The notes below the pieces were generated by a model, which saw only the letters and a program-made list of their open reading frames with translations, was not told where the DNA came from and searched no databases. Shown piece after piece: positions 1 through 61,725 of a stretch of DNA of 61,725 bases. Source of the DNA: Flavobacteriales bacterium (lineage in GTDB: Bacteria > Bacteroidota > Bacteroidia > Flavobacteriales_G > Salibacteraceae); NCBI GenBank assembly GCA_018660685.1, contig JABJJW010000007.1, forward strand, positions 1-61,725, in the 5' to 3' direction. Within the stretch, counting starts at the first letter, position 1; each line of letters begins with the position of its first letter. Position numbers and translations under genes: made by a program.

Positions 1-525
1 CTTTTTACTCTTATTCTTCAATAGGTCTCTCTCATCCATACCCAGGTTCACAGCCTCATTTATTAGGGCGTTTACATGTCTTCTAAAGGTGTTATAGCTT
101 GTAGCATTGGTGTATCTGTTGAGCATAGCACTTAGTTCATCAACGCATAGTTTATTGCAATTGGAGGCATCAACAATATCCCTGTAAGTGTATCGAAGGG
201 TTGTTTTGTATTTAGCTGAGTAGTTGCTATTCAGCTTACTGTCTAAAGCAAGCTTCAGGTACTCTAGGTCAGATAATCGACCTGATTGGATTGTTTCTCT
301 TCGATGTGACTTTAGAACACCCCCTTTGGTGATGTGACTATAAACCTCCGCAGCTAATAAATTAGCCATTGACAGACGATGTTCAGCTGGGTGGTTATTC
401 GGGTGTAACGAGCTATTAATTCTTTTACCGCTATACAGCCTTATTTTCTGATTATTCAGATGAAACGAGATGAAGACTTTAAGGTCTTTGGTTTGACCAA
501 CCTTGGGGTAACTTAGATTTATCAC
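1..525 (-). CDS. Tyrosine recombinase (integrase), N-terminal part, cut by window edge
   Basis: An open minus-strand frame runs off the left edge. It begins at a GTG at 525, three codons after an in-frame TAA; the first in-frame ATG (369) would lose the arm-binding region. About 175 residues are visible. They show a basic beta-rich start (KVFISFHLNNQKIRLYSGKR) typical of the arm-type DNA-binding domain of phage-like integrases, then a helical SAM-like core-binding region (NTFRRHVNALINEAVNLGM). The catalytic R...HxxR...Y domain would lie outside the window. The gene points away from a tRNA 3' fragment at 603-647, the usual layout at one end of an integrated island. Family call is by pattern only; the element type (phage, ICE, island) cannot be told from here. 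Confidence 0.72.
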   Translation of the reverse strand, partial: MINLSYPKVGQTKDLKVFISFHLNNQKIRLYSGKRINSSLHPNNHPAEHRLSMANLLAAEVYSHITKGGVLKSHRRETIQSGRLSDLEYLKLALDSKLNSNYSAKYKTTLRYTYRDIVDASNCNKLCVDELSAMLNRYTNATSYNTFRRHVNALINEAVNLGMDERDLLKNKSKK

Positions 526-544
526 AGACAGTTCTTAGACAGTT
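526..544. repeat. Direct repeat AGACAGTT x2, 11-bp period
   Basis: AGACAGTT occurs at 526-533 and again at 537-544, one helical turn apart, directly upstream of the integrase start and about 60 bp from the tRNA fragment. Arm-type integrase sites and excisionase sites are often short direct repeats in this position. The repeat is plain in the sequence; its role is inferred. Confidence 0.5.
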
Positions 545-565
545 AAACATTTATTAGATGTTTAA
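543..565. repeat. 8-bp inverted repeat between integrase and att site
   Basis: TTAAACAT (543-550) and ATGTTTAA (558-565) are perfect inverted copies with a 7-nt spacer. They overlap the second direct repeat. This could be an operator for the integrase promoter, a recombination-protein site or a short hairpin. It is too A/T-rich to be a convincing terminator. Confidence 0.5.
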
Positions 566-602
566 TGCCCTGGTATACAGCAGCTTGTGTGGGATGAACT
601 CA

Positions 603-647
603 TGACTCATAATCAGGTGGTCCCTGGTTCGAGTCCAGGTGGGACCA
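603..647 (+). other. 3' fragment of elongator tRNA-Met (CAT), probable att site
   Basis: The stretch contains the anticodon loop CTCATAA (anticodon CAT), the T arm CCTGG-TTCGAGT-CCAGG and the acceptor 3' strand TGGGACC with discriminator A. There is no matching 5' half: the bases where GGTCCCA should stand (around 574) read TATACAG, and the anticodon stem is broken. Integrases commonly recombine into tRNA 3' ends and leave such a duplicate at the far end of the element. I infer that the element lies to the left and that the restored tRNA-Met sits beyond the window. Confidence 0.7.
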
Positions 648-940
648 CGAAAAAACCCTCATCGTTTTAGATAGCGTTGATGATTACGCAAGAACGGGAT
701 TCAATTAAGTACCGATACCTCTCCGATAATGGTATTGGACTAATAGTCGTTAGGCATGATGTGAAAGATATTGCATCATTTTTAAATAATCGGATTGGTT
801 AAGCTCTATTCTGCCTTGGTTCGTGGAGGCTCAATTCCCATCTCTTTACTCACACTTATAAAAGCCTCTATGACCAATTGTTGTTCTTTCGGAAGGCAGA
901 GCCGTCATGATTAAATACATCCATACGTTTAACCTTTAGA
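648..940. other. Intergenic stretch beside the att site, possible gene remnants
   Basis: No convincing gene is present. A 40-codon plus-strand ORF runs from 680 to 802, and a stop-to-stop frame of 32 codons on the minus strand (809-904, ending PPRTKAE before the TAG at 806-808) looks protein-like but has a TGA just upstream and no proper start. These may be ends of genes broken by integration events; I recognise neither. Confidence 0.3.
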
Positions 941-2836
941 TTAGCCTTTTAGACGGTGCACCGTCTTCATCTCGTTTTCCAGACCTCCTTCCGTTGTCAA
1001 TACTTCACGAAGCCACAACCTACATTCATCAAAGTTCGAGAAGACATGTCGTTCCGAAACAATTTTGGGTATGACCTGCATGTCCCTCATGAGATCCAGC
1101 GCATGCTTATTTGGGCCGCTCAGTGCAACTATAACTTCCCGGTCATGCAATTCTTGGATTGCGGATTCCAGCGCGTACAATCCGCTCTGATCAACAAATG
1201 GAACCTTTTCCATTCTTATCACCAGAAGATGGATATCAGACATTTCGTAGACTAACTTTCTGAAATGGGTTGTGATTCCAAAGAACATTGGCCCATTTAA
1301 ATGTTTGAAGATTACTTTCTCCCTAATGGCTGGTAGCACCTGCATTTCGTCCGCCCATAGACCGACTTCTTGTCCTTCAGACTTATTCAGGTTTGTAATT
1401 TGAACCTGATCCGCGCTGATGTCGCTCATTCGCTTTAGAAACACCACGGCGGCCATTACGAGACCGACAGCAACAGCGTAGACCAACTGCCAGAAGACAG
1501 TTAATGCCAAGACAACAAGCAGGGTGACCTTCTCGGAAGGGGCCATTTTTGGAAGCGCCTTGAGGCCCTTGTAATCCATGACTCCGATTCCAACTGTGAT
1601 GAGTATTCCCGCGAGAACTGCGGCTGGTATTTTGGAAGCAATCGGCCCTAATACGATGAGAATAATGAAGAGCAACACTCCGGCCACCATTCCACTCAGT
1701 TTGGTCTTTCCTCCAGCTTGAATATTAACTACTGTTCTAATGGTTGCACCGGCTCCAGGAAGGCCACCAAACAAGGACGCAATACTGTTACCAATTCCTT
1801 GACCAACCAACTCCTTGTTGGGGTCATGGTAGGTCTTTGTCAAGTTATCAGCAACAACGGATGTGAGCAGCGAGTCGATCGCTCCTAGCATGGCCAGCAA
1901 AAAAGCCGAGATTAGAAATGGCGCTAGTATTCCAATGTTTACTCCCATGAACACGTCATAGTGAAATTTAGGAAGTCCCATGGGGATTTCTTGGATCAAG
2001 ACATAGTCAAGCTCCAAGAAATAAGCAGTTCCAGCCACAGCAACAAGGGCCACCAAAGTAGAGGGTATGACACGCGTGATTTTTGGAAATAAGTAGATTA
2101 TGGCTATGGTAGAAAGGCATAGAATTAGTTCTATGAGACCAATGTTGGAGAGCGCTTTTCTAATATGTCGGATTGATCCAAAAACACCTCTTCCATCATT
2201 GGTAGCCAACATGATGGCTTCATCTCTTATATCCTGAGCAGTAACATCTACAGCTCGTAGAATCGTCTCCTTAAAATCCTCTAAAACAAGAATGCCATCT
2301 TCAGCTTCTTCCTTTAATATTCGATCTAGAATGAGTTCTTCCGCGTGAGGCATAAAACTCTCGATGACGGCTTCGTCTTCTCCAGCATAATATCCAAGAG
2401 CTGGTGGAATCTGTGTAATTAATATGATAACACCGATTCCTGTCATAAACCCCGAAACCACGGTGTAGGGTATAAACTTGATGAATGTACCTAGCTTAAG
2501 AAAACCTAGTCCAATTTGGATTAGACCAGCCAGAAAGAAGACCATTAAAATGATCGGCAGGGCGTGCTCTATCTGCCCCTCGAAGGCTTCAAGGAGTCCA
2601 GCTACCACCAACATGCTGAGGGCGGTCATCGGCGCGGTCGGCCCACTAATTTGTGTTGGAGTTCCGCCAAAAAGGGCTGCAAAAAAGGCGATGAATGCCG
2701 CTCCATAAAGACCAGCGGCGGCACCTAGCCCACTTTGTTCACCAAAGGCTAAAGCTAAGGGTAGAGCTACGATTCCAGCAGTAATACCGCCTAACAAATC
2801 GTATCTGAAGTGCTGAAAATCAAAAAACCTTTTCAC
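941..2836 (-). CDS. SulP (SLC26) family anion permease with STAS domain
   Basis: This 631-residue inner-membrane transporter belongs to the SulP family, which moves sulfate, bicarbonate or other anions by symport or exchange. The N-terminus (FRYDLLGGITAGIVALPLAL) and TPTQISGPTAPMT are the family hallmarks of the first membrane helices. About 12 hydrophobic segments follow, with an insertion at about residues 160-215 of acidic, soluble character. The C-terminal ~110 residues form a STAS domain (MEKVPFVDQSGLYALESAI). Start is GTG at 2836. A small acidic secreted ORF lies 50 bp upstream on the same strand and may be cotranscribed. Substrate cannot be read from sequence; in marine bacteria bicarbonate or sulfate are both plausible. 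Confidence 0.9.
   Translation of the reverse strand: MKRFFDFQHFRYDLLGGITAGIVALPLALAFGEQSGLGAAAGLYGAAFIAFFAALFGGTPTQISGPTAPMTALSMLVVAGLLEAFEGQIEHALPIILMVFFLAGLIQIGLGFLKLGTFIKFIPYTVVSGFMTGIGVIILITQIPPALGYYAGEDEAVIESFMPHAEELILDRILKEEAEDGILVLEDFKETILRAVDVTAQDIRDEAIMLATNDGRGVFGSIRHIRKALSNIGLIELILCLSTIAIIYLFPKITRVIPSTLVALVAVAGTAYFLELDYVLIQEIPMGLPKFHYDVFMGVNIGILAPFLISAFLLAMLGAIDSLLTSVVADNLTKTYHDPNKELVGQGIGNSIASLFGGLPGAGATIRTVVNIQAGGKTKLSGMVAGVLLFIILIVLGPIASKIPAAVLAGILITVGIGVMDYKGLKALPKMAPSEKVTLLVVLALTVFWQLVYAVAVGLVMAAVVFLKRMSDISADQVQITNLNKSEGQEVGLWADEMQVLPAIREKVIFKHLNGPMFFGITTHFRKLVYEMSDIHLLVIRMEKVPFVDQSGLYALESAIQELHDREVIVALSGPNKHALDLMRDMQVIPKIVSERHVFSNFDECRLWLREVLTTEGGLENEMKTVHRLKG
951..966. repeat. 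Perfect 16-bp palindrome over the end of the SulP gene
   Basis: AGACGGTGCACCGTCT is its own reverse complement and encodes residues close to the SulP stop codon. As RNA it would fold into a 6-bp stem with a TGCA loop, but no U-run follows on the minus strand, so it is a poor intrinsic terminator. It may be chance or a protein-binding site. Confidence 0.4.
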
Positions 2837-2886
2837 AGGAGAAAAATTTAAGAATGATAAAGTAGAGGATATGGGCTAATGAAAAA

Positions 2887-3225
2887 TCAGACCAATTCAG
2901 GAGGAGGCGTGCTAATGTCAATCCTCTGGTTCATTCCAAATTGATGACGACTCAGGTTAGAACCGTCCGATAAGTCCCGGGCATGGGATTCGAATCCAAT
3001 ATCAACGAGGGCGAATTCTTCCGACTCATCCGATTCCTCCTCGTTATTCGTTTCTTCTTCTTTTTCCTCTTTCTCATTGACATTGTCGAGGACCATGATC
3101 GATATACTATCGTCGAATACGGAGGTTGCCGAAATGACGGGAACCCAAAGTATGGCAATAATTAGAAGCCAAGAAAGGGCAGAAGTTGATATCGAGATAG
3201 TTGTCGGGATGAGAGTTCTGTGTTG
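2887..3225 (-). CDS. Small acidic secreted or membrane-anchored protein, start codon unclear
   Basis: The frame is open from an in-frame TAA at 3226-3228 to the stop at 2887-2889. It reads through a signal-peptide-like segment (ALSWLLIIAILWVPVISA) and then a highly acidic stretch (NEKEEKEEETNNEEESDESEE) and a C-terminal tail ending STPPPELV. The only ATG, at 3096, lies after the hydrophobic segment and would leave a 69-residue cytosolic peptide. No ATG, GTG or TTG precedes the signal segment in frame; ATC (3210, 3198), ATA (3192) or ATT (3162) would have to serve, or there is a frameshift. A TATCTTTG promoter box sits just upstream. Small secreted proteins with acidic runs near SulP genes are known to me from marine flavobacteria, without a function. 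Confidence 0.5.
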   Translation of the reverse strand, partial: QHRTLIPTTISISTSALSWLLIIAILWVPVISATSVFDDSISIMVLDNVNEKEEKEEETNNEEESDESEEFALVDIGFESHARDLSDGSNLSRHQFGMNQRIDISTPPPELV

Positions 3226-3238
3226 TTAGTGTCGACCC

Positions 3239-3246
3239 CAAAGATA
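3239..3246 (-). promoter_or_regulatory. Promoter -7 box TATCTTTG for the small acidic ORF / SulP
   Basis: On the minus strand the sequence reads TATCTTTG, a full match to the Bacteroidota TAnnTTTG element. Transcription would start near 3232, just outside the open frame of the small acidic protein. I see no good TTG at -33. Confidence 0.45.
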
Positions 3247-3434
3247 GTGAGGTGTTCATCTCAATTAACAGCTAAAGTGAGTTCAAGTGCAAATTATAGT
3301 TAGTGAGAAGTGCGAGATGCATTCCATGTTTTTACGTATTCTCAGTTCTAAACAATCGAATTTTAACGCTTAACGGATTTGAATGGCGTTCATATGCTAA
3401 AAAACTACTTCGTTTGCATAGGTTTTAGAGAGAA

Positions 3435-4226
3435 TTGAGAAGTAACTGGAAAGATAAATTGGTTTGGGTCACAGGTGCCTCGAGCGGCTTAGGAGAAGCT
3501 TTTGCCCGTGAGTTTGCGAACCAAGGAGCTAAAGTGGTCCTCAGCAGCCGATCAGAAGAGAAGCTCGAGGCCATTCTGCAAACGCTTCCGGGCGAAAATC
3601 ACAAGATCATTCCGGTCGATGTTTCCAATCAAGATTCCATTCAAAGAGCTATTCAAGAAAATGCTGAGATTGTTTCAGCTACGGATGTCCTCATCAATAA
3701 TGCTGGAATTAGTCAACGGGCATTGATGACCGAGACCTCGTTAGAAACCGAGCGACGAATTATGGAAACCAACTATTTCGGAGCGACTGCTTTGACCAAG
3801 GCTGTATTACCAGGTATGATCAACAGAAAGAACGGATCCATCATCGTCATGAGTTCGCCTGCAGGAGCTTTCGGATTCCCACTCAGATCGTCTTATTCCG
3901 CTTCGAAACACGCACTTCACGGATACTTTGATACACTCCGCGCTGAATTAAAAGGATCTGGAATAACGATCACCTTGGCTCTCCCCGGACGCGTGAAAAC
4001 CAACATGTCCATAAATGCCATGATGGGAGACGGGAGCAACCAAGGAACAATGGATGAGAGGTTGAATCATGGCCTCGAACCTGATATCTGTGCGAAAAGA
4101 ATAATGAACGCGGCATCAAAGGGTAAAGCAGAGCTTTATCTGGGTCGCGAGCAGGCCCTTATATATATTAAGCGATACTTACCTAGTTTGTTTCGGAAGA
4201 TCGTAACCAAATTCAATCCTAATTAG
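3435..4226 (+). CDS. Short-chain dehydrogenase/reductase (SDR)
   Basis: This 263-residue NAD(P)-dependent oxidoreductase of the classical SDR family has a Rossmann fold. The cofactor motif TGASSGLG lies at residues 13-20, the NNAG motif at 88-91, and the catalytic Ser140/141 with Tyr154-x3-Lys158 in SSYSASK. Start is TTG at 3435; the protein begins five residues before the first beta strand, which fits the family. It resembles DHRS7-like SDRs, but substrate is unknown. The VOC gene follows after one base, so the two are surely cotranscribed and may act on the same compound. Confidence 0.88.
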   Translation: MRSNWKDKLVWVTGASSGLGEAFAREFANQGAKVVLSSRSEEKLEAILQTLPGENHKIIPVDVSNQDSIQRAIQENAEIVSATDVLINNAGISQRALMTETSLETERRIMETNYFGATALTKAVLPGMINRKNGSIIVMSSPAGAFGFPLRSSYSASKHALHGYFDTLRAELKGSGITITLALPGRVKTNMSINAMMGDGSNQGTMDERLNHGLEPDICAKRIMNAASKGKAELYLGREQALIYIKRYLPSLFRKIVTKFNPN

Positions 4227-4227
4227 A

Positions 4228-5268
4228 ATGTTAAACGGAATTCAACAGGTCGGAATCGGAACTCCAAATGTGCACGAGTCATTTAAGTGGTACCGGAGGA
4301 ATTTCGGATTTGACGTACCTGTTTTTGATGAGGCGGCTGAGGCACCATTGATGACTCAGTATACCGGTGAAAAAGTCCAATCCCGTCATGCTATACTGGC
4401 CATGAACCTTAACGGTGGCGGAGGAATGGAGATCTGGCAGTATACGAGCCGAGAACCTGAAACTCAAACTCCATTCTCACTTCTACAACTGGGCTTGCTA
4501 GTCACAAGGATTAAATGTGAGAATGCCTTAGAAGGACGAAACAAGTTGATTGAAAACAATCCTTCCGAGGTGAAGAATGACCCGTTAGGCAAGCCTTCAT
4601 TTTCACTCACCGACCCGTTTCGAAATCGATTTATTGTTGCTGAATCTGACAATTGGTACCAGCACAAGAACAGCACATTTGGCGGCATCGAAGGGATTGT
4701 GATCGGCGTTTCCGATATGGAAAAGTCACTGAAATTTTATCGTGATGTTCTCCAGATTGACGACGTCTTGTTTGATGAAGAACGAGTGTTTGAAGATTTT
4801 GCTGGCCTCGAAGGAGGCGATCAAACATTCCGAAGAGTACGACTTGCCCCTTCGAAGAGAAACACCGGGGCCTTTTCAAAGGTGTTTGGAGCTTTCTATG
4901 TCGAGTTGGTTGAGGCCAAATCGACTCCGAACACAGGTCACAATATGAAGGATCGTTTTTGGGGAGATCAAGGATTTATCCATCTCTGTTTTGACGTGAA
5001 CCAGATGGACACGATCAAGAAGCGTGCGGATGATCTGAACAATTCATTCACCATCGATACCGGCGATTCCTTTTCAATGGGAGAGGCCGCAGGTAGGTTT
5101 GCTTATTTAGAGGATCCAGACGGGACATTGATCGAGCTTGTAGAAACCCACAAGATCACGGTGGCTAAAAAACTCGGCTGGAGATTGAATCTAAGTGAAA
5201 GTCGAAAGCGTAAACCATTGCCCGACTTCGTGTTTAAAGTCATCGGCATGACCAGAGTGAAAGACTAA
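4228..5268 (+). CDS. Two-domain VOC (glyoxalase/dioxygenase superfamily) protein
   Basis: This 346-residue cytosolic protein carries two vicinal-oxygen-chelate modules. The first begins IQQVGIGTPNVHESFKWY, the second begins IEGIVIGVSDMEKSLKFYRD and ends with YLEDPDGTLIELVE. The classic metal ligands are only partly visible: a glutamate near the end of each module, and IHLCFDV in the second. Such tandem VOC proteins include ring-cleaving dioxygenases and isomerases. One base separates it from the SDR upstream. Its 3' end overlaps the convergent acyltransferase gene by 4 bp. Exact reaction unknown. Confidence 0.78.
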   Translation: MLNGIQQVGIGTPNVHESFKWYRRNFGFDVPVFDEAAEAPLMTQYTGEKVQSRHAILAMNLNGGGGMEIWQYTSREPETQTPFSLLQLGLLVTRIKCENALEGRNKLIENNPSEVKNDPLGKPSFSLTDPFRNRFIVAESDNWYQHKNSTFGGIEGIVIGVSDMEKSLKFYRDVLQIDDVLFDEERVFEDFAGLEGGDQTFRRVRLAPSKRNTGAFSKVFGAFYVELVEAKSTPNTGHNMKDRFWGDQGFIHLCFDVNQMDTIKKRADDLNNSFTIDTGDSFSMGEAAGRFAYLEDPDGTLIELVETHKITVAKKLGWRLNLSESRKRKPLPDFVFKVIGMTRVKD

Positions 5269-6518
5269 CGAATTAAGGCTTTAACCTCTTCATTCAACAT
5301 TTTAAAGTCGTCCCGATACGCCACCTTTTTCCAATTGTAATGCGCGAATAGGAACTCATCGACCACTTCTCCGCCAATTTTTGAGATCAGATATACGGTC
5401 AGTGGGACAAGTAGACCCATCCAGCCGAAAAGAGAACCGAAGACAATGGCCAGAATGATTGTTTGAAAGGAATATAAAATGAGATTTCCAGCAATGTGGA
5501 TGGTGGTGTAAAATATGATGTCTTTAATTTTATTGTCAATGAGCCATTGGGAAATGTAGTGCGGAAGCAAACTCGGAATAAACGATATAAGCATAATGGG
5601 CGCAAGAATGGCGCGCTGTACCCAATAGACATCTTTACTATACTGATGTTTTAGGATCCCTTCTGTACGCTGGTCAAGTCCAACGCGTATTGCAGTTTCC
5701 TTCCACTCTGCACTAAGGGCGTCTTCACCCAAATCATTGAGCTTTTCAACCAGAGCTCGCTCACTTTGGAACACCGTGTCATCTTCTATGTAAAACTCGC
5801 TTCGCTCCTCGAGTCGATCGAGCCTGAGTGCCATCAGCGCTTTTTCAGTTAGGCAGTCGTCCGAATAGTTGTTCACTTCAATGAAATGTCTTTTCAGCTC
5901 CACTGCGATATCGCTTGTTAGTTTTTGGAACGCTTTATTTTCGTTTTCACGATACAGGTCGCGATATTCATTCACATCAATGGCTTTCCCAAATCGAGTT
6001 GCTATGGTACTCCGAAACTGACGATACCTCGAATAGTTATTGGCCATAGGAACGATGTACATTTTATCACCACCATGTTTTTCAAGATAATTTAATGCTA
6101 ACCTCGCGCTTCCTTTCTGTAATGGCTGAACGGTCTTATGTTGTACGCTCGCACCTTCTGGAAAAATAAGTACGTGACCATGGTTGTCGAACTCCTCATA
6201 ACATGCACCGAAGCTGGTTGCGTTATCCTTGAGGGAAGAGTACCCGTCTCTAAATCGAAATACAGGGAGCATCCATATTCGCCGAAAGATAAAATTGAGA
6301 ATCGGGTTCCGAAAAATGTCTCCTCTAACCAAAACAGACACCCCATTTCGAAGAATGAGCGGTAAAAAGAAATAGTCAAGGGCAGAATTAGGATGGGTGC
6401 AAGCGAAAATGATTGGACCGTCGGTTGGTAAATCTTCTTCAAAATGAATATAGAGTTTCCTAAACCAGATCGGCACAACACTGCGCATCCAAAACTCCCA
6501 ATAGCGGAACCAAAGCAT
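5265..6518 (-). CDS. PlsC-like acyltransferase with C-terminal membrane region
   Basis: This 417-residue protein belongs to the glycerolipid acyltransferase (LPAAT/PlsC) family, which transfers acyl chains to lysophosphatidate or related lipids at the inner membrane. Motif I is THPNSALD with His42 and Asp48 (the HxxxxxD form common in Bacteroidota). Motif III is FPEGAS at about 119-124. The last third has hydrophobic membrane segments (residues 300-390) not found in minimal PlsC. Start is ATG at 6518. However, a TAnnTTTG box at 6524-6531 would place the transcript start almost on that ATG, so the ATG at 6488 (MRSVVPIW) is a serious alternative. Confidence 0.82.
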   Translation of the reverse strand: MLWFRYWEFWMRSVVPIWFRKLYIHFEEDLPTDGPIIFACTHPNSALDYFFLPLILRNGVSVLVRGDIFRNPILNFIFRRIWMLPVFRFRDGYSSLKDNATSFGACYEEFDNHGHVLIFPEGASVQHKTVQPLQKGSARLALNYLEKHGGDKMYIVPMANNYSRYRQFRSTIATRFGKAIDVNEYRDLYRENENKAFQKLTSDIAVELKRHFIEVNNYSDDCLTEKALMALRLDRLEERSEFYIEDDTVFQSERALVEKLNDLGEDALSAEWKETAIRVGLDQRTEGILKHQYSKDVYWVQRAILAPIMLISFIPSLLPHYISQWLIDNKIKDIIFYTTIHIAGNLILYSFQTIILAIVFGSLFGWMGLLVPLTVYLISKIGGEVVDEFLFAHYNWKKVAYRDDFKMLNEEVKALIR

Positions 6519-6523
6519 GAGGG

Positions 6524-6531
6524 CAAAGGTA
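6524..6531 (-). promoter_or_regulatory. Promoter -7 box TACCTTTG for the acyltransferase
   Basis: Minus strand TACCTTTG is a perfect TAnnTTTG match. The expected transcription start, about 7 nt downstream, falls at or next to the ATG at 6518, implying either a leaderless mRNA or initiation at 6488. Confidence 0.42.
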
Positions 6532-6649
6532 GCTTTGAAGCGTGATCGACTGACGACGTTATTATTCTTATGGAGTCCGCATTATTATTTGGCTCCCAAA
6601 CTTTATCATTCAATAGAGGATGTGTAATCTTGCCGCAAATTTGGAAGCG

Positions 6650-8005
6650 ATGAAAGTGAGTTCAGTGAACCCTTGGAATTTGAAGGTGATAGAGGAGTTT
6701 AACGTGCATTCGATCGAGGAAACAGATTCAGTAATTCAAGATGTGAATGATGCATTTTACGAATGGAGAACTACTTCATTTAGCGAGCGATCCAGATTAT
6801 TCAATGCCGCTTCTGATGTACTCGTTAAGAATAAAAATAAGTATGCTCAGCACATCACCTCAGAAATGGGGAAACCCATTGTTGAGTCCCTTGCAGAAGT
6901 TGAAAAATGTGCTTGGGTGTGTCGATTTTATGCGGAAAATGCCGAGTCATTTCTTCAACCCAAAGAAATCGAAACAGATGCTCAAAGGAGCTTTGTCAAG
7001 TACGACCCACTTGGGGTGATCTATGCAATCATGCCATGGAATTTTCCATTTTGGCAAGTCTTCCGTTTTGCCGCTCCAACACTCATGGCAGGAAATGTAG
7101 GGATCCTCAAACATGCGCTAAATGTGACTCGATGTGCTCTGGACATCGAAGAGGTCTTTGTAGAGGCCGGCTTCCCTCAAAACGTATTTCGGACTTTGAT
7201 TCTTGATAACGATCACGCGAGTAAAGTCATTGAACACCCAATGATTAAAGCGGTTTCATTGACTGGAAGCGAACGAGCAGGTGTTGCCGTTGCCTCAATT
7301 GCAGGTGCTTCTCTCAAGCCCAGTCTTCTCGAGCTCGGAGGTAGTAACGCCGTAATTGTGTTGAAAGACGCTGATGTGGATCAGGCTGTTGACACAGGTT
7401 TCAAAGCGAGATTCTTGAACACAGGTCAAAGTTGTATCGCTGGCAAGAGGTTTTTAGTGGCAGATGAAGTATTTGATGAGTACGTAGAGAAATTCAATGC
7501 AAAGGTTCGAGAGCTCAAATTCAATGAACCGACAGATTCATCCACTCGAATAGGACCTTTGGCACGAGTCGACTTGGCTGAAGGAATCGAGCGACAAGTC
7601 AATGACTCGATTGAAAAAGGAGCACGATTATTAACCGGCGGAACAAGGGACGGAGCCAAGTATGATCCAACCGTGTTAGTTGATGTTGAGCCGGGTATGG
7701 CAGCGTTTGATGAAGAATTGTTTGGCCCAGTAGCGCCCTTCATCCGAATCCAGGATTTGGACGAAGCAATTGACTTGAGCAATGACTCTAATTATGGATT
7801 AGGGGTTACGATCTGCACTGGAGACACGGACGCCATACTTGAGCGGGTCGGTGAATTTGAAGAAGGAGCTGTATTCATTAATGAATTTGTAAAAAGTGAC
7901 CCTCGTCTTCCATTCGGAGGCATCAAAAATTCTGGTTATGGACGAGAGCTTGCATTAGAAGGCATACTCGAATTCGTCAATGCCAAAACCGTGTACGTTA
8001 AGTAA
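6650..8005 (+). CDS. NAD(P)-dependent aldehyde dehydrogenase, succinate-semialdehyde type
   Basis: This 451-residue enzyme oxidises an aldehyde to its acid. With the start at 6650 the general base is Glu228 in LLELGGS and the nucleophile Cys262 in NTGQSCIAGKRF. The segment IMPWNFPFWQVFRFAAPTL is typical of the YneI/GabD1 group that acts on succinate semialdehyde. I chose ATG 6650 over ATG 6620 because the family starts with the VNPW strand and the ten extra residues match nothing. It feeds the TCA cycle at succinate, and the succinate dehydrogenase genes lie nearby, though on the other strand. Confidence 0.88.
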   Translation: MKVSSVNPWNLKVIEEFNVHSIEETDSVIQDVNDAFYEWRTTSFSERSRLFNAASDVLVKNKNKYAQHITSEMGKPIVESLAEVEKCAWVCRFYAENAESFLQPKEIETDAQRSFVKYDPLGVIYAIMPWNFPFWQVFRFAAPTLMAGNVGILKHALNVTRCALDIEEVFVEAGFPQNVFRTLILDNDHASKVIEHPMIKAVSLTGSERAGVAVASIAGASLKPSLLELGGSNAVIVLKDADVDQAVDTGFKARFLNTGQSCIAGKRFLVADEVFDEYVEKFNAKVRELKFNEPTDSSTRIGPLARVDLAEGIERQVNDSIEKGARLLTGGTRDGAKYDPTVLVDVEPGMAAFDEELFGPVAPFIRIQDLDEAIDLSNDSNYGLGVTICTGDTDAILERVGEFEEGAVFINEFVKSDPRLPFGGIKNSGYGRELALEGILEFVNAKTVYVK

Positions 8006-8155
8006 GAAACTAGATATATTTTCAACTTCTCTTCGCCCTTAACTCGTCAATATCAGATGATGGCGGATGTTGTTGACCGCACTCAGCCTTGAAGCTTTCG
8101 GAGATTTTATTATATTCCGTGTCTAGTTATTCCTCTTCATCAAAAAGACTGACCC

Positions 8156-8656
8156 GTGGAACTAAAGAAAATATTGAAAGATTCGATTCCTCATGCCTTG
8201 GAGAAGGCAAGGCGATATCGACTATTGAATGAACCTTGGCAAGCAGAAAGCATCTGTCGAGACATCCTCAGTGTTGACCCGGGTAACCAATTGGCGATAC
8301 ATACTTCTCTCCTTGCTATCTCGGATCAGTTCATCACTTCAACGAATACTAGGTACCCGAGGGCTAAAGATCTGTGCGAACAACTCGAAGATCCGTACGA
8401 GAAACTCTATTACCGAGGGATCATTGAAGAGAGAACAGGCAATGCTGCTCTGAAACGAACTGGACCCCAGACAAGATATATAGCCTACAACCACTATAAA
8501 AAGGCCATGGAATTCTATGAAGAAGCGGAGGCCCAGCGTCCTGACGAAAACGAGGATTCTGTGCTCAGGTGGAACGCCTGTTTACGCGCAATTGAAGAAT
8601 TCAAATTGGTGTCATCCCGGGATGTTGAACATCCACCACAACCCTTCATGGAGTAG
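8156..8656 (+). CDS. TPR-like helical protein of unknown function
   Basis: This 166-residue protein begins with GTG at 8156. It is helical and has tetratricopeptide-like periodicity: ARRYRLLNEPWQAESICRDIL near residue 20-40, then YNHYKKAMEFYEEAEAQRPD near 115-135. There is no signal peptide or membrane segment, so it is probably cytosolic. It stands alone, 150 bp after the aldehyde dehydrogenase and convergent with sdhB (30 bp between stops). I do not recognise a specific family; a protein-interaction role is the only inference. Confidence 0.65.
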   Translation: MELKKILKDSIPHALEKARRYRLLNEPWQAESICRDILSVDPGNQLAIHTSLLAISDQFITSTNTRYPRAKDLCEQLEDPYEKLYYRGIIEERTGNAALKRTGPQTRYIAYNHYKKAMEFYEEAEAQRPDENEDSVLRWNACLRAIEEFKLVSSRDVEHPPQPFME

Positions 8657-8686
8657 AAGCTCGCTCAAATCAATCAGCACTCTGGC

Positions 8687-9463
8687 TTAGTCAAGATCAA
8701 TCGGAGGGAGTTTTTTCTTCTTCGGTCCAAAGATCTTCCTTCCGATTATGGTGACTGGGTCATAGAATCGATCCACTACTCTTTCCTTCATTGGAATGAT
8801 TCCGTTGTCAGTGATATTGATGTGCTCAGGGCAAACATCGGTACAGCACCGAGTGATGTTGCACATACCCGATCCAAATTCATTTTTCAATTCTGGCAGA
8901 CGATCTTCGACGTCCAATGGATGCATCTCTAAGCTTGCCACTCGGATCATGAATCGTGGACCCACGAAGTTTTCTTCTTGGCCGTGATCGCGCAATACAT
9001 GACAAACATTCTGACACAGATAACACTCAATGCATTTCCTGAATTCCTGTACTCGATCTACGTCTTTTTGGTACATGACGTAACCCTTAGCGGTCTTTGA
9101 CTCTTTTGCTAATTTGACAGGTTTGATCTTTTTGTTTTGCTCGTAATTCCATGATACGTCGGTAACCAAATCTCGAATCAGTGGAAATGTCTTCATTGGG
9201 GTGACGGTAATCGTCTCATCATCTGCGTACTCGTTCATACGAGTCATGCAGGACAGCTTTGGCTTTCCGTTGATCTCCACGCTGCAGGATCCGCATTTTC
9301 CGGCCTTGCAATTCCATCGCAATGCCAAATCGTTGGCCTGTTCTGCTTGGATCTTATGAATGACATCCAGCACAACCATCCCTTCACTCACATCGGTCTC
9401 GTAGTAGGCTAATTCTCCACTTTCCTTGGTACCTCGATAGATCTGAAAATTTCGTTTTGCCAT
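8687..9463 (-). CDS. sdhB: Succinate dehydrogenase iron-sulfur subunit, Sdh1 type
   Basis: This 258-residue electron-transfer subunit of complex II passes electrons from the flavoprotein to the membrane subunit. The ferredoxin-like N-terminal domain binds a [2Fe-2S] cluster through Cys52, Cys57, Cys60 and Cys72 (WNCKAGKCGSC). The helical C-terminal domain has CIECYLCQNVC (144-154) and CNITRCCTDVCP (201-212) for the [4Fe-4S] and [3Fe-4S] clusters. The stretches NCKAGKCGSC, MKERVVDR and YDPV closely resemble mycobacterial Sdh1 SdhB rather than the usual Bacteroidota protein. It is the last gene of the sdhC-sdhA-sdhB operon. Confidence 0.93.
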   Translation of the reverse strand: MAKRNFQIYRGTKESGELAYYETDVSEGMVVLDVIHKIQAEQANDLALRWNCKAGKCGSCSVEINGKPKLSCMTRMNEYADDETITVTPMKTFPLIRDLVTDVSWNYEQNKKIKPVKLAKESKTAKGYVMYQKDVDRVQEFRKCIECYLCQNVCHVLRDHGQEENFVGPRFMIRVASLEMHPLDVEDRLPELKNEFGSGMCNITRCCTDVCPEHINITDNGIIPMKERVVDRFYDPVTIIGRKIFGPKKKKLPPIDLD

Positions 9464-9511
9464 ATTAACTTGATCCTATTCGTTTGACCCCAACTATGTT
9501 AGATTCTTGTT

Positions 9512-11374
9512 TCATTCGGCTCCAACCTTGCCTTGTTCTTGTGCGATCTCTTTTTCGAGATCCTCAATAGTGGATTTAGCAATTCGCTCCATTTCTGGGT
9601 CGGGTTTTAGCCGTTCCGTTTTGGAGAGTGACATATTCCCATCTGCCCCTTTTTTACTTACAATGTTATAATTCAGCCATTCGTCCTGCTCACCAGGAAA
9701 GTCTGAACGGGTATGCGCTCCTCTGCTTTCTTCTCTCTGCAACGCTGCCCGTGCAACAGCCTCAGCGGTGATCAACAGATTCCTCATAGCAAGTGCCTCG
9801 TGCCAACCAGGATTGAATTGACTAGCACCTTTGGCCTTCACCGTTTGATAATCGGCTTTCATTTTCTCCAAGGCATCAATGCCTTTTTCAAGGTTCTCTT
9901 TAGAGCGAATGATACCAACGTGCTCCTGCATGTTGGTTTCCAGTGTTTCATGTAACAGGTACGGGTTCGCTCCGGATTCACGATTTAGAATGTCAGTAGC
10001 ATTACGGATGATCTTCCTCACCTGATCCTCGTCAAGTGAATCGTGTGATCCCTTTTTGGCTGCATATTCTGCGGCGTTCTTACCAGATAGATATCCGAAT
10101 ACTAGGAGATCTGAAAGCGAATTACCTCCAAGTCGATTTGCACCATGCATTCCTGCGGCGCATTCTCCACATGCAAACAATCCGGGAACCGAACTCATGG
10201 TAGTATTAGCATCCACCTTAATTCCTCCCATAAAATAATGACAGGTCGGTCCTACTTCCATCGGCTCTTTGGTGATGTCCAATTCCGCCAGCACCTTGAA
10301 TTGATGGTACATGGACGGCAGTTTCTTTTTAATGTCTTCAGCGGACCTTTGGGTAGCAATATTCAGATAAGCACCTCCATGTTTCGATCCTCTACCGGCT
10401 TTTACTTCTTCGTTAATAGCTCGAGCTACAACATCACGAGTCAGTAATTCTGGTGGCCTTCTCGCATTCGGATCACCAGCCAACCAACGGGCAGCTTCTT
10501 CTTCCGTATCCGCTGTCTCGTCTTTGAATCGCTCCGGTACGTAGTTGAACATGAAGCGTGTGCCCTCACTGTTCAAGAGGATTCCACCTTCACCGCGCAC
10601 ACTTTCTGTTACCAAGATTCCCTTTACAGAGAGAGGCCAAATCATTCCTGTAGGGTGGAATTGATTAAATTCTAGATCCATCAATTCAGCCCCAGCCTCA
10701 TAGGCCAGAGCATATCCGTCTCCGGTGTATTCCCAAGAGTTGGATGTGACTTCCCAGCCTTTACCACCCCCTCCGGTAGCAAATATGATGGACTTGGCTT
10801 TGAAAATGATGAAGGATCCAGATTCACGCCACATACAAACAATGCCACATACTTCTCCTTTCTCATTCTTCACTAAATCCAAAGCGGTGCACTCCATATA
10901 GGTTTCTATGCCCTGATGAATGCCATGATCCTGTAATGTCCTAATCATTTCCAATCCGGTGCGATCTCCGACATGGGCCAATCTTGGATAGCGATGGCCT
11001 CCGAAATTTCGTTGATTGATGAGTCCTTTTTTTGTTCGATCAAATACAGCTCCCCATTCTTCCAGAAGACGGACACGTTCAGGAGCGAGCTTCGAATGTA
11101 ATTCGGCCATTCGCCAAACATTGAGAAACTTCCCGCCTCTCATCGTATCTCTGAAATGAATTTTCCAATGATCGCGTGAATCGACGTTGGCAAGGGCTGC
11201 CGCCATTCCACCTTCGGCCATGACAGTATGCGCCTTACCGAGCAGGGATTTCATTACGATTCCTGTACTTAGACCGTGCGAAGAGGCTTCAATTGCTGCG
11301 CTAAGTCCAGCTCCACCAGCTCCAACCACAAGCACATCATGTTCTACCGTCCTTATCTCAGATATATCTAACAT
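9512..11374 (-). CDS. sdhA: Succinate dehydrogenase flavoprotein subunit
   Basis: This 620-residue catalytic subunit oxidises succinate to fumarate using covalently bound FAD. The dinucleotide motif VVGAGGAGLSAA lies at about 16-27, and His49 in GKAHTVMAEGG is the expected covalent flavin site. GPTCHYFMGGIKVD and ANRLGGNSLSDLLVFG near 385-425 form the substrate and FAD pocket. Length is normal for the family. It sits 11 bp after sdhC and 48 bp before sdhB in one minus-strand operon. Confidence 0.94.
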   Translation of the reverse strand: MLDISEIRTVEHDVLVVGAGGAGLSAAIEASSHGLSTGIVMKSLLGKAHTVMAEGGMAAALANVDSRDHWKIHFRDTMRGGKFLNVWRMAELHSKLAPERVRLLEEWGAVFDRTKKGLINQRNFGGHRYPRLAHVGDRTGLEMIRTLQDHGIHQGIETYMECTALDLVKNEKGEVCGIVCMWRESGSFIIFKAKSIIFATGGGGKGWEVTSNSWEYTGDGYALAYEAGAELMDLEFNQFHPTGMIWPLSVKGILVTESVRGEGGILLNSEGTRFMFNYVPERFKDETADTEEEAARWLAGDPNARRPPELLTRDVVARAINEEVKAGRGSKHGGAYLNIATQRSAEDIKKKLPSMYHQFKVLAELDITKEPMEVGPTCHYFMGGIKVDANTTMSSVPGLFACGECAAGMHGANRLGGNSLSDLLVFGYLSGKNAAEYAAKKGSHDSLDEDQVRKIIRNATDILNRESGANPYLLHETLETNMQEHVGIIRSKENLEKGIDALEKMKADYQTVKAKGASQFNPGWHEALAMRNLLITAEAVARAALQREESRGAHTRSDFPGEQDEWLNYNIVSKKGADGNMSLSKTERLKPDPEMERIAKSTIEDLEKEIAQEQGKVGAE

Positions 11375-11385
11375 TCAATTTCGTA

Positions 11386-12243
11386 TTAAAGCCCCCAGGT
11401 GTTAAGGTCAACGATGTAGCCCATCGAAACGAGTCGTATGTAAAGATCAGCGACAACGATCCAGATCATGCTGATCCAAGCAAAGCGTTCATGTCGCTGG
11501 TTAAGCCAGGTAGCTACTTTGCCGTTCTGATGGGAAATCTCGCCTCCCATTCCACAGGAATAACAATCTCTTCGACCGCTAACGAGGTGCCGTATCGAAT
11601 GACACCCAAATGTGTAGGCGGCTAACATAATTGGATTCCCCAGAATTAACAAGCTTCCAATTCCCACTCCTAATTCTCCTGCTCTGAAAAACGATAGGTA
11701 GGCATCATAGAAGAATACTACGATGTAGAATAATGCGAAATACATGGTGATGCGATGGATGTTCTGCACGCGCATCAATCCAGTCTCTCCTTTGTATCCG
11801 GTCTTTCCTTTTCGGGGCAACGCGCCAACAGCACAAGCCGGTGGGGTTCCAGTGAACGCCCGATAATATGCCTTTCGATAATAATAACAGGTGAACCTGA
11901 AGACGCCTGGTATGGCCAGTATTAGAAGAGATGGCGAAGGGGGAATCCACTTTGGCCACCACTCAGGCCATGGTCCAAAAAATGAATGTTCCATCGGTGC
12001 GGCCCCAGCCACGCCTTCTTTGATGAAAATCAAAGGAGAATAAAATGGGGCGAGGTAACCTCCAAACCCATCTTGTCCTGCACTGAACCAATAATAGTCT
12101 GCTTGCCAAGCCGACCACAGTCCATAGATTAAAAAGCAGGAAAGCCCAAAAACAACGGTGCCGGGATACAACCACCATTTGTCCTTTCTGAGTGTCTTGG
12201 CAAAACCTTTAGTATGAATGGGAGTAGCTATGTCAGTTGGCAT
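11386..12243 (-). CDS. sdhC: Succinate dehydrogenase membrane subunit, type F, probable Rieske-type cluster
   Basis: This 285-residue single membrane anchor resembles mycobacterial Sdh1 SdhC in length and motifs, for example CYYYRKAYYRAFTG near 119-132. About five hydrophobic helices are visible. Between the last helices lies GCHSIRH (Cys214, His215, His219) followed by DCYSCGMGG (Cys227, Cys230). In the mycobacterial Sdh1 structure the membrane subunit carries a Rieske-type [2Fe-2S] cluster with Cys and His ligands and no heme; these residues are the obvious candidates here. The di-heme cytochrome b558 subunit usual in Bacteroidota is about 220 residues and lacks this block. First gene of the sdh operon. 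Confidence 0.82.
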   Translation of the reverse strand: MPTDIATPIHTKGFAKTLRKDKWWLYPGTVVFGLSCFLIYGLWSAWQADYYWFSAGQDGFGGYLAPFYSPLIFIKEGVAGAAPMEHSFFGPWPEWWPKWIPPSPSLLILAIPGVFRFTCYYYRKAYYRAFTGTPPACAVGALPRKGKTGYKGETGLMRVQNIHRITMYFALFYIVVFFYDAYLSFFRAGELGVGIGSLLILGNPIMLAAYTFGCHSIRHLVSGRRDCYSCGMGGEISHQNGKVATWLNQRHERFAWISMIWIVVADLYIRLVSMGYIVDLNTWGL

Positions 12244-12286
12244 ATAGGAGCTGAATTTCTTGGTTCGATGATCAGCTTACCGCGAC

Positions 12287-12316
12287 GGAAATTAATAATT
12301 TATGAATACTAAACAA
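12287..12316 (-). promoter_or_regulatory. Candidate sdhCAB promoter
   Basis: On the minus strand a TTG (12316-12314) is followed after 19 bp by TAATTTCC (12294-12287), a partial match to TAnnTTTG. The mRNA would start near 12280, about 37 nt before the sdhC ATG. Spacing is right but the -7 box is imperfect. Confidence 0.4.
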
Positions 12317-12439
12317 GAAAAGTTGAGATTCTGAAGAAGAGAGGATAGAGCTGTTTGACTCTTTTTGTCGAACTCAATTTGGGTTAAGTTCGAATCATTT
12401 GAACTTAGGAAACTCAAGTTTATGATCGAAAAACAGCTA

Positions 12440-14629
12440 TTAACGTTGCACCACGATACGTGCGGTTCTTGACTCAGAGTTGGTGATCACTTTCAAGACA
12501 TATAAGCCCACGCTATAGGTGGCCACCGTTAAATTGTGAGAAGCCGAAGTGATCACTTTCTGTTCAATAAGTCGTCCTTGAACATCAAATACCATTAATT
12601 CCCGAACGGCGCTAGATTGGAAGTCAATTTGGATTTGGGTGCCTGATGGGTTTGGAAAGAGGCGGAATTTATCATCTTCCAATTCTTCCGCATCCACAAC
12701 ATAATTTTTTTCTCTCGAAAAGATTTTCAACCCACCTTCTCCTGTACCCAAAAGGAGTTCATAAATGCCATCGCTGTCGATGTCCATAACTAGCGGACTG
12801 ATTTTACTCACGTTGAAAAACAACGAATCCAATCGAGTGAATTCACCTGAAAGATCAGTCGGGATTTCAAAAATTTCGACGCTGAGTTCATTGCTTCCGA
12901 CAAAGAGATATCGGCCTTCACCGAAGGCGTCGTTTCGCACAAACCTTGGGGTAGAAAATCCATCACAGCAAATAGGGTTGACGTCGATGCCACCAAGATT
13001 GGCGATTGTTGGAACCGATGGAAAACTAGCGCTGGACGTGGTGCCACCATTTTCGAAATAGGCGACTGTTCCCGTCCTGTCTCCTACCACCAAGTCTAGT
13101 ATTCCGTCATCATTTATATCAGCAAATTCAGGAGTAGCATTAGAACCGATGCTCGTAATGCTCATGTATTGCGGTATGGCTAATGTGAAATTTGACTGCC
13201 CTCCGACTGAATTGTTTCTCAGTAAGTGTAGTGTTCCGTCCAAGGTCCCAATCAACATGTCTAGGTCACCGTCTCCATCGATGTCGCCAAGTCCGGGCAC
13301 GACGGCTTCAAAACCGAACGCTGATAATCCCCCGATGTCACCATCCTCATATAGAAATGAACCATCGTTCTGTTGTTCAAAGTAGTGGATGCGACTTTTC
13401 AATCCGCCATTTGGGTTTCGACTATAATCGACTGCGATCAGAAGATCTTGATCTCCATCACCATTGTAATCCATACTGACGGGTGCAGTCATCGCTCCCA
13501 AGTCTAGCATTTCTTCTAACAGGAATTCTTTTGTTTCAAGGACATAATCGGGCGCTGTGCTGCTATTGTTATTGTAGAGCCAGGTATGCCCATGGTTCGT
13601 TGAACTATCGATTGTGTTATTGACGGACATGATTAAGTCCAGATTTCCATCGTGATCCGTGTCAATTTCATAACCAGAAACGAGGAAAGGCATTTCAATC
13701 GGATCAGTGGCGTTCGGAAAGTCGTTCGTTTGTTGATTCACGTCGATGGATGCAGAGTTCACATCGCCCACATTGATAGCGTGCACTACAGAGTTCGTTT
13801 GAATGTCACCAACAACTAAATCCTGATCGCCGTCCCCATCTGAATCCACAAGGAGTATTGACGACCCGGGGTGTCGAAGGCCTTTAGGTGGAATGATTCC
13901 TTTACAACTCGTGACTTGCAAGGTGCTGCTGTTGGACGGCTCCTCAACATTTCCCCAGCACTGCGTTACAACTTCAAATTCTAGGCTATCACAAGTGCCA
14001 TACAATTCCATGGATAAATTTCTGTGAAACTCAATGGTGTTTTCAGAATTCACAGAACCGAATGTGAGAATGTCCAGGTCGCCGTCTGCATCTTCATCCA
14101 CGATTGCAGGGACATCTCCACCGAGCACAAAGGCATTGGTAGTTACTGAGCCATAGTCAGATTGCAATTTGTCGATTACCTGGATAAATTCCGGAGAATC
14201 GGATCCAACATTTTTAAATACACGGAAGCTGGCTTGGTAGAAGGTGAAAAGATCTTTTTTGCCATCGCAATTGTAATCCTTCAGAATGGCAAAGTCTTGC
14301 ATCTCACGGGGGAAAAATTGCTCGTAGTGCGGGGCGTAGTCGTATCGACTCGACGTAGAATTATAAAGAAATGTCCGCCACGTGTCTTGGTATCGATCAA
14401 AAACGAAAAGGTCCATGACGCCATCATCATCCAGATCAATTTCGGAGAACTGAGGAGCATTGAACCCACCAACTCCCAGTAAACGGAGATCGGTACCGTC
14501 CTTCTCGAAAGTCACAAGAGACTCACCAGACTCCCTAAATCCTAGGTTGAACTGAGCGCTCAACATTGTTGGGAGAACAATGAACAAAGAGCAGAGAACT
14601 GATTTTACTTTTTGATTAATCGAATCCAA
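12440..14629 (-). CDS. Secreted FG-GAP/VCBS repeat protein with type A T9SS tail
   Basis: This 729-residue protein has a signal peptide (LCSLFIVLPTMLSAQ) and then about nine FG-GAP/VCBS calcium-binding repeats of the form DxDxDGxxDLxxG, for example DIDGDGDLDMLIG and DINDDGILDLVVGD. These should fold as a beta-propeller. The last ~80 residues (FPNPSGTQIQIDF ... GLYVLKV) are a Por secretion tail, so it is exported by the type IX system and anchored or released at the surface. It overlaps the paralog upstream by 25 bp and is probably cotranscribed with it. Partner or substrate is unknown. Confidence 0.88.
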   Translation of the reverse strand: MDSINQKVKSVLCSLFIVLPTMLSAQFNLGFRESGESLVTFEKDGTDLRLLGVGGFNAPQFSEIDLDDDGVMDLFVFDRYQDTWRTFLYNSTSSRYDYAPHYEQFFPREMQDFAILKDYNCDGKKDLFTFYQASFRVFKNVGSDSPEFIQVIDKLQSDYGSVTTNAFVLGGDVPAIVDEDADGDLDILTFGSVNSENTIEFHRNLSMELYGTCDSLEFEVVTQCWGNVEEPSNSSTLQVTSCKGIIPPKGLRHPGSSILLVDSDGDGDQDLVVGDIQTNSVVHAINVGDVNSASIDVNQQTNDFPNATDPIEMPFLVSGYEIDTDHDGNLDLIMSVNNTIDSSTNHGHTWLYNNNSSTAPDYVLETKEFLLEEMLDLGAMTAPVSMDYNGDGDQDLLIAVDYSRNPNGGLKSRIHYFEQQNDGSFLYEDGDIGGLSAFGFEAVVPGLGDIDGDGDLDMLIGTLDGTLHLLRNNSVGGQSNFTLAIPQYMSITSIGSNATPEFADINDDGILDLVVGDRTGTVAYFENGGTTSSASFPSVPTIANLGGIDVNPICCDGFSTPRFVRNDAFGEGRYLFVGSNELSVEIFEIPTDLSGEFTRLDSLFFNVSKISPLVMDIDSDGIYELLLGTGEGGLKIFSREKNYVVDAEELEDDKFRLFPNPSGTQIQIDFQSSAVRELMVFDVQGRLIEQKVITSASHNLTVATYSVGLYVLKVITNSESRTARIVVQR

Positions 14630-16830
14630 TCGGAGTGGTGCTGGTGTTCCAAAGAGACGAAGTAAAGCCCATCAGGGTAAGCTGACAAATTAATCTGAGT
14701 TTCTAGAATGCCATTCGACGCATTTGCCGATTCAGAAAAGAGCTTCCTTCCACCGACATCATAAGCATTGAGCGTGTATAGTTGGTTTTCGGCGTCAATG
14801 CGTTTGATGGTGAATGTCCCATCACTTGGATTTGGAAATGCTTCGAGTTTCCCTTTGGTCGAGGAATGTTCGGCTAAACCGATGGTGATGTTGTTCACCT
14901 TATTCAACATGTAGAGGCCGCCGGTTCGTTGTCCAATGATCAATTCATCCCTTTGATCCCCAAACAAATCAGCCCCGACAATGGAAGTGTAAGTAGCCTC
15001 GACCACAATGGAATCTACGGCCTCAAAGTTTCCAAAAATGTTGGTGATCGGGCCGTAAATTAAAATTTGTCCTTTTCCTGTGCCTTGCATGAGATAAAGG
15101 TTCGTGCCAAGAGAGTCAAGGTTATACGTGAAATACGGAACAGAAGCTCCTCCATAAGTATTGAAGTTTAGAATTCCTCCCATTTCTTCAATCGTTGCAT
15201 TTTGACTGTATGAGGGGTCAGTGCTTGTTCCAATATTCTCATAGTAATGAATCCTGCCATAGTAGTCACCAATCACTAGATCTTGGAGGCCATCAATATT
15301 CAGGTCAAAGAAGGTTGGATGTGCTCCCAAACCGACGTCTATGTTTTCATACATCGGCTGATTAAGTTGGAAGTTGTAGATACTGGCGACACCTGTATTC
15401 TTGAAATAGTGCAAGTTTCCTTCTTCGTCTCCTACAAGTAAATCGACGTCACCATCATCATCGATATCTGCCAGACAAGGGTGAGCCGTATGAAATCCTA
15501 ATGACGAAATCCCTGCGACATCTTTTTCATACAGTTCGAAAGAAGGGTTTCCTTCCGATCCCACATTTACGTATGCGGTGATGCTAGCTGAAGCCGTACC
15601 TCCATAGACATTGTAGCCTTCGTTTCCAATCATTAAATCAAGCAAACCATCACCATTGAAATCAACGAGAGAGGGGAAGGCACGTGATCCAACATCGATC
15701 ATTTCGCTGGAAAAGAAGCCCTTTTCTTCAAGCTCAAAAGTTGGATTGCTGTTCGTGCCAGCATTTCTGAAGTACCAATCAACTTCCATATTGATTGAAG
15801 TATCTATGCTAAAACTGGCCTGAGAATTTAGTTGATTGGGACTCACCATCATATCTTTTACACCGTCCAAATCCATGTCTTCAAGGTATACGGCCGGAAG
15901 CGTTGGCACTTCAGCGGGGACGGAATTACTAGGAAACGCTGTATCCGATAGAGCAAGATTTACGACCGCGTCTTCATTGTCTTCGATATTGATCAAGCTG
16001 ATAAGATTTCCCCTGTATGAATCACCGGTGATGAGGTCATTCAGCCCATCATTATTCAAATCCATCGCGGCGAGGGTAGTTCCGCCATGGCGTTTGCCTC
16101 TTTCATAAGCAGCGCCGGTGTCGCAAGCATAAGGCGTCCACCCAGTCTCACTGATGTACTCACGCACTTTACCCCAGCATTTATTTACAAGCTTGTAAGC
16201 TAAACTATCGCTGGTTCCATAAAGCTCTTGACTAAGGTTTTTGACATAAAGCAAAACGTACGGCGTTAGGTCTACCTGTCCTTGAATTAAAATGTCAAGA
16301 TCACCGTCACCATCAAAATCATAAATGGCAGGCAAGTCATTGATGGGCGCGTAGAAGAAAAGGGCCGAAGCGGATTCTCGTTTATACATTAAGTCATCGG
16401 CCGCTTGCTCAAACTTCAAAATGGTATCACTGATATTTCGGTAAACATCGATTCCATAGTTGTTATAACCCGCCGTGAATATGTCAGACTTCCCATCCTC
16501 ATCGTAGTCTCTCAACAGCGTGTAATTCCAGTTCATTTTTGGAAAATTTCCAATGGCTGAAGGCTCGAATTCAAACTCACCGTTTTCGTTTCGAATAAAG
16601 GGTAGCCTTCTTTTTCCGTCGCGTTCAAAAATGAATACGTCCATCGTCCCATCCAAGTCAACATCAATGCTAGAAAACTGAGGATTGTTTAGCCCACCCG
16701 CCCAAGGGTTTATCAGGGTGTCCAAGTCATGGATCACAGGGGTCTCATCGTAGTAATCATAACCAGCATTGAATTGCCCAAAGGTGTTGAGTGCAAGTGG
16801 CAAGAACAGTACTGTGAAATAGGATTTCAT
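14605..16830 (-). CDS. Secreted FG-GAP/VCBS repeat protein, paralog of the downstream gene
   Basis: About 741 residues from the ATG at 16830, where the signal peptide MKSYFTVLFLPLALNTFG begins. The frame is open further, to 16914, but a TACTTTTG promoter box at 16850-16857 lies inside that extension, so 16830 is the true start. Nine DxDxDG-type FG-GAP repeats can be counted (DFDGDGDLDILIQG, DIDDDGDVDLLVGD and others). The C-terminal FPNPSDGTF...GLYFVSL is a type A T9SS sorting domain. Order and spacing of repeats match the next gene, which points to tandem duplication. Confidence 0.88.
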   Translation of the reverse strand: MKSYFTVLFLPLALNTFGQFNAGYDYYDETPVIHDLDTLINPWAGGLNNPQFSSIDVDLDGTMDVFIFERDGKRRLPFIRNENGEFEFEPSAIGNFPKMNWNYTLLRDYDEDGKSDIFTAGYNNYGIDVYRNISDTILKFEQAADDLMYKRESASALFFYAPINDLPAIYDFDGDGDLDILIQGQVDLTPYVLLYVKNLSQELYGTSDSLAYKLVNKCWGKVREYISETGWTPYACDTGAAYERGKRHGGTTLAAMDLNNDGLNDLITGDSYRGNLISLINIEDNEDAVVNLALSDTAFPSNSVPAEVPTLPAVYLEDMDLDGVKDMMVSPNQLNSQASFSIDTSINMEVDWYFRNAGTNSNPTFELEEKGFFSSEMIDVGSRAFPSLVDFNGDGLLDLMIGNEGYNVYGGTASASITAYVNVGSEGNPSFELYEKDVAGISSLGFHTAHPCLADIDDDGDVDLLVGDEEGNLHYFKNTGVASIYNFQLNQPMYENIDVGLGAHPTFFDLNIDGLQDLVIGDYYGRIHYYENIGTSTDPSYSQNATIEEMGGILNFNTYGGASVPYFTYNLDSLGTNLYLMQGTGKGQILIYGPITNIFGNFEAVDSIVVEATYTSIVGADLFGDQRDELIIGQRTGGLYMLNKVNNITIGLAEHSSTKGKLEAFPNPSDGTFTIKRIDAENQLYTLNAYDVGGRKLFSESANASNGILETQINLSAYPDGLYFVSLEHQHHSDWIRLIKK

Positions 16831-16849
16831 GTTTACAAGACGATCAATA

Positions 16850-16857
16850 CAAAAGTA
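16850..16857 (-). promoter_or_regulatory. Promoter -7 box TACTTTTG for the FG-GAP operon
   Basis: Minus-strand TACTTTTG matches TAnnTTTG fully. The predicted start near 16843 gives a leader of about 13 nt to the ATG at 16830 and excludes the ORF start at 16914. Confidence 0.5.
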
Positions 16858-16890
16858 GCGTTGTATAAGCCACGACCGATTTGCAATAGG

Positions 16891-16898
16891 TACATTTG
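16891..16898 (+). promoter_or_regulatory. Promoter -7 box TACATTTG for the beta-barrel gene
   Basis: TACATTTG on the plus strand, 20 bp before the ATG at 16919, matches TAnnTTTG. It stands back to back with the FG-GAP promoter, 33 bp apart. Confidence 0.5.
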
Positions 16899-16918
16899 GC
16901 GGCTGAAAAATCAATTAT

Positions 16919-17635
16919 ATGAAACAGATCATTTCAATTCTGTCCTTATTCCTAGTTCTATCAGGAATTGTTGTTGGACAAGAGGCTGACACAACGAGTG
17001 TGAAGGCTGAAATGGAAGACGAAGAAGAGGGAATCCCTCATTTGGATTTGATGTTGATTGATTTGAATTGGGATTACCTAATTGGCAACAACAAATCGTT
17101 CAAGCAAGATTGGTACGGCCGTGGTGCAAATGTTTCTATCCTTTATGATCATCCATTCCAGGAAGATGGAATGGTCAGCGGAGCCTTTGGCGTTGGAATC
17201 GCAGCGCATAATTATTATTCAAACTCTGTTGTCACGAGATTTGACACGGCGTTGGTCTCTACTTCAGATTTCGTGGACATTCCAGACTCACTAATGAAGA
17301 GCATTAAGCTCTCCGTTAATTATGTGGATATTCCAATCGAATTGAGATTTCGAAGCGCGGTAGATGATCGTGGAAATAGAATAAAAGTTGCAATAGGTGC
17401 AAAAGTTGGTTATCGACTTCAGACCCACGAGAAGACCATTGATGCACAGAATGTGAAGCTCAAAACATTCGCATATCCACATATTACAAAGTGGAGATAC
17501 GGTGCAACATTCAGAGCCGGATATGGTTCTGTGATGTTCCATGGATTCTACTCTATTTCGACATTGTTTGAGGAGCAGAACACAGTTACTCCGTACAATG
17601 CCTTGCAGCTTGGAGTGACAATTACCCCATTCTAA
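16919..17635 (+). CDS. PorT-like outer-membrane beta-barrel protein
   Basis: This 238-residue protein has a clear signal peptide (IISILSLFLVLSGIVVGQ), a short acidic linker, and then alternating hydrophobic/polar strands ending in the aromatic-terminated strand LQLGVTITPF, as in small outer-membrane barrels. It looks like the PorT-like outer-membrane beta-barrel proteins common in Bacteroidota. No partner gene is adjacent in the same direction. Function unknown; family call moderate. Confidence 0.7.
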   Translation: MKQIISILSLFLVLSGIVVGQEADTTSVKAEMEDEEEGIPHLDLMLIDLNWDYLIGNNKSFKQDWYGRGANVSILYDHPFQEDGMVSGAFGVGIAAHNYYSNSVVTRFDTALVSTSDFVDIPDSLMKSIKLSVNYVDIPIELRFRSAVDDRGNRIKVAIGAKVGYRLQTHEKTIDAQNVKLKTFAYPHITKWRYGATFRAGYGSVMFHGFYSISTLFEEQNTVTPYNALQLGVTITPF

Positions 17636-17657
17636 AATTCTGTTTAAGGAGGATTTC

Positions 17658-17676
17658 GGAACGCGAATGCGCTTCC
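17658..17676. terminator. Weak hairpin in convergent gap
   Basis: The bases GGAACGC-GAAT-GCGCTTCC form a short stem with one bulge between two convergent genes. No U-run follows on either strand, so as a terminator it is weak. Confidence 0.25.
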
Positions 17677-17692
17677 AGAGATTTCTTAGTCT

Positions 17693-18193
17693 TTACAAAG
17701 TGGTATCTATTGATCCAGAATGGCTACTTGCAGTTTCAATTGCTTGTTTGAGGACAAACGGGCGCTGGGTGCCTAATCGCACGACCTTCCCCTCGCTCGT
17801 CGTAAACTCTACACTCCACTTTCCATGAGTAAAAAACCGAAGAGTTTCTTTTCGGTGAAGATTAAAAATTGGCCGATTCAACAGAAAAGGGCTGAAAGGG
17901 GTGATCTCAATATTCTTGGTTCCTATTAAGTCCAATTCAACTCGCTTATGGGTCATTGGCCCCAACAAGGTCAATTTGGAACCAGAAATTTTAGTTTCTA
18001 AATGTTTGATAAGCAGAGACACCATCGAGAGAACTAATACGACTATAGCAAGGAGAAAAAACACATTTCGATCAGGTCCGTTCTCACCGTTGAAGTAGTA
18101 TATGCCTAGGCAAAAAAGAACGATGACTGTTCTTCTAATTATTCCAAATCGGTTATAGCCTAGGTATTGCTTTTCGTGAAAATCGAAATCCAT
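17693..18193 (-). CDS. Small membrane protein with two N-terminal helices
   Basis: This 166-residue protein has two hydrophobic segments at about 22-34 (RTVIVLFCLGIYYF) and 43-62 (VFFLLAIVVLVLSMVSLLI), then a soluble beta-rich region reminiscent of bacterial PH-like domains (KLTLLGPMTHKRVELDLIGTK). It starts 4 bp after the tilS stop and closes the five-gene minus-strand operon. I do not recognise a named family. Confidence 0.6.
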   Translation of the reverse strand: MDFDFHEKQYLGYNRFGIIRRTVIVLFCLGIYYFNGENGPDRNVFFLLAIVVLVLSMVSLLIKHLETKISGSKLTLLGPMTHKRVELDLIGTKNIEITPFSPFLLNRPIFNLHRKETLRFFTHGKWSVEFTTSEGKVVRLGTQRPFVLKQAIETASSHSGSIDTTL

Positions 18194-18196
18194 TAA

Positions 18197-19483
18197 TTAA
18201 AGATAGAAGAAAGAAATGGATAGGGACTGAGAATCAGTGTCTTTCAATTTAACTGCTTCAGAAATTTGAATTCCAGGGACCCAAAAGATGCGGCCATCGG
18301 CATCACAAGCAACCGGAGTGCGTAGTCGATTATACTTTGGAATTCCCTTGTCTTTTAGGTAATCAGTCAACTTTACGTCGTGCTTCATTCCCAAGGGATT
18401 GAATCGATCTTCGGGTGTCGCACTTCTGATCGTAATTGGAAAAAGTTCAGAATCAAAAGAAATGCGGACAGACCAATTATTCTTGGCTAAATGGTCGTCA
18501 CCTTCAGCGCGACTCATTTGAATCTCTACGGAAGCATTGGATCGGTTTTCGACCCGTTCGAACACTAGGGGTTCGAAATCGGATCGGTAATTCTTAACGA
18601 CATGGACTTCGTCCTTTTGGCGGTACAGCGTATGTTGTTCAGCGGACACTTTAGCACCAGATTCATCTGAGCGGACTAGGTCAACACACTGTTGCCGATT
18701 AAAGTTGAATTTTCGCACCGTATGATACAGCCAAGTGGCGACAGTATCCTCTGGGAATTTCTGAAGATCAATCTTAAGAATGTCGTGTTCCGCCACAAGA
18801 AACATGTCCCCCATCTGAGCAATGGCCTCAGAGTCAAATTCTAAATTTTGAATGCTCGCCAAAACTTTATCGCGGGTGTCGGGTTCTAGAGTTAAAAGAA
18901 CAGGAAGAACCTCATTTCTCAGCTTGTTGCGCTTGTATTTCCCAGTTGCGTTAGAAGAGTCCTCGCGAAACAAAAGTCCCTCCTGGTCTAGATATTGGTC
19001 AATTTCAATTCGGCTAATTCCCAACAGTGGCCGATAAATCGCCTCAGATGAAATCATTCCTCTCATTCCATGGATTCCAGTTCCTCTGGTGAAGTTTAGT
19101 AGGGCAGTTTCGATCTTGTCATCTTGGTGATGAGCCGTTGTGAGAAGTGAATAGCCATGATTTTTCATAACGTTCTTGAAGAAGGCATATCGTATTCTTC
19201 GAGCTTCTTGCTGCACATTTTTACCTTCTTCTGGATTTTCAGAATGGATGTACAGAGGAACGCCCAACTGCTCTGCGAAGGATTTGAGAAAATCCTCGTC
19301 TCCATCACTTTCTCGCCCTCTCAGTTGAAAATTCACGTGGGCAAGTCCGATTTGAAATCCGAGAGTGTGCAAGACATGGGCAAGTGCTACGCTATCACGG
19401 CCGCCGCTAATTGCCACAAGAAGTTTGGAATCCTCTTCGAGCGATTTTTGATTCTGGAAGTATGAACTTACCTTTTCTAACAC
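18197..19483 (-). CDS. tilS: tRNA(Ile)-lysidine synthetase
   Basis: This 428-residue cytosolic enzyme attaches lysine to C34 of tRNA-Ile(CAU), using ATP, so that it reads AUA instead of AUG. The PP-loop SGGRDS is at 26-31. HHQDDKIET near 118-126 and KRNKLRNEVLP near 185-195 are typical TilS motifs. Length fits enzymes with the C-terminal domain. It follows pabB by 20 bp, an arrangement I have seen often in Flavobacteriia. Confidence 0.93.
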   Translation of the reverse strand: MLEKVSSYFQNQKSLEEDSKLLVAISGGRDSVALAHVLHTLGFQIGLAHVNFQLRGRESDGDEDFLKSFAEQLGVPLYIHSENPEEGKNVQQEARRIRYAFFKNVMKNHGYSLLTTAHHQDDKIETALLNFTRGTGIHGMRGMISSEAIYRPLLGISRIEIDQYLDQEGLLFREDSSNATGKYKRNKLRNEVLPVLLTLEPDTRDKVLASIQNLEFDSEAIAQMGDMFLVAEHDILKIDLQKFPEDTVATWLYHTVRKFNFNRQQCVDLVRSDESGAKVSAEQHTLYRQKDEVHVVKNYRSDFEPLVFERVENRSNASVEIQMSRAEGDDHLAKNNWSVRISFDSELFPITIRSATPEDRFNPLGMKHDVKLTDYLKDKGIPKYNRLRTPVACDADGRIFWVPGIQISEAVKLKDTDSQSLSISFFYL

Positions 19484-19503
19484 GTGCCAAAAGTAGAAGG
19501 AGT

Positions 19504-20745
19504 CTACTTGATTAGATCAAAAATGGGTCGTGCCTTGATAAATGTTTCTTCGTATTCAGCCTCTGGATCAGAAAGGGCGGTAATTCCACCTCCAGCATGG
19601 CACGACAGTCGCTTGGTAGAATCGTTGTAAAGAAGGCCTCTGATGATAACATTGAAATCCGCTTTTCCATCTGGAGTGAAGTATCCAATCGTACCGCTAA
19701 ATAACCCTCGTTTTGAGTGCTCATACTTTTCCAAGAGCTCCATGGCCTTGATTTTTGGCGCGCCGGTCATACTGCCAATTGGGAATGCCTTTAGAATAGC
19801 ATGTAGAGGATGGATGTCGTCTCTCAACTTAGCCCTGACGGTCGAATACATCTGATGAACTTTCGGATACGTTTCAACTTGATACAATTCGGGAACATCG
19901 ACGCTCCCTTTTTTCGCGTAGTGGCTTAGATCATTCCGTACCAAGTCGACGATCATCACATTTTCACGGCGATCCTTCTCTGAGTTTTTGAGTTCCTCAA
20001 GGTTTTGCAAGTCTTTATTGGGGTCGTCCGAACGGGGTGCGGTTCCTTTCATAGGTTGAGAGATGATCTCGTCATCCTTTATCTGTAGAAATCGCTCAGG
20101 ACTGAAAGAGACACAGTGATGCTCATTGAGTTTGTAGAAGACCGAAAAGGGGTTCGGCATGGCTTTAAACCCTTCTGAATAGAGTGAAGAAGTCGATATC
20201 GAAACGTCATCCCAATAAAATTCATGACAGTAATTCGCCTGATAAATATTCCCGAGCTGCATATGATTCTGAAGCTGAGTGACATCGCTTAAATAACGCT
20301 CGTGACTAATGCGATGGTTGGGAACTCCGATTTTGGTAATGCCCTTTTCAGGAATAGATTCAATTTCTTGGATCAAGACATCTACACCCGCCTCACCCGG
20401 GGTTAGGACGGAAAGCTGGTCGTCTTTCAATTGGAAGAGAAACTTGGGTTCAAAAAAGAATAATTCAGGAAATCCGATCGAGTCAGGATTGTCAGAAGTC
20501 AGTTTTTCCAATTGATTTTTTAAGTCATAGGACAGATGACAAAACACCCACTTGTTCGCTGCTGTTAGCGCTAAGGCGTCGTCAAAAGTATGAGCTGTAG
20601 AGTGAGTTCCAGTTCCTGCTAGAAGGTCGAAGTCATGGTTCCATCCTTTGCCATTGAAGCAAATCCCCACATCTTGATTCTCCAACCAAGCACATAGCTT
20701 TTCGGAGAAATTCTTGCTTACCCGATATTCACTGAATTTGGGCAA
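19504..20745 (-). CDS. pabB: Aminodeoxychorismate synthase component I
   Basis: This 413-residue enzyme converts chorismate and ammonia to 4-amino-4-deoxychorismate for folate synthesis. The chorismate-binding C-terminal region shows PIGSMTGAPK and RENVMIVDLVRND. The key discriminator is PMKGT with Lys233: this lysine is characteristic of PabB, where anthranilate synthase has alanine. No pabA or pabC is adjacent. It begins one base after hemH ends, so translation is probably coupled. Confidence 0.9.
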   Translation of the reverse strand: MPKFSEYRVSKNFSEKLCAWLENQDVGICFNGKGWNHDFDLLAGTGTHSTAHTFDDALALTAANKWVFCHLSYDLKNQLEKLTSDNPDSIGFPELFFFEPKFLFQLKDDQLSVLTPGEAGVDVLIQEIESIPEKGITKIGVPNHRISHERYLSDVTQLQNHMQLGNIYQANYCHEFYWDDVSISTSSLYSEGFKAMPNPFSVFYKLNEHHCVSFSPERFLQIKDDEIISQPMKGTAPRSDDPNKDLQNLEELKNSEKDRRENVMIVDLVRNDLSHYAKKGSVDVPELYQVETYPKVHQMYSTVRAKLRDDIHPLHAILKAFPIGSMTGAPKIKAMELLEKYEHSKRGLFSGTIGYFTPDGKADFNVIIRGLLYNDSTKRLSCHAGGGITALSDPEAEYEETFIKARPIFDLIK

Positions 20746-20746
20746 A

Positions 20747-21754
20747 TCAACGAGAGGTAACGAGGTCTGCTAGCGTATCAATCCAAAGAGGGTGGTCATT
20801 CAAACTTTCAACCAATTGAACCTTTTCACCTCCATGCTCTACAAAGATTTCTTGGTATTCCTCACCAATTTCAACGGTTGTCTCAAGACAGTCAGCAACG
20901 AACGCCGGTGAAAAAACAAGGAGTCGCTTTGCTCCTTCTTTTGCCTTTTCTTCAACGACTTTATCGCTGAATGGTTCTAGCCATTTTTTATCGAGCCTTG
21001 ACTGGAAGCAGACTGTATACTGCTCTGGACTTAAGCCAAGTTTTTCAGCAAGCAAACGAGTTGTGCCAAAGCACACGGCCTTATAGCAGTATTTGTTTTC
21101 ATCGGTCACTTCATGTTCGCAATTATGATCGGAGCAGAGCCCGTCATCGTAAACTTTGTCAACTTGCCTTTCAGGAAGGCCGTGATATGAGAATAATACA
21201 TGATCATAAGAACTGATATCATATTGCCGACCCCTTTCCACGAAGGCATTGATAAATCCAGAATGATTCCAATATTGACTAATCAGGGAAAGCTCAGGAA
21301 TGACCCACCAATTCTTAATCACCTCCATGACTTCTTGAAGAGCTGATCCTGTGGAGGCGGAAGCGTAGTGAGGAAAAAGAGGAAGTACAATGATTTTGTC
21401 AGGATTTGATTTCCTTATTCTTTCGAGCACGCTTGGTATGCTCGGATTCTTATATCGCATTGCGAGTTCAACTTGGTACTGATCGCCAAGTTGGGTTTGT
21501 AATTTTTGCTTCGCAGCATTGCCATGAATGATGATTGGTGAGCCCTCGGGTGTCCAGAGATCCTTATAGATCTTCGCACTTTTAGGGGCGCGGAACGGTA
21601 CGATAATCAGATTGACCAGAATTTTTCTGAGCAAGTATGGGATGTCGATTACTCGTGGATCGTTCAAGAACTGACTGAGGTAACTTCTCACATCGGAAAC
21701 CCGTGGACTTTCTGGTGTGCCCAGGTTGACTAATAATACAGTGGTCTTACTCAT
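20747..21754 (-). CDS. hemH: Ferrochelatase
   Basis: This 335-residue enzyme inserts ferrous iron into protoporphyrin IX, the last step of protoheme synthesis. The N-terminus (VLLVNLGTPESPRVSDVRSY) and the catalytic histidine motif FSYHGLPERQ are diagnostic, and FSPAFVADCLETTVEIG is the conserved C-terminal block. It overlaps the upstream membrane protein gene by 8 bp and is followed by pabB after 1 bp. Confidence 0.95.
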   Translation of the reverse strand: MSKTTVLLVNLGTPESPRVSDVRSYLSQFLNDPRVIDIPYLLRKILVNLIIVPFRAPKSAKIYKDLWTPEGSPIIIHGNAAKQKLQTQLGDQYQVELAMRYKNPSIPSVLERIRKSNPDKIIVLPLFPHYASASTGSALQEVMEVIKNWWVIPELSLISQYWNHSGFINAFVERGRQYDISSYDHVLFSYHGLPERQVDKVYDDGLCSDHNCEHEVTDENKYCYKAVCFGTTRLLAEKLGLSPEQYTVCFQSRLDKKWLEPFSDKVVEEKAKEGAKRLLVFSPAFVADCLETTVEIGEEYQEIFVEHGGEKVQLVESLNDHPLWIDTLADLVTSR

Positions 21755-23984
21755 TGGTTTCTGTGCTGTAATAGTAGTTGTTCATGTTTAACATTCCGGA
21801 TCGCTTAACGTTTAGAGAAGAAGGTCGAATCAGGAGCTCATCGATAGTGACATCGACATTAGGCCCGTCTCGATGCAGCTTGATTTGAGTTGATGGGTTT
21901 TGGAAGGACGGCACAACATTTATCTCAATGAGGGCCCAGTCCTCTGATATAGCCTGAAGATGATCACAAACTTCGCTTAATTCGAGAGAGGCTTCCCCAT
22001 CAACGACTGACCCCATCCAAACTTGAGTGTTGGCCACATTTTGTTCCTTAATGTTTAGCCAAAAGCTGACAATTACATCCTCGCTAACAGGCCAAGTATA
22101 ACCTTCCGGAATCAAGGAGGTCCATTCTCGTCTTTGAAAACTCAGAGCACCTTTGCCAATAAAGGATGAAGTAGTCGGGAGATCGTCAAATCCATCGAAA
22201 TAAAGGCTGGATCTTCCTTTGATCACCTCCGGGTCAGCAACAAGCACCAATAGTGAGTCATCGAGAAGAGCTTCAAGGTTTTCCATTTTGATTTGAAGAA
22301 ACTGGTCGAGAGTCAGCGAATAGAATTCCATTCCATTTTCTTGACCAAGAGATGAAGCGGTTTGGATCAATTGCCTTTCACTTTTCTTGGATACAGATTG
22401 TGGATCGACTATGAGTAGAATGGGATCTGAATTTAAGTCCGAGAGCAATGAAATTTCAGATAGATGATGGTTTGTGAATTGAAGCGAACGTTTGGTTTGC
22501 TGATAAGAAGTTCGACTCAGTTGAACACTCATTAGTGGAAGGGCAGTGCCGAGGGAAAGTTTCATGGATGGCACGACAATCGAGTGGTTGTGATTGGTTC
22601 GAAAGTTCTCCGACCCAATATGATAATAAGGCAAAGGAAGAATTGCTTCGTACAATGACGCGTCTATGAAATCTGGAACGTGGCTATTGTGAAATGCATT
22701 GGATCCTGATGAGGTGTGCTCGGCGATGTAAGTAGTGTAAGCAACGGTCTCTATCGCCATTAAAACAAGCAGACCGAATGCCAATATTCGCTTCCACTGA
22801 GTTGATTCTTGGATCCATTTATTAACCAGGACCAACGCGTAAATATTGACCACGAAAAAGAAAACAAAGGAGAATCGGCCGATTCCTCGGAACTGTTGAA
22901 GAGGCCCGGTATATTCAAGAAGATAACTCTGTCCAATGATGATGAATGGCAACCCCAACGCCAGTAACAAAACGGGAATAGAAGCCAATAGAAAAATATG
23001 GGATCGTCCTAAGCTATGAAAGACGCTGTCTCGGTTTACCAACTTTCGTACAATGCCAAGCAATCCAGCTGCAATGCCGACCAGAGCCAATAATCCAATA
23101 TAGAATCCCCCTTCTTCTGATTGTCTGAACCAACCAGGGATTAAATTATCGAGAAAAGCTCCGTGGGGAAGACTTACTGGTAAAAAGACTGACGATAAGG
23201 TCGCACGATATACAAGGAACCCGTATGGCGAAGCGCTGCGATCCAACACGGGATCTGTTAGGCTCATGAAAAGTTGGAACAGAAGGATCGGAGCTAGAGC
23301 GACCAGCGCGATATGCATTATGCTTTTCAAATTGATGAGATCGCGATTTGACCAATATTGAATGAACAACGCTGTGCCACCGAATAGGGCTAGCATGACC
23401 AAGAAATAAGGATGGACTAATCCTCCAAGGAGAGGTATAAGTATGAGAAATATGAGGGAGCGATTTCCATTCGAAAAATAATTCAGCAGCATCCACAAAT
23501 ACCATGGAATAATGAATGAATGTGCCAATGAATAGTGACCTGAAAGCCTCAGCCATTGGGGATTTAGGAATATAATTAAAACGGCACCAATGATCGCCAA
23601 CCAAGCGCTCACGCCAAGTTTTTTGAGAATATCGAATATGAAAAATGCTCCCAGAAGAGAGGAGAGCATCATCATCCACACGAAGAGGAAGGTAAGATGA
23701 TCTGAAATAGGGAGAATTTTATTCAACCACTGCAGGGCAATAGAGAAGATCGGTTGGTTATCGGTATAGCTGACGTGCTCACCATATGGATAGTTCATCC
23801 CATCGAACCAGAGAGAGCTATCATCATGCTGCGCGTGGTATGCCAGCGTGTAAAAGTTTTTAGCTCCGTCTTCTCCTCCTCCCGGGAGCTGATCCATCCA
23901 TAGCGTGAGCGATGAACCATAGAGTATCCACAGACAAGCTGTAAATGCCAAAGTCAAGATCAGGTAAGGTTTAATACGAAGCAA
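21747..23984 (-). CDS. Polytopic membrane protein, GT-C glycosyltransferase-like
   Basis: This 745-residue protein starts at TTG 23984. It has about 12 membrane helices within residues 5-420 and a large soluble C-terminal half outside the membrane with a beta-rich end. After the first helix come acidic residues (GGGEDGAKNFY), as in the first extracytoplasmic loop of GT-C enzymes that use lipid-linked sugars. I infer a glycosyltransferase or a YfhO-like protein, but no specific family is certain. It leads the operon with hemH, pabB and tilS, and overlaps hemH by 8 bp. Confidence 0.6.
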   Translation of the reverse strand: MLRIKPYLILTLAFTACLWILYGSSLTLWMDQLPGGGEDGAKNFYTLAYHAQHDDSSLWFDGMNYPYGEHVSYTDNQPIFSIALQWLNKILPISDHLTFLFVWMMMLSSLLGAFFIFDILKKLGVSAWLAIIGAVLIIFLNPQWLRLSGHYSLAHSFIIPWYLWMLLNYFSNGNRSLIFLILIPLLGGLVHPYFLVMLALFGGTALFIQYWSNRDLINLKSIMHIALVALAPILLFQLFMSLTDPVLDRSASPYGFLVYRATLSSVFLPVSLPHGAFLDNLIPGWFRQSEEGGFYIGLLALVGIAAGLLGIVRKLVNRDSVFHSLGRSHIFLLASIPVLLLALGLPFIIIGQSYLLEYTGPLQQFRGIGRFSFVFFFVVNIYALVLVNKWIQESTQWKRILAFGLLVLMAIETVAYTTYIAEHTSSGSNAFHNSHVPDFIDASLYEAILPLPYYHIGSENFRTNHNHSIVVPSMKLSLGTALPLMSVQLSRTSYQQTKRSLQFTNHHLSEISLLSDLNSDPILLIVDPQSVSKKSERQLIQTASSLGQENGMEFYSLTLDQFLQIKMENLEALLDDSLLVLVADPEVIKGRSSLYFDGFDDLPTTSSFIGKGALSFQRREWTSLIPEGYTWPVSEDVIVSFWLNIKEQNVANTQVWMGSVVDGEASLELSEVCDHLQAISEDWALIEINVVPSFQNPSTQIKLHRDGPNVDVTIDELLIRPSSLNVKRSGMLNMNNYYYSTETNE

Positions 23985-24007
23985 TTGTTGTGATTAGGAA
24001 TCAAACG

Positions 24008-24035
24008 CGAAATTAGTTGATTGCTGTGCTGCCAA
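24008..24035 (-). promoter_or_regulatory. Candidate promoter of the GT-C/hemH/pabB/tilS operon
   Basis: Minus strand TTG (24035-24033), 17-bp spacer, TAATTTCG (24015-24008). This is a near match to TTG-N17-19-TAnnTTTG and lies 24 bp before the TTG start codon at 23984. Confidence 0.35.
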
Positions 24036-24063
24036 AAACTAAACTGCCATTGTGCACAGACTG

Positions 24064-24094
24064 TTGGTTTAATTTACGAGGATGCTTAATTTTA
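24064..24094 (+). promoter_or_regulatory. Candidate promoter of the response regulator
   Basis: TTG at 24064-24066, a 20-bp spacer and TAATTTTA at 24087-24094. The -7 box ends in A instead of G. It ends 4 bp before the ATG at 24099, so the transcript would be almost leaderless; hence the low score. Confidence 0.25.
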
Positions 24095-24098
24095 TCAC

Positions 24099-24743
24099 AT
24101 GATTCGACTTGCCTTAGCCGATGACCACCAACTTGTCTTGGATGGTTTGAAATCCCTTATTAAGGAGGTGGATGATTTTGAATTTGTTGCTGAGGCTACC
24201 GATGGTAAAAGACTGGTAGATATTGTAAACAGTCTCACCCTCGATATTGCCTTGGTTGACATTGACATGCCGATAATGAATGGTCTTCAAGCCATCAAAG
24301 AAATTGCCAAACAACATGACCACGTTCGGTGTATCGCCCGAACGATGCACAACGACCCAAGCATGATGAGGAAGGTGATGGCGAGTGGTGCAAAAGGCTA
24401 CTTGCTGAAGAACATAGATCAAGAGGACCTAGTTGAAGCCATTCGAAATGTGCATTCGGGAGGAGAAGTTTTTAGTGAAGAACTCGACACGAAGCTTCAC
24501 CGAGAAGGGCAAGAGATGAACGTTGATTATCAGAATCCAATTTTGGAGAATCAACTGACTGATCGAGAGATCGAGATACTCAAATTGATAGCGCAAGGGT
24601 TTTCAAACAAGGAGATTGGAGATCGTTTGTTTATCTCCCACCGAACCGTCGATACCCACCGAACCAACCTGATGAAAAAACTGGATGTTCACAATATTGC
24701 GGGCTTAATTCGCTACGCAATTAGAAGTGGCTACGTGGAATAG
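24099..24743 (+). CDS. NarL/FixJ-type response regulator, orphan
   Basis: This 214-residue DNA-binding regulator has an N-terminal receiver domain with acidic Asp8/Asp9 and phosphoacceptor Asp54 (ALVDIDMP), and the switch lysine in GAKGYLLK. The C-terminal LuxR-type helix-turn-helix is at about 148-205 (LTDREIEILKLIAQGFSNKEIG, then SHRTVDTHRTNLMKKL). No histidine kinase is adjacent, so its partner and target are unknown. It is divergent from the GT-C/hemH operon. Confidence 0.9.
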   Translation: MIRLALADDHQLVLDGLKSLIKEVDDFEFVAEATDGKRLVDIVNSLTLDIALVDIDMPIMNGLQAIKEIAKQHDHVRCIARTMHNDPSMMRKVMASGAKGYLLKNIDQEDLVEAIRNVHSGGEVFSEELDTKLHREGQEMNVDYQNPILENQLTDREIEILKLIAQGFSNKEIGDRLFISHRTVDTHRTNLMKKLDVHNIAGLIRYAIRSGYVE

Positions 24744-24795
24744 GCAACTTGTGGTACTTTTATCGTCATTCTTTAGACGGAAAAATGCAGAGACT

Positions 24796-25422
24796 ATGAA
24801 AATATTGAAGACACTTTCAAGAACAATGATGCTCACCATCGCTATGGTGGCAATGATGTCATCCACGCCTAGCGGAAACGGCGTATTGGAAATTGGTGAC
24901 ATGCTGCCCATGATGGGTCAGGAAGTAGTGGACATCTCTGGTGAGACTACGCACCTTAGAGAGTTGCATTCGGAAAATGGGTTGCTCGTGATATTTTCTT
25001 GCAACACTTGCCCATTTGTATTGCAGTGGGAGGACCGTTACAATGAGTTATACGCCGAGTGTTCGAAGAATAATATCGGAATGGTGTTGGTTAATAGCAA
25101 TGAGGCCAAAAGACAAGGTGATGATTCTATGGCCAAAATGAAGGCCAAGGCTAAAGCTGAAGGTTACAAAATGAATTATGTGGTGGATGAAAATCATGAA
25201 ATCGCAGATGCATTTGGAGCTCGAACAACGCCTCACGTATTCTTATTTGATCGCGATGCGAAACTTGCATACCGAGGCTTGATTGACGACAACGGCGAAA
25301 ACAAGGATGATGTATCCAATCATTATTTGACGGATGCGATCGGAAACATGGTTGCGGGTGAGTCAATCAATCCGAGTACAACTAAATCTGTAGGTTGTAG
25401 CATTAAGAGATTAGCACCTTAA
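24796..25422 (+). CDS. Secreted thioredoxin-like redoxin
   Basis: About 208 residues from the ATG at 24796; the longer open frame to 24727 overlaps the upstream gene and lacks a family match. A hydrophobic, methionine-rich leader (MMLTIAMVAMMSS) suggests export or membrane attachment. The redoxin fold has the redox pair Cys69 and Cys72 in SCNTCPFVLQWEDRY, and FGARTTPHVFLFDRD contains the cis-proline (TTP). This CxxCP type is common in Bacteroidota and is related to AhpC/TSA proteins, not classic thioredoxin (WCGPC). Likely periplasmic disulfide or peroxide chemistry. Confidence 0.8.
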   Translation: MKILKTLSRTMMLTIAMVAMMSSTPSGNGVLEIGDMLPMMGQEVVDISGETTHLRELHSENGLLVIFSCNTCPFVLQWEDRYNELYAECSKNNIGMVLVNSNEAKRQGDDSMAKMKAKAKAEGYKMNYVVDENHEIADAFGARTTPHVFLFDRDAKLAYRGLIDDNGENKDDVSNHYLTDAIGNMVAGESINPSTTKSVGCSIKRLAP

Positions 25423-25441
25423 AAGAAGCTTTAATTTAATC

Positions 25442-25472
25442 GAAGGCCTTCCATTATGGAGGGCCTTTTTTT
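25442..25472 (+). terminator. Rho-independent terminator after the redoxin gene
   Basis: AAGGCCTTCC-ATTAT-GGAGGGCCTT is a strong stem followed by a run of seven T, 20 bp after the stop codon. Confidence 0.85.
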
Positions 25473-25528
25473 GTTGGTGTAGTCTCATCAAGCTTTCTTT
25501 ATTTGCATGCAACTAAGTTGACATTTCT

Positions 25529-26800
25529 ATGAATGTACTTTTACTTGGAGGAGGCGGTCGAGAGCACACGATTGCTTGGAAATTGGCTCAAAGTCCTCTC
25601 CTCTCTCAGCTCTACATAGCACCGGGAAATGGTGGAACAAGTGACATGGGAACCAATCTCCCATTTTCAGACTCTGATTTTCCCGCAATGAGAGAAGCCA
25701 TCTTGGAACATCAAATCACATTGGTGATTGTTGGGCCAGAAGCACCTCTCGTAAAGGGAGTTCGAGAATTCATCGAATCTGATCCTGAATTAATGGGAGT
25801 TGGTGTTGTTGGACCCGGGCAAGTTGGTGCTCAGATGGAAGGAAGCAAGAGTTTCTCGAAAGCCTTCATGGAACGACATGGGATTCCAACGGCCGCCTAC
25901 AACGAGTTCGATTCAAATCAATTGCAAGAGGCAATCAATTACCTCGATGATGTAAATCCTCCTTATGTGCTGAAAGCAGATGGGTTGGCAGCTGGAAAAG
26001 GAGTCCTAATTCTCGATGACCGAAACGAGGCAGCAGAGGCTTTGAGGGACATGCTCGAAGGTGGAAAGTTTGGAGATGCGGGTTCTAAGGTCGTCATCGA
26101 AGAATTTCTAAAAGGAATAGAACTATCCGTGTTTGTCCTGACCGACGGCACTGAATATATTCTGCTGCCGGAAGCCAAGGATTACAAAAGAATTGGAGAA
26201 GGCGATACCGGACTGAACACTGGAGGAATGGGATCTATTTCACCTGTGCCATTCGCAGATGACGCGTTCATGAAGAAGGTGATTGATAGAATTGTGGATC
26301 CAACAATCCAGGGTTTGCAACAGGATTCGATTCAGTACAATGGGTTTCTATTCGTTGGATTAATGAGTGTCGATGGCGAACCATTTGTCATAGAGTACAA
26401 CTGCAGGATGGGAGATCCAGAAACGGAAAGCGTAATTCCACGAATTAAGTCTGACCTTCTACCAATTCTACACAGTTGTTCGAAAGGCGAGCTAAAAAAG
26501 CTTCAATTAGACATTGATGAGAGAAGCGCCGCATGTGTAATGCTAGTGTCTGGTGGATATCCCGAAGCGTATGAAAAAGGCAAGGAGATGCATGGACTTG
26601 ATGGAATTGAAGGATCACTATTGTTCCATGCGGGAACCACGTTGAATGAAGGTAAACTAGAGACAAACGGAGGAAGAGTAATCGCTGTTACTTCGTTTGG
26701 AGAATCGATGAATGATGCATTGGAGAAGTCCTATGCAAATGCTCGAAATATCGATTTTGAAGGGGTTTACTACCGAAAGGACCTAGGCTTCGACCTCTAA
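25529..26800 (+). CDS. purD: Phosphoribosylamine-glycine ligase
   Basis: This 423-residue ATP-grasp enzyme joins phosphoribosylamine and glycine to GAR, the second step of purine synthesis. The N-terminal MNVLLLGGGGREHTIAWKL, the ATP-grasp segment ADGLAAGKGVLIL and the signature YNCRMGDPETE are diagnostic. purQ lies 1.3 kb downstream, with two small membrane protein genes between. A TTTATTTG near-promoter lies about 30 bp upstream. Confidence 0.96.
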   Translation: MNVLLLGGGGREHTIAWKLAQSPLLSQLYIAPGNGGTSDMGTNLPFSDSDFPAMREAILEHQITLVIVGPEAPLVKGVREFIESDPELMGVGVVGPGQVGAQMEGSKSFSKAFMERHGIPTAAYNEFDSNQLQEAINYLDDVNPPYVLKADGLAAGKGVLILDDRNEAAEALRDMLEGGKFGDAGSKVVIEEFLKGIELSVFVLTDGTEYILLPEAKDYKRIGEGDTGLNTGGMGSISPVPFADDAFMKKVIDRIVDPTIQGLQQDSIQYNGFLFVGLMSVDGEPFVIEYNCRMGDPETESVIPRIKSDLLPILHSCSKGELKKLQLDIDERSAACVMLVSGGYPEAYEKGKEMHGLDGIEGSLLFHAGTTLNEGKLETNGGRVIAVTSFGESMNDALEKSYANARNIDFEGVYYRKDLGFDL

Positions 26801-26802
26801 GG

Positions 26803-26988
26803 TTACTTCAAGGTGTTATTCTGACGCGCTTCTTTATTGAAATCGCCCATCTTCTTTATCCAAATAACGCCGAGAATGCTCATCATGATGATGATAAAAA
26901 CGTTGAATCCATTACCTAGGCTAGTTAAAATGCCAAATGTCCATTCAAAAATAACCGCTAACCAATCCATCAATTCGTTTAGTCTCAT
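26803..26988 (-). CDS. Small single-pass membrane protein (DUF6341-like)
   Basis: This 61-residue protein has one long hydrophobic helix (NVFIIIMMSILGVIWI) and a basic tail (KKMGDFNKEARQNN). The short reading frame is credible because similar small proteins of flavobacteria, which I recall as DUF6341, occur next to purD with the same WxKxxGxF ending. It is convergent with purD, 2 bp apart. Function unknown. Confidence 0.65.
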   Translation of the reverse strand: MRLNELMDWLAVIFEWTFGILTSLGNGFNVFIIIMMSILGVIWIKKMGDFNKEARQNNTLK

Positions 26989-27067
26989 AGGATAAAAGTT
27001 TGCGCAAATCTATAAAACCGATAGGTTCCAGTAACTCATAGCTAAGTTTGTTTCGAGAAAAATAATT

Positions 27068-28015
27068 GTGGTCAAGCTTCTTCTTAAATATGATTCTCTC
27101 CTGCCGATACTCTGTACGCTTGTCATTCTTGCGGGGATGATACTGAACTCTATGGTGGGCTCAGAAGTAAGCCTTGGCTTTTTCAGTAATTCCTCGCTGT
27201 TTCGATGGATGAACCTTGGACCATTTTGGGTGGTTCAAATTTTGGCCGCTCTATCTGCGCTCGGGGTCGCTATATTTCTGAATCGACTGGTTCAATCCGA
27301 ATCCCTGTTAGGAGGGATAAGCAATATGCCCTTCTTTGTCATTAGCCTACTATTCTTCATACTACCGTTAGAATACAATCATCCGATTTTCTGGATTGGC
27401 TGCATGTTTCAAATTCTACTAATTCGGCAGACGCTGAACATTTTTAGCGGGGAAAAGATTTCCTACGAGATCTTTAATCAAGGCCTGACAATCGGAGGTC
27501 TCGGAATATTTAATCCATCTTTTCTAGCATACTATTTAATTTCTGTGAGAGCAATGGTTCTGAGTGCTCGGTTCGATCTAAAAAAGGCGTTGGTGGTGCT
27601 GGTTGCAATGATGATCCCACTCTACTTTTTGAATGGATTTCTTTACATAATTGAAGAGGATCTACTTTTCTTTTCATTTTCCGCTATTGCTGATTGGGGG
27701 TTCGATGATACGTTCGAATTCACAAAGGCTGTTCTACTTCTCATAGTGATGGGGATCGCGTTTTTTCAAAGTAGAGCCCAGCTATCAAAAGCGACAATGC
27801 GTGAGAAGAGAAGATGGTCACTTATTAGCCTGTCAATTCTAATTGGGGCCTTCTCCATACTCTCATTCAACTATGGCTATTGGCTATTTACGATATGTGT
27901 TCCTGTTTCCATCGCACTGGCCAGAGCCATCCTGTTTATAAAGAACAAATGGCTTGCGGAGCTCTATTTTATATTGATACTCGGATTGATATATCTCTTC
28001 AAAATTGACCAGTAG
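27068..28015 (+). CDS. Polytopic membrane protein (DUF6427-like)
   Basis: This 315-residue protein starts at GTG 27068 and has about nine hydrophobic segments with few charged residues, for example PFFVISLLFFILPLEY and ALVVLVAMMIPLYFLNGFLY. It resembles the DUF6427 membrane proteins that, as I recall, sit beside purD and the small membrane protein in flavobacteria. It is divergent from the small protein. Function unknown. Confidence 0.65.
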   Translation: MVKLLLKYDSLLPILCTLVILAGMILNSMVGSEVSLGFFSNSSLFRWMNLGPFWVVQILAALSALGVAIFLNRLVQSESLLGGISNMPFFVISLLFFILPLEYNHPIFWIGCMFQILLIRQTLNIFSGEKISYEIFNQGLTIGGLGIFNPSFLAYYLISVRAMVLSARFDLKKALVVLVAMMIPLYFLNGFLYIIEEDLLFFSFSAIADWGFDDTFEFTKAVLLLIVMGIAFFQSRAQLSKATMREKRRWSLISLSILIGAFSILSFNYGYWLFTICVPVSIALARAILFIKNKWLAELYFILILGLIYLFKIDQ

Positions 28016-28032
28016 AAGGTGGCCAGTATTAC

Positions 28033-28053
28033 TACTTTTGCTAGGTAATTTTG
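28033..28053 (+). promoter_or_regulatory. Two overlapping TAnnTTTG boxes before purQ
   Basis: TACTTTTG (28033-28040) and TAATTTTG (28046-28053) both match the Bacteroidota -7 element upstream of the ATG at 28058. The first fits a short leader; the second would give a transcript starting inside the gene, so the first is preferred. Confidence 0.45.
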
Positions 28054-28057
28054 TACT

Positions 28058-28750
28058 ATGAAATTTGGTGTTGTAACCTTCCCCGGCTCGAATTGTGATC
28101 AAGACATGATCTATGTTTTAGAATCGATCATGGATCAGGAAATCGCCAGACTGTGGCATAAAGATCATGACCTTCAAGGGTGTGATTTTGTAGTGTTACC
28201 TGGAGGCTTTTCATACGGAGATTATCTACGTTCCGGCGCAATTGCACGGTTTTCTCCAATCATGACGGAAGTTATTGAGTTCGCCAATAAGGGCGGATAT
28301 GTATTTGGAGTCTGCAACGGATTTCAAATTCTTTGTGAGTCGGGCCTTGTAGAAGGAACGCTACAACACAACAACAACCAAAAATTTGTCTGTAAAAATG
28401 TGCACCTCCGCACAGAGACTTCGGATTCTTTGGTCACGAGATCCATAGACAAAGGAGCTGTACTAAATGTTCCTATCGCTCACGGCGAAGGAAAATTCTT
28501 TGCACCTAGCGATGTGTTAAAAGGGATTGAAGACAACGATCAAGTCCTTTTTCGATACTGTGACGAAAATGGACAGATAACGGATGATGCAAATCCAAAT
28601 GGATCGATAAACAACATCGCGGGCATCTGTAATTCGAATCGAAATGTCTTCGGCATGATGCCTCATCCGGAGCGGGCGGCAGACCCGAATCTCAAAAATG
28701 AGGATGGCAAGAAGCTGTTCGAATCAATTCTAAATGAAGTTCTCGTTTAA
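28058..28750 (+). CDS. purQ: Phosphoribosylformylglycinamidine synthase subunit PurQ
   Basis: This 230-residue glutaminase subunit supplies ammonia to PurL for FGAM synthesis. It begins MKFGVVTFPGSNCDQD; the nucleophile is Cys86 in GVCNGFQIL, and the His/Glu of the triad are in MMPHPERA near the end. This is the small separate-subunit form; purL and purS are not in the window. Confidence 0.95.
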   Translation: MKFGVVTFPGSNCDQDMIYVLESIMDQEIARLWHKDHDLQGCDFVVLPGGFSYGDYLRSGAIARFSPIMTEVIEFANKGGYVFGVCNGFQILCESGLVEGTLQHNNNQKFVCKNVHLRTETSDSLVTRSIDKGAVLNVPIAHGEGKFFAPSDVLKGIEDNDQVLFRYCDENGQITDDANPNGSINNIAGICNSNRNVFGMMPHPERAADPNLKNEDGKKLFESILNEVLV

Positions 28751-28836
28751 CTTCTTTTCTCTGAAGTGATGAACTTAGTGAAGGCTTTGACTGTTAGGAT
28801 TATCCAGCGAAAGTTGCTAGTATTGAAATTGCTGCC

Positions 28837-30792
28837 ATGAAAGAATCACAGTTCGAAACAGGAGAATTTCTCAAACAAATTGAGTTTCCTAGAGACTTGA
28901 GGGAGAAGTTTTCGATCGAAGACCTTCCACAGGTAAGCGACGAACTGCGCGAATTCATTATTGATGTGGTCTCCCAAAAAGGAGGACATTTTGGCGCGAG
29001 CCTTGGAGTTGTTGAACTGACCGTTGCACTGCATTACGTCTTCAACACACCTGAAGACAGATTGGTATGGGATGTTGGACACCAAGCATATGGACACAAG
29101 ATTCTAACGGGTCGAAGAGAGATTTTTCATACCAACAGAAAGTATGAGGGAATTAGCGGTTTTCCGAAAATCAAGGAAAGCGATTACGATACGTTTGGTG
29201 TAGGGCATTCCTCAACATCGATTTCCGCAGCGTTAGGAATGGCCGTCGCCAATCATTCAAAAGGAAACAAAGACCAACAGCACATTGCGATAATTGGCGA
29301 TGGCGCGATGACCGCTGGCTTGGCTTTTGAAGGCTTAAATCATGCTGGCGTTGAGAACACCAATTTAATTGTCGTTCTCAATGATAATTGCATGAGTATC
29401 GATCCAAATGTCGGTGCGCTCAAGGAATACCTCACTGATATTGCCACATCCCATACCTACAATAGGGTAAAGGATGAAGTGTGGCACCTTCTGGGTAAAA
29501 TGAGCAAGTTCGGGCAAGATGCACGAGAAATTGTTCAGAAGGTTGAAAACAGCATCAAGTCAACTCTGCTTCAGCATTCAAACCTTTTTGAGAGTTTGAA
29601 TTTTCGCTATTTCGGTCCAATCGATGGGCATGACGTCATCCACGTCGCCAAAGTGCTTGAAGATTTGAAGGACATTCCCGGGCCTAAAATTTTACACTGC
29701 ATAACCACAAAAGGCAAAGGATACGAACCAGCGGAAAAGGGTTCCCCCACGAAGTGGCATGCACCAGGCATATTCAATAAGGACACGGGCGAGATTGTAA
29801 AAGTCACTCCGAACAGTCCGCAACCTCCTAAGTATCAAGATGTCTTTGGCCATACCATCGTTGAACTTGCAGAGAAGAATGACAAGGTGCGAGGAGTAAC
29901 TCCAGCGATGCCAACCGGTAGTTCATTGAACATTATGATGAAGGCGATGCCGGATCGGGCATTTGATGTTGGTATTGCAGAACAACATGCCGTGACCTTC
30001 TCAGCAGGATTAGCTACCCAAGGACTCAGGCCATTTTGTAATATCTACTCGTCATTTATGCAGAGGGCATATGATCAAGTAGTTCACGATGTTGCTATTC
30101 AAAACCTTCCGGTTATATTTTGTTTAGATCGGGCAGGAGTTGCCGGTGCAGACGGCCCAACGCATCATGGGGCATACGACATTGCATACATGAGATGCAT
30201 TCCCAATTTGGTGGTTAGTGCACCAATGAACGAAGAAGAACTTCGAAACTTGATGTACACAGCTCAGCTCAAAGAGTTGAATCACCCATTTGTGATTCGT
30301 TACCCAAGAGGACAAGGAGTAATGCCTGAGTGGAAGACACCATTCAAAAAACTAAAAGTTGGCACTGGCCGCAAGCTCAAAAGTGGTTCTGAGGTGGCTA
30401 TTCTATCTATCGGACATATCGGAAACGAGGTTTCAAAGGCCATTGAAGAACTCGAATCAAGTGGAGCGTCCGTCGCCCACTACGATATGAGATTCGTGAA
30501 ACCGGTTGATGAGGTTCTTCTGCATGAGGTTTTCGGAAAGTTTGATAGCGTCATTACTGTTGAAGATGGATGCATTCAAGGGGGATTCGGAAGTGCAGTC
30601 TTGGAGTTCATGGCCGACCATCAATATCAAGCCAATGTCCTGCGTCTTGGCATGCCGGATGAAATTATCGAACACGGTTCACAGCCGCAGTTGTGGGCAG
30701 AATGTGATTACGATGCAGCAGCGATCACAGCCGCAGCGCAAAAGCTAATATCTTCAAAGCCAAAATCAAATTCGTCTGGCCTCGCAGGTTAG
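28837..30792 (+). CDS. dxs: 1-deoxy-D-xylulose-5-phosphate synthase
   Basis: This 651-residue thiamine-diphosphate enzyme condenses pyruvate and glyceraldehyde 3-phosphate, the first step of the MEP isoprenoid pathway. The TPP/Mg motif starts GDGAMTAGLAFEG and ends LNDN about 30 residues later. The transketolase pyrimidine domain shows GIAEQHAVTFSAGLA and DRAGVAGADGPTHHG. The N-terminal block EDRLVWDVGHQAYGHKILTG is typical. A TAGTATTG near-match to the promoter box lies 12 bp before the ATG. Confidence 0.96.
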   Translation: MKESQFETGEFLKQIEFPRDLREKFSIEDLPQVSDELREFIIDVVSQKGGHFGASLGVVELTVALHYVFNTPEDRLVWDVGHQAYGHKILTGRREIFHTNRKYEGISGFPKIKESDYDTFGVGHSSTSISAALGMAVANHSKGNKDQQHIAIIGDGAMTAGLAFEGLNHAGVENTNLIVVLNDNCMSIDPNVGALKEYLTDIATSHTYNRVKDEVWHLLGKMSKFGQDAREIVQKVENSIKSTLLQHSNLFESLNFRYFGPIDGHDVIHVAKVLEDLKDIPGPKILHCITTKGKGYEPAEKGSPTKWHAPGIFNKDTGEIVKVTPNSPQPPKYQDVFGHTIVELAEKNDKVRGVTPAMPTGSSLNIMMKAMPDRAFDVGIAEQHAVTFSAGLATQGLRPFCNIYSSFMQRAYDQVVHDVAIQNLPVIFCLDRAGVAGADGPTHHGAYDIAYMRCIPNLVVSAPMNEEELRNLMYTAQLKELNHPFVIRYPRGQGVMPEWKTPFKKLKVGTGRKLKSGSEVAILSIGHIGNEVSKAIEELESSGASVAHYDMRFVKPVDEVLLHEVFGKFDSVITVEDGCIQGGFGSAVLEFMADHQYQANVLRLGMPDEIIEHGSQPQLWAECDYDAAAITAAAQKLISSKPKSNSSGLAG

Positions 30793-30806
30793 ACCGCAAC
30801 GCTTTG

Positions 30807-30814
30807 TATTTTTG
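30807..30814 (+). promoter_or_regulatory. Promoter -7 box TATTTTTG of the 1598-residue adhesin-like gene
   Basis: TATTTTTG is a full TAnnTTTG match, 16 bp before the ATG at 30830. No clear TTG at -33. Confidence 0.5.
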
Positions 30815-30829
30815 CACGTCTTTTAGCCT

Positions 30830-33800
30830 ATGAAATGGACGTTCAAAATCATTCTCGCTCTCCTTGGTTTTTTGACCATTGACCAAGCGTCCTTTTCGCA
30901 AACAATTACAACGTTTCCACATTTTGAAGACCTCGAGACTTGGGATACTTGCAATACTAACTGTGGTGTGGCCTGTACGCCTGGAAGTGGGTGGACAAAT
31001 CAAGGAACGGCAGAGTTTGTAACAGACACGAACGGAACGCCGACTGGTGTGACTGGTCCACCGATCGATCATAATCCCGGTACTATCTCAGGTAGATATA
31101 CCTACGTTGAGTCGTCTGGAGCTTGTAATGCCGACACAGCTATCCTTGAAACGCCCTATGTTGATCTGAGTTCTGTGGTAAATCCAAGAGTTCGATTTTG
31201 GTATCATCAGTACGATGGTGCATTTGGAGCTCCGATGGGCACTGATACTTTCTACGTCGAGATCACTACGGACTCTGGAACGACTTGGAATGTAGTTCAT
31301 ACCGGACCTGATCAAGATACCGCCAATGAATGGTTGGCCGATTCTTTCAGTCTAGCGAGTTTCGTCGGTATGAGTGTAAAGTTGAGATGGATATGGATGA
31401 CCAACAACCAGTTCAGCGATTTTGGTTTGGATGACTTTGCTTTCTTAGGGGAACAAACATTGGACGCAGGCATAGATTCAATTTATTCATCCACTGGGTT
31501 TTGTGGTAATGTTCCGAGCAACATATGTTTCCGATTGAGCAATGCCGGCATCATCGATATAGACACTGTGACCATTTTTACGACGATTAATGGTGTCCCT
31601 TTCAATAGCCCGTTTGCCTTTGATGATACGTTGACCGCAGGCTCAGATACTCTTATCTGTCTTGGCACCAGCAGTCTCACAACCGGAGATACGATTCGAA
31701 TTTATTCGAGTATGCCTAATAATCTGGCCGATACCTTCAACACAAATGACACCGCAGAATTGATTGTAACAATATTTTCTCCGGCTACAGCGGAAGCCGG
31801 ACCGGATACGACCATATGTGGGTTAAATGCATACACCCTTGGTGGTAGCCCAACAAGTAACTATGCGACATCCTATATCTGGAGCCCGAATAATTATGTA
31901 AACGACACCACCATAGCGAACCCGATAGGCTATTTTACACAAAGTGGGAGTTTTATTTACACGCTCTTCGTTGAAGATTCAAATGGTTGTTTTAACTATG
32001 ATACGGTTAGTATCACGGTCCATCCCATTCCCATCATTGACGCTGGACCGGACACAACCGTTTGCATTGGCGATTCTGTTCAAATCGGAGGTGCACCAAC
32101 AACAATCTCACCGAGTACTGTTTTGTGGTCGAACGGTTCGCAGTTGAGTGACAGTAATGCCTTTAACCCAATGGCGTTTATCCCAATCACACAGATTTTT
32201 ACGCTCACCGTATCTGACACCTTTGGTTGTGATTATCTCGATACTGTAAATATATTCTCTTCCTCAAATCCTGGGCTGAATGCCGGAGACAGTATGGGAG
32301 TTTGTATAGGGGACAGCGTAACCCTCGGCGGTTCTCCTACTGCCTCAAATTTTAGTTCAATTGTATGGACGCCTTCGGCATCACTCAACTTTGACACAGT
32401 TCCAAACCCTGAAGCAGCGCCTACTGTTCCTACTGTTTACACTATCGTTCTATTTGATACCAACAATTGCTCGCACACCGACTCAGTTGAAGTAACTCCG
32501 GTTGCATTACCGAGTGCTGACGCAGGGCCAGACACTCTACTTTGTGCCTACGATAGCTTTATGGTTGGGGGCTCACCAACAGGAGGAATCAACTCTATTT
32601 ATAATTGGTCGCCTTCTCCATTGTTCTCCAACCCAAATGCAGCAAATCCTATGGCACTTGTGCTGAGCGATACTTTGCTCATCGTTGAGGTTACTGACAC
32701 TTTAACTGGCTGTTCCCGGTTTGACACAGCAGTAATTACCATTCATCCATTGCCGGTGGCAGATGCAGGATTTGCGAATCTCACAATATGTGGTGCAGAC
32801 ACGATAACTATTGGCGGTAACCCTACGACAGGAATTGGGAATACGGTGCTTTGGACAAGTAACAATACGCTGTCTGGAGCCGCGTTGTTTAACCCTCTTC
32901 TTACTGCCTCGATCTCGGATACAATCTTGTTGACGACCACAGAGTTGGTAAACAATTGCAGCAATTTTGACACGATCTTTTTAGTTGTGGATACGTTACC
33001 CCAAGTTGAGGCAGGTCCGAATCTCAGTGTTTGCTTGGACGATTCGATTGCTCTAGGAGGTTCACAAACAGGTCCTAGCGGAGTTTCATTCTCATGGTCA
33101 TATTCGGGAATACTAAGTGACTCAACATTGGCAAATCCCCTTGGATCTCCGACTCAGGACACTTTGTTTTTTGTAACCGTAACTGATGGGAATGGATGCC
33201 AGTCAATCGACTCGCAAATGGTGGTGGCCGATTCACTTCCAGTTCCAGTAGTTGATCTCGTACCTGATACTTCTTGTTTGGAGGATTCGACTCAGCTGGT
33301 AGCGACTGGAGGAGTCTCGTATGCTTGGGGCAATTCGACTTTTTTAAGCGATGACAGTATCTCAAACCCATTTGCATTCTTTCCAGCAACTTCAATCGTA
33401 GGCTTGACCGTTACGGATGCCAATGGCTGTTCTGATTCGACGCAGATTACAGTTCCTTATTGGCCTCTACCTGTTGTAGGTGCAGGGGGTGACGATACGA
33501 TTTGTGATGGTAATTCAGCTCCATTGGTTGCGACTGGAGCGCAGAACTATGTGTGGTCACCGGGCACCGGTCTTTCGGGGACAGCCATAGCTAATCCACT
33601 GGCAAGCCCGAATTCTACTCAAACCTATGTGGTAGAAGGAACAGATGTAAACGGGTGCAAATCCACTGACACGGTCACGATTTTTGTCAATGTCTTGCCT
33701 CAAGCGAACGCAGGCTCTGATGAAGCTATTTGCTTTGGAGATTCGATTCAAATAGGAGGTAGTCCAACGGGGCCGATCGGTTCATCCTTCAGTTGGAATA

Positions 33801-35626
33801 CGACATCGGTCAATTTTGACACATTGGCCAATCCGCAATACTATGGAAATACTGTAGGCACGTTCACGATAGAGGTGACAGTGACAGATCAAAACATGTG
33901 TTCGAGTTCGGATGACATGGATTTGACGGTTAATGTGCTGCCAGTTCCCATGATAAACATTCAGGACACGACCATTTGTGACGGAGATAGTCTTCTGGTT
34001 TGGGCAAGTGGTGGTCTATCATATCAATGGTTTCCATCTTCTTCCTTGGAAAGTCCAACCTCCGATTCGAGTTATGCTTTTCCGGGTGATACAACATTGT
34101 ACACGGTTACGGTCACAGATGTCAATGGTTGTGAAGCAAGCATCAGTGATACCCTAGATGTGTATCCACCGAATGCGGCCGACGCTGGACCAGACACCTT
34201 CTTATGTCAACAAGATTCGATCATTCTTACCGCAACGGGCGGAGTCATTTATCAATGGAACTCATCGGTTTTCCTGCTCAATGGTTCAACCGCGAATCCG
34301 CAGGTATTCCCTCTCGTGACGGAGACCTTCACGGTCACAGTTACTGACGCAAATACGTGTGAGAATTCAGATCAGATAACGGTCGTGGTCAAGCCATTAC
34401 CGAATATCAGTGCGGGCGCGGATAAGAGAATGTGTATTGGTCAAACTGTGAAAATCGGAGGTTCGCCAACGGGGCCATCTAGTGCGACGTACACTTGGAT
34501 CCCGTCAGTCGGTCTGACGGACTCGACTATTAGAAACCCAAAATCATCCCCCGATCAAACGACGATTTATAAAGTGATCGGTACGACAACATTTGGGTGC
34601 CAAGATTCAGCGGAAATGGAGGTCGTTGTAGATACCTTACCGATTGTAAAGATTTTGGACAGTCCAAGTCCAATTTGTCTGGGAGACACTACATCGGCGA
34701 GAGTAACAAATGGCTTCATGTCCTATTCATGGGCTCCGATTGAAGGAATTCTCGGTCAGGACAGTAACAGAGTGTCGTTCAGTCCGACAAAAAATAGGCG
34801 GTACATACTCACCGTCATAAATGATTTCGGATGTCAAAACGTAGACACAGTTAATATTACCGTTTGGCAGTTGCCGAAGGCGGTTGCTGGAGATGATAAA
34901 GAGATGTGTGCCGAAGACTCGGTAACGCTGTTTGCTTCAGGCGGAGTCTTGTATGATTGGGACAATGGTGCGTTGCTGAGCAATGCAAGTTCGAATGTAG
35001 GTTCGACCAAAGCGTATCCTTTGGTAACAACTGATTTTACAGTAACGGTGACTGATTCAAACGGATGTAAGTCATCAGACATGGCAAATGTGCGCGTGTT
35101 CCAATTACCAGAGGCGAATGCAGGGGAGGATATTGAGAATTGTGATGTTGATGTCGTTTATCTAGGATCGACCTTGGTTATTGACCCAACACTGAGCTAC
35201 AGATGGACACCAGAAGGGGGATTAAGCGATCCATACGGCCCTAATCCGTATGTGATTGAACCAGAGAACAGAGTATACACCCTTGAGGTACAAGACATGA
35301 ATGGTTGTTTCAATTATGACAGTGTTTTGGTTGAAGGAGATTGCTATCCCATCATTTATGCTCCAAATGCTTTCACGCCTGGGCAAGACAACAATAATGA
35401 TGTCTTCATCATTCATACAATCGGAATAATAGAAACCAAGCTTGTAATCTATGATCGTTGGGGTCAGTCTGTGTTTGAAACGGACGATCTTAACGAAGGA
35501 TGGGGCGGAGAAGTAGGTGGAAATTTAGGCCTAGCTCCAGCGGGCGCTTATCATTGGTTGCTCTCATACAGGGTCGAAGGAGCAAAGAAGACAACCAAGC
35601 GAGGTAGTATTAACCTGCTCAGATAA
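30830..35626 (+). CDS. Large secreted multi-repeat protein with type B T9SS tail
   Basis: This 1598-residue protein has a signal peptide (KIILALLGFLTIDQASFSQ). Residues about 25-210 form a jelly-roll-like domain (FWYHQYDGAFG ... LRWIWMTNN, MAM-like). After a linking beta domain come about 15 tandem PKD/Ig-like repeats of about 80 residues. Each opens with a motif like ADAGPDTTICG, carries a central W, and ends with a motif like VTVTDxNGC. The last ~90 residues (YAPNAFTPGQDNNNDVF, IYDRWGQSVFET) are the gliding-motility-associated C-terminal domain, which directs export by T9SS with SprF-type partners. Likely an elongated surface adhesin. No PorP/SprF gene is next to it. Confidence 0.9.
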   Translation: MKWTFKIILALLGFLTIDQASFSQTITTFPHFEDLETWDTCNTNCGVACTPGSGWTNQGTAEFVTDTNGTPTGVTGPPIDHNPGTISGRYTYVESSGACNADTAILETPYVDLSSVVNPRVRFWYHQYDGAFGAPMGTDTFYVEITTDSGTTWNVVHTGPDQDTANEWLADSFSLASFVGMSVKLRWIWMTNNQFSDFGLDDFAFLGEQTLDAGIDSIYSSTGFCGNVPSNICFRLSNAGIIDIDTVTIFTTINGVPFNSPFAFDDTLTAGSDTLICLGTSSLTTGDTIRIYSSMPNNLADTFNTNDTAELIVTIFSPATAEAGPDTTICGLNAYTLGGSPTSNYATSYIWSPNNYVNDTTIANPIGYFTQSGSFIYTLFVEDSNGCFNYDTVSITVHPIPIIDAGPDTTVCIGDSVQIGGAPTTISPSTVLWSNGSQLSDSNAFNPMAFIPITQIFTLTVSDTFGCDYLDTVNIFSSSNPGLNAGDSMGVCIGDSVTLGGSPTASNFSSIVWTPSASLNFDTVPNPEAAPTVPTVYTIVLFDTNNCSHTDSVEVTPVALPSADAGPDTLLCAYDSFMVGGSPTGGINSIYNWSPSPLFSNPNAANPMALVLSDTLLIVEVTDTLTGCSRFDTAVITIHPLPVADAGFANLTICGADTITIGGNPTTGIGNTVLWTSNNTLSGAALFNPLLTASISDTILLTTTELVNNCSNFDTIFLVVDTLPQVEAGPNLSVCLDDSIALGGSQTGPSGVSFSWSYSGILSDSTLANPLGSPTQDTLFFVTVTDGNGCQSIDSQMVVADSLPVPVVDLVPDTSCLEDSTQLVATGGVSYAWGNSTFLSDDSISNPFAFFPATSIVGLTVTDANGCSDSTQITVPYWPLPVVGAGGDDTICDGNSAPLVATGAQNYVWSPGTGLSGTAIANPLASPNSTQTYVVEGTDVNGCKSTDTVTIFVNVLPQANAGSDEAICFGDSIQIGGSPTGPIGSSFSWNTTSVNFDTLANPQYYGNTVGTFTIEVTVTDQNMCSSSDDMDLTVNVLPVPMINIQDTTICDGDSLLVWASGGLSYQWFPSSSLESPTSDSSYAFPGDTTLYTVTVTDVNGCEASISDTLDVYPPNAADAGPDTFLCQQDSIILTATGGVIYQWNSSVFLLNGSTANPQVFPLVTETFTVTVTDANTCENSDQITVVVKPLPNISAGADKRMCIGQTVKIGGSPTGPSSATYTWIPSVGLTDSTIRNPKSSPDQTTIYKVIGTTTFGCQDSAEMEVVVDTLPIVKILDSPSPICLGDTTSARVTNGFMSYSWAPIEGILGQDSNRVSFSPTKNRRYILTVINDFGCQNVDTVNITVWQLPKAVAGDDKEMCAEDSVTLFASGGVLYDWDNGALLSNASSNVGSTKAYPLVTTDFTVTVTDSNGCKSSDMANVRVFQLPEANAGEDIENCDVDVVYLGSTLVIDPTLSYRWTPEGGLSDPYGPNPYVIEPENRVYTLEVQDMNGCFNYDSVLVEGDCYPIIYAPNAFTPGQDNNNDVFIIHTIGIIETKLVIYDRWGQSVFETDDLNEGWGGEVGGNLGLAPAGAYHWLLSYRVEGAKKTTKRGSINLLR
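31788..35340 (+). repeat. Array of about 15 PKD/Ig-like coding repeats
   Basis: Repeats of about 240 bp encode beta-sandwich modules with one cysteine near the start (TICxG) and one at the end (NGC). Openings counted by eye include EAGPDTTICG, DAGPDTTVCIG, DAGPDTLLCAY, NAGSDEAICFG, DAGPDTFLCQQ and NAGEDIENCDV. Divergence is high, so these are old duplications. Confidence 0.75.
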
Positions 35627-35628
35627 AA

Positions 35629-35656
35629 AAAGCCCCGGAAGAAGTTCCGAGGCTGA
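35629..35656. terminator. Bidirectional terminator between convergent genes
   Basis: AGCCCCGGAA-GAAG-TTCCGAGGCT forms a strong stem (one mismatch). It is preceded by seven A, which read as a U-run for the minus-strand accC operon. On the plus strand the downstream bases are A/T-rich but have no T-run. Confidence 0.7.
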
Positions 35657-35660
35657 TTAA

Positions 35661-37016
35661 TTATCCTTTTTCAATTTCAGGTTTATAATCCCAATCATCC
35701 AAGAACTTGGTCGTTATTTTACCATCTCTGAATTTGGGATGAAGCATCAGTTTCTGATGAAACGGAATGGTGGTTTTGACACCTTCTATTATATACTCAC
35801 CAAGAGCGCGTTCCATCTTCGTGATCGCTTCTTCTCTCGTTTGAGCAACCGTAATCAATTTGGCGATCATGGAGTCGTAAAATGGGGGAATGACGTACCC
35901 CGCATAAACATGCGTGTCAATACGGATCCCATGCCCACCTGGCTGGTGATATTCGGTGATTTTACCTGGGCTTGGTCTGAAGTCGTTCAGCGGATCTTCC
36001 GCATTAATTCGGCACTGAATGGCATGCCCAACTGGCTCATAATTTTTACCACTAATAGGCTTTCCAGCCGCAATCTTGATTTGCTCCTTGATCAGGTCAT
36101 AGTTGATGACTTCTTCCGTAATCGTATGCTCAACTTGGATACGAGTGTTCATCTCCATGAAGTAGAAGTTCTTGTCCTTGTCCACGAGGAATTCTACAGT
36201 ACCAACACCTTCATACTTTACGGCTTGAGCAGCTTGAATAGCCGCCGCACCCATTTTCTTTCGAAGTTCCTTCGTCATGAATGGCGACGGAGTTTCTTCA
36301 ACGAGTTTTTGATGCCGTCTCTGAACAGAACAGTCACGCTCTGAAAGGTGACAAGCTTTCCCGTTTTGATCGCCGGCAATTTGGATTTCGATGTGGCGAG
36401 GTTCTTCAATGAACTTCTCCATGTACATGCCGTCATTACCGAATGTAGCGAGTGCTTCTTGTCGAGCACTGTGCCACGCTGTATCAACGTCTTCGTCACT
36501 ACGGCAGATGCGCATTCCTTTTCCACCACCTCCAGCTGTCGCCTTCATGATTACGGGGTAGCCCATTTCCTTGGCAACTTCGAGAGCATCTTCGAGGCTC
36601 TCTAAAATGCCTTCGGACCCTGGGACACAAGGTACTCCAGCTTCAGCCATTGTTTTTTTGGCGTTGGCCTTATCGCCCATGCCATCAATCTGCTCCGGAG
36701 TTGCGCCAATGAACTTGATATTGTTCTCAGCACAGATTTTGGAAAACTTTGAGTTTTCAGATAGAAAACCGTAGCCTGGATGAACGGCATCGGCGTTGGT
36801 GATTTCTGCTGCTGCGATGATGTTCGGAATTCTTAGATAAGATTCACTGCTTGCACCCGGGCCAATGCATACCGCTTCATCTGCAAATCGAACATGAAGA
36901 CTGTCCGCGTCTGCTTTAGAATATACAGCGACAGTAGAAATGCCCATTTCCCGACATGTTCGGATGATGCGAAGAGCAATTTCACCGCGATTGGCGATTA
37001 AGATCTTTTTAAACAT
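35661..37016 (-). CDS. accC: Biotin carboxylase subunit of acetyl-CoA carboxylase
   Basis: This 451-residue ATP-grasp enzyme carboxylates the biotin on AccB, the first half of malonyl-CoA synthesis. It begins [20 protein letters not shown]. The glycine-rich loop GGGGKGMR and the block [15 protein letters not shown] are diagnostic. It follows accB by 33 bp. The carboxyltransferase subunits are not in the window. A bidirectional terminator stands right after its stop. Confidence 0.97.
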
Positions 37017-37049
37017 AAGTCAGAGTTTTTCGGTTAGGTAACGAAGGCG

Positions 37050-37541
37050 TTACGATGGATCGACCAAGAATAGCGGCTGATCATATTCTACCGGACTTGC
37101 GTCATCCGCAAGTACTTTGACAATTTTCCCTGAAATCTCGGCTTCGATCTCATTGAACAACTTCATCGCCTCGATAATGCAGAGCACTTTTCCTGGAGCA
37201 ATTTCATCTCCAACATTGGCGAAAGAGGGAGTTTCAGGATTTGGAGAACGATAGAAGGTTCCAATCATCGGTGATTTGATTGTCACATACTTACTGTCAG
37301 CCTCAGTTGCTTCGCCTTCGGCACCACCTTGCGCTGGAGCGGCTGGAGCGGCTGCCGGAGCAGGCGCTACAACGGGAGGCGGCATGTATCCTTGAGCTGG
37401 TACAGCAACAACCTGAGGGCTATCGCTCGGCTCCCGAGTGGCCTTTATATTAATCTTAAAATCTTTGGTTTCAAGTTCCACCTCGCTCACGCCAGATTTA
37501 GAAACGAACTTGATCAACGATTGAATTTGACTAAGATCCAT
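37050..37541 (-). CDS. accB: Biotin carboxyl carrier protein
   Basis: This 163-residue protein carries biotin on Lys127 in EAMKLF. An N-terminal helical segment is joined by a Pro/Ala-rich flexible linker (about residues 42-75) to the biotinyl domain. It stands between fabH and accC. A good promoter (TTG-19-TACTTTAG) lies just upstream, so accBC can be expressed apart from the rest of the block. Confidence 0.96.
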   Translation of the reverse strand: MDLSQIQSLIKFVSKSGVSEVELETKDFKINIKATREPSDSPQVVAVPAQGYMPPPVVAPAPAAAPAAPAQGGAEGEATEADSKYVTIKSPMIGTFYRSPNPETPSFANVGDEIAPGKVLCIIEAMKLFNEIEAEISGKIVKVLADDASPVEYDQPLFLVDPS

Positions 37542-37559
37542 AGGCTTAAATTATAGGGG

Positions 37560-37589
37560 CTAAAGTAGTCTTTTAACTGCTAAAACCAA
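37560..37589 (-). promoter_or_regulatory. Internal promoter before accB
   Basis: Minus strand TTG (37589-37587), 19-bp spacer, TACTTTAG (37567-37560), 18 bp before the accB ATG. Spacing is ideal and the -7 box differs at one position. Confidence 0.5.
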
Positions 37590-37594
37590 GTTGA

Positions 37595-38593
37595 TTATGA
37601 AGGGCCGTACGCCCATTTTAAATACACCGATCCCCATGTAAATCCGCCACCAAAAGCTGCCAGAATGAGGTTATCTCCTTTGTTCAATTTTGATTCCCAC
37701 TCAGATAAGCAAATGGGAATTGTACCGTTGGTCGTATTGCCATAACGATCAATGTTTATCATCACTTTATCGGTACCAACACCCATGCGTTTGGCGGTTG
37801 CGTCGATGATGCGAAGGTTTGCTTGATGAGGGACAAGCCAAGCAACATCATCTGCAGAAAGGTTGTTTCTTTCCATGATTTCGAAACTGACATCGGCCAT
37901 GTTAGAAACCGCGAATTTGAACACAGTCTTGCCTTCTTGATGAACGTAGTGCTCACCGCTGTCAAGAGTTTCTTGACTCGGAGGACGTCGTGATCCTCCT
38001 GCTTTTTGATGAAGAAATGGCTCGCCGCTGCCATCTGATCTCAAAATAGAATCTTGAATTCCAGTGCCATCTTCTGTTGGTTCGAGTAACACTGCACCAG
38101 CCCCATCACCGAAAATGATACAGGTTGAGCGATCCGTATAATCTACGATGGATGACATCTTATCGGCACCGATAACCAATACTTTCTTGTATGCTCCGGA
38201 TTCGATAAATTTTGAACCTGTTGTAACGCCATATAAGAATCCAGAACAAGCTGCATTCAGGTCGTATCCCCAGGCGTTTTTCATTCCTGTTTTTTCACTT
38301 ACGATGTTTGCAGAGGCTGGAAATAATCGATCGGGTGTAACGGTGCAAAAAATGACAAGCTCAATTTCTTCTGGTCCAATTCCTCTTTTAGCAAGAAGTT
38401 TCTCTACTGCACCTTTGGCGATATCGGTAACACCTTTATTATCTCCTTTTAGAATGTATCTTTCCTTGATTCCGGTTCGGGAAGTGATCCATTCATCATT
38501 CGTGTCGACCATCTTCTCCAATTCTTTATTGGTGAGAACATAATCTGGAACGTGATGGGCAACAGCCGTTATGGCGGCATTTATCTTCGTCAT
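37595..38593 (-). CDS. fabH: 3-oxoacyl-ACP synthase III
   Basis: This 332-residue condensing enzyme starts fatty acid synthesis from acyl-CoA and malonyl-ACP. The nucleophile is Cys116 in [10 protein letters not shown]; the His in VPHQANLRI and Asn in [10 protein letters not shown] complete the triad. It begins 3 bp after plsX, in the conserved plsX-fabH order. Confidence 0.96.
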
Positions 38594-38596
38594 GCG

Positions 38597-39535
38597 CTAT
38601 TTAAACACTTTTCGAATCCGATTTGCAAGATCAGCTTCTGCTGTGTCAGCCGAAAGCTTGATCATGTTTTTAATCGCATTTGCACTTGAAATACCGTGTC
38701 CAATAATAACATTTCCATTTACACCTAGCACTGGTGTGCCACCGTAAATTTCATAGTTGAATCGCTCAAAATACTCGTCTTTGATTCCTCGCTTATTTAT
38801 CAAGGTAAAGAGAGCTTCAGCTTGCTTCAGAACAACATTACCCGTAAACCCATCGCAAACCACGACATCTGCTTCGCCGAGATAAATGTCCCGACCTTCA
38901 ACATTTCCTTGAAAGTTGAATTCTTTAGAATCCTTCATTAACTGATGAGCGGCTTGGGTAAGAAGGTTACCTTTTCCTTCTTCTTCTCCAATATTCATAA
39001 GGCCAACCCGAGGATTGTCAATTTTGTAAATCTGCTCAGCCATGATGCTCCCCAAAATTCCAAACTGGTACAAAACATCCGGTTTGCAATCAGAGTTTAT
39101 ACCGACATCGAGTAAAATGGAAACGCCTCCATTCAGCACTGGCATAGCTGTAGTTATGCAAGGTCGAATCACACCTGGAATAGTCCGAATAGTGTACATC
39201 GCTCCAACAAGCATTGCTCCGGTGTTACCGGTGCTTGTAAATGCGTCTATCTCCCCTGATTGAAGATGTTTGAAGCCTAGAGCAATGGACGAGTTAGGAC
39301 TTCTAGCAAAAGCTTTCGCCGGGTGATCATTCATAGCAATGCCTTCGCTGGTATGAATGATTTCAAATGTGTCGCGTGGCGCGCCGTTTTCATCTAGCAA
39401 CCGGATAATGTCCGATTCATCTCCAATTAAGACAATAGATGCTCGGTCTCCCAGCTCTTCACGAGCTTGAAGTGCGCCTGATACATTTACGTCGGGTGCA
39501 AAGTCCCCACCAAGTACGTCGAGTCCGATCTTCAT
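38597..39535 (-). CDS. plsX: Phosphate acyltransferase PlsX
   Basis: This 312-residue enzyme makes acyl-phosphate from acyl-ACP for phospholipid synthesis. It opens with MKIGLDVLGGDFAPDVNVSG and contains TGNTGAMLVGA, VDVGINSDCKP-like and CDGFTGNVVLK blocks typical of the family. It lies 9 bp after rpmF and 3 bp before fabH. Confidence 0.95.
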   Translation of the reverse strand: MKIGLDVLGGDFAPDVNVSGALQAREELGDRASIVLIGDESDIIRLLDENGAPRDTFEIIHTSEGIAMNDHPAKAFARSPNSSIALGFKHLQSGEIDAFTSTGNTGAMLVGAMYTIRTIPGVIRPCITTAMPVLNGGVSILLDVGINSDCKPDVLYQFGILGSIMAEQIYKIDNPRVGLMNIGEEEGKGNLLTQAAHQLMKDSKEFNFQGNVEGRDIYLGEADVVVCDGFTGNVVLKQAEALFTLINKRGIKDEYFERFNYEIYGGTPVLGVNGNVIIGHGISSANAIKNMIKLSADTAEADLANRIRKVFK

Positions 39536-39544
39536 CGCAGGCTG

Positions 39545-39736
39545 TTAGGCCATGGACTCTTTCTCCATTACAACCTTACCCTTGTAATAGAGTTTGCCTT
39601 CGTACCAATGAGCTCTGTGATATATATGTGGCTGACCCGTTGTTGGACAGGTTGCTATAGTTGGCAATTCAGCCTTGTAGTGTGTTCTGCGTTTATCCCT
39701 TCTTGTCTTGGATATTTTGCGTTTAGGATGTGCCAT
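39545..39736 (-). CDS. rpmF: Ribosomal protein L32
   Basis: This 63-residue large-subunit protein opens with [20 protein letters not shown]. It has a single cysteine (CPTTGQPH) and lacks the two CxxC pairs, so it is the zinc-free form usual in Flavobacteriia. It is placed between yceD and plsX, the common bacterial order. Confidence 0.95.
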
Positions 39737-39744
39737 GGTTCAAA

Positions 39745-40266
39745 CTAGTTTTTCAATTTTTTAAGCGCTTCCCACCGGGGATCAATTTCGTTTTCGTTCG
39801 TTTCCTCTTCTTCTCCGTCTAACAGATTTAAAACCTCTTCATTGCATTCTCCATCATCGTGAATTCTTCTTCTCGGCAATGCAGTCATCACAAACTCATA
39901 CAAGTGCTGACTTAAGTCAACCTTGTATTTGGAGTCGTCCAAAAATATCACGTCGTCATCGCTGAAATCGGTTTCGTTCGCAAAGCGAACTACTAATTCA
40001 TTCTCTGTAGACAACTGAAAATCAAACGATTCTCCACAACGATCGCAATTCACTTTAACCGTCCCATCAATTTCAAAGTAGAGGTTCATTAACCTTTCCT
40101 TCTTTTCGATGCTAAGATGTGTAAGCAAATGAGTGTCTATGATTTCCTCGGCTTGTCGATCTTCAAAAAGATCATAACCGATTGACCAATCCATTTCATG
40201 CTTACCTTCTTTCAGTCCAATAAACTGCAGTTCGTATGATTGTTGAGGTTTCAAAGAGCGTTTCAA
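39745..40266 (-). CDS. YceD/DUF177 family protein
   Basis: A small acidic protein of the YceD family, linked to 23S rRNA and L32 metabolism in other bacteria. It has a CDRCGESFDF motif near the middle and an acidic C-terminus (DGEEEETNENEID). The frame is open to a GTG at 40308, directly abutting the pdxA stop. I prefer the in-frame TTG at 40266 (or 40254), because a perfect TACATTTG promoter box at 40277-40284 would otherwise be coding and the homologous region begins at about YELQFIGLKEGKH. The alternative 187-residue form from 40308 cannot be excluded. Confidence 0.75.
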   Translation of the reverse strand: MKRSLKPQQSYELQFIGLKEGKHEMDWSIGYDLFEDRQAEEIIDTHLLTHLSIEKKERLMNLYFEIDGTVKVNCDRCGESFDFQLSTENELVVRFANETDFSDDDVIFLDDSKYKVDLSQHLYEFVMTALPRRRIHDDGECNEEVLNLLDGEEEETNENEIDPRWEALKKLKN

Positions 40267-40276
40267 AAAAGGGTTG

Positions 40277-40284
40277 CAAATGTA
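40277..40284 (-). promoter_or_regulatory. Promoter -7 box TACATTTG before yceD-rpmF-plsX-fabH
   Basis: Minus strand TACATTTG is an exact TAnnTTTG match. The transcript would start near 40270, leaving TTG codons at 40266 and 40254 as possible starts. It would drive the L32 and fatty-acid block separately from pdxA. Confidence 0.42.
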
Positions 40285-40308
40285 ATGAATAGCTTGAAAA
40301 ACAGCCAC

Positions 40309-41370
40309 CTAAACTTCTTTCCTTTTAGTAGTATGTTTTTCGAGAACGTTTGACGTCATCTCCTTGTGTCTTTCTCTGCTCTGATAAATATCTAAAGCCG
40401 CAAAAATGGCCTGTCTAAAAGAGCGTTCAGAGGCCATGTTTTCCCCAGCAATATCATAGGCTACACCGTGATCGGGGGAAGTTCGCACCACTGGTAAACC
40501 TGCCGTAAAATTTACACCATCCTCAAATGCGATTGATTTAAATGGGGCTAATCCTTGATCGTGATACATTGCTAGAATTCCATCGTAATTGGAGCGATGA
40601 TGAGATCCAAAAAGACCATCAGCAGGAAATGGGCCGAAAGCCAGGAGGTTTTTTTCGCGCGCTTCGCTAATGGCGGGAGAGATGATTTTTATTTCTTCAT
40701 CACCCAACAAGCCTTCATCGCCCCCATGGGGATTTAGAGCCAATACGGCAATCCGTGGTTTCACAATTCCAAAATCTTGGATTAATGCACGATTAAATAC
40801 TTCAATCTTGGTGAGGATCAATTCCTGACTCAAGTTGCTGGAAACTTCTTTCAGTGGAATGTGCCCTGATACGAGGGCGACTCTAAGTCCTTCGTGCGCA
40901 AGAATCATTAGAGGATTGTCTTCATTAGCATAGTCTGCCAAGAATTCCGTATGGCCTGGAAAGTCAAATTTTTCTGATTGAATGTTCTTCTTGTTTATTG
41001 GGGCGGTAACCAGAACATCAATTTTTCCTGATGCCAAATCTTCGGTAGCCGACTTGAGGGATGCAAACGCACATTGCCCACCAGTCGTGGTGGACTTACC
41101 GAATTCTAGTTTCACTTCGTGGGACCATGAATTGATAACATTTAGCTTATCCTGCTCGACGGTGTCTATGCCATTCGCGTGATGCAGCTCAACATCCGGA
41201 AGTTCGGTGATTTTGAGAGTCTCTTCTACAACTTGCTTCGATGCATATACGACCGGAATGCATTGCTCATAAATTCGAGAATCCGAAACGGATTTCAATA
41301 CCACTTCAAGCCCAATTCCGTTAATATCTCCACATGAGATTCCAACTCTCAGCTTTTTCGGTTGAGCCAT
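40309..41370 (-). CDS. pdxA: 4-hydroxythreonine-4-phosphate dehydrogenase
   Basis: This 353-residue NAD-dependent enzyme acts in pyridoxal phosphate synthesis. The blocks GISCGDINGIGLEV, TAPINKKNI, FPGHTEFLA and AMYHDQGLAPFK carry the metal-binding histidines. It heads the minus-strand block leading to accC and is divergent from the 911-residue secreted protein gene. Confidence 0.95.
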   Translation of the reverse strand: MAQPKKLRVGISCGDINGIGLEVVLKSVSDSRIYEQCIPVVYASKQVVEETLKITELPDVELHHANGIDTVEQDKLNVINSWSHEVKLEFGKSTTTGGQCAFASLKSATEDLASGKIDVLVTAPINKKNIQSEKFDFPGHTEFLADYANEDNPLMILAHEGLRVALVSGHIPLKEVSSNLSQELILTKIEVFNRALIQDFGIVKPRIAVLALNPHGGDEGLLGDEEIKIISPAISEAREKNLLAFGPFPADGLFGSHHRSNYDGILAMYHDQGLAPFKSIAFEDGVNFTAGLPVVRTSPDHGVAYDIAGENMASERSFRQAIFAALDIYQSRERHKEMTSNVLEKHTTKRKEV

Positions 41371-41453
41371 TTTCGAATTATTAAGGACTTATCTGTAAGC
41401 AAGACTGGATACTTCTCGTCAAAATGTCTTAATTTGATAATCTGCCCAGACTT

Positions 41454-41461
41454 CAAATGTA
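41454..41461 (-). promoter_or_regulatory. Promoter -7 box TACATTTG before pdxA
   Basis: Exact TAnnTTTG match on the minus strand, about 77 nt of leader to the pdxA ATG. No TTG is well placed at -33. Confidence 0.4.
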
Positions 41462-41507
41462 GCCAACCAGAGGTCAACGGTGGACGGACTTTCGACGTCT
41501 AATTATT

Positions 41508-44243
41508 ATGTGGCAACAGAGTTTCAAAATGCTTTTCGCTGTCCTCGTGTTATTCTCACTTGGAAGTTCTGGTTATGCTACACATAATAGAGCAGGAGAA
41601 ATTCTCTACCAGCGGGTCAATGATAATCCCTTCCTCTATAGAATCTCAATCATTACGTACACCAAGACCGATGGTCAGAGTGCTGCTGCGGATCGATGTG
41701 AACTTGAACTTCATTTTGGAGATGGAACAAGGCAGACTGTTCTCAGAAAAAATGGACCTGTCAGTCCTGACTGTAGTGGCGGAGCGCGCGCTGGCGAGGT
41801 GTTGCCAGGGACTAACACGCGGTATAATGTCTATCAGACCCAACATGCATATCCCGGTCCTGGAACTTACAGAGTGAGTATGGAAGACCCGATGAGAATT
41901 GGGGGAATTCTAAATATTGTTGGATCAGATAATGTTCCATTTTACATCGAGAGCTACATTACAATTGATGTTGGTAGTGGAGGAAATAATGCACCTGTAT
42001 TGCAAAATCCTCCAATTGACAATGGATGCGTCAGCACCCCGTTTTACCACAATCCGGGTGCAGTAGATCCAGAGGGGGATAGTTTGGTTTACACCCTCGT
42101 TCCGTGTCGCTCATTTAATGGGACTAGCATATCTGGCTACCAATACCCAAACCAAATTCAAGCAGGACCGAATAATGTGCTTAACCTCGATCCTGTCTCA
42201 GGAACGCTGTCTTGGATATCACCGCAACAACAAGGACTCTACAACATTGCCATCCTGATTGAAGAATACAGGACGAATGACAACAGTGGAGAGATATATA
42301 AAGTAGGATCGATTCTTCGCGATATGCAGATCAGTATTGGACCACCTTGTTCAAGTTCGCCACCGAGCATTTCTGTTACTAAGGCTGCATGCGTTACTGC
42401 TGGAGATTTATTGCAATTGACGGCCACGGCATCAGATGTAGATAGCAATCGTATTGAATTGACGGCTGTTGGTTTTCCGCTCGATGATGGGAATGGTGGA
42501 ATTCTGGTTCCAGGAGATACCGTTTCAGGCTTTACGCCACTCAATTTAACCTTGAGGTGGCAAACGAATTGTACCCATGCTCGAAATGTTCCTTACTGGA
42601 TGTATTGGAAGGCGAAGGAAGATCTCGATCTACCTGCGGAATTAGTCTATTTCGAAACGACTAAAATTCAAGTGGTTGATCCCGGAGTATTGATTACGAG
42701 CATTGAACCACAGGGAACATCCCTCATCTTAGAATGGACAACACCTGACTGCGACAATGCATCGGAGTATTCAATATACAGAAGCACAGACTCTACAGGC
42801 TATGTTGGTTCGAACTGCATCACAGGAGTTCCGGATGGGATAGGATATGAATTTGTTGCAAAAAGAGACGCAAGCGAAACCCGCCGTTTCGTGGATGATA
42901 ATGATGGAACGGGATTGAATCATGGAGTGAGATATGCTTACATGATCGTCGTACAATTCGATGACAATAGTCAGAGCTATCCTTCACCTGAGGAGCTAGG
43001 AGAATTAATTGGAGATGTTCCTATAATGAACAAGGTGAGTATTAATTCAACGGATCGTTCAAATGGAACTGACAGTGTCGCATGGTTCAACCCAACGGAA
43101 CTTGATGAGAGCAAGTGGCCTTCCCCTTATCGCTACAAGCTCTTCCGCAATTCTGTTGGTTCTGCGGATTTCGAAGAAGTATTTGCGACGAATGCCGAGA
43201 ACACATTCAGCAAACTTGATACGCTATTTGTGGATACGGATCTGAACACGGAAAAAGACCAGTACATCTATCGTATTCAATTGTACAGTGGACCGAGCGA
43301 AGAACTTGTTGGGAGTTCACGAGCTGCCACCTCGGTTTATTTGACTTCCTCTCCGGGAGACAATAAGCTAAGACTGTCTTGGAACCTCGACGTACCTTGG
43401 AAGAACGACTATTACGTTGTGTATAAAGAGTATTCAGATTCACAAGGAGTGTACTATCCATTAGATACGACACTGATTCCGGAATACATCGATTCTAATC
43501 TCGTCAATCTACGCAAGTACCGGTACAAAGTCCTTTCGGTCGGAAAATATTCAAGCGTTGACTTTCCTCAGACCTTGACCAACTGGTCACAAATTCATGT
43601 TGGAACGCCCATTGATAACGAACCGCCTTGTAGCCCGCCGAACCAGATTGTGGATGGCGATTGCGATTTAGAGCATACATATCTGAGTTGGGTGAACCCA
43701 AATGAACACTGCCCGAAGACGGATGATGTTATCGGATATCGAATCTACTTCTCTCCAATTTTAGGAGAGTTCCCAGATCTTCTGGTTCAAATTGACGACC
43801 CTGATGAGACCGAGTACACTCATTATTCCACCGGTTCAATTGCGGGTTGCTATGCTATTGTGGCGGTGGATAGCTTCGGAAATGAGAGCGACTTTGGCGA
43901 GCCAAAATGCATCGATAATTGTCCGCTGTACGAACTTCCAAATATTTTCACTCCGGGCTCCGATGGTCGAAATGACTTTTTTGTGCCTCTTCCAGATCAG
44001 TTCAGATTTGTCGAGAGTATTGACATTCACATTTTTAACCGTTGGGGAGTCGAAGTTTTTCATACCACAGATCCAGAGATTATGTGGGATGGAAGCGATA
44101 TTCGAACTGGCAATCCACTACCGGATGGAGTCTATTTCTATGCTTGTATCGTGAATGAGATATTTTTGGCGGGAATTAAACCACGCGAGCTGAACAGTTA
44201 TGTTCACCTCATGCGAGAAGGTGATAAAACGCTAGCACAGTAG
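41508..44243 (+). CDS. Secreted protein with Ig/FnIII-like domains and type B T9SS tail
   Basis: This 911-residue protein has a signal peptide (FAVLVLFSLGSSGYA). The N-terminal ~390 residues (THNRAGEILYQ ... DPEGDSLVYTLVPC ... GLYNIAILIEEY) correspond to the N-terminus of the giant adhesin at 46882. FnIII-like modules follow (SIEPQGTSLILEWTTPDCDN and others). The C-terminal ~90 residues (LPNIFTPGSDGRNDFF, IFNRWGVEVFHT) are a gliding-motility-associated sorting domain for T9SS export. Its TAG stop is followed immediately by the ribE ATG. Exact role unknown; a surface adhesin or stalk protein is likely. Confidence 0.88.
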   Translation: MWQQSFKMLFAVLVLFSLGSSGYATHNRAGEILYQRVNDNPFLYRISIITYTKTDGQSAAADRCELELHFGDGTRQTVLRKNGPVSPDCSGGARAGEVLPGTNTRYNVYQTQHAYPGPGTYRVSMEDPMRIGGILNIVGSDNVPFYIESYITIDVGSGGNNAPVLQNPPIDNGCVSTPFYHNPGAVDPEGDSLVYTLVPCRSFNGTSISGYQYPNQIQAGPNNVLNLDPVSGTLSWISPQQQGLYNIAILIEEYRTNDNSGEIYKVGSILRDMQISIGPPCSSSPPSISVTKAACVTAGDLLQLTATASDVDSNRIELTAVGFPLDDGNGGILVPGDTVSGFTPLNLTLRWQTNCTHARNVPYWMYWKAKEDLDLPAELVYFETTKIQVVDPGVLITSIEPQGTSLILEWTTPDCDNASEYSIYRSTDSTGYVGSNCITGVPDGIGYEFVAKRDASETRRFVDDNDGTGLNHGVRYAYMIVVQFDDNSQSYPSPEELGELIGDVPIMNKVSINSTDRSNGTDSVAWFNPTELDESKWPSPYRYKLFRNSVGSADFEEVFATNAENTFSKLDTLFVDTDLNTEKDQYIYRIQLYSGPSEELVGSSRAATSVYLTSSPGDNKLRLSWNLDVPWKNDYYVVYKEYSDSQGVYYPLDTTLIPEYIDSNLVNLRKYRYKVLSVGKYSSVDFPQTLTNWSQIHVGTPIDNEPPCSPPNQIVDGDCDLEHTYLSWVNPNEHCPKTDDVIGYRIYFSPILGEFPDLLVQIDDPDETEYTHYSTGSIAGCYAIVAVDSFGNESDFGEPKCIDNCPLYELPNIFTPGSDGRNDFFVPLPDQFRFVESIDIHIFNRWGVEVFHTTDPEIMWDGSDIRTGNPLPDGVYFYACIVNEIFLAGIKPRELNSYVHLMREGDKTLAQ

Positions 44244-44840
44244 ATGTTTACGGGAATTATTGAAGCTCTTGGCACATTGGAAACAGCCGAGAGGGAAGGA
44301 TCAAACGCACATTTTTGGATTTCATCGCCGTTCACGAACGAGTTGAAGGTTGATCAGAGCATTGCACATGATGGCGTTTGTTTGACCGTGGTTGGATTCG
44401 AAAAAGATCAATTCCAGGTCACAGCAATTGATGAGACACTTGCGAGGACCACGCTTTCAACTTGGAACGAAGGACAGAAGATTAATCTCGAACGATGCAT
44501 GACAGCAGGTGGTCGTTTCGATGGTCATATAGTGCAAGGTCATGTAGATCAAACCGCACAAGTATCCCACATTGAAGAATTAGATGGATCGAGGAATTAT
44601 CATTTCACTTTTGAAAGTTCTGACAGTGCGTTGGTCGTTTCGAAAGGAAGCATTACGGTCAACGGTACTAGCCTTACCGTGGTCAATGCGAGCGCCAATT
44701 CATTCTCTGTTTCGATTATTCCATACACATATGAGCACACCAACTTCAAACAATTGAAAGAAGGTGATTTAGTCAACATAGAATTTGACATTCTAGGCAA
44801 GTACGTCATGGAAGCACAGCGACGTCTTCAGGCCAGTTGA
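44244..44840 (+). CDS. ribE: Riboflavin synthase, alpha chain
   Basis: This 198-residue enzyme dismutates two 6,7-dimethyl-8-ribityllumazine molecules to riboflavin. Two lumazine-binding modules are visible, opening MFTGIIEALGTLE and, in the second half, FDGHIVQGHVDQTAQV; the internal repeats GVCLTVV and GTSLTVVNA mark each half. There is no gap from the upstream stop codon, so translation may be coupled. No FMN riboswitch is seen. Confidence 0.95.
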   Translation: MFTGIIEALGTLETAEREGSNAHFWISSPFTNELKVDQSIAHDGVCLTVVGFEKDQFQVTAIDETLARTTLSTWNEGQKINLERCMTAGGRFDGHIVQGHVDQTAQVSHIEELDGSRNYHFTFESSDSALVVSKGSITVNGTSLTVVNASANSFSVSIIPYTYEHTNFKQLKEGDLVNIEFDILGKYVMEAQRRLQAS

Positions 44841-44867
44841 TTCTAATTTTCTGAGAGATATTTAAGT

Positions 44868-44875
44868 TAGTTTTG
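44868..44875 (+). promoter_or_regulatory. Promoter -7 box TAGTTTTG before lepA
   Basis: Exact TAnnTTTG match, 18 bp before the ATG at 44893. Confidence 0.48.
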
Positions 44876-44892
44876 CACCCCAATTTTCGTGC

Positions 44893-46680
44893 ATGAAGCG
44901 CATCAGAAACTTTTGCATTATTGCCCATATTGACCACGGGAAGAGTACGCTCGCAGACAGGTTGTTGCAGGCTACCGGTACTGTGAGTGATCGTGATCTG
45001 AAAGAACAGACTTTGGATGATATGGATCTCGAGCGAGAGCGTGGGATTACGATTAAAAGTCACGCGATTCAGATGAACCACACCCACGAAGGGGAAGAGT
45101 ATGTTCTGAATCTCATTGACACTCCGGGTCATGTTGATTTCTCATACGAGGTATCGAGAGCGATTGCCGCATGCGAAGGAGCACTTTTGCTCGTAGATGC
45201 CAGTCAGGGAATTGAAGCGCAGACCATATCCAATCTTTATTTGGCCATGGAACACGATCTTGAGATCATTCCCGTCTTGAATAAAATGGACTTGCCGAGT
45301 GCGATGCCCGAAGAGGTCAAGGATGAAATGGAAGAGCTGCTAGGTTGTAATCGTGAAGACATTGTTGCTGCGAGTGGTAAAACAGGCGCTGGCGTGGACG
45401 AGCTACTTGAAGCGATCATCAACAAGGTCCCTGCACCCAAAGGAGATCCAGACGCACCACTACAAGCTCTGATTTTCGACAGCGTTTTTAATCCATTCAG
45501 AGGAGTGATAGCTTACTTCCGGGTTTTGAATGGAACGCTGACAACGAATGATCGCGTGAAGTTTTTTCACACAGAAAAAGCGTACCATGCGGATGAGATC
45601 GGAATTCTTCGATTGACCCCTGAGAAACGAAAGGAAGTTGCCGCTGGAAACGTCGGCTACATTATTTCAGGAATAAAACAAGCCAAAGAAATTGAGGTGG
45701 GTGACACCATCACGCACGTCGAGCGACCATGCGACAAGGCAATTGAGGGGTTTGAGCATGTGAAACCGATGGTATTTGCAGGAATCTATCCAGTTGATAC
45801 AGATGAATACGAAGAGCTTCGAGATTGCATGGATAAACTGCAGCTGAATGATGCATCCTTAACCTTCGAACCGGAGAGCTCCGCTGCTCTTGGCTTTGGT
45901 TTTAGATGTGGTTTCCTCGGAATGCTCCACATGGAAATCATTCAGGAGAGGCTCGAGAGGGAATTCAACATGATCGTTATCACGACAGTGCCGAACGTGT
46001 CTTATTATGCTTTTACCAGCGGAGGAGAGGAAATGATCGTGAATAATCCATCAGATTTTCCTGATCCGGTCCATTTAGAAAGTGTGGAAGAGCCATTTAT
46101 CAATGCTCAAATCATTACCAAATCTGACTTTGTTGGCGCCGTCATGAATCTTTGTATTGAAAAGAGAGGCATCATGAAGAATCAGGTCTATCTTACATCG
46201 GACCGTGTTGAATTGACTTTTGAAATGCCGCTTGCAGAGATTGTGTTTGACTTCTACGATCGCTTAAAATCAATATCCAGGGGATACGCTTCTTTCGACT
46301 ATCACCCAACCGATTATCAGAAATCGAATCTGATCAAGATGGATATTCTGCTTAATGGAGATCAAGTGGATGCGTTGTCGGCATTGATTCATCGGGATAA
46401 CGCTCATACTCTCGGAAAAAAGATATGCTTGAAGCTTAAGGAGCTCATTCCGCGACAGCAATTTGAAATTGCGATTCAAGCAGCAATTGGAGCTAAAATT
46501 ATTTCGAGAGAGACAGTGAAGGCTCTTCGAAAGGATGTGACGGCAAAATGCTACGGTGGAGACATTACGAGAAAAAGAAAACTCCTCGAAAAGCAGAAAA
46601 AAGGAAAGAAAAGAATGAAGCAGATTGGTTCTGTTGAAATTCCTCAGGAGGCATTCCTTGCTGTTTTGAAACTGGACTAG
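44893..46680 (+). CDS. lepA: Elongation factor 4
   Basis: This 595-residue ribosomal GTPase is an EF-G relative. The P-loop AHIDHGKST, switch [10 protein letters not shown] and NKMD specificity motif mark the G domain. The C-terminal block ([39 protein letters not shown]) is the LepA-specific CTD. Length is typical. Confidence 0.97.
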
Positions 46681-46707
46681 GTTTTCATTCGACCTTAAAG
46701 CGTGCAT

Positions 46708-46740
46708 CTACACTACTTTGTAGCATTTCTTTTCCCTTTT
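46708..46740 (+). terminator. Possible weak terminator after lepA
   Basis: CTACA...TGTAG can form a 5-bp stem, followed by a T-rich stretch broken by C residues. It lies 28 bp after the lepA stop; weak evidence. Confidence 0.25.
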
Positions 46741-46804
46741 GTTGTTGGGCTGAACCCTCTGACCGTCGCTAGTATGATTAATCCACACCCAACCATGGAT
46801 AATC

Positions 46805-46858
46805 AATTTACGTGAACGGTAGAGGAACTACGCTTTCTGCGCTTTTTCCACGTAAATT
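46805..46858. promoter_or_regulatory. 10-bp inverted repeat over the giant adhesin promoter
   Basis: AATTTACGTG (46805-46814) and CACGTAAATT (46849-46858) are exact inverted copies with 34 bp between them, about four helical turns centre to centre. The right arm covers most of the -7 box. This is the layout of a dimeric or looping repressor/activator site. The repeat is seen directly; the role is inferred. Confidence 0.5.
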
Positions 46859-46860
46859 TG
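46853..46860 (+). promoter_or_regulatory. Promoter -7 box TAAATTTG of the giant adhesin
   Basis: Exact TAnnTTTG match. The transcript would start near 46867, which places the TTG at 46858 inside the promoter and makes ATG 46870 or 46882 the real start. Confidence 0.5.
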
Positions 46861-46881
46861 AGTCAGAGAATGAATCGCATC

Positions 46882-49800
46882 ATGAACCTACTTAATCGAT
46901 TAGTATTCACGCTAAGCGTGATTTGCTATTTCTGTTTATCATCAAACCTATACGCACAGACAGTTCCGAACAATTCGAACTTCTATGCTGGAACCGATTT
47001 AAATGCATCGATCAATGGTACCGGTGACAGTGTCACACTTCAGGCCATAATCGCCCACGATTGCCCCGGATCAATTAGTACCACGGATACAATTCTGCTC
47101 TTACAGAATTGTGGCGGTCCGTTAGTCAAACTAGGATTTGTTAGTGAGTCGAACATCAGCGATGCGAATGGTGTGACCACGACTTGTGCTTCGGGCAGTT
47201 TCTTAGGGAGATTCGCTGCCATCTACGAAAACACCGTTCCTATTTCAGATTATTCAGGATGCAACCCAGTAACCTTTAGGATTTATCCAACCGACAGAAT
47301 TAATGCCGAAAATCTCAATAACAGTGGTTCATCAACGAGCGACCGATTGCGAGTTTTCATGCAGATGTACTTTGCCGTAGATTCTACGAACAGTGTTCCT
47401 TCCATAGGAGCCAATATGAATCCGTATGTGTGTTCTGGATCAGACATCGAGTGGGATCCACAGATTACCGATGCAGAAGACGATAGTCTTGTTATTTCAT
47501 TTAGACAACCACAAACGGGAGCGAGCAGTGGATCAAATATTTCATATGCATCAGGATTTACACTGGCAGACCCAATTGAAAGTGGGGACAGTCTAGGAAC
47601 TGAACGTGGAATTATTTATTTCACCTCACCGACAGACACCGGTCATTATCAAATTGCTCTTCAGATTCAGGAGTATGATAAAGCAACAGGAAATCTAATC
47701 AGCTTGTCATATCGTGATTTCCAATTCTACGTGAATGGGAGTTGTACCAATGATGGTCCCACCATCGCTTCATCGATTTCAAACGAAGTTGCTTGTACGG
47801 AATCATCGCCTTTTGTCATCGAAATAGACACTGCTCAAGCTGCGAGTTTCGATTTAACGTTTACTGGTACGGGATCTGAAACGTTGACCCTTTTAAGTAC
47901 GGCGACTAGCTGGTTGAATGGATCATCAACTTCTGTCTCTACGTCCGGTAACGCGGCTACCATGACTGTGAGCTGGACACCAACTGCTGCAGATGTTGGA
48001 AGGCATGTATTCACGATTAGTGCTGAAGACAATGGCTCTCCTATCACCGGGAAATCAGCTCAAGAAATTATTGTGATTGTCAATGAGCAATCGCCACCCA
48101 TCTCTATTACGAGTGTGGACATTGTGGATGAGACATGTGCTGGAAATGATGATGGTGAAATCACCATCAACACGACCGGCGGAATAGGACCATTTGGATT
48201 TCAAGTGATTTTTGGGCCACCGTTGACCATTGTTACTCAAGATTCAAATCACTTTGTCAACTTGGCTCCGATTTCTTACACCGTCGTAGCATACGATAGC
48301 AGTGATGGAACTTCTGATACGGCATACTTCCAAAATGTGGGTGACGGAACTACCTTCTTTTCTGGAGGATTTAACAGCATTGAGCCAACGTGCCATGACA
48401 CATGCATCGGTGAGGCGAGCATTACCACCTTCCCGCCTTCCGGTTCGCGAACCTATGCCTGGGATAATAGTTCTTCAACCGCCCTTACAACAGACCTATG
48501 TCAAGGTCTAAATATTGTAACGGTCACTCAGAATGCTACTAGCTGTTCATTTATTGATACAGTATTTATAGTTGAAGCGCCCGTCGTATATGGGGTTACA
48601 GACTCAAGTTTTGACGCCTCTTGTGGTGGTGCAGCCGATGGGCAGGCTTATATTTCAGGTCACGGAGGATTTGCATTTTCTTCAAATACGAGTGATTATG
48701 TTATCGACCAAACGAATGGGTCGCATAATCCATACCCGTATGATTATAATGGGGCGACTAACTTCAGCCTTGGATCAGGATCTATTGATGATGGTGTTTC
48801 GAATCAAATCAATATTGGCTTCAATTTCGACTTTTATGGAACTACGTATACTCAGTTTAGAATATCAACTAACGGATTTATAACATTTGACAATAGCACT
48901 GCAAATGGATGTTGTACGGGGCAAAGTGTCCCAAATACAGGAACACCAAATAACCTGATTGCTGGTTTCTGGGAAGATCTCGACCCAGGAGGAGGCGGAC
49001 AGATATCGTACTATACGGAAGGAACTTCTCCTTACAGAATATTGGTGGTCAATTTTTTTGAAATTCCGCACTACCCAAACAATGATGATGTAACATTTCA
49101 AATAGTCTTGTATGAGACGTCCAACATCATTGAGATTTTTGGAACTGTGCTTGACCCGGATGGTGGAAACCACACTCAAGGTCTTGAAAACACCGGCGGT
49201 ACATTGGGCATTACGGCAACGGGACGTAACCAAGCCAACTTCACCGCGACCAACGACTATATCGCTTTTATTCCACAAACTCAAGCATTTTCATATTCTT
49301 GGCCAGGAGGTGGAACAGGAAGCTCACAAACCACACTTTTAGCTGGTAATTATTGCGTTACACTTACTGATTCATCTGGAGGAACTTCTTGCTCTGACAC
49401 GCTTTGTTTGACCATCGATCAACCAGACACACTATTCATAGATACAACAAGTGTGACTCAACCTGCTTGTGCGGGTGACAGCTCAGGTTCTATCACTGTT
49501 CTGGCAACAGGCGGCGATGGTGGGCCATATACTTACAACTGGAATACAGGCGCAACGGGCGCTGCGCTCAACAACCTACCAGCAGGAACTTATACCGTAA
49601 CTGCAACTGACCTTTCTGGTTGTGATGATTCACTTACTGTGGTTCTCAATAATGCACCAGCAATCACGATCTCCTTCACTTCCAATAACGTGAATTGTCT
49701 TGGAGGTAACGATGGTGACGCAACCGCGAGTGCCTCGGGCGGAGACGGGGGCGCTTATACCTATACATGGAGTACCGGAGCTACAGGTGCGACTGAAACC

Positions 49801-52800
49801 GGGCTCACGGCTGGAACCTACCTGGTAACAGCTGAGGACGGAGCGGGATGTACTGGAGTGGATTCCATTACGATTACTGAACCTGGAACTGCCATTTCAG
49901 TTTCTATTACCGATTCAACCGACGTTACCTGCGCTGGCGCTGATGATGGTGATGCAACTGCATTGGCTACAGGTGGCACAGGAACCATAACTTATAATTG
50001 GAGCAATGGTGGAACTGGGACTTCGATCACAGGTCTTTCTGGTGGCACCTACACTGTTACTGCTGAGGACGTAAATGGATGTCCAGATTCTGCAACTGTC
50101 GTTATTACTCAACCACTTACTGGGTTGACTGTATCCATCGATACAGCCGGCGACCCGCTTTGTAGTGGAGAGAACTCTGGTATTATCATAGCAAGTGGAT
50201 CGAGTGGAACAGCACCTTATGCATACGCATGGAGCAACGGTGACAATGATTCGGTTGCAAATAATCTTACCGCTGGGACATACATTGTTACAGTAACTGA
50301 TGATAATGGTTGTACAGGAACTGACTCCGCAACATTAACTGACCCATTACCTCTCTTTGCCGGGGCGAATTCTACTGACCCGACATGTCAGAATAGCACG
50401 GATGGAACCGCAACAGGTTTTGGAATCCAAGGAACTGCTCCCTACACATTTGAATGGAGTAATGGTTCAACTGCACAGGTGCAGACTGGCTTGACTGCCG
50501 GTACATATACAGTTACAGTCACAGATGATAACGGTTGTACGGCAGTGACAGATGAGACAATCAGTCCGCCAAACGCATTTACATTGACCATGGATTCTCT
50601 TGATCCTAGTTGTAATGGAATTGATGACGGTGAGGCCTATGCTGTCGTCACTGGAGGTACAGGGAACTTCACATTCTTATGGAATACGACTTCAACGAAC
50701 GATTCGATCTTCGGACTTTCGGCTGGGGCATATTCCGTGATAGTTACAGACACGAACAATTGTTCTGATACTGGGCAGGTCAACTTGGTTGAACCGACTG
50801 CCGTTTCTGTCTCTATTATTGATTCTCTTGACCCGACTTGCGACGACGATGACGGAGAAGCCGAAGCATTGGCAACCGGTGGTACTGGAACAATAACATA
50901 TACGTGGAGTAATGGTGGCAACACTGCGGCGATCACGGGATTAGCTGGAGGAGTGTATGAAGTAATTGCCGAGGACGCAAATGGATGTCAGGATAGCGCT
51001 TCTGTAACACTGGTAACAGCAGCAGGGTTTGTAGCGAATGGAATATTAATAGCTGACGATAGCTGTACCACTTCTGTAGGATCGGCTTCTGTGTCCATGG
51101 TCGGTGGATCTGCGCCATTTGGCTTTAGCTGGAGTAATGGCGGATCATCCCAGACGATAACGGGCTTGCTCGCCAACACCTACACGGTGACAGTGACGGA
51201 TAATGATAATTGTACCGATACTGCCGTAGTGGTAGTTGACGATACATGCGGTTGTAACTGGAACGCAACGGGTGTTGTCGTCGCAGATGTTGATTGTAAT
51301 GGTGATTCAACTGGTGTAGCGACTGTTACACATGCCGGAGCCGCTCCGACTGTGACTTATGTTTGGTCAAACGGTTCTACGAATGATTCTTTAATTGGGG
51401 TTCCTGCTGGAACATATACCGTTACTGTCACTGATGTCAACGGTTGCACCGATACATCTGAGGTCGATATTACTCAACCTGGATCCGCTGTCACGGCATC
51501 AATCAGTTCGACTTCTTCGCCTACGTGTGCAGGAGGTAATGATGGTCAGGCAGTCGCGGTCGGCGGTGGAGGAACATCTCCATATTCATACTTGTGGACA
51601 AATGGCGAGACAACCGATACTGCTTTTGCACTCACAGCTGGAACGCATACTGTAACAATTACAGATGATAATGGCTGTTTCCAAACAGCCTCCACAACAA
51701 TTTCGGATGGAACTACCGTTGCAGTTACCTTATCTACCACTAATAGCTTCTGCTTCTTCTGTACTGGTACAGCTACTGCCACAGTGAGTGGCGGATCGAC
51801 ACCATACATCTATACATGGAGTAGTGGACAGATAGATACTTCCAACAGTACTACCAACACACAGAACGCACTTTGCTCTGGAATCTATCAAGTAACCGTT
51901 ACGGATGACGATGGATGTTCAGGTGCTGACACAGCAACCGTGAGTGATTTGTTTACACCTACCATCAGCACATCTGTTACCGATGCGAATTGCTTCGGAG
52001 ATTGTGATGGTGAAGTCGTTGCATCATACACATGTTTCTCTTGCGATCCTTTAGAGTGGTTTGTATTTCCTGATACAACCACTGTTATCAATACAGGAGA
52101 TACGTTTAGTAATGTGTGCGCAGGAACATATTTATTGAGGCTCGAAACAGGATTTGGGTGTATCAGATTCGATACAGTGATTGTCGGAGAACCAACAGAC
52201 CTCATTCTTACAATGGATACTCTGAATTCAGGTTGCGGAGGTTCGGGTACAGGTCAGGCTTCTGTCAGTGTTAGTGGTGGAACAGCCCCATACAGCTACG
52301 TTTGGAATACCGCAGCGACAACGGATACCATATCCAATCTTACGGCAGGAACTTACAGCGTTATTGTCACGGATTCACACGGATGTTTAGATACGGGTTT
52401 TGTTGTTATTACAGCTCCATCAGGTTTTACAGCTGAGGCAAATTGGATCTCCGATGCTTCTTGCAACGGCGGTAATGATGGAATGGCATATGCAACCCCA
52501 CTTGGTGGCACGAACCCGCCATACGATTACTCTTGGAGCAATGGGTCATCAACGAACAACAGCTTCACGAATGACACAGTCTCATTCCTCGTAGCAGGAA
52601 TATATACGGTAACAATCACAGACGATAGTGGATGTGTTGATACGGATACCGTCAATATTGATGAGCCGGATACGATATCCATTGCGATTACAGAAACGAG
52701 CATTTCTTGCAACGGACCTGGAAATGATGGAACGCTCACAGCGAATGCTTCTGGAGGTACACCTGGGTATACATATGCATGGTCAACTGGAGGTGGCGGT

Positions 52801-55800
52801 CCGACCATCACTGGTCTTACTGCTGGAACGTACTGCGTGACAGCCACAGACAATAATCTTTGCCAAAATTCAACATGCTACATTCTCACTGTTCCAACTG
52901 GAATAATCGCTTCAATCATTGACAGTGGTGATGTTTCTTGTAATGGTGGAACCGATGGTGATGCAGAAGCGTCAGCAACTGGAGGGACTGGAAACTACAC
53001 GTACAACTGGTCTACCGGTGCCACATCAGCTGCGGTGACTGGATTGACCGCTGGAACATACTGCGTCACCGTTACTGACACGAGTACATCTTGTACAGAT
53101 ACCGTTTGTATTATTATCGACGAGCCCCTTGTCCTTACTGCGAGCATTGACTCTACTGTTGACAATGTTTGCTTCAACGGAACCGATGGAAAGGCATTTG
53201 CTTCAGGGTCAGGTGGTACACCGACTTACTCTTTCAGTTGGTCGAACGGATCAATCGTCGATTCTGCTACAGCTCTTCCAGCTGGTATGGTTACGGTCAC
53301 AATAACAGATGCCAATGGCTGCACAGCTACGGATCAAATATTGATTACGGAGCCCGGAACAGGGCTGGATGCATCTGCATCGGTTCTTGCCCAACCTCTT
53401 TGTAATGGTGATAGTGGGACTGTGATAGCCTCTGCTACTGGCGGTTCAGGAACCTATACATTCTTGTGGCCGGGCGGATCAACGAATGACACTACTGTAT
53501 TTGCAGCTGGAACATATTGTGTGACTGTTACGGATGGAGGAATTTGTGAAGACACAGCTTGTGTAACGCTCGTAGATCCAACAGTGGTTTCCGCAACATT
53601 CAACCCTACAAATCCAGACTGCCCTGGTGGAAATGACGGAACCATCACCGCAAATGGAACAGGAGGATCAGGAACCTACGTTTCCTATAACTGGAGTACA
53701 GGGGCTTCATCTCAAACAATTAATGGACTTACTGCAGGTTGTTACACTGTTACCGTTACAGATGATAATGGTTGTACAGGGTCAGCAACTCAATGTCTCA
53801 CAGATCCAGGTGGATTGACAGCGACATTCTCGAATGTCAACCCAACAAGCTGCGGGTCGTGTAATGGATCAGCCACAGTCAATGTTACCGGTGGATCTTC
53901 ACCATACAATTACTCATGGCCAAGCGGTGGCACTGACTCTACCGAAACAGGCCTTTGCGCTGGAATTATCATTGTGACAGTCACAGACAACAATGGTTGT
54001 GCAGATTCATTCTCTGTAAATGTTCCCAATCTCGGAGCAGATACAGTATTCGCATCTGTAGTTCAAAACACACTGTGCAACGGTGATTCTTCAGGAATTG
54101 GAGCGGCGAGCTATGTATGTACTGCAGCTCCTTGTAATGTTGAATGGTACGAAGTCGGTGGAACCACACTTCTTGGAACTCAAGACACTGTCACTGGCCT
54201 TTGGGCGGGCGACTTCTTCGTGCAGCTTACCAATGATTCTGGATGTGTATCGTTTGATACCATCACCATTACTGAACCGACACCGGTAGTTGCCAGTATT
54301 GACACTTCTACCAACGTTTCTTGTCTCGGTGGATCAGACGGAACAGCGAATGCTTCCGGTTCTGGCGGAACTGTTGGATCAGGATATACTTTCCTATGGC
54401 CATCAGGCGGTACCGGTGCAGTTGAAACTGGACTTGCTGCGGGCAGCCATTGTGTAACTGTTACGGATGGAAATGGCTGTTCGGACACAGCATGTGTAAC
54501 GATCACGGAACCTACTACTGGACTCACGGTGATTGCATCTATAATTGACAGTGTAAGTTGTAATGGGGGATCTGACGGTGGTGCAGAAGCACAGGCCGCT
54601 GGAGGAAGTGGCACATATACCTACACATGGAGTGGTACTTCTCAAATTGGAGATACGATCAACAACTTGACAGCAGGAACGTACATTGTTACTGCATCTG
54701 ACGGAGGATCATGTACAGCAACGGATACTGTTGTGATAACAGAGCCAACGCCAATTGTTATTACAGTTGACTCTACGACCAACCCGTCTTGTCCTGGTGA
54801 TTCGAATGGTGCGGCAACGGTGACCGCTTCAGGTGGTACGCCAACCTATTCTTACTTGTGGCCTTCGGGTAACACGGGTCAAACAGAAACTAACCTTCCG
54901 GCGGGTACATACTGCGTGACGGTTACAGATGGAAATCTCTGTACTGAAATTGAGTGTGTGACGATCGTTGATCCAGCAGGAATTGCAACAACATTCAGCG
55001 CAATTGTGGCGTCGAGTTGCACAGTCTGCGATGGAACGGCAACAGCTAATCCGACAGGAGGAAATGGAACACCATTTACATTCTTGTGGGACAATGGTCA
55101 AACAGGAGCAACGAATGACTCCTTGTGCGCTGGAATTAACACCGTTACAATTACGGACTCAGCAGGCTGCTTCACCATAGAAAACGTATTGATAAACGCT
55201 GACAGTGCTGATACTGTCACTGCGTCTGGAATGAACGCCACATGTGGAAACTGTGACGGTGAAGTATATGCGACTTACACATGCACATTCGCTCCTTGTA
55301 CAGTTGAGTGGACGAACTTCGGATCAGGATCGGTTGTGGGAACAACGGACACCGTTACCGGTCTATGTGCTGGAACCTATGCCGTTGAATTGACTAACGA
55401 TCAAGGTTGTGTGAGTGTGGATACGATTACCATTACAGAACCGACACCTGTTGACCCTAACGCAGCTGTTTCAATGATCACGTGCTTCGGCGCCGATGAC
55501 GGGTCAATTATTCTCTCACCAACAGGTGGGTCGGGAACTTATACCTACACATGGAGTAACGGAGCTGGTAATACAGCAAGCAACACAAACTTGAGTGCGG
55601 GACCATATACGGTCACAATTGACGACGGTGGTGGTTGTGATACAATTGTAACCTTCAACATTATTGAGCCAACCGAAATTTTCGGCAACGAAACAATCGC
55701 CAACGCTTCTTGTAGTGGAGAGTGCGATGGTAGCATTCTACTTGCACCAAGTGGAGGCGGAGGAACATATACCATTACTTGGGATCCAGTTCCTTCAAAT

Positions 55801-58512
55801 GGAAATGGAACGGTCCTAGCGGACAGTCTTTGTGCAGGAGAGCATAGAGTGACCATTACAGATATTGATGGATGCTCCTTATTGGATACATTCCAAATCA
55901 CGGAGCCAGCAGCAATCGTTCAATCTGGAATTACGATTACGGACGCAACTTGCGGAGATTGTGACGGTGAGATTTCGGCAACATATTCTGGTGGAGCAGG
56001 TGGATTAACGTTCATGTGGTCGACAGGAGATACGACATCAACGCTTGATTCCTTGTGTTTCGGAGCATACGATCTCACAGTTACTGATGTCGATGGATGT
56101 ACTGCAGAATTCTTGTATCCGGTTTCTGAAACGGATGGACCAGATATTAGTCTTGCCGGTATCAATGCCTCTGCACAAGGCGCTTGTGATGGTTCAGCAA
56201 CAGCCACAGTGGTTAGCTCACTTGGAACTGTGACCTTCAATTGGTCAAATGGGGACAATGGAAATACTGCTGACACACTTTGTGCAGGAATATACATTGT
56301 CACAGCAACGGACACGAACGGTTGCTCGACCGTAGATACAATTACGATTACGGAGCCGACGCTGCTACTCTTGACGTTTGACGTTACAGAAATCAGCTGT
56401 CAAGGTGGAGGATGCGATGGAATGATCGTAGCCAACGTTGGAGGTGGAACTACTCCATACACATACGCATGGTCGAATGGTGGTACGACCGATACCATCA
56501 GCAACCTGTGTGCTGGTACTTACACATTGACACTTACAGATAGTACAGGACAAGTGATTGTTGATTCGGTAGTTCTTGCCGATCCTCAGCCATTCGTTAT
56601 TGTGTCTACCGTAAATGACATTAGTTGTCCAGGAGAATGCGATGCATCGATATCATTGAACATATCTGGTGGCTTGCCACCTTACAGCATCCTATGGAAT
56701 ACAGGAGACACAACAACGGGTCTTTCGGATCTCTGCGCTGGTCTTTATAGTGTGACGATCACTGATACTGCTGGATGTTCCGATAGTTTGACATTCAACC
56801 TAACGGATCCAGCTGCGATCACCATGACCGTTGATAGCATGATCGAACCTGATTGCCAACAAGCAAATGGTATGATTGGCGTTACTGCTGCTGGAGGAAA
56901 CGGCGGACCATACACTTATGAGTGGCTCGATGCTTCTGGATCGGCTCTATTGCCTCCACAGAATACTCAAGTTGCAATAAACCTTGCTGCTGGTATCTAC
57001 AATGTTAGAATCGTTGATTCGGCGGGATGTGAGGATACGATCAACGTTGTCTTGAATAACAACAATGCTCCGAGTATTGCACTCGACAACATTGACGATG
57101 TCAGTTGCTTTGGCGAGTGTGATGGAGCGGTGTTCATATCTATAACGGGTGGTACAACGCCGTACAGCTTTGCGTGGTCGAGTGGAGGAGTAGCCGAGGA
57201 CGACACAGCTCTTTGTGCCGGACCTGATACGATAACCGTCACTGACGACAATGGATGCCTTGCATTTGACATCTATGAGATCGATACACCAGAAGAGATT
57301 TATCTAGAAGTTCAAGAAGTACAATCTGTGGTCTGCGGAAGCGACTGTGATGGTTCAATTACCATCAGCGCTGCTGGTGGAACGGGTCCATATACATACA
57401 GCTGGAGTAACGGCGACACGGATACAACACTGACTGATCTCTGTGTTGGGCTTTACGGATTAACCGTTACTGATGCCAACAACTGCGAGTTCGTTACGAG
57501 CATCAATGTAAGCGGAGCTACGGCGATTGTGATGACCGTAGATACGGTAGAACAACCTACTTGTACAAACACAGGTGATGGATCTGTATTTGTTACGGTC
57601 ACCGGTGATACTCCGCCATATTCGTACTTGTGGATGGGTGACAACGGCGACACACTCTCAATTCAAGACTTAACAGGCGCCTTAGCTGGAACATATGTTC
57701 TTCAGCTCACCGATGACAGTGGATGTGTCGTATTAGATACGTTCGAATTAGAAGCACAGTTCTTTGTAGAGGTCACCGCATTGGATGACTTCGAAGTTTG
57801 TCCGAACGATCAAACCATTCCGATTTCAGCAACTGATTCAGGAGCAACTTCTGTGAGATGGTTGAACGCGAATGGAACGATTCACACGGAAAGTAACTCA
57901 GCTATTGTATCTGTGACGGGCGATACTTCCATGTACGTCGTAGAAGGAATCAACGGTGTTTGTGTAAGTCGTGATACGGTTTACATCTACGAAACAGACG
58001 GTCCAGGACTGGATGCTGGTGGAGACCGAGCAATCGAACCACTGGAGAGCATTGAAATTGGAGGTAATCCAACAGCCAATCCTGGCGTTGAAGTTACTTG
58101 GGCACCAGAAATTGATATCAGTGACATTACTGCTCTGAATCCAACGGTATATCCTTTGGAGACGATCACCTACTACGTATTTGCTACTGATGCCGATGGG
58201 TGTTCTGGAATTGACAGCATGATCGTAACGGTCGAAAAAGTAGTTGATCCGGTTGGTGGATTCTCACCAAACAGTGACGGCGTTAATGACGAATTCTTCA
58301 TCGATCGAATCGATCGGTTCCCAAGTGCAGTCGTGAAAATCTTTAATCGTTGGGGTAACCCAATATTCGAATCAGCTCCGGGTTATGTATCGCCATGGAA
58401 TGGAACATTCCAGGGAAGTAAATTACCGGTTGGTACCTATTACTACATCATCGACTTGAATGACGATGATTATAAAAAGCTAATCACCGGTCCGGTAACA
58501 ATCCTGAAATAA
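46882..58512 (+). CDS. SprB-like giant gliding adhesin with type B T9SS tail
   Basis: A protein of about 3876 residues from the ATG at 46882 (MNLLNRLVFTLSVICYFCLSS signal peptide); ATG 46870 is also possible. Residues about 20-430 form an N-terminal beta domain set shared with the 911-residue protein. About 38 SprB-type repeats of about 75 residues follow, each with a cysteine near the start, a central W(S/N)NG-like strand, an AGTYxVTVTD strand and a closing NGC. A nidogen-like ~200-residue domain is inserted in the second repeat. The end (GGFSPNSDGVNDEF, KIFNRWGNPIFES) is the gliding-motility-associated sorting domain. SprB of Flavobacterium johnsoniae is the mobile surface adhesin for gliding; a similar role is inferred. 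The PorP/SprF gene follows after 11 bp, as expected. Confidence 0.93.
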   Translation: MNLLNRLVFTLSVICYFCLSSNLYAQTVPNNSNFYAGTDLNASINGTGDSVTLQAIIAHDCPGSISTTDTILLLQNCGGPLVKLGFVSESNISDANGVTTTCASGSFLGRFAAIYENTVPISDYSGCNPVTFRIYPTDRINAENLNNSGSSTSDRLRVFMQMYFAVDSTNSVPSIGANMNPYVCSGSDIEWDPQITDAEDDSLVISFRQPQTGASSGSNISYASGFTLADPIESGDSLGTERGIIYFTSPTDTGHYQIALQIQEYDKATGNLISLSYRDFQFYVNGSCTNDGPTIASSISNEVACTESSPFVIEIDTAQAASFDLTFTGTGSETLTLLSTATSWLNGSSTSVSTSGNAATMTVSWTPTAADVGRHVFTISAEDNGSPITGKSAQEIIVIVNEQSPPISITSVDIVDETCAGNDDGEITINTTGGIGPFGFQVIFGPPLTIVTQDSNHFVNLAPISYTVVAYDSSDGTSDTAYFQNVGDGTTFFSGGFNSIEPTCHDTCIGEASITTFPPSGSRTYAWDNSSSTALTTDLCQGLNIVTVTQNATSCSFIDTVFIVEAPVVYGVTDSSFDASCGGAADGQAYISGHGGFAFSSNTSDYVIDQTNGSHNPYPYDYNGATNFSLGSGSIDDGVSNQINIGFNFDFYGTTYTQFRISTNGFITFDNSTANGCCTGQSVPNTGTPNNLIAGFWEDLDPGGGGQISYYTEGTSPYRILVVNFFEIPHYPNNDDVTFQIVLYETSNIIEIFGTVLDPDGGNHTQGLENTGGTLGITATGRNQANFTATNDYIAFIPQTQAFSYSWPGGGTGSSQTTLLAGNYCVTLTDSSGGTSCSDTLCLTIDQPDTLFIDTTSVTQPACAGDSSGSITVLATGGDGGPYTYNWNTGATGAALNNLPAGTYTVTATDLSGCDDSLTVVLNNAPAITISFTSNNVNCLGGNDGDATASASGGDGGAYTYTWSTGATGATETGLTAGTYLVTAEDGAGCTGVDSITITEPGTAISVSITDSTDVTCAGADDGDATALATGGTGTITYNWSNGGTGTSITGLSGGTYTVTAEDVNGCPDSATVVITQPLTGLTVSIDTAGDPLCSGENSGIIIASGSSGTAPYAYAWSNGDNDSVANNLTAGTYIVTVTDDNGCTGTDSATLTDPLPLFAGANSTDPTCQNSTDGTATGFGIQGTAPYTFEWSNGSTAQVQTGLTAGTYTVTVTDDNGCTAVTDETISPPNAFTLTMDSLDPSCNGIDDGEAYAVVTGGTGNFTFLWNTTSTNDSIFGLSAGAYSVIVTDTNNCSDTGQVNLVEPTAVSVSIIDSLDPTCDDDDGEAEALATGGTGTITYTWSNGGNTAAITGLAGGVYEVIAEDANGCQDSASVTLVTAAGFVANGILIADDSCTTSVGSASVSMVGGSAPFGFSWSNGGSSQTITGLLANTYTVTVTDNDNCTDTAVVVVDDTCGCNWNATGVVVADVDCNGDSTGVATVTHAGAAPTVTYVWSNGSTNDSLIGVPAGTYTVTVTDVNGCTDTSEVDITQPGSAVTASISSTSSPTCAGGNDGQAVAVGGGGTSPYSYLWTNGETTDTAFALTAGTHTVTITDDNGCFQTASTTISDGTTVAVTLSTTNSFCFFCTGTATATVSGGSTPYIYTWSSGQIDTSNSTTNTQNALCSGIYQVTVTDDDGCSGADTATVSDLFTPTISTSVTDANCFGDCDGEVVASYTCFSCDPLEWFVFPDTTTVINTGDTFSNVCAGTYLLRLETGFGCIRFDTVIVGEPTDLILTMDTLNSGCGGSGTGQASVSVSGGTAPYSYVWNTAATTDTISNLTAGTYSVIVTDSHGCLDTGFVVITAPSGFTAEANWISDASCNGGNDGMAYATPLGGTNPPYDYSWSNGSSTNNSFTNDTVSFLVAGIYTVTITDDSGCVDTDTVNIDEPDTISIAITETSISCNGPGNDGTLTANASGGTPGYTYAWSTGGGGPTITGLTAGTYCVTATDNNLCQNSTCYILTVPTGIIASIIDSGDVSCNGGTDGDAEASATGGTGNYTYNWSTGATSAAVTGLTAGTYCVTVTDTSTSCTDTVCIIIDEPLVLTASIDSTVDNVCFNGTDGKAFASGSGGTPTYSFSWSNGSIVDSATALPAGMVTVTITDANGCTATDQILITEPGTGLDASASVLAQPLCNGDSGTVIASATGGSGTYTFLWPGGSTNDTTVFAAGTYCVTVTDGGICEDTACVTLVDPTVVSATFNPTNPDCPGGNDGTITANGTGGSGTYVSYNWSTGASSQTINGLTAGCYTVTVTDDNGCTGSATQCLTDPGGLTATFSNVNPTSCGSCNGSATVNVTGGSSPYNYSWPSGGTDSTETGLCAGIIIVTVTDNNGCADSFSVNVPNLGADTVFASVVQNTLCNGDSSGIGAASYVCTAAPCNVEWYEVGGTTLLGTQDTVTGLWAGDFFVQLTNDSGCVSFDTITITEPTPVVASIDTSTNVSCLGGSDGTANASGSGGTVGSGYTFLWPSGGTGAVETGLAAGSHCVTVTDGNGCSDTACVTITEPTTGLTVIASIIDSVSCNGGSDGGAEAQAAGGSGTYTYTWSGTSQIGDTINNLTAGTYIVTASDGGSCTATDTVVITEPTPIVITVDSTTNPSCPGDSNGAATVTASGGTPTYSYLWPSGNTGQTETNLPAGTYCVTVTDGNLCTEIECVTIVDPAGIATTFSAIVASSCTVCDGTATANPTGGNGTPFTFLWDNGQTGATNDSLCAGINTVTITDSAGCFTIENVLINADSADTVTASGMNATCGNCDGEVYATYTCTFAPCTVEWTNFGSGSVVGTTDTVTGLCAGTYAVELTNDQGCVSVDTITITEPTPVDPNAAVSMITCFGADDGSIILSPTGGSGTYTYTWSNGAGNTASNTNLSAGPYTVTIDDGGGCDTIVTFNIIEPTEIFGNETIANASCSGECDGSILLAPSGGGGTYTITWDPVPSNGNGTVLADSLCAGEHRVTITDIDGCSLLDTFQITEPAAIVQSGITITDATCGDCDGEISATYSGGAGGLTFMWSTGDTTSTLDSLCFGAYDLTVTDVDGCTAEFLYPVSETDGPDISLAGINASAQGACDGSATATVVSSLGTVTFNWSNGDNGNTADTLCAGIYIVTATDTNGCSTVDTITITEPTLLLLTFDVTEISCQGGGCDGMIVANVGGGTTPYTYAWSNGGTTDTISNLCAGTYTLTLTDSTGQVIVDSVVLADPQPFVIVSTVNDISCPGECDASISLNISGGLPPYSILWNTGDTTTGLSDLCAGLYSVTITDTAGCSDSLTFNLTDPAAITMTVDSMIEPDCQQANGMIGVTAAGGNGGPYTYEWLDASGSALLPPQNTQVAINLAAGIYNVRIVDSAGCEDTINVVLNNNNAPSIALDNIDDVSCFGECDGAVFISITGGTTPYSFAWSSGGVAEDDTALCAGPDTITVTDDNGCLAFDIYEIDTPEEIYLEVQEVQSVVCGSDCDGSITISAAGGTGPYTYSWSNGDTDTTLTDLCVGLYGLTVTDANNCEFVTSINVSGATAIVMTVDTVEQPTCTNTGDGSVFVTVTGDTPPYSYLWMGDNGDTLSIQDLTGALAGTYVLQLTDDSGCVVLDTFELEAQFFVEVTALDDFEVCPNDQTIPISATDSGATSVRWLNANGTIHTESNSAIVSVTGDTSMYVVEGINGVCVSRDTVYIYETDGPGLDAGGDRAIEPLESIEIGGNPTANPGVEVTWAPEIDISDITALNPTVYPLETITYYVFATDADGCSGIDSMIVTVEKVVDPVGGFSPNSDGVNDEFFIDRIDRFPSAVVKIFNRWGNPIFESAPGYVSPWNGTFQGSKLPVGTYYYIIDLNDDDYKKLITGPVTILK
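48370..57760 (+). repeat. Array of about 38 SprB-type coding repeats
   Basis: Counted by eye from the conserved closing strand (AGTYxVTVTDxNGC and variants). Repeats are about 220-240 bp and well diverged. They fall into three cysteine classes: about 18 with only the two common cysteines; 13 with an added CDG-type cysteine plus a cysteine in LCAG; 7 with an added cysteine in AGxYC plus one in a C-x4-C after the closing NGC. Simple repeats fill the first third, the AGxYC class the middle, and the LCAG class the last part. Confidence 0.8.
48661..49280 (+). other. Nidogen-like domain inserted within a SprB repeat
   Basis: Coding residues about 595-800 of the adhesin (counted from ATG 46882) include INIGFNFDFYGTTYTQFRI, STNGFITFD, AGFWEDLDP and VTFQIVLYETSNIIEIFG. 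This pattern resembles NIDO-type extracellular domains. It interrupts a SprB repeat after its first strand, and the repeat resumes at FSYSWPGGGTG. Confidence 0.55.
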
Positions 58513-58523
58513 AGAACTGAATC

Positions 58524-59459
58524 ATGAAAAAGCTATTAATACTTCTCGTCTTTTCAGTATCGGCTTTGTGGTCGCAAGCACAACAGCTCGAACAGTGGAC
58601 TCAGTTTTATATGAACGAGTACATGATCAACCCGGCAGTGACGGGTGCTGATGACTACTATCATGCAAATGCTCTTTACAGAAACCAATGGGTTGGAATT
58701 CAAGACGCCCCGCGGACTTATTATTTGAGCCTTCAGGGACCGATTGTATCAGATGTAATGGGTCTAGGCGGTGCAGTGTTTAGCGACATCGTTGGACATA
58801 CCCGACGGACCGGTCTCCAGCTCTCGTATGCTTATCATTTAAAGATTAGTACAGAATACAAGCTCAGTTTCTCACTCTCAGCGGGATTGTTTCAGTTTGC
58901 TGTTGACGGAGGAAAGCTAAATCTCCAAAACGTGGGTGATATTGCCTTAAGCAATGGCTATATGTCTATTTGGACACCAGATTTTGGATCGGGCGTTCGA
59001 TTCGCAGGCGATAATTTCCATGTCGGAATCTATGTTCCTCAGATCGCAAACATGCGGGCTCAATTCTTTGATGATTTCAGCGAAACAGATAACCTCCTTT
59101 CAAGACATTATTACTTGAACGCCGGATATATGTACGAAATCGATGATGACTTTGACATCGAAGCCAATCTTCTTGGACGGTATGTTACTCCGATGGATAT
59201 GTTTGAGCTTCAGGTTCGAGGAATCTATCAAGAGATGGTGTGGCTAGGAGCTTCTTATAGAACTCCACTGATCTCTGATCAATTACCCGCAGCGGTTGGG
59301 GTGATGGCCGGTTACAAGTTTAAAAACAACTTGACAATCGGATATGCATACGATTTTGATATCGGTGATGTCGGTGTTGCTACGTCGGGATCACATGAGA
59401 TAGTTTTAGGGATTACATTCTCCCGAAAAAACGACGATCCGGTTCTGCCCCCAGAATAG
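58524..59459 (+). CDS. PorP/SprF family type IX secretion partner
   Basis: This 311-residue outer-membrane beta-barrel has a signal peptide (LLILLVFSVSALWSQAQQ). The opening QWTQFYMNEYMINPAVTG and ALYRNQWVGIQDAPRTYYLS are the family signature. In F. johnsoniae SprF, encoded next to sprB, is needed to export SprB; type B sorting domains generally depend on such partners. Here it follows the giant adhesin by 11 bp, so the pair is an export unit. Confidence 0.94.
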   Translation: MKKLLILLVFSVSALWSQAQQLEQWTQFYMNEYMINPAVTGADDYYHANALYRNQWVGIQDAPRTYYLSLQGPIVSDVMGLGGAVFSDIVGHTRRTGLQLSYAYHLKISTEYKLSFSLSAGLFQFAVDGGKLNLQNVGDIALSNGYMSIWTPDFGSGVRFAGDNFHVGIYVPQIANMRAQFFDDFSETDNLLSRHYYLNAGYMYEIDDDFDIEANLLGRYVTPMDMFELQVRGIYQEMVWLGASYRTPLISDQLPAAVGVMAGYKFKNNLTIGYAYDFDIGDVGVATSGSHEIVLGITFSRKNDDPVLPPE

Positions 59460-59558
59460 GAGCTTGATGCCTACCGGAGGGGTTTTGTCCATAGCTGAAA
59501 TTGAGCGCTGCAAACCTTAACGGTGTCTTAAATCACATTTCTTCATTTCATTACTACC

Positions 59559-59566
59559 TACCTTTG
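59559..59566 (+). promoter_or_regulatory. Promoter -7 box TACCTTTG of the CstB-like gene
   Basis: Exact TAnnTTTG match, 19 bp before the ATG at 59586. It is overlapped by an inverted repeat, CTTTGT (59562-59567) and ACAAAG (59576-59581). Confidence 0.5.
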
Positions 59567-59585
59567 TAATTCAAAACAAAGTGAT

Positions 59586-60971
59586 ATGTATATAGAACAA
59601 CTCTACACTGGATGTTTGGCTGAAGCAGCCTACTACATCGAATCAGATGGAGAAGCGGCTATTATAGATCCACTTCGTGAGACTGAGCCCTATCTTAAGA
59701 TGGCTGAGGAACGCGGAGCGCAGATTAAGTACGTATTCGAAACACACTTCCACGCAGATTTTGTAAGTGGTCATGTTGATTTGGCAAAGAAAACCGGAGC
59801 AAAGATTGTTTACGGGCCAACTGCAAAGACCAGTTATGATATCATCGAAGCGAACGACGGTGAGATTTTCGAATTAGGGAAGATCAAGATCAAGTTGCTG
59901 CACACTCCTGGACACACACCAGAATCAAGCTGCTACCTTCTTCATGATGAAGATGGAAAGGCTCATTCCATTTACACTGGCGACACCTTATTCATTGGTG
60001 ATGTCGGCCGACCTGACCTGGCTCAGAAGAATGGCACTATGACTCCGGAAGATATGGCTGGAACGCTGTATGATTCTCTTAGAGAGAAAATAATGCCTCT
60101 TCCTGATCATATTGTGTTGTACCCTGGGCATGGAGCAGGATCCGCGTGCGGTAAAAACATGTCAGATGAAACTACGGCTCTTCTAGGTGATCAGAAGCAA
60201 ACCAACTACGCATTGGGTGATATTTCCAAGGAAGACTTCATTAAAGAATTGACAACGGGCATCCTTCCTCCTCCGCAATATTTCCCGAAAGCTGCCATGC
60301 AGAATAAGCAAGGCTACAAGTCAATTGACGATATCTACAGCTCTTCAACTGAGATGAGTGTAGAGATGGTTCAAAAGGCTATTGCTGACGGAGCCTTGGT
60401 AGTGGATACAAGACACGAACATGATTTTGAAGCTGGACACGTTCCAGGTTCTTGGTTCTTCGGTCTCGACGGTAATTTTGCACCATGGGCTGGAGCGTTG
60501 ATCACCGATCTGCATCAGCCGTTAGTGTTAATTACAGAAGCAGGTAGAGAAGACGAAGCCACTATGCGTCTTGCACGAGTTGGATTCGACAATGTGCTCG
60601 GATATCTTGGCGGAGGCATCGAGAGCTGGGAAAATGCAGGAAACGATTTAAGAACGGTTAAAAGCATTACACCAGATCAGTTTGTGAATGCGAAACCCGA
60701 AGGACAGACTGTTGACGTTCGATTGCCTTCTGAATACGATACTTGTCACGTTAATGGTGCTGAACTCGTTCCACTTGACTTCATTCATTCAGAATACCTG
60801 AAGCTGGATATGAACAGAGATTACCTCTTGCATTGCAAAGGAGGATATCGAAGTGTGATATTCTGGAGTATAATGGCTTCAAAGGGCTATTCACATCTCA
60901 CCAACATTCGAGGAGGCTTTGATGCTTTGAAAGAAGCGGGAGCAGATGTTGTGATGCCGGAACTTGCTTAG
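59586..60971 (+). CDS. CstB-like persulfide dioxygenase-rhodanese fusion
   Basis: This 461-residue protein has an N-terminal metallo-beta-lactamase domain (ETHFHADFVSGH with His54, His56, Asp58; LLHTPGHTPESSC; YPGHGAGSACGK) and two rhodanese modules. The first (about 260-355) lacks a catalytic cysteine (LVLITEAGRED). The second has Cys417 in LHCKGGYRS. This order matches CstB of Staphylococcus aureus, which oxidises persulfides and makes thiosulfate during sulfide stress. The ETHxHADF form of the metal motif is normal for that family. No sulfide:quinone reductase or CstR-like gene is adjacent. Confidence 0.88.
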   Translation: MYIEQLYTGCLAEAAYYIESDGEAAIIDPLRETEPYLKMAEERGAQIKYVFETHFHADFVSGHVDLAKKTGAKIVYGPTAKTSYDIIEANDGEIFELGKIKIKLLHTPGHTPESSCYLLHDEDGKAHSIYTGDTLFIGDVGRPDLAQKNGTMTPEDMAGTLYDSLREKIMPLPDHIVLYPGHGAGSACGKNMSDETTALLGDQKQTNYALGDISKEDFIKELTTGILPPPQYFPKAAMQNKQGYKSIDDIYSSSTEMSVEMVQKAIADGALVVDTRHEHDFEAGHVPGSWFFGLDGNFAPWAGALITDLHQPLVLITEAGREDEATMRLARVGFDNVLGYLGGGIESWENAGNDLRTVKSITPDQFVNAKPEGQTVDVRLPSEYDTCHVNGAELVPLDFIHSEYLKLDMNRDYLLHCKGGYRSVIFWSIMASKGYSHLTNIRGGFDALKEAGADVVMPELA

Positions 60972-61606
60972 GCCGGAATTGGCATGAGGTTAAAACCTTG
61001 CTCCAAATAATATTTAATTGAAGGTTCTAAAGCCCCGAGCAATCGGGGCTTTGCTTTTTCACTGTCATGGAAAACGATAATGCTTCCTGATTTGATTTTG
61101 TCTGTTGCATGGTTGATGCAATCTTGAGGTGAAAGTGATAAGTCGAAGTCGGCGCTCAGATGCGACCACATGATCAATTTGAATTGCTTCGAAAGATCTT
61201 TAGCCTGTGATCGAGTGATCTCTCCGTAAGGAGGGCGACACAATTTTGACTCAATTTGCTCGGCTGCCTTCTTCATATCGGCGATATACTCCACGTCCTT
61301 GGTTTTCCATCCGCTCAGGTGATTGTATCCATGAATACCAATATGATGACCTTCAGAAAGGGTTCGCTCTACGATCTGCTCATTCCCTTTGATATTGCTC
61401 CCAATCAGAAAGAAGGTTGCTTTGGCCTCATGTGATTTCAATACATCCAATACCCATGGAGTAAGCTCTGGGTGCGGTCCATCATCGAAGGTGAGGTAGA
61501 TTTCATTCTCATCGTTTGGAAATTCGAAGACCAGATTCTTCGCGAGTGGCTTGATGATATTAGGAATGCGTTTGAAATACAATGAAATCTGTGTTTTTCT
61601 TGTCAC
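60968..61606 (-). CDS. Polysaccharide deacetylase (NodB homology, carbohydrate esterase 4)
   Basis: This 212-residue protein starts at GTG 61606. The NodB motifs are present: TFDDGPHP (motif 1, catalytic Asp), HGYNH (metal-binding H-x3-H), RPPYG (motif 3) and VFHDS near the end. It may remove acetyl groups from peptidoglycan or a surface glycan. No clear signal peptide is visible; the short basic N-terminus has a weakly hydrophobic stretch. It converges on the CstB-like gene with 4 bp overlap. Confidence 0.88.
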   Translation of the reverse strand: MTRKTQISLYFKRIPNIIKPLAKNLVFEFPNDENEIYLTFDDGPHPELTPWVLDVLKSHEAKATFFLIGSNIKGNEQIVERTLSEGHHIGIHGYNHLSGWKTKDVEYIADMKKAAEQIESKLCRPPYGEITRSQAKDLSKQFKLIMWSHLSADFDLSLSPQDCINHATDKIKSGSIIVFHDSEKAKPRLLGALEPSIKYYLEQGFNLMPIPA

Positions 61607-61626
61607 GACAAAAATGAAATGTTTTT

Positions 61627-61634
61627 TACATTTG
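61627..61634 (+). promoter_or_regulatory. Promoter -7 box TACATTTG of tRNA-Gln
   Basis: Exact TAnnTTTG match, 17 bp before the tRNA 5' end. A 6-bp inverted repeat (AAATGT at 61617-61622, ACATTT at 61628-61633) overlaps it. Confidence 0.5.
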
Positions 61635-61651
61635 CGCTCCTTTTATAAGGA

Positions 61652-61723
61652 TGCCCGATCGTCTAATTGGCAGGACAGCGGTTTTTGGTACCGTCAGTCA
61701 AGGTTCGAGTCCTTGTCGGGCAA
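61652..61723 (+). tRNA. tRNA-Gln (anticodon TTG)
   Basis: Acceptor strands TGCCCGA and TCGGGCA pair fully. The anticodon stem GCGGT/ACCGT holds the loop TTTTGGT with anticodon TTG at 61685-61687, and the T arm is CAAGG-TTCGAGT-CCTTG. Discriminator is A; CCA is not encoded. Confidence 0.95.
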
Positions 61724-61725
61724 CA

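Follow-up and report, generated by a model that had tools for sequence, protein, structure and literature searches.

The adhesin and its locus

The window, by which we mean the whole stretch of 61,725 nucleotides that was analyzed, belongs to a Flavobacteriales genome of 2.58 Mb in 28 contigs (96% complete). Its main features for this study are a giant adhesin gene and the gene that directly follows it:

46858–58512, forward strand: giant T9SS-exported SprB-repeat adhesin, 3884 aa with 137 Cys (ORF, translation, Cys count, PF13573, CHU_C, TIGR04131)
48070–57759, forward strand: repeat array r0–r39, residues 405–3634, about 76 aa per repeat (repeat phasing and alignment)
57760–58236, forward strand: Ig_7-like and PKD-like domains that would extend the staple ladder proposed below (by staples 3569–3702 and 3648–3782), the last domain without an opening cysteine (phasing and cysteine ledger)
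58258–58491, forward strand: T9SS type B C-terminal sorting domain, residues 3801–3878 (CHU_C and TIGR04131)
58524–59459, forward strand: PorP/SprF-family outer-membrane partner without cysteine (profile matches and Cys count)

The adhesin matched the SprB repeat family PF13573 (Pfam) in 33 stretches, with 683.4 bits against a curated cut-off of 28. Its C-terminal end scored 71.4 bits for CHU_C (Pfam, cut-off 27) and 52.4 bits for the T9SS type B domain TIGR04131 (NCBIfam, cut-off 35), as found in substrates of that system. The downstream gene matched TIGR03519 at 234.6 bits (cut-off 90.55); its product has zero cysteines and hence no SprF-type Cys-X-Cys tail. Another PorP-family protein of the same genome (L185) has two cysteines in its C-tail. 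The window also encodes a second large T9SS protein (positions 30830–35626, 1598 aa) with PKD/Ig_7-like repeats; all eight that were aligned carry an opening cysteine and a closing one at comparable positions.

A single scan of named genomes gave eight relatives, of which Acidiluteibacter ferrifornacis (Flavobacteriales, 38% identity) matched best. SprB repeats were found in 35/35 searched genomes of the host's family, many with more than 100 matches each, and 101 of 395 sampled Bacteroidota genomes had a match, 78 of them above the family cut-off.

Cysteine classes within the repeat array

We aligned the 37 intact repeats, leaving out the divergent first repeat (r0), r2/r3, which is split by an insert, and r40 and r41. 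Two base cysteines are nearly universal, as had been noted from the sequence at the outset: the opening cysteine, C1, is present in 36/37 repeats (absent from r33) and the closing cysteine, Cend, is also present in 36/37 (absent from r34). The additional cysteines fall into three pairs, termed B (CxxCDG with LCAG, where LCQG, LCSG, VCAG, LCFG and LCVG were counted as LCAG), C (AGxYC with C-x4-C) and D. The features of the array that bear on these classes are:

48580–49425, forward strand: SprB repeat r2/r3, split by an insert of about 195 aa (profile match, phasing, ledger)
49426–51711, forward strand: simple zone r4–r13, with putative junction-staple cysteines only, except for a linker CxC (repeat alignment and cysteine ledger)
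51247–51255, forward strand: CxC (Cys1464, Cys1466) in the r11/r12 linker (alignment)
51952–52194, forward strand: r15, pair B and pair D (Cys1726/Cys1729; alignment and ledger)
52669–54975, forward strand: zone r18–r27, where r18, r19, r21, r25 and r27 carry the intra-repeat F-G hairpin pair C (repeat alignment)
53581–53808, forward strand: r22, register-shifted pair C (Cys2295/Cys2313), one cysteine two residues earlier and the other two later (alignment, model strands, ledger)
54034–54279, forward strand: r24, pair D alone (Cys2421/Cys2426; alignment and ledger)
54976–57519, forward strand: C-terminal zone r28–r38, with pair B in 9/11 repeats (repeat alignment and orthologues)
55204–55443, forward strand: r29, pair B and pair D (Cys2809/Cys2814; alignment and ledger)

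Both members of pair B were present in 13 of the 37 repeats and neither in the other 24, with no repeat having only one. The earlier note had claimed strict matching of this kind and had named lone pair members as the observation that would count against it; none occurs among the aligned repeats. Its third pair was likewise recovered, complete in all three of r15, r24 and r29. The claim that AGxYC and C-x4-C occur together in seven repeats stands for six, namely five of the 37 aligned repeats (r25 with the variant AGSHC) and the split r2/r3 (Cys833/850). The seventh, r22, has AGCY and a cysteine seven residues after Cend, so that one of the two cysteines sits two residues earlier than usual and the other two later; we count it as a shifted pair C and not as the motif originally described. 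The zones of the feature list also bear out the order that had been read from the sequence, from simple repeats through pair C to pair B, and the pair-B-rich zone lies on the C-terminal side, which is presumably the one closer to the cell.

In the split repeat, C1 (Cys589) lies before the insert, while pair C and Cend (Cys845) lie after it. The insert resembles nidogen (NIDO) weakly, scoring under the curated cut-off, and carries a vicinal CC (685/686); a CC was also seen in 2/7 orthologous ORFs. A DTCxC or DSCxC stretch similar to the CxC of the r11/r12 linker was found in 5/7 of the orthologous ORFs examined.

Covariation of the extra pairs across Bacteroidota

To these repeats we added those of other Bacteroidota, giving 184 sequences with the window protein included (several overlapping, from about 72 genome handles or named contigs), of which 174 yielded counted repeats. 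The sampling of genomes favored the best SprB matches and long frames. From 2550 repeat matches, 2125 were near-complete, 1701 distinct and 1418 remained at 80% non-redundancy; repeats with fewer than 65 filled columns were dropped from within-repeat counts, and those with fewer than 60 from junction counts. The p-values for covariation given here and below disregard shared ancestry.

In the 1418 non-redundant repeats the members of each pair were found almost exclusively together. The counts for pair B were 232 both, 3 first only, 0 second only and 1179 neither; for pair C, 41, 1, 0 and 1363, respectively; and for pair D, 18, 4, 2 and 1390. Pairs B and C exclude each other within a repeat (no repeat has both, p 0.001). 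The extra pairs also ranked among the strongest mean-field couplings of the repeat alignment, with z 32 for pair B (columns 19-51), 14.5 for pair C (56-70), 5.8 for its shifted form (54-72) and 5 for pair D (29-34). A rare further pair at columns 24/46, in the B and E strands, was complete in 5/6 repeats, which came from L110, L075, L081 and L067.

Such matching might also arise if repeats duplicate in blocks and the cysteine motifs travel together without any bond, and neighboring repeats do tend to share their class (OR 33). Inheritance of this kind does not readily account for the behavior of repeats that are otherwise alike. We compared disjoint matched pairs of repeats with 55% identity or more once the cysteine columns were set aside. 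Those differing in pair B differed in both members in 65/65 cases and those differing in pair C in 30/30 (no pair-D case reached the 55% threshold). Moreover, lone members of the pairs are nearly absent, yet of the 23 repeats with a cysteine at column 57, 22 have no other extra cysteine, indicating that lone cysteines are tolerated elsewhere in the repeat. The register-shifted pair of r22 also argues against simple inheritance, since its columns (54+72) preserve the sum of those of pair C (56+70), 126 in both. As expected, this shared sum fits neighbors across a single antiparallel F-G hairpin. The proposal that the extra pairs are alternative disulfide staples was thus upheld by the covariation in 1418 repeats, the co-switching and the strong couplings, and it is the best supported reading of these sequences.

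Position of the cysteines in structure models

We modeled r21–r29 with AlphaFold2 from an alignment of 44 rows (the query and 43 of 69 other candidates), giving a pLDDT of 90.3 and a pTM of 0.42. A second model, from r32 to the end (8 rows), had a pLDDT of 72.7 and a pTM of 0.36, with poor Ig_7/PKD end domains; at these pTM values the models do not establish the relative orientation of domains. The strands of r21 in the first model are A 4–11, B 20–27, C 34–36, E 45–48, F 51–58 and G 64–71. These positions put C1, and with it C2 (the second cysteine of CxxCDG), in the A-B loop, with LCAG immediately ahead of strand F and Cend in the F-G loop.

Independent of the cysteines, the couplings 10-71, 13-73, 12-74 and 13-75 have a near-constant column difference, which indicates that strands A and G run parallel. 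Parallel A and G strands place the A-B and F-G loops at opposite poles of one domain, and therefore the A-B loop of one domain and the F-G loop of the next face the same junction.

Probable pairing of base cysteines between neighboring repeats

One reading of the base cysteines is a disulfide that closes each repeat by joining its C1 to its own Cend, the arrangement of classical Ig domains, with the extra pairs added to it. Their near-invariance, with usually one of each per repeat, is consistent with this. However, the two do not covary within a repeat (1324 both, 52 C1 only, 39 Cend only, 3 neither; p 0.22, n=1418), and parallel A-G coupling sets their loops at opposite poles of the domain. 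Within-repeat pairing would also leave four cysteines of the window protein (427, 3156, 3181 and 3782) as orphans, none of which is orphaned if pairing is across junctions. We therefore regard the within-repeat bond as highly improbable.

A different result was obtained when C1 of each repeat was compared with Cend of the following one. In 1528 adjacent repeat pairs, C1(i) and Cend(i+1) were both present in 1481, both absent in 41 and present singly in only 6 (1 and 5). At 80% non-redundancy (n=1283) there were 1251 with both, 26 with neither and 1 and 5 with a single member (p 4e-48). A scan of lags gave a near-complete association at lag +1 only. With L084 and L055 excluded, the +1 counts were 1456 both, 27 neither and 1 and 5 single, while for the same repeat (lag 0) p was 1; weaker associations at lags -2, -1 and +3 (7, 4 and 4 joint absences) are tentatively attributed to related proteins sharing loss events. 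The mean-field coupling of C1(i) with Cend(i+1), calculated from 1528 junctions (effective 1281), had z 19.7, ranking third overall and first among inter-repeat pairs, and the adjacent columns 16(i)-63(i+1) were coupled at z 3.2.

The joint losses bear further on inheritance. Fourteen similar ones come from L084 alone, as duplication of blocks would produce. Against this, the 41 joint losses formed 14 clusters at 55% identity, or about 13 separate events in 9 protein groups (counted without a phylogeny) after the L054 loss was merged with those of the orthologues because it closely resembles the window protein's case. Together with the co-switching described above, this makes shared descent without a bond a very poor candidate for explaining the pairs.

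By eye, the six junctions with a single member include two (L169) in which the opening cysteine has seemingly shifted by four residues. The remaining four each include a repeat that begins a run; in three of these the alignment is truncated or a cysteine is displaced, leaving one, in L030, without explanation.

We also considered pairing in the other direction, between Cend(i) and C1(i+1), and rejected it: its p of 8e-12 falls to 0.02 at 80% non-redundancy (1213 both, 4 neither, 30 and 36 single), and most of the signal can be traced to L084, in which similar repeats alternate (p 0.012 once L084 and L055 are removed). The idea that the first repeat of an array would as a rule lack Cend was only weakly borne out (11/130 first versus 37/1334 inner repeats, p 0.002) and was not retained; in many cases the first repeat is itself preceded by a different Ig- or PKD-like domain with its own opening cysteine (by eye). 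Within this orthologue group the rule does apply in the cases seen, Cend being absent from the divergent first repeat of L087, L110, L075, L109 and the window protein (r0).

C1 and Cend thus appear to staple neighboring repeats rather than to close a single one, a reading that was absent from the earlier note. Their joint presence and joint loss suggest that each repeat junction is probably stapled by a disulfide between C1(i) and Cend(i+1).

Accounting for the cysteines of the window protein

Under junction pairing, 39/40 junctions of the window protein have a staple and, with 13 B, 7 C and 3 D pairs, 124 of its 137 cysteines are assigned. The remainder are Cys23 and Cys26 (judged by inspection to belong to the signal peptide), an N-terminal group of seven (69–313), 685/686 and 1464/1466. 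All repeat cysteines are accordingly accounted for except the CC of the insert and the CxC of the linker; the N-terminal group, which is odd in number, falls outside the junction model. No domain follows the last PKD-like one to pair with it, and this last domain has no C1 in 8/8 aligned proteins. The distance from Cend(i) to C1(i+1) is 25–28 residues.

A thiol or metal site, for example a redox-active or metal-binding one, in place of structural disulfides would agree with the presence of CxC and CxxC-like spacings and with the twin-cysteine redox chemistry known from the SprF-GldK link (PMC12635249), but the partners of the pairs fit hairpin-neighbor or pole-to-pole positions and we give this explanation very little credence.

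The junction without a staple

The alignment of 37 repeats lacks just two base cysteines, C1 in r33 and Cend in r34, and both fall at a single junction:

56326–56397, forward strand: unstapled r33/r34 junction, residues 3157–3180 (C1 of r33 and Cend of r34 absent; likewise in 7 close orthologues)

This junction lies about 705–730 aa before the C-terminus. It is conserved in 7/7 close orthologues (E 4e-91 or better), which were retrieved with the SprB-free C-terminal domains and not selected for the gap; six of the seven also match by their N-terminus, and one, L087, is from another genus of the same family. In all eight proteins the repeat lacking C1 begins 783–790 residues from where the open frame ends, although whole-frame lengths vary. 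A search for the zoning in homologues had been suggested; here all eight proteins have their last twelve repeats in one class order except at r30, which is either simple or of class B.

In four more distant long-array relatives, L085, L086, L066 and L067 (E 4e-55 to 3e-39), the final 13 repeats are free of such a gap, and pair B is present in 11, 7, 11 and 8 of these 13, respectively. As the distant relatives are B-rich but gapless, the pair-B-rich base is probably older than the r33/r34 gap.

A proposed stapled ladder of domains

We consider it highly probable that the adhesin is a stapled ladder of Ig/PKD-like domains, in which disulfides between C1(i) and Cend(i+1) join neighbors and pairs B, C and D form bonds within domains. 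The pairing is supported by covariation, lag, topology and the cysteine ledger, and its conservation is likewise supported; from these we infer the formation of the disulfides, the mechanics of the rod and the flexible joint at r33/r34. The repeats would form a row of beta-sandwich domains. The A-B loop with C1 would be located at the C-terminal pole of each domain and the F-G loop with Cend at its N-terminal pole, so that C1 of one domain would meet Cend of the following one, an inter-domain disulfide could form at the junction and successive staples would overlap in the manner of a ladder. Within domains, pair B is predicted to join the A-B loop to the E-F loop, pair C to span the F-G hairpin and pair D to lie in the B-C turn. 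These would act as reinforcement set in zones, with B heaviest toward the C-terminal, cell-proximal end, and may harden the domains most near the cell, where the C-terminal sorting domain sits.

The stretch between Cend(i) and C1(i+1) is just 25–28 residues long. The most direct covalent route along such an array would therefore bypass whole domains, and the rod would hardly lengthen even if domains unfolded. With a contour length of 0.36 nm per residue, a path jumping from staple to staple would use about 26 residues per two domains, or roughly 9–10 nm, against about 55 nm for two unfolded, unstapled domains. A single cut of the backbone anywhere within the stapled array would be bridged by at least one staple, with the exception of residues 3157–3180, and r33/r34 is thus the only place in the array where we predict a joint that can bend or be cut.

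It is conceivable, though in our estimation unlikely, that r33/r34 is a functional element retained among these orthologues, serving as a hinge or as a preset breakage site where a fiber of variable length meets a conserved base near the cell. It would do so as the only stretch of the array where a single backbone cut separates the fiber and the only joint free to bend; the gapless arrays of L085, L086, L066 and L067 lower the odds of such a role.

For the window protein alone the stapled ladder implies about 62 disulfides. Neither DsbB nor VKOR was found in its own genome (96% complete, as noted), where there is one DsbA-family match (G000 C24:89717-90256), an observation that speaks against the ladder and raises the question of how dozens of disulfides per molecule would be made. 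If the proposal is correct, SprB-type adhesins would be covalent ladders and not chains of independent domains, and this would account for the ability of fibers so thin to bear load and resist proteases. The rule could then be read from sequence alone, yielding for each adhesin a map of its staples, its reinforced zones and any missing staple.

Comparison with known systems

The window protein shares its PF13573 repeats and its T9SS type B sorting domain with T9SS adhesins such as SprB of Flavobacterium johnsoniae, and as in that system a gene of the PorP/SprF family follows directly. The SprF protein is reported to have a Cys-X-Cys in its periplasmic C-tail that is invariant in close homologues and needed for F. 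johnsoniae gliding, and the disulfide described in that work links SprF to GldK and is different from the junction staples proposed here (PMC12635249). Unlike SprF, the partner encoded in the window has no cysteine, and because it lacks the twin cysteines of the SprF tail (PMC12635249) we do not call the window protein an SprB orthologue. In the open-licence literature we found no description of disulfides in SprB repeats, whether at junctions or specific to a class.

Other giant surface proteins offer partial parallels. The giant adhesin of Mobiluncus mulieris is also an Ig-like rod hardened covalently, with an extra disulfide between strands of a domain (PMC10619420). Its ester, isopeptide and disulfide bonds each stay inside a domain, and the linker joining the two domains of the solved pair is described as flexible (PMC10619420), whereas the basic staple of the window protein, as predicted from its sequence, would join neighboring domains. 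The RII repeats of the Marinomonas ice adhesin are Ig-like extender domains too, arranged in a long series at the surface of the bacterium, but they are stabilized by calcium and not by disulfides (PMC4083281).

The closest structural counterpart was the Aureispira grappling hook protein A (GhpA), the best Foldseek match of both models (E 9e-24 and E 2e-27). GhpA chains also came first in VIA-align (Z about 10, with a very large rmsd over many domains). It was the best PDB sequence match as well, with E 1.2e-23 for the SprB alignment and E 1.8e-130 for a PKD-type profile built from the repeats of the 1598-aa protein, one version of which drifted into SprB repeats. Cryo-EM entries for GhpA include 9flp, 9fly, 9flw and others. 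GhpA differs in its type of repeat, which is Ig_7/PKD-like, but shares with the window protein a succession of closing-then-opening cysteine pairs, eight in one aligned stretch, 26–29 residues apart. The junction bond that we propose for SprB-type adhesins may therefore already have been seen in the structures of GhpA.
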